From positions 1 through 12,370 of the forward strand of contig JALRBB010000478.1 in assembly GCA_023257915.1 (NCBI GenBank): a DNA stretch of 12,370 nt. Direction: 5' to 3'. The notes beneath the pieces were generated by a model. It worked only from the letters and a program-made list of their open reading frames with translations. It was not told the origin of the DNA and did not search any database. This stretch comes from Quisquiliibacterium sp. Lineage in GTDB: Bacteria > Pseudomonadota > Gammaproteobacteria > Burkholderiales > Burkholderiaceae_E. The position numbers and the translations under genes are program-made. Positions 1 to 12,370 of this stretch are shown here, one piece after another. The first letter of the stretch is position 1; the number at the start of each line of letters is the position of its first letter.

Positions 1-2006
1 AGGAGCGACTTGCCGCCAGCGAACGTCTGTTCCGGACCATGGTCGAGAACAATGGCGACCTGATCCAGGTGGTCGATTCGCAAGGTCATCTGGTGTACGC
101 GTCTCCCACCCATTACCGGTATTTTCAAACCGTGCCAGAAACAACGCTGGGCAAACCGGTTGGCGGCCATGTGCATCCGGAAGATCGTGAAAGAGTGTCC
201 GATCTGCTACGCCGCGGCTTATCGGGCGAGGCGATGGAATCCAAACATCGTCTCGTCTTGGCAGATGGTTCGATCCGCTGGGTCCATTTGCGGGGATATC
301 CGCTGTTCGATGCCAACGGCAAACCAGACGGTGGTTTAGCCGTCAATACCGACATCACCGACATCGTGGAGCAGTCAGACGAGGCGATCAGCCGGGCCCG
401 CTTCGGGCAGCAGACGCGGGTTGCGGCATTGCTGGATCTTTCTCAGGCACTGGTATACGAAGCCGATCCAGACGGAGTGCTTGTCTATGTCAATACGCAG
501 TTTTGCGAGTTTCTGGGGCGTTCGCGGGAGGCGCTGCTCGGCAGGCCGCTGGTGGAGTTCATCGACGCTTCGCAGCGGGAGTTGGTGCGTCGGCGCATCC
601 GGGAGCAGGCAAGCGGTGTATTGCCATTGTTTTCGATCACTGAGCGTCAATATGTGACGGCCGATGATCGCCGCGTCTGGTTGCGCGGTTCAGGAGTGGT
701 GCTGCATGACGAACAGGGCAAGGTCAGCGGGACTCTGGTGATCGGCCATGACACCACCGAGCGCTTGGCGCAGGAGTTGCAGTTGCGCCATGCGCTGGAC
801 TCTGCGCGCGAGGCCGAACAAGCCAAGAGCGATTTTCTGGCGGTTGCCAGTCATGAGCTGCGCACCCCGCTCAATGCGATGGTGGGCACTTTATATCAGC
901 TTGGCCAAGGCCCGTTGGCGCAGGCGCAGGCCGAACGACTGCAGCGCTTGCAACGCTCGGCGGCGCGCTTGAAGGCGTTGCTGGACGACATCCTGGACCT
1001 TAGCCGGCTGGAGTCTAGTCAGGTGCCATTGCTCAGCGAGCGCTTCTCGCTGGCGACGCTGGCACAGGAAGTTCGCTCGATGTTCTCCGATCAGGCGAGC
1101 GCCAAGGGGCTCGAGTTGGACGTCTGGGTGCAGCAATCGCAAGAAGTCTTGCTGGGCGACGAGTTGCGTCTAGGCCAGGCGTTGATCAATCTGGTGGGCA
1201 ATGCGATCAAGTTCACCGAGCGCGGTGCGGTCCGGGTGCGCCTGTCGGGCGAGCCGCTGGATGACGCGCATATTGAACTGCGTATCGAGGTGCAGGACAG
1301 CGGACCTGGACTGTCCGCCGAGCAAAGGGCCGGGCTGTTCCGACCGTTCGCACAAGCCGACCGGCGCCAGTCGGCCAGGCTTGGGGGCACCGGTCTGGGG
1401 CTGGCGATCGTGCGGCGCATTGCGCAGGCAATGGACGGCGAGGTCGGCGTAGAGTCCGAGCCGGGTGCAGGCAGCACCTTCTGGATGACTGCGCGGCTGG
1501 CGCGTGACAGTGCGGCGACAGACGCATCGACGGTCATGCCGGATGCGGCGCATGGTGACGGTGCGGCGCAGGGCGGATCGTCAGAGCCTGAACTCACCGG
1601 CCAGCAGGCCAAAGAGCGGCTCGCAAGCCAGTTTTCCGGCAGTTCGGTGCTGCTGGTCGAGGATGAGGCGATCACTCAGTTGGTCATGACCGAGTTGCTC
1701 GAGATGGCAGGGCTGACGGTCACGGTGGTTGACGACGGCGTGCCTGCGCTGCAGCGGATGCGCAGCGGCTTGGCGCCGGCGCTGATCCTGATGGACATGC
1801 AGATGCTGGAGATGGATGGGGTGCAGACGACGCGCGAGATCCGCGCGCTGCCGGGCGGCGAGCATTGGCCGATCATCGGAATGTCGGCCAATGCCTATGA
1901 GTCTGACCGACGGGCATGTCTGGAGGCCGGCATGAACCACTTCATGGCCAAACCGATCGATCCGGACGCGCTGTACCGGTTGCTGCTTCGGGTCTTACAA
2001 GGCTAG
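1..2006 (+). CDS. Hybrid sensor histidine kinase PAS-PAS-HisKA-HATPase-REC (5' end outside window)
   Basis: The reading frame is open from the first bases. Codons from position 3 read ERLAASERLFRTMVENN, a typical PAS opening, and the ATG at 39 has no ribosome site and lies inside that fold, so the gene begins upstream. Two PAS domains follow (about 20-370 and 420-780), each closing with a PAC-type segment (DGSIRWVHLRG; DDRRVWLRGSG). HisKA carries the autophosphorylated His in SHELRTPLN (codon 852-854). The ATPase domain shows the N box NLVGNAIKF, G1 DSGPGLS, F box and G2 GGTGLGLA. An Ala/Gly/Ser-rich linker leads to a receiver with LLVEDE, phosphoacceptor Asp in LMDMQM (1794-1796), Ser in GMSANA and Lys in AKPID. 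The protein stops right after this receiver, with no Hpt or output domain. No membrane segment is visible. The signal is unknown. The receiver has Leu where the conserved Pro after the Asp loop is expected (MQMLEMDG). It is related to the kinase at 8246-11701. Confidence 0.95.
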   Translation, partial: ERLAASERLFRTMVENNGDLIQVVDSQGHLVYASPTHYRYFQTVPETTLGKPVGGHVHPEDRERVSDLLRRGLSGEAMESKHRLVLADGSIRWVHLRGYPLFDANGKPDGGLAVNTDITDIVEQSDEAISRARFGQQTRVAALLDLSQALVYEADPDGVLVYVNTQFCEFLGRSREALLGRPLVEFIDASQRELVRRRIREQASGVLPLFSITERQYVTADDRRVWLRGSGVVLHDEQGKVSGTLVIGHDTTERLAQELQLRHALDSAREAEQAKSDFLAVASHELRTPLNAMVGTLYQLGQGPLAQAQAERLQRLQRSAARLKALLDDILDLSRLESSQVPLLSERFSLATLAQEVRSMFSDQASAKGLELDVWVQQSQEVLLGDELRLGQALINLVGNAIKFTERGAVRVRLSGEPLDDAHIELRIEVQDSGPGLSAEQRAGLFRPFAQADRRQSARLGGTGLGLAIVRRIAQAMDGEVGVESEPGAGSTFWMTARLARDSAATDASTVMPDAAHGDGAAQGGSSEPELTGQQAKERLASQFSGSSVLLVEDEAITQLVMTELLEMAGLTVTVVDDGVPALQRMRSGLAPALILMDMQMLEMDGVQTTREIRALPGGEHWPIIGMSANAYESDRRACLEAGMNHFMAKPIDPDALYRLLLRVLQG

Positions 2007-2008
2007 TC

Positions 2009-2024
2009 GCACGCCTGGGCGTGC
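2009..2024. terminator. Perfect inverted repeat between convergent genes, possible bidirectional terminator
   Basis: GCACGCC-TG-GGCGTGC is a perfect 7-bp inverted repeat (or a 6-bp stem with a CTGG loop). It begins two bases after the stop of the hybrid kinase and ends 11 bases before the dnaE2 stop. Its position between two converging genes and its GC-rich stem suit a terminator working both ways. No T-run follows on either strand, so a classical Rho-independent terminator is not shown; it may instead protect 3' ends. Confidence 0.5.
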
Positions 2025-2035
2025 ATGCCCGCCGC

Positions 2036-5000
2036 TCAACGGAAATCCCGACTCGCGGTGCGCAACTGTCCGAGCAGTGCGCTGTGGTCCTCAACGCGCG
2101 CTGCAATCAAGTGAGCGACCTCGCCGCCAGTGGCCTCATCGCGCTGCCAGGTGCCGTACACCGTCATCAGCCGTGCCGACAGTACTGCGCCACGAAAGCG
2201 CTCCATCAGTGACGGCCAGATAATCACGTTGACCGCGCCGGTCTCGTCTTCAAGCGTGACGAACACCGTCCCGTTTGCGGTGCCTGGTCGCTGCCGGTGC
2301 GTCACCAGCCCGCTGGCGCGCGCCAGTCGGCCGTTCGGAAAGTCGCGCAACACCGTGGCCGGCTGCACCCGGTAGCGGGTCAGCTGCGGGCGCAGTAACG
2401 CGAGCGGATGCCGGCCCATCGGGATGCCCAGCGACGCATAGTCGGCGATGATCTGCGCGCCCTCGTCGGGTTCAGGCAGGCGAACCGGAGCTTCCTCGAA
2501 GCGGGTATCAGCCAGCAGCGCCGGCAGCGGACGGATGGCTGCGGCTTCCCAGTGGGCGGCGGCGCGATGGCCGGCCAGTTGCATCAGCGCATCGGCGCGC
2601 GCCAGCGCGAGCAGGTCGCGACGCTCGAGCCGCGCACAACGGGCGAGATCTTCGGTGCTGTCGAAGGCGAACACCTGCGGCGGCATGGGCAGCGGGCGTG
2701 GCAAGGGCAGGTGAGCCGGCAGGCCGAGACGCTCTTTCAGGCGTTGCTCGCGTGCTGCCAGCAGTCGCTGCGCGCCGTCGCGCGACAGGCCGTGCACCCG
2801 GTTCAGCCCCAGTCGCACCGCCGGCTGCGCGCGCGGATCGCGGGCGTCGGCTGGCAAGGCGTGTGGCAGCGGTCGCGGATCGGTTTCCTGCAAGCTGCTG
2901 TCCCACTGGCTGGCCAGCACATCGACCCCGAGCACCTGCACACCATGCTCGCGCGCATCGCGCACCAGTTGTGCCGGCGCGTAAAAACCGAGCGGCTGCG
3001 CATCGAGCAGCGCGGCCAGAAAGGCGGCGGGCTCATGGCACTTGATCCAGCAGCTGACGTAGACCAGCAGTGCGAAGCTGGCGGCATGGCTTTCGGGAAA
3101 TCCGTATTCGCCGAAGCCCTGGATCTGGCGGAAGATGGATTCAGCGAAGTCACGCTGGTAGCCGCGTGCCAGCATGCCGTCGATGACACGGGTCTGGAAT
3201 TGCTCCAGTCCGCCCTTGCGCCGCCAGGCAGCCATCGCACGGCGTAGCTGGTCAGCCTCGCCGGCCGAGAACCCGGCCGCGAGCATCGCGATCTGCATCA
3301 CCTGTTCCTGGAAGATCGGCACACCCAGGGTACGGGCGAGCGCCGGACGGATCTCGTCGCGCGGATAGACCACCGGCTCCAGACCCTGACGCCGGCGCAG
3401 GTACGGATGCACCATGCCGCCTTGAATCGGGCCGGGGCGCACGATGGCGACCTCGATGACCAGGTCGTAGAAGCAGCGCGGCTTCAGGCGCGGCAGCATG
3501 CTCATCTGCGCGCGCGACTCGATCTGGAACACGCCCACGGTGTCGGCGCGCGAGATCATCGCGTAGGTGGCCGGGTCTTCGGCCGGGATGTCTTGCAGGC
3601 GAAACGGCCGTGCAATGCCGTCGGCACCCAGGCCGTCCGGGTGACCGGTGCGCCGCTCGGTGATGAAGCTCAGCGCCCGCCGGATGGCGCTGAGCATACC
3701 CAGTGCGAGCACGTCCACCTTGAGCAGACCGAGCGCGTCCAGGTCGTTTTTGTCCCACTGGATCACGCTGCGCTCGGGCATTGCGGCGTTTTCGACCGGC
3801 ACCAGCCGGGTCAGTGCGTCGCGCGCGATCACGAAGCCACCGGTGTGCTGCGACAGATGGCGCGGAAAACCGAGCAGCAAGTTGGTCATGCTGACCCAGT
3901 GACCGAACAGCAGCGAGTTCGGATCGAAGCCCTGGTCGGCCAGCCGTTGCGCGCAGACCTGCCGGCCGTCCCACCACTGGTGGTTGCGGCAGACCTGGTC
4001 GATGCGCTGCGCGTCGATACCCAGCGCCCGGCCGACGTCGCGCAGCGCCGAGCGCGGCCGGTAGGTGATCACGGTGGCGGCCAGTGCGGCGCGGTGCCGA
4101 CCGTATTTTGTGTACAAGTACTGGATGACCTCTTCGCGTCGCTGGTGCTCGAAGTCGACGTCGATATCCGGCGGCTCGTTGCGCTCGCGGCTGATGAAGC
4201 GCTCGAACAGCACCGACATGCGCGCCGGATCGACTTCGGTGATGCCCAGGCAGTAACAGACTGCCGAGTTGGCCGCCGAGCCGCGGCCCTGGCACAAGAT
4301 GCCGCGCCCGCGCGCAAACGCGACGATATCGGCGACTGTCAGGAAGTAGGCTTCATAGCCAAGCTCGGCGATCAGTGCGAGTTCATGCTCGATCTGGTGG
4401 CGCACCGAATCGGGCAGACCCTGCGGATAGCGTCCGGGTACGCCGGCATAGGTGAGCTCGCGCAGCCAGCTGGCGGGCGTATGGCCTTCGGGCACGATCT
4501 CGCGCGGATATTCGTAGCGCAGCGAGTCCAGGGAAAAGTCGCAGCGTGCGGCTACCTCCAGGGTTTCTTCGAGCAGCGCGGCCGGATACAGCCGGGCCAG
4601 TCGTAGCCGGCTGCGCAGATGCTGCTCGGCATTGCGGGCGACCGCCTCGCCCAGCTGCTGCACCGCGCGGCCCAGGCGGATTGCGCTCAGGGTGTCATGC
4701 AGACTCTTGCGCGAGCGCCGATGAAACAGCACATCACCGGCAGCCACCAGCGGCAGGCCGCTGGCCTGGCTGACGTCGCGCAAGCGCTCGAGCAGCACCG
4801 CGTCGCCGCCATTGGCGTGCAGTTCGACCGCGATCCAGCAACGTCCCGGGAAACGTTCGCGCCAGGCGCGGGCGAGGGCGGTGAATGCGGTTTGCGGATG
4901 CGCTGGTGCTTGCGCTTGCACCCCACAGCCCTGACCGGTGAATGCGGGATCCTGGCAGTGTTGATCGGACTGGCCCGCTTCGTTGATATCCGGTCCGGCC

Positions 5001-5413
5001 GCCAGCGAGGCAGGTGGTACCAGCAGTGCGAGGCAACCGTCGATGCCCCCGGCGAAGTCGGCCGGCTCCAGCCGGTAGCTGCCCTTGGGGGCGCGCATCC
5101 GGGCCCGGGTAATCAGCTCGCTCAGATTGCCGTAGCCTGCACGGTCCTGGGCCAGCAGCACCAGTCGGGTTTGCTGCAGTGGCGGCGGACACAGATCCTG
5201 CAACGAGAATTGCGCGCCGATCAGCAGCGCCAATCCGGCCTCGCGGGCTGCCAGGTGCGCGCGCACCACACCGGCGAGCGAGCATTCGTCGGTGATGGCC
5301 AGCGCCGCATAGCCGAGTGCCTGCGCGCGCTCGACCAGCTCTTCGGCATGCGAGGCACCGCGCAGGAAGGTGAAATTGCTGGCGCAGTGCAATTCGGCGT
5401 AGGCAGGAATCAT
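2036..5413 (-). CDS. dnaE2: Error-prone DNA polymerase DnaE2
   Basis: A 1125-residue C-family polymerase of the DnaE2 type, used for translesion synthesis and SOS mutagenesis. The N-terminal PHP domain starts YAELHCASNFTFLRGAS and continues AITDECSLAGVVRAH, a signature of DnaE2 rather than replicative DnaE. The polymerase core has GRGSAANS and the metal-binding PDIDVDF (Asp416, Asp418) with the third Asp in KVDVLALG (Asp567). HhH-type and OB-fold regions follow (OB about residues 1028-1062, GTVFVTLEDETGAVNVIIWP). All three catalytic acids are present. Start: the ATG at 5413 puts the conserved YAELHC at residue 4, as in known DnaE2 proteins. An upstream ATG at 5467 would add 18 unconserved residues but has a GAGG six bases ahead of it. 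A LexA box overlaps the chosen start. About 37 residues (138-175) rich in Gln, Ala and Gly look like an insertion in the PHP region. Neither imuA nor imuB lies directly upstream. Confidence 0.96.
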   Translation of the reverse strand: MIPAYAELHCASNFTFLRGASHAEELVERAQALGYAALAITDECSLAGVVRAHLAAREAGLALLIGAQFSLQDLCPPPLQQTRLVLLAQDRAGYGNLSELITRARMRAPKGSYRLEPADFAGGIDGCLALLVPPASLAAGPDINEAGQSDQHCQDPAFTGQGCGVQAQAPAHPQTAFTALARAWRERFPGRCWIAVELHANGGDAVLLERLRDVSQASGLPLVAAGDVLFHRRSRKSLHDTLSAIRLGRAVQQLGEAVARNAEQHLRSRLRLARLYPAALLEETLEVAARCDFSLDSLRYEYPREIVPEGHTPASWLRELTYAGVPGRYPQGLPDSVRHQIEHELALIAELGYEAYFLTVADIVAFARGRGILCQGRGSAANSAVCYCLGITEVDPARMSVLFERFISRERNEPPDIDVDFEHQRREEVIQYLYTKYGRHRAALAATVITYRPRSALRDVGRALGIDAQRIDQVCRNHQWWDGRQVCAQRLADQGFDPNSLLFGHWVSMTNLLLGFPRHLSQHTGGFVIARDALTRLVPVENAAMPERSVIQWDKNDLDALGLLKVDVLALGMLSAIRRALSFITERRTGHPDGLGADGIARPFRLQDIPAEDPATYAMISRADTVGVFQIESRAQMSMLPRLKPRCFYDLVIEVAIVRPGPIQGGMVHPYLRRRQGLEPVVYPRDEIRPALARTLGVPIFQEQVMQIAMLAAGFSAGEADQLRRAMAAWRRKGGLEQFQTRVIDGMLARGYQRDFAESIFRQIQGFGEYGFPESHAASFALLVYVSCWIKCHEPAAFLAALLDAQPLGFYAPAQLVRDAREHGVQVLGVDVLASQWDSSLQETDPRPLPHALPADARDPRAQPAVRLGLNRVHGLSRDGAQRLLAAREQRLKERLGLPAHLPLPRPLPMPPQVFAFDSTEDLARCARLERRDLLALARADALMQLAGHRAAAHWEAAAIRPLPALLADTRFEEAPVRLPEPDEGAQIIADYASLGIPMGRHPLALLRPQLTRYRVQPATVLRDFPNGRLARASGLVTHRQRPGTANGTVFVTLEDETGAVNVIIWPSLMERFRGAVLSARLMTVYGTWQRDEATGGEVAHLIAARVEDHSALLGQLRTASRDFR

Positions 5414-5432
5414 ACTGGATAAAAATACAGTA
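5413..5432 (-). promoter_or_regulatory. LexA (SOS) operator of dnaE2
   Basis: On the minus strand the 20 bases read TACTGTATTTTTATCCAGTA, very close to the E. coli LexA consensus TACTGTATATATATACAGTA, with the invariant CTG-N10-CAG core at 5415-5430. The last base of the box is the A of the dnaE2 ATG. Repression by LexA and release after DNA damage are expected from the family of operators; the site itself is directly visible. It lies 155 bases before the divergent monooxygenase start, so control of that gene is less likely. Confidence 0.92.
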
Positions 5433-5451
5433 TTTGTAGGGTGGCTCGCAA
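5423..5451 (-). promoter_or_regulatory. Candidate dnaE2 promoter overlapping the LexA box
   Basis: On the minus strand, TTGCGA (5446-5451) is a fair -35. It is followed after 17 bases by GTATTT, or after 18 by TATTTT, as a weak -10 inside the LexA box; TACAAA (5433-5438) is another possible -10. Any of these would start transcription only 0 to about 15 bases before the ATG at 5413, in a stretch with no Shine-Dalgarno sequence. This is inferred by eye from weak matches. Confidence 0.35.
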
Positions 5452-5573
5452 ACCTGGGGCGTTCCATTACGTGCCTCGCCTCACGGGCGATGACTCGCGT
5501 TCTGCTCTAAGCTGCGACGTGGCGTCCGGGTCTGCCCGCGCGGACACGGACGGCCACGCAAATGCAATACGGC

Positions 5574-5578
5574 AGGAG
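5574..5578 (+). promoter_or_regulatory. Ribosome binding site fixing the monooxygenase start
   Basis: AGGAG lies nine bases before the ATG at 5588. The frame is open back to an ATG at 5441, but the extra 49 residues resemble no flavin monooxygenase N-terminus, and the Rossmann motif follows about 20 residues after 5588, as expected. This supports 5588 as the start. Confidence 0.75.
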
Positions 5579-5587
5579 AGCAAACGG

Positions 5588-7090
5588 ATGGACATGGCGG
5601 AAATGGCCCAGGGCGGCGCGCAATTGCAGTTGGAGCGTTTCGACGTACTGATCGTCGGCGCTGGTATCTCGGGCATCGGTGGCGCCTATCACCTGACGCA
5701 GCAGTGCGCCGGCAAGAGCTTTGTGGTGCTCGAGTCGCAGGCCGGTTTCGGCGGCACCTGGCGTACCCATCGCTATCCGGGCATCCGCTCCGACAGCGAT
5801 CTGCATACCTTCGGCTATCGCTTCAAGCCCTGGAAGGGCGTGCCGATCGCCACCGCCGAAGAAATCCGCAAGTACATGGGCGAGGTCATCGAAGACAACG
5901 ATCTGGCCGGGCACATTCGCTACAACCACCGCATCGTGTCGGCGAGCTGGTCCAGCCAGGACAAGTACTGGACCATCGAAGCTGAAGACAGCGCTGCTGG
6001 TGTGCGGCGCCGTTTTGCCGCCACCTTCCTGTGGATGTGTCAGGGCTACTACCGCCATGAAGGCGGCTATACGCCGCAGTGGCCCGGCATGGAGAGTTTT
6101 TCCGGGCGCATCGTGCATCCGCAGGAATGGCCGGAAGATCTCGATCTTGCCGGCAAGCGGGTGATGGTGATCGGCTCGGGCGCCACCGCGGCCACGATCG
6201 TGCCGGCAGTGGCGGGCAAGTGTGCGCACGTGACGATGCTGCAGCGTTCACCCACCTATTTCATCACCGGGCGCAACATCAACGAGCTGGCCCAGATGCT
6301 GCGCGAGTTGCAGATTCCGGAGGAATGGACCCACGAGATCGTGCGCCGCAAGATCCTGAAGGATCAGGCCACGTTCACGCAGCGCTGCTTCGAGGAGCCC
6401 GAAGCGGTGCGCAAGGAGCTGCTGGGCAATGCACGCAATCTGCTTGGCGAGAGCTGCGATGTCGACAAGCATTTCAACCCGGCCTATCGGCCCTGGCGTC
6501 AGCGCATTGCCTTCGTGCCGGACGCTGACCTGTTCACCGCGATTCGCGACGGTCATGCCTCGGTGGTCACCGACGAGATCGAGCGCTTCGAGGCTGGCGG
6601 CATTCGCCTGAAGTCCGGCGATTTGCTGGCCGCCGACGTGGTCGTCACCGCCACCGGCTTTCATTTGAGCGTGCTGGGCGACATTGCGTTCACGATCGAC
6701 GGCGAGCCGCTGGATTTCGCCAAGACCGTCACCTATCTGGGCACGATGTTCACCGGCGTGCCGAACATGGCCTGGGTGTTCGGCTACTTTCGCGCCAGCT
6801 GGACGCTGCGCGCCGATCTGATCGCCGATTTCGTGTGCCGGCTGCTCAAGCACATGGATGCGCGTGGCGCGCAGATGGCGGTGCCGCAACTACGCGACGA
6901 TGAGCGCGACATGCCGCTCAAGCCCTGGGTTGACCCGGAAAACTTCAACCCGGGCTATCTGCTGCGCGGACTGCACCTGTTGCCCAGCCAGGGCGCGCAT
7001 GTGCCGTGGCTGCACACGCAGGATTACTGGAACGAGAAAGACCAGTTGCCGAGCATTGACCTTGACGACGGGGCCCTGCGGTACGCCTAG
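5588..7090 (+). CDS. Type I Baeyer-Villiger monooxygenase, EthA-like flavoprotein
   Basis: A 500-residue FAD- and NADPH-dependent monooxygenase, predicted to insert oxygen next to a carbonyl (ketone to ester or lactone) or to oxygenate sulfur. It has the FAD Rossmann motif GAGISG (residues 24-29) and the exact Baeyer-Villiger fingerprint FxGxxxHxxxWP (Phe171 to Pro182, FSGRIVHPQEWP). The second NADPH-binding Rossmann motif is GSGATAA (196-202), and VTATGFH lies near the C-terminal third. The segments RYPGIRSDSDLHTFGYRF and HFNPAYRPWRQR closely follow mycobacterial EthA as I remember it, and EthA is of similar length (about 490). No signal peptide is seen; a cytoplasmic enzyme is expected. It is divergent from dnaE2 and convergent with the VOC gene. 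No clear promoter was found in the 155-base gap beyond the LexA box. The natural substrate cannot be read from the sequence. Confidence 0.92.
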   Translation: MDMAEMAQGGAQLQLERFDVLIVGAGISGIGGAYHLTQQCAGKSFVVLESQAGFGGTWRTHRYPGIRSDSDLHTFGYRFKPWKGVPIATAEEIRKYMGEVIEDNDLAGHIRYNHRIVSASWSSQDKYWTIEAEDSAAGVRRRFAATFLWMCQGYYRHEGGYTPQWPGMESFSGRIVHPQEWPEDLDLAGKRVMVIGSGATAATIVPAVAGKCAHVTMLQRSPTYFITGRNINELAQMLRELQIPEEWTHEIVRRKILKDQATFTQRCFEEPEAVRKELLGNARNLLGESCDVDKHFNPAYRPWRQRIAFVPDADLFTAIRDGHASVVTDEIERFEAGGIRLKSGDLLAADVVVTATGFHLSVLGDIAFTIDGEPLDFAKTVTYLGTMFTGVPNMAWVFGYFRASWTLRADLIADFVCRLLKHMDARGAQMAVPQLRDDERDMPLKPWVDPENFNPGYLLRGLHLLPSQGAHVPWLHTQDYWNEKDQLPSIDLDDGALRYA

Positions 7091-7105
7091 GGCGCAGCTG
7101 GCGAC

Positions 7106-7960
7106 TCAGACCTGCTCGAGCGCCAGAATCAGCCCGCAGGCCTTGGAGGGAGCCACCACCACGCGCTGCGCCTGCCGTTCGGCAGCCAGCGTGCCCAGGG
7201 TTTGTGCTGCCTGAGCGGCATCTGGCACTTGTAGCACCAGACTTGCCGCGCAGTCGTCCACCAGCAAGGACAGGTCCACGCCCGGATAGCGCGCCGCGAG
7301 CGTCGCCCGATCCAGGAACAGGAAATGCGCGCGCCTGCCTCCTGACTCCACTCGCCAGCCTCCTTGCGGATCTTGGATCGCCTGCTGATCGGTGAGCGCT
7401 GCCATCTGGTCGGCAGCCGCCCGCGGATCCCTGGCGAGAATCTCGATGCGCAAAATGCGCTGCACGCCGTTGCGATGTTGTTGTAGCTGCGGGATCCAGA
7501 CCGCCTCGCGGGTCAGATGCTGGCAGGCGAACAGGCGCAGGCCGCCGGGATGTGCATCGTCCGGCCAGTTGAAGGTGCGAAAGCTCGCTTGCGTGCTGCC
7601 GCCGCCTGGCAAGTCGACCGGGCGTCCGAAATCCATTGGCCCGGTGGCTGCGATACCGCGCGCGCGCAACGCGTCGGCACCGGCCTGCGCGTCCAGGGTG
7701 GTGAACGCGGCGCGTTCAATCCCTTCGCGACCGCGCAGGTAGTCGCGCATCGCGGCATTGGCCGGCGTGGGCTCAAGCACGCCGAGCAACTCCAGGTAGT
7801 CGTCACCGAACATGATGGTGTAGTTGCCGGTGCCCATGTTGGCACTGTGCGTGCCGCGCGGTGACAGCGTAAAGCCCAGTGCGCGCCAGGCTTGTGCAGC
7901 GTGCTCCAGGTCGCGCACCAGGATCACGACATGATCCAGGCCGATGATGGTTTGCAGCAT
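7106..7960 (-). CDS. VOC-fold glyoxalase-like domain protein
   Basis: A 284-residue protein opening with LDHVVILVRDLEHAAQAW, the typical first strand-helix of vicinal-oxygen-chelate proteins with a candidate metal-ligand His10. FGDDYLELLGV and then NWPDDAHPGGLRLFACQH follow, a pattern of the glyoxalase-like (Glyoxalase_3-type) subgroup. A weaker second half (about residues 160-284) looks like a second VOC module. Members of this fold include dioxygenases, isomerases and lyases, so the reaction is not known here. Start: the ATG at 7960 has AAGGGA at 7967-7972, six bases ahead; the frame extends upstream to 8065 but without conserved sequence. Its stop is 15 bases from that of the monooxygenase gene, tail to tail, and no terminator hairpin was seen in those bases. 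A functional link with that enzyme is possible but not shown. Confidence 0.85.
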   Translation of the reverse strand: MLQTIIGLDHVVILVRDLEHAAQAWRALGFTLSPRGTHSANMGTGNYTIMFGDDYLELLGVLEPTPANAAMRDYLRGREGIERAAFTTLDAQAGADALRARGIAATGPMDFGRPVDLPGGGSTQASFRTFNWPDDAHPGGLRLFACQHLTREAVWIPQLQQHRNGVQRILRIEILARDPRAAADQMAALTDQQAIQDPQGGWRVESGGRRAHFLFLDRATLAARYPGVDLSLLVDDCAASLVLQVPDAAQAAQTLGTLAAERQAQRVVVAPSKACGLILALEQV

Positions 7961-7966
7961 ACGTGG

Positions 7967-7972
7967 TCCCTT
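7967..7972 (-). promoter_or_regulatory. Ribosome binding site fixing the VOC protein start
   Basis: Minus-strand AAGGGA, six bases before the ATG at 7960. It favours this start over the upstream codon at 8065, and the VOC fold begins immediately after it. Confidence 0.7.
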
Positions 7973-8117
7973 AATGAGTTGAGTTCGACGCGACGAAAGT
8001 AAATCGCAACGAGTTGATGGCGAATGCGGCGCAATCGATCCCGCGGTGAGATCGAAATGTAGCAAGTTCAGGGGTTCTCGGTCCGCATCACTGGAAACGT
8101 AAAGTCTTTGTGAATTT

Positions 8118-8146
8118 TTAACGTCTTACCGCAAAAAAAAGATATT
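8118..8146 (+). promoter_or_regulatory. Candidate promoter of the large hybrid kinase
   Basis: TTAACG (8118-8123) and GATATT (8141-8146) are separated by 17 bases, each matching four of six positions of the sigma-70 consensus. The spacer holds an A8 run. This would give a leader of roughly 90 bases. The match is weak and other choices, such as TATACG at 8150, are possible. Confidence 0.25.
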
Positions 8147-8234
8147 TCCTATACGCTCGGCAAGAACTTAACTTGGATAGATCATCCTGCCGGTGTAAGA
8201 GCCACGAGGAAGTTGTGATCAGGTTTCGTGTCAC

Positions 8235-8241
8235 GGAGGGG
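8235..8241 (+). promoter_or_regulatory. Strong ribosome binding site of the large hybrid kinase
   Basis: GGAGGGG lies four bases before the ATG at 8246 (six from the end of its GGAGG). A GTG at 8228 in the same frame lies upstream of this site and has no ribosome site of its own, so 8246 is chosen. Confidence 0.85.
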
Positions 8242-8245
8242 ATTT

Positions 8246-11200
8246 ATGTTGAATCAAGAAAACGCGAAAATTTTGATGGTCTCCGAAGCACGATCGACTT
8301 TGCCGATGCAAGACGACGAGCACTTTTCGGCGATTGGGTGGCCTGTGTTTGAGTGGTTGTTTGCTGAGCCGCTAGATCCGTTACTTGAACAAATTTCATC
8401 CGGCAGTGTTGCTGCGATTTTGCTGCATTTGCCGGTTTCGTCATCCGGTGATCTTGTTGGCAGCTTGAGATGTCGTCATGCGGACGTACCGATCGTAGTG
8501 TTGCTCGATACTTCGAGCGCCGGACTCGAACAAACTCTCTATCAGCAGGGCGTCGATGCAGTAGTTTGTGCAAACACGCAAGGCATTCAAATGCTTTTGT
8601 TGGCGCATTTAGAATCAGCCATAAAGCGGTCGCGTGCAAGATCTAGTTGGCAGTCAGATCCGACTGTTTTGGGGGCATCACGTGACATCGCCGATCCGCA
8701 GACGCTGCGACATCAGCTCGTCGCGTGTGCCGATCAACTCGGACTGCTATCCAGGATGCTAGATCAGGCCGATCGAGCAATTTGTTTGATCGAACCCGAC
8801 TCATGGACGATTGAGTATGTCAACGAAGGCACTTGTAAAGCGTTCGGGTACTCCATCGATGACTTTCGAGGCATGGCGATCAAGACGATAGCGCCGCTAT
8901 CGACACCGGACCGGAAGGGGTATTTACTTGCAACGTTACGTAGTGCCGAGAGAAATCGTTTTAGGTTTTTCGATACCCTTCGACGTTCGAATGGTAGTGA
9001 CTTTCGGGCCGAGATTGACATGCAAATCATCCGCGATCCACGCGTAGGCGAGCGAATCATCGCTGTGGTCTTGGATGTCACCGATCAAATAAATCGTGAG
9101 GAGGCCCTAAAGCAGGCGGTCCGGCGGGCTCGGAATGCTGAACGTGCAAAGGGAGAGTTTTTGGCTACGGTGAGCCATGAGTTGCGCACACCGCTTAATG
9201 CGATGCTCGGTACCTTGTACCAGTTGCAGAAATCTGAACTTTCCAATCACAGTGTCATCCGTGTCAAAAGGTTGGATCAGGCGGCACGGCATCTGAAGAA
9301 TCTGTTAGATGACATTCTTGATCTTTCTAAACTGGAGGATGGCAGCATGCAACTGCGCACCGAACCGTTTTCGGTGCCCGACTTCGTTACAGATCTGCGC
9401 GATATGTTTTCAGACCTCGCGCAGACCAAGGGTTTGAATTTTCTGATATCCGTTGAGCAAGTTGAGCCTGAGTTGATTGGGGATGAACTTCGCCTGAAAC
9501 AGGCTGTGATCAATCTGCTGGGTAACGCGATCAAATTCACTGATGACGGCGAAATTGAGCTGAAACTCCGGCAACGGGTGGTTGACCCTCATCATGTCGA
9601 GTTACAGTTATCGGTGCGTGACACCGGTCCAGGCTTATCGAAGGCTCAGCGGTCCCAGATCTTTGAACCCTTTGTGCAACTAGAGCTAGGCGCCAGGGGG
9701 CCGGAAAAGGGGACCGGGCTCGGTCTATCCATTGTGCAGCGCGTCGCGGAAGCGATGGACGGTGAGGCACATGTTTTGGCAACTTCGGACGAGGGGAGCA
9801 CATTCTCCTTCACCGGGCGCTTGGGGGTGGCGGCGCACACATCAACCAAGTTTAGTTTTTCGTATGACGCTCGTCGATTCTTCGCTCAGGTACAGTCATC
9901 AAAATCTCGGCCAGACCTTGGCTTGAAACCCGAAGTATCCGCCTTGGGTTCTGATGTTGCGACTGATCCGCGTAAACAGATTGAGGCGCAGTTTTCTGGC
10001 GCACGGGTACTGATCGTCGAAGACGATGAACTCACCAGCTTGATATTTCTGGACCTGCTCACGTCTGCTGGATTATTGGTCGATTTGGCAAGTGATGGCG
10101 CTGCTGCTCTCGCACGATTTGCGCAGGAACCCAAACCTAGCGTGATTTTGATGGACATGCGGATGCCGGGCATGGACGGTCCGCAAGCAACTGCAGCGAT
10201 TCGAAGGAAAACTACAGGCCTCACACTGCCAATCATTGGTATGTCGGCAAATGCCACTAGAAGCGATCAACAAGCTTTTGCTGTTGCAGGCGCAACGATG
10301 TTTCTTCCGAAGCCTATTGAACCGGACGCTCTATTTGCGGCGATGCTTTACGCCTTGCAGCTTTCGAACCAAGCTGTGCTCTCCGAGAAAAATCGGCTAC
10401 TAGCGTTAAAGAAAACTGGCTGGCTGGACACTGCCCCTGATCCGGGGCTCGACGAAATTGTCAGTCAGGCAGCCGCGGTTTGCCAGACCCCGATCGGGTT
10501 GGTTTCATTAGTTGACGAACATCGTCAGTGGTTCAAATCTCGAATTGGTCTTGATGCTCAGGAAACTCCGAGAGAGTTTGCATTTTGTGCTCATGCAATC
10601 TATCAAACAGAAGACCTGATGATTGTCAACGACGCTAGGGTGGACCCGCGCTTTTCTGATAACCCTCTTGTCCTTAATGATCCAAACATTCGATTCTATG
10701 CAGGTGCTCCGATTCGTACTCACGACGGAAATTCGATCGGTACTTTGTGCGTTATCGACCAGGTGCCTCGAGTTCTGAATCCTCAGCAGAAACATGAGTT
10801 TTTACAGCTAGCGCGGAAGGTTGAAGAAAGGCTGAATAGCGGAAGCTTGATCGAAGTTTCAAACTATCAATTGCGAAAACTTGGAACGGATGAGTTAGAA
10901 ATCAGCGAGCGTATTCGTGAGCGTTACGAAGGCAATGTAGTTTTGTTAGTTGAAGACGACCCGCTTACGGCAGAAATTTGCAGTGAATTGTTGATAGTGG
11001 CAGGCTTGGTCGTTCAACATGTCGCGAATGGGTCCGAGGCGTTACAGGCCATGGAAAAAGGGAATCCGCCTGCCGTAATCTTGATGGATATGAATATGCC
11101 GGTGATGGGGGGGGTTGAAGCGACGGCAGCAATTCTTGCCTTACCCGCGATGAGCAACGTGCCGATTATCGGGATGTCTGCGAATGCTTTTAATTCAGAT

Positions 11201-11701
11201 CGGCAGGCTTGTTTGCAGGCGGGCATGACCCGCTTTCTCGCCAAACCTATAGATCCGGACGAGCTATACCGGGATTTGTTTTTTGTCTTGGAGGGTACGA
11301 GCACAGATTTGCTCTCTGACGTGCAAAAGAATGCCTCGCTTCTATCAAGGCAAACGGATGTCAACTCGCCTTGCGATGTCAACGCTGCATCCAGGCGCTG
11401 GTCGGATCGGGCGCTTTACTTTCGTATGCTCAAGAAGTTCCGAGAAAACTATCGAGGTGCTGCGTCTGAGCTTAAGACTTTGCCTGCCGTCGAGGGAGTG
11501 ATGCTTTCCCATCGCATCAAAGGGACCGCTCTGATGCTTTGTTTGCAAAGCGTGGCGAGATGCTCGGCGATCACCGAGATTGCATTCGAGGCTAATGCAC
11601 CGGCCGCCGAGCATCTTGATGATCTGGAGGCTGCGCTTGAAGAAGCTTTCGACTGGATCGATAGTCTGGAGCGGGATGCAGATATCATCCTCACATTATG
11701 A
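8246..11701 (+). CDS. Large hybrid histidine kinase: pseudoREC-PAS-HisKA-HATPase-REC-GAF-REC-Hpt
   Basis: A 1151-residue soluble phosphorelay kinase with no visible membrane segment. Residues 5-125 have a receiver-like pattern, but the phosphoacceptor position is His61 (ILLHLP) and the conserved Lys is absent. PAS spans about 165-285. HisKA has SHELRTPLN with His311; the ATPase domain shows NLLGNAIKF, DTGPGLS and GTGLGLS. The first true receiver (about 590-705) has Asp637 in LMDMRMP. A GAF domain (about 716-865) includes FCAHAI, DPRFSDNPLV, IRFYAGAP and GTLCVID. The second receiver (about 895-1016) has Asp948 in LMDMNMP. The C-terminal Hpt has SHRIKG with His1089. A full His-Asp-His relay is therefore present in one chain, but no DNA-binding or enzymatic output. 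The signals sensed by PAS and GAF are unknown. Base composition is clearly lower in GC than its neighbours. A G8 run lies in the second receiver. The stop overlaps the next start by ATGA. Confidence 0.95.
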   Translation: MLNQENAKILMVSEARSTLPMQDDEHFSAIGWPVFEWLFAEPLDPLLEQISSGSVAAILLHLPVSSSGDLVGSLRCRHADVPIVVLLDTSSAGLEQTLYQQGVDAVVCANTQGIQMLLLAHLESAIKRSRARSSWQSDPTVLGASRDIADPQTLRHQLVACADQLGLLSRMLDQADRAICLIEPDSWTIEYVNEGTCKAFGYSIDDFRGMAIKTIAPLSTPDRKGYLLATLRSAERNRFRFFDTLRRSNGSDFRAEIDMQIIRDPRVGERIIAVVLDVTDQINREEALKQAVRRARNAERAKGEFLATVSHELRTPLNAMLGTLYQLQKSELSNHSVIRVKRLDQAARHLKNLLDDILDLSKLEDGSMQLRTEPFSVPDFVTDLRDMFSDLAQTKGLNFLISVEQVEPELIGDELRLKQAVINLLGNAIKFTDDGEIELKLRQRVVDPHHVELQLSVRDTGPGLSKAQRSQIFEPFVQLELGARGPEKGTGLGLSIVQRVAEAMDGEAHVLATSDEGSTFSFTGRLGVAAHTSTKFSFSYDARRFFAQVQSSKSRPDLGLKPEVSALGSDVATDPRKQIEAQFSGARVLIVEDDELTSLIFLDLLTSAGLLVDLASDGAAALARFAQEPKPSVILMDMRMPGMDGPQATAAIRRKTTGLTLPIIGMSANATRSDQQAFAVAGATMFLPKPIEPDALFAAMLYALQLSNQAVLSEKNRLLALKKTGWLDTAPDPGLDEIVSQAAAVCQTPIGLVSLVDEHRQWFKSRIGLDAQETPREFAFCAHAIYQTEDLMIVNDARVDPRFSDNPLVLNDPNIRFYAGAPIRTHDGNSIGTLCVIDQVPRVLNPQQKHEFLQLARKVEERLNSGSLIEVSNYQLRKLGTDELEISERIRERYEGNVVLLVEDDPLTAEICSELLIVAGLVVQHVANGSEALQAMEKGNPPAVILMDMNMPVMGGVEATAAILALPAMSNVPIIGMSANAFNSDRQACLQAGMTRFLAKPIDPDELYRDLFFVLEGTSTDLLSDVQKNASLLSRQTDVNSPCDVNAASRRWSDRALYFRMLKKFRENYRGAASELKTLPAVEGVMLSHRIKGTALMLCLQSVARCSAITEIAFEANAPAAEHLDDLEAALEEAFDWIDSLERDADIILTL
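11107..11114 (+). repeat. G8 homopolymer inside second receiver domain
   Basis: Eight consecutive G, encoding the Gly-Gly after MPVM, seven codons past the phosphoacceptor Asp948. Receivers usually have MDG here, so an Asp-to-Gly change created the run. Gain or loss of one G would shift the frame and remove the rest of the receiver and the Hpt. Confidence 0.9.
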
Positions 11702-12370
11702 GGATTCAAGCACCGGTCAAGTGGCCTGCCTCGCTGTGGGCGTCAGTCACTGCGCCGTCACCGGCGTGGCCGCAGCTCCAGGGGGAGATCGCAGCCGATG
11801 TCGTCGTGATCGGCGCCGGATTCTCCGGACTGTCGACCGCACTGCATCTGGCAAAGGCCGGCGTGTCGGTGGCGGTTCTCGAGGCCGCCGAGCCTGGCTG
11901 GGGGGCGTCCGGACGCAACAACGGTCAGGTGATCCCGACGCTCACACGGCCCGATCCGGAGCAGATCCTTGCGCGCCACGGTCAAGCCGGTGAGCGCTTC
12001 GTCCATCTGGTGCGCGACTGCGCTGATATCCTGTTTGCACTGGTACGCGCCGAGGGCATCGAAGCCGAGGCCGAGCAAAACGGCTGGATCCAGCCGGTGC
12101 ACTCACCCGGTCGGATCAAGATCGCCGAGCGTCGCGTTCGGCAGTGGGGCGCGGTCGGTGCGCCGGTCGAGATGCTGTCGGCACAGCAGGTGCGCGAGCG
12201 CACCGGTTCGGATGCCTGGTATGGCGGCTGGTGGAACCGTAGTGGCGGGCATGTGAATCCGCTGGCTCTCGCGCGCGGCTTGGCGCTGGCTGCGCAGCGG
12301 GCCGGCGCGCAGATCTTTGCGCGCTCGCCGGTCTGCGGGTTTGTGCGCGAACCGCAAGGCGGCAGCGCCC
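11698..12370 (+). CDS. FAD-dependent oxidoreductase, DAO/PuuB-like (3' end outside window)
   Basis: The frame is open to the right edge, giving 224 N-terminal residues. They include the FAD-binding GAGFSG (residues 39-44) preceded by ADVVVI, with Glu62 at the end of the second strand (VAVLEA) as expected for binding the ADP ribose. PGWGASGRNNGQVIP follows, a hallmark of the glycine/D-amino-acid oxidase group that includes gamma-glutamylputrescine oxidase PuuB and related OrdL proteins. Family members oxidise amines or amino acids with FAD; the substrate here is unknown because the C-terminal half is missing. Start: ATG at 11698 overlaps the kinase stop (ATGA). The SLW...ADVVVIG spacing fits family N-termini. 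No separate ribosome site is evident, so translation is probably coupled to the kinase. GC content returns to the high level of the rest of the window. Confidence 0.9.
   Translation, partial: MRIQAPVKWPASLWASVTAPSPAWPQLQGEIAADVVVIGAGFSGLSTALHLAKAGVSVAVLEAAEPGWGASGRNNGQVIPTLTRPDPEQILARHGQAGERFVHLVRDCADILFALVRAEGIEAEAEQNGWIQPVHSPGRIKIAERRVRQWGAVGAPVEMLSAQQVRERTGSDAWYGGWWNRSGGHVNPLALARGLALAAQRAGAQIFARSPVCGFVREPQGGSA

Follow-up and report, generated by a model that had tools for sequence, protein, structure and literature searches.

A GAF domain between two receivers in a hybrid histidine kinase of Quisquiliibacterium sp.

In TodS, the second PAS domain sits behind the kinase core. The excerpted account of this protein describes a sensor domain within a multi-step relay (PMC4321377). 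In ShkA of Caulobacter (PDB 6qrj), according to the portions of the two reports cited, a domain between the ATPase and the terminal receiver, a c-di-GMP-binding pseudo-receiver, can keep the kinase inactive as long as no small molecule is bound (PMC7010744, PMC12632262). Proteins with one transmitter and two receivers form an established class, with 588 members in the part of a census drawn on here (PMC3018481). GAF domains, as far as the cited passages go, are commonly N-terminal in kinases and serve as the ligand-binding domain of some response regulators (PMC2222644, PMC5847659). The GAF of Dcsbis (PA2771, PDB 4zmu) precedes a GGDEF domain; the excerpt describes a dimer formed via helices 2 and 5 and a large pocket with no known ligand (PMC4937426). 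A GAF between receivers is not described in the excerpts of the open-licence literature found on this architecture.

The hybrid kinase analysed here is encoded in a 12,370-nucleotide stretch of Quisquiliibacterium sp. DNA (contig JALRBB010000478.1), hereafter the window. Like ShkA, it has an extra domain between the ATPase and the terminal receiver; this is a GAF placed before the second receiver (REC2), whereas that of ShkA is a pseudo-receiver. TodS differs in having a PAS domain rather than a GAF, and a second transmitter where the window kinase has REC2 and Hpt. The HATPase-REC-REC-Hpt kinases (10 of 355 proteins among the matches listed) have the kinase core, two receivers and a C-terminal Hpt in common with it. 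They lack an inter-receiver GAF, and no in-family pair is typed among their receivers; the two receivers of the window kinase, by contrast, fall in one clade with the receiver of its paralogue.

Domain organisation and gene neighbourhood

The kinase gene, its domains and its neighbours are located as follows.

8246..11701, + strand: hybrid histidine kinase gene, 1151 aa plus stop, open reading frame with start ATG at 8246
8267..8647, + strand: N-terminal domain (residues 8-134), degenerate receiver-like by hhalign, phospho-Asp missing
8747..9088, + strand: PAS domain (residues 168-281), PAS_9 at 1.6e-6 over residues 178-280
9146..9343, + strand: HisKA (residues 301-366), phospho-accepting His311 at 9176-9178
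9479..9814, + strand: HATPase_c (residues 412-523), N and G boxes intact
10004..10360, + strand: first receiver, REC1 (residues 587-705), D637 at 10154-10156
10322..10417, + strand: one predicted continuous helix (residues 693-724), AlphaFold2, pLDDT 85-91
10385..10840, + strand: GAF domain of the Dcsbis (FCAHAI) type (residues 714-865)
10937..11293, + strand: second receiver, REC2 (residues 898-1016), D948 at 11087-11089
11378..11695, + strand: Hpt domain (residues 1045-1150), His1089 at 11510-11512
3..2006, + strand: paralogous hybrid kinase, PAS-PAS-HisKA-HATPase-REC, cut by the contig start
2036-5467, - strand: DNA polymerase III alpha-like protein with PHP domain, 1143 aa
5441-7087, - strand: flavin-binding monooxygenase-like protein, between the two kinases
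7106-8065, - strand: Glyoxalase_3 protein (PF13468, 1.8e-38), between the two kinases
11698-12369: DAO-family FAD oxidoreductase gene (PF01266, 3.1e-43), cut by the window end

A ribosome-binding-like GGAGGGG (8235-8241) lies upstream of the kinase ATG, and the near-identical database protein P0001 has the same start residue. Pfam identifies PAS_9, HisKA, HATPase_c, two receivers and, between the receivers, a GAF (residues 735-856). The domain order of the original prediction, HisKA-HATPase-REC-GAF-REC-Hpt, is borne out by Pfam and, for the Hpt, by hhalign; the motifs it noted, as well as D637, D948 and H1089, were found where it had placed them. The kinase core combines a HisKA bearing its His (H311 is invariant across 55 aligned sequences) with a HATPase bearing N and G boxes, as expected of a hybrid kinase. 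Both C-terminal receivers carry the acid pair, Asp, Thr/Ser and Lys: the active-site set of REC1 is complete (E592, D593, D637, S667, K689), and REC2 also keeps E903, D904, S978 and K1000. The C-terminal Hpt with its His is identified by hhalign against the Hpt regions of other hybrid kinases (97.2%, 3.5e-11), the Pfam score alone being below cut-off (E 0.9; E 0.0011 in P0002). The structure model is helical across residues 1045-1150, and the Hpt piece gave no match among PDB sequences up to E 1. The N-terminal domain resembles receiver profiles (hhalign 85.5%, E 5.7e-6) and scores 0.1-0.5% with PAS, GAF, HATPase, HisKA and Hpt profiles. Its alignment has a two-residue gap at the expected phospho-Asp, with His61 nearest by eye, and the structure model does not resolve its fold (pLDDT under 60). 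The kinase shows neither a stop nor a degenerate catalytic domain. Judged by its sequence, the protein is intact and belongs to the hybrid histidine kinases with two receivers and an Hpt, for which multi-step transfer is predicted.

The inter-receiver GAF is well formed, as had been claimed. It scores 52.5 bits with PF01590 against a Pfam cut-off of 22.4, and of 53 near-invariant positions it keeps 51, among them the FCAHAI, DPRF.DNPLV, RFYAG and GTLC motifs; the fold check named in the original prediction found that the segment does have a GAF fold. A reading of the domain as a degenerate remnant is rejected by the same 51 conserved positions. The closest solved GAF is that of Dcsbis. In the AlphaFold2 model, the last helix of REC1 continues as the first helix of the GAF (residues 693-724), while the GAF-REC2 join consists of a weak stretch (877-881, pLDDT below 50) and a short helix. 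The full-length single-chain model has a pLDDT of 77.7 and a pTM of 0.43, with domain placement not reliable beyond the REC1-GAF helix. Its first Foldseek match is ShkA, in a loose superposition (rmsd 23.1, TM 0.18/0.43). A ShkA-type pseudo-receiver without phospho-Asp was not found between the ATPase and the terminal receiver: REC1 has a complete active site, and a GAF precedes REC2. The position of the GAF fits a putative ShkA-type control by a small molecule from behind the kinase core.

The open reading frame at 3-2006 corresponds to the C-terminal part of a P0009-type protein, and its kinase core is 50% identical to that of the window kinase. Full-length P0009 has the N-terminal domain, kinase subfamily and receiver lineage in common with the window kinase; it differs in having four PAS domains, one receiver, no GAF and no Hpt. 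By sequence comparison the two kinases are related by descent, which does not imply joint action. Elsewhere in the assembly, contig C402 (1173-3029) matches P0009 residues 1-619 at 94% and contig C304 matches residues 504-1170 at 99%, a pattern that points to strain variants or to a break between contigs. The product of 2036-5467 is presumably a DnaE2-like error-prone polymerase. Downstream, the oxidoreductase start overlaps the kinase stop (ATGA at 11698-11701), so the two genes may be co-transcribed.

Rarity, conservation and origin of the arrangement

The complete protein and its C-terminal half served as queries against a 5.8-billion-protein set (best 120 each), and a third search was seeded with the HATPase-GAF-REC part of a 1020-residue protein on contig C206 of the same genome. 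Domain models for typing were built from the window and C206 proteins, so that other GAF subtypes may be missed. The two window-protein searches listed 235 different proteins. Among these matches, REC-GAF-REC-Hpt stands behind the kinase in two (P0001 and P0002), GAF-REC in three and REC-GAF in two; in the remaining 228 typed proteins the kinase is followed by no GAF of this type. The C206-seeded search listed 120 additional proteins, with GAF-REC behind the kinase in 24 and REC-GAF in 30. Across the 354 listed database proteins (P0001 excluded), 120 of which came from the C206-seeded search for HATPase-GAF-REC, this GAF type occurs only upstream of the kinase in 277, only behind it in 58 (P0002 included), on both sides in two and nowhere in 17. 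The premise that GAF domains normally sit upstream therefore holds for 277 of 354 listed proteins. The claim of an unusual order stands for the exact order, which is rare, but not for a GAF behind the kinase core as such, which is not new. In the proposed architecture search, the full order is likewise confined, among the matches listed, to the window protein, P0001 and P0002; GAF-REC and REC-GAF behind a kinase recur.

Long inter-receiver gaps were read directly in the 209 typed proteins with at least two receivers behind the kinase. Nine have a gap of more than 90 residues, filled by a GAF in three (the query, P0001 and P0002), by a typed Hpt in two and by an Hpt-like AHTLKG segment, assigned by eye, in four. 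P0001 differs from the window protein at four residues, so that among the matches listed the full order is limited to two sequence lineages, window protein/P0001 and P0002. P0002 keeps the order and all motifs at 83% identity. Its domain pieces are 83-90% identical to those of the window protein, highest in REC1 (89.9%), which indicates that neither GAF nor receiver is decaying; the N-terminus is least alike (73.8%). An assembly chimera was rejected, as P0002 shares the order and P0001 has four members on three contigs. The window protein is a genuine, rare arrangement of familiar domains.

Genome searches scored at most 9 or at most 23 candidates per genome family-wide and at most four class-wide, and the following absences are not strict. 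Within these bounds, only the own genome among 74 family genomes has a full-length match at E 1e-100, the 73 others having none. The REC1-GAF-REC2 piece finds matches in 14 of the 74 at E 1e-40, with all three domains covered in none but the own genome. In the class sample, four of 369 genomes match the piece at E 1e-48, again only the own over all three domains; of the others, G201 matches over the GAF alone, in G235 the GAF begins its own frame, and G433 has a C-terminal REC-GAF. The G433 locus (L030:3408-5261) joins a metallo-beta-lactamase-fold domain, a receiver and this GAF type in one 618-residue frame. A poorly aimed scan of genome contigs with two peptide patterns gave at least 80 loci; among the 132 HATPase-bearing frames in the 80 loci covered, none has this GAF type after the HATPase.

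Three GAFs of this type were found in the own genome (77.6% complete), all of them following a kinase core and immediately preceding a receiver: in the window gene and in the genes on contigs C6 (857 aa) and C206 (1020 aa). HisKA falls below the Pfam cut-off in the C6 and C206 proteins. The closest listed match to the C206 protein is from Quisquiliibacterium sp. (96% identical over the searched region); this one protein points to the same genus, placed in Burkholderiaceae at NCBI, as the probable genus of the genome. In G027, a same-genus genome, a HATPase-GAF-REC frame has behind it the type of gene that also follows on C6, judged by eye. HATPase-GAF-REC was found in two of 74 family genomes at E 1e-60 and in one of 369 class genomes at E 1e-70. 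These kinases (C6, C206, P0236-P0256 and others) share with the window kinase the GAF type and its position behind the kinase and directly before a receiver, but have one receiver, no Hpt and another kinase subtype (HDFNN-type H-box by eye). The HATPase-REC-GAF kinases (P0124, P0263 and others) have the same GAF type behind a receiver, but there it forms the C-terminus, without second receiver or Hpt. A stand-alone GAF-REC protein of 304 aa is encoded in family genome G009 (L026:6376-7290), between ileS-like and coaBC-like genes (named by eye). A 1723-residue frame at G000:C317 has four Hpt domains above the family cut-off.

The receiver tree comprised 90 of 270 non-redundant receivers (from 570), picked by similarity to the receivers of this kinase. 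A single eight-row clade (100/99) unites REC1 and REC2 with their P0002 counterparts and the P0009-type receivers, and both receivers therefore appear to have arisen by duplication of the receiver native to this kinase subfamily. Borrowing from a classical REC-REC pair is not favoured, given the same clade. The pairing of REC1 with REC2 has a support of 100/88; a tree holding REC2 with the P0009-type receivers has a log-likelihood 0.25 higher (p-AU 0.524), and one holding REC1 with them gives a p-AU of 0.286. In a first GAF tree, the window GAF fell in a 15-row set with the HATPase-GAF-REC GAFs (98/89), a set containing three very long branches and with bootstrap unsettled. Once five long-branched proteins were removed, the free tree no longer recovered this set, and the tests rejected neither of the groupings (p-AU 0.295 and 0.341). 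By BLAST, most of the GAFs that come next after that of P0002 are N-terminal, with about 57% identity.

A possible role for the inter-receiver GAF

Known phosphorelays run His-Asp-His-Asp. The direct transfer from Asp637 to Asp948 in the original prediction is not supported by this chemistry, since any phosphoryl exchange between D637 and D948 would have to pass by way of His311 or His1089. We envisage that the phosphoryl group would pass from ATP to His311, to a receiver Asp (D637 and/or D948) and then to His1089, for which the likeliest donor would be the adjoining REC2, and finally to a response regulator encoded outside the window. In this scheme the GAF would dimerise and would probably be under the control of a ligand. 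With a stiff link to REC1 and a loose one to REC2, it would shift which receiver reaches His311 or His1089 and thereby provide an input behind the kinase core. We favour such a GAF, one that biases the choice of receiver at the kinase or the Hpt, because of the dimer and pocket of the Dcsbis GAF and the precedent of ShkA, and regard it as plausible rather than probable. The signature and fold of the GAF, the high identity of the domain pieces to P0002, the continuous REC1-GAF helix, the catalytic residues kept and the recurrence of GAFs immediately preceding a receiver also speak for it. Against it stand the low pTM of the single-chain model, the looseness of the ShkA match, the fact that the middle domain of ShkA is a pseudo-receiver, and the occurrence of the full order in only two sequence lineages among the matches listed. 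The GAF may gate the receiver-to-His1089 step, as originally proposed. More doubtful is the joint proposal that the GAF would be a ligand-operated phosphorelay valve choosing REC1 or REC2 for His311 and His1089, and that a broader class of hybrid kinases, with the window protein as its most elaborate member, would receive a second signal via a receiver-linked GAF (GAF-REC or REC-GAF) behind the kinase. No description of such a class was found in the excerpts of open-licence literature.

The main rival to a gating GAF is a relay that runs His311-Asp948-His1089 via REC2 alone, with REC1 and the GAF as a side module. Once phosphorylated, REC1 would then act via the fused helix on the GAF, which would be its output as in REC-GAF proteins, in the manner of feedback or a phosphate sink. 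We consider this side-module reading unlikely: the modelled continuation of the last REC1 helix into the GAF, the adjacency of REC2 and Hpt, the recurrence of a C-terminal REC-GAF in 32 of 355 proteins among the matches listed and the archaeal REC-GAF response regulators on record in the cited excerpt (PMC5847659) all speak for it, but REC1, with its complete active site and as the domain most conserved against P0002, also fits a relay role. Little credence is given to a GAF that binds no signal and offers only a dimer contact and a spacer for side-by-side receivers. Dcsbis, in the passages cited, does dimerise via its GAF without a known ligand (PMC4937426), yet the 51 of 53 near-invariant positions kept are more than a spacer would seem to need. 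Recent shuffling might also have placed the GAF between duplicated receivers, where it is tolerated without function. Such an accident would agree with the confinement of the full order to the window protein (with P0001) and P0002 among the matches listed, and with 73 other family genomes, few candidates being scored in each, that have no full-length match; it is made very improbable by the order and all motifs being kept at 83% identity and by the absence of any stop or degenerate catalytic domain.

Returning to the gating GAF, a conserved GAF between in-family receivers would give a signal direct access to phosphoryl routing, and the same question can be put to the recurring HATPase-GAF-REC proteins, which are simpler. 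If gating is true, the GAF would join the short list of regulatory domains known to lie behind the kinase core, namely the pseudo-receiver of ShkA and the second PAS domain of TodS.
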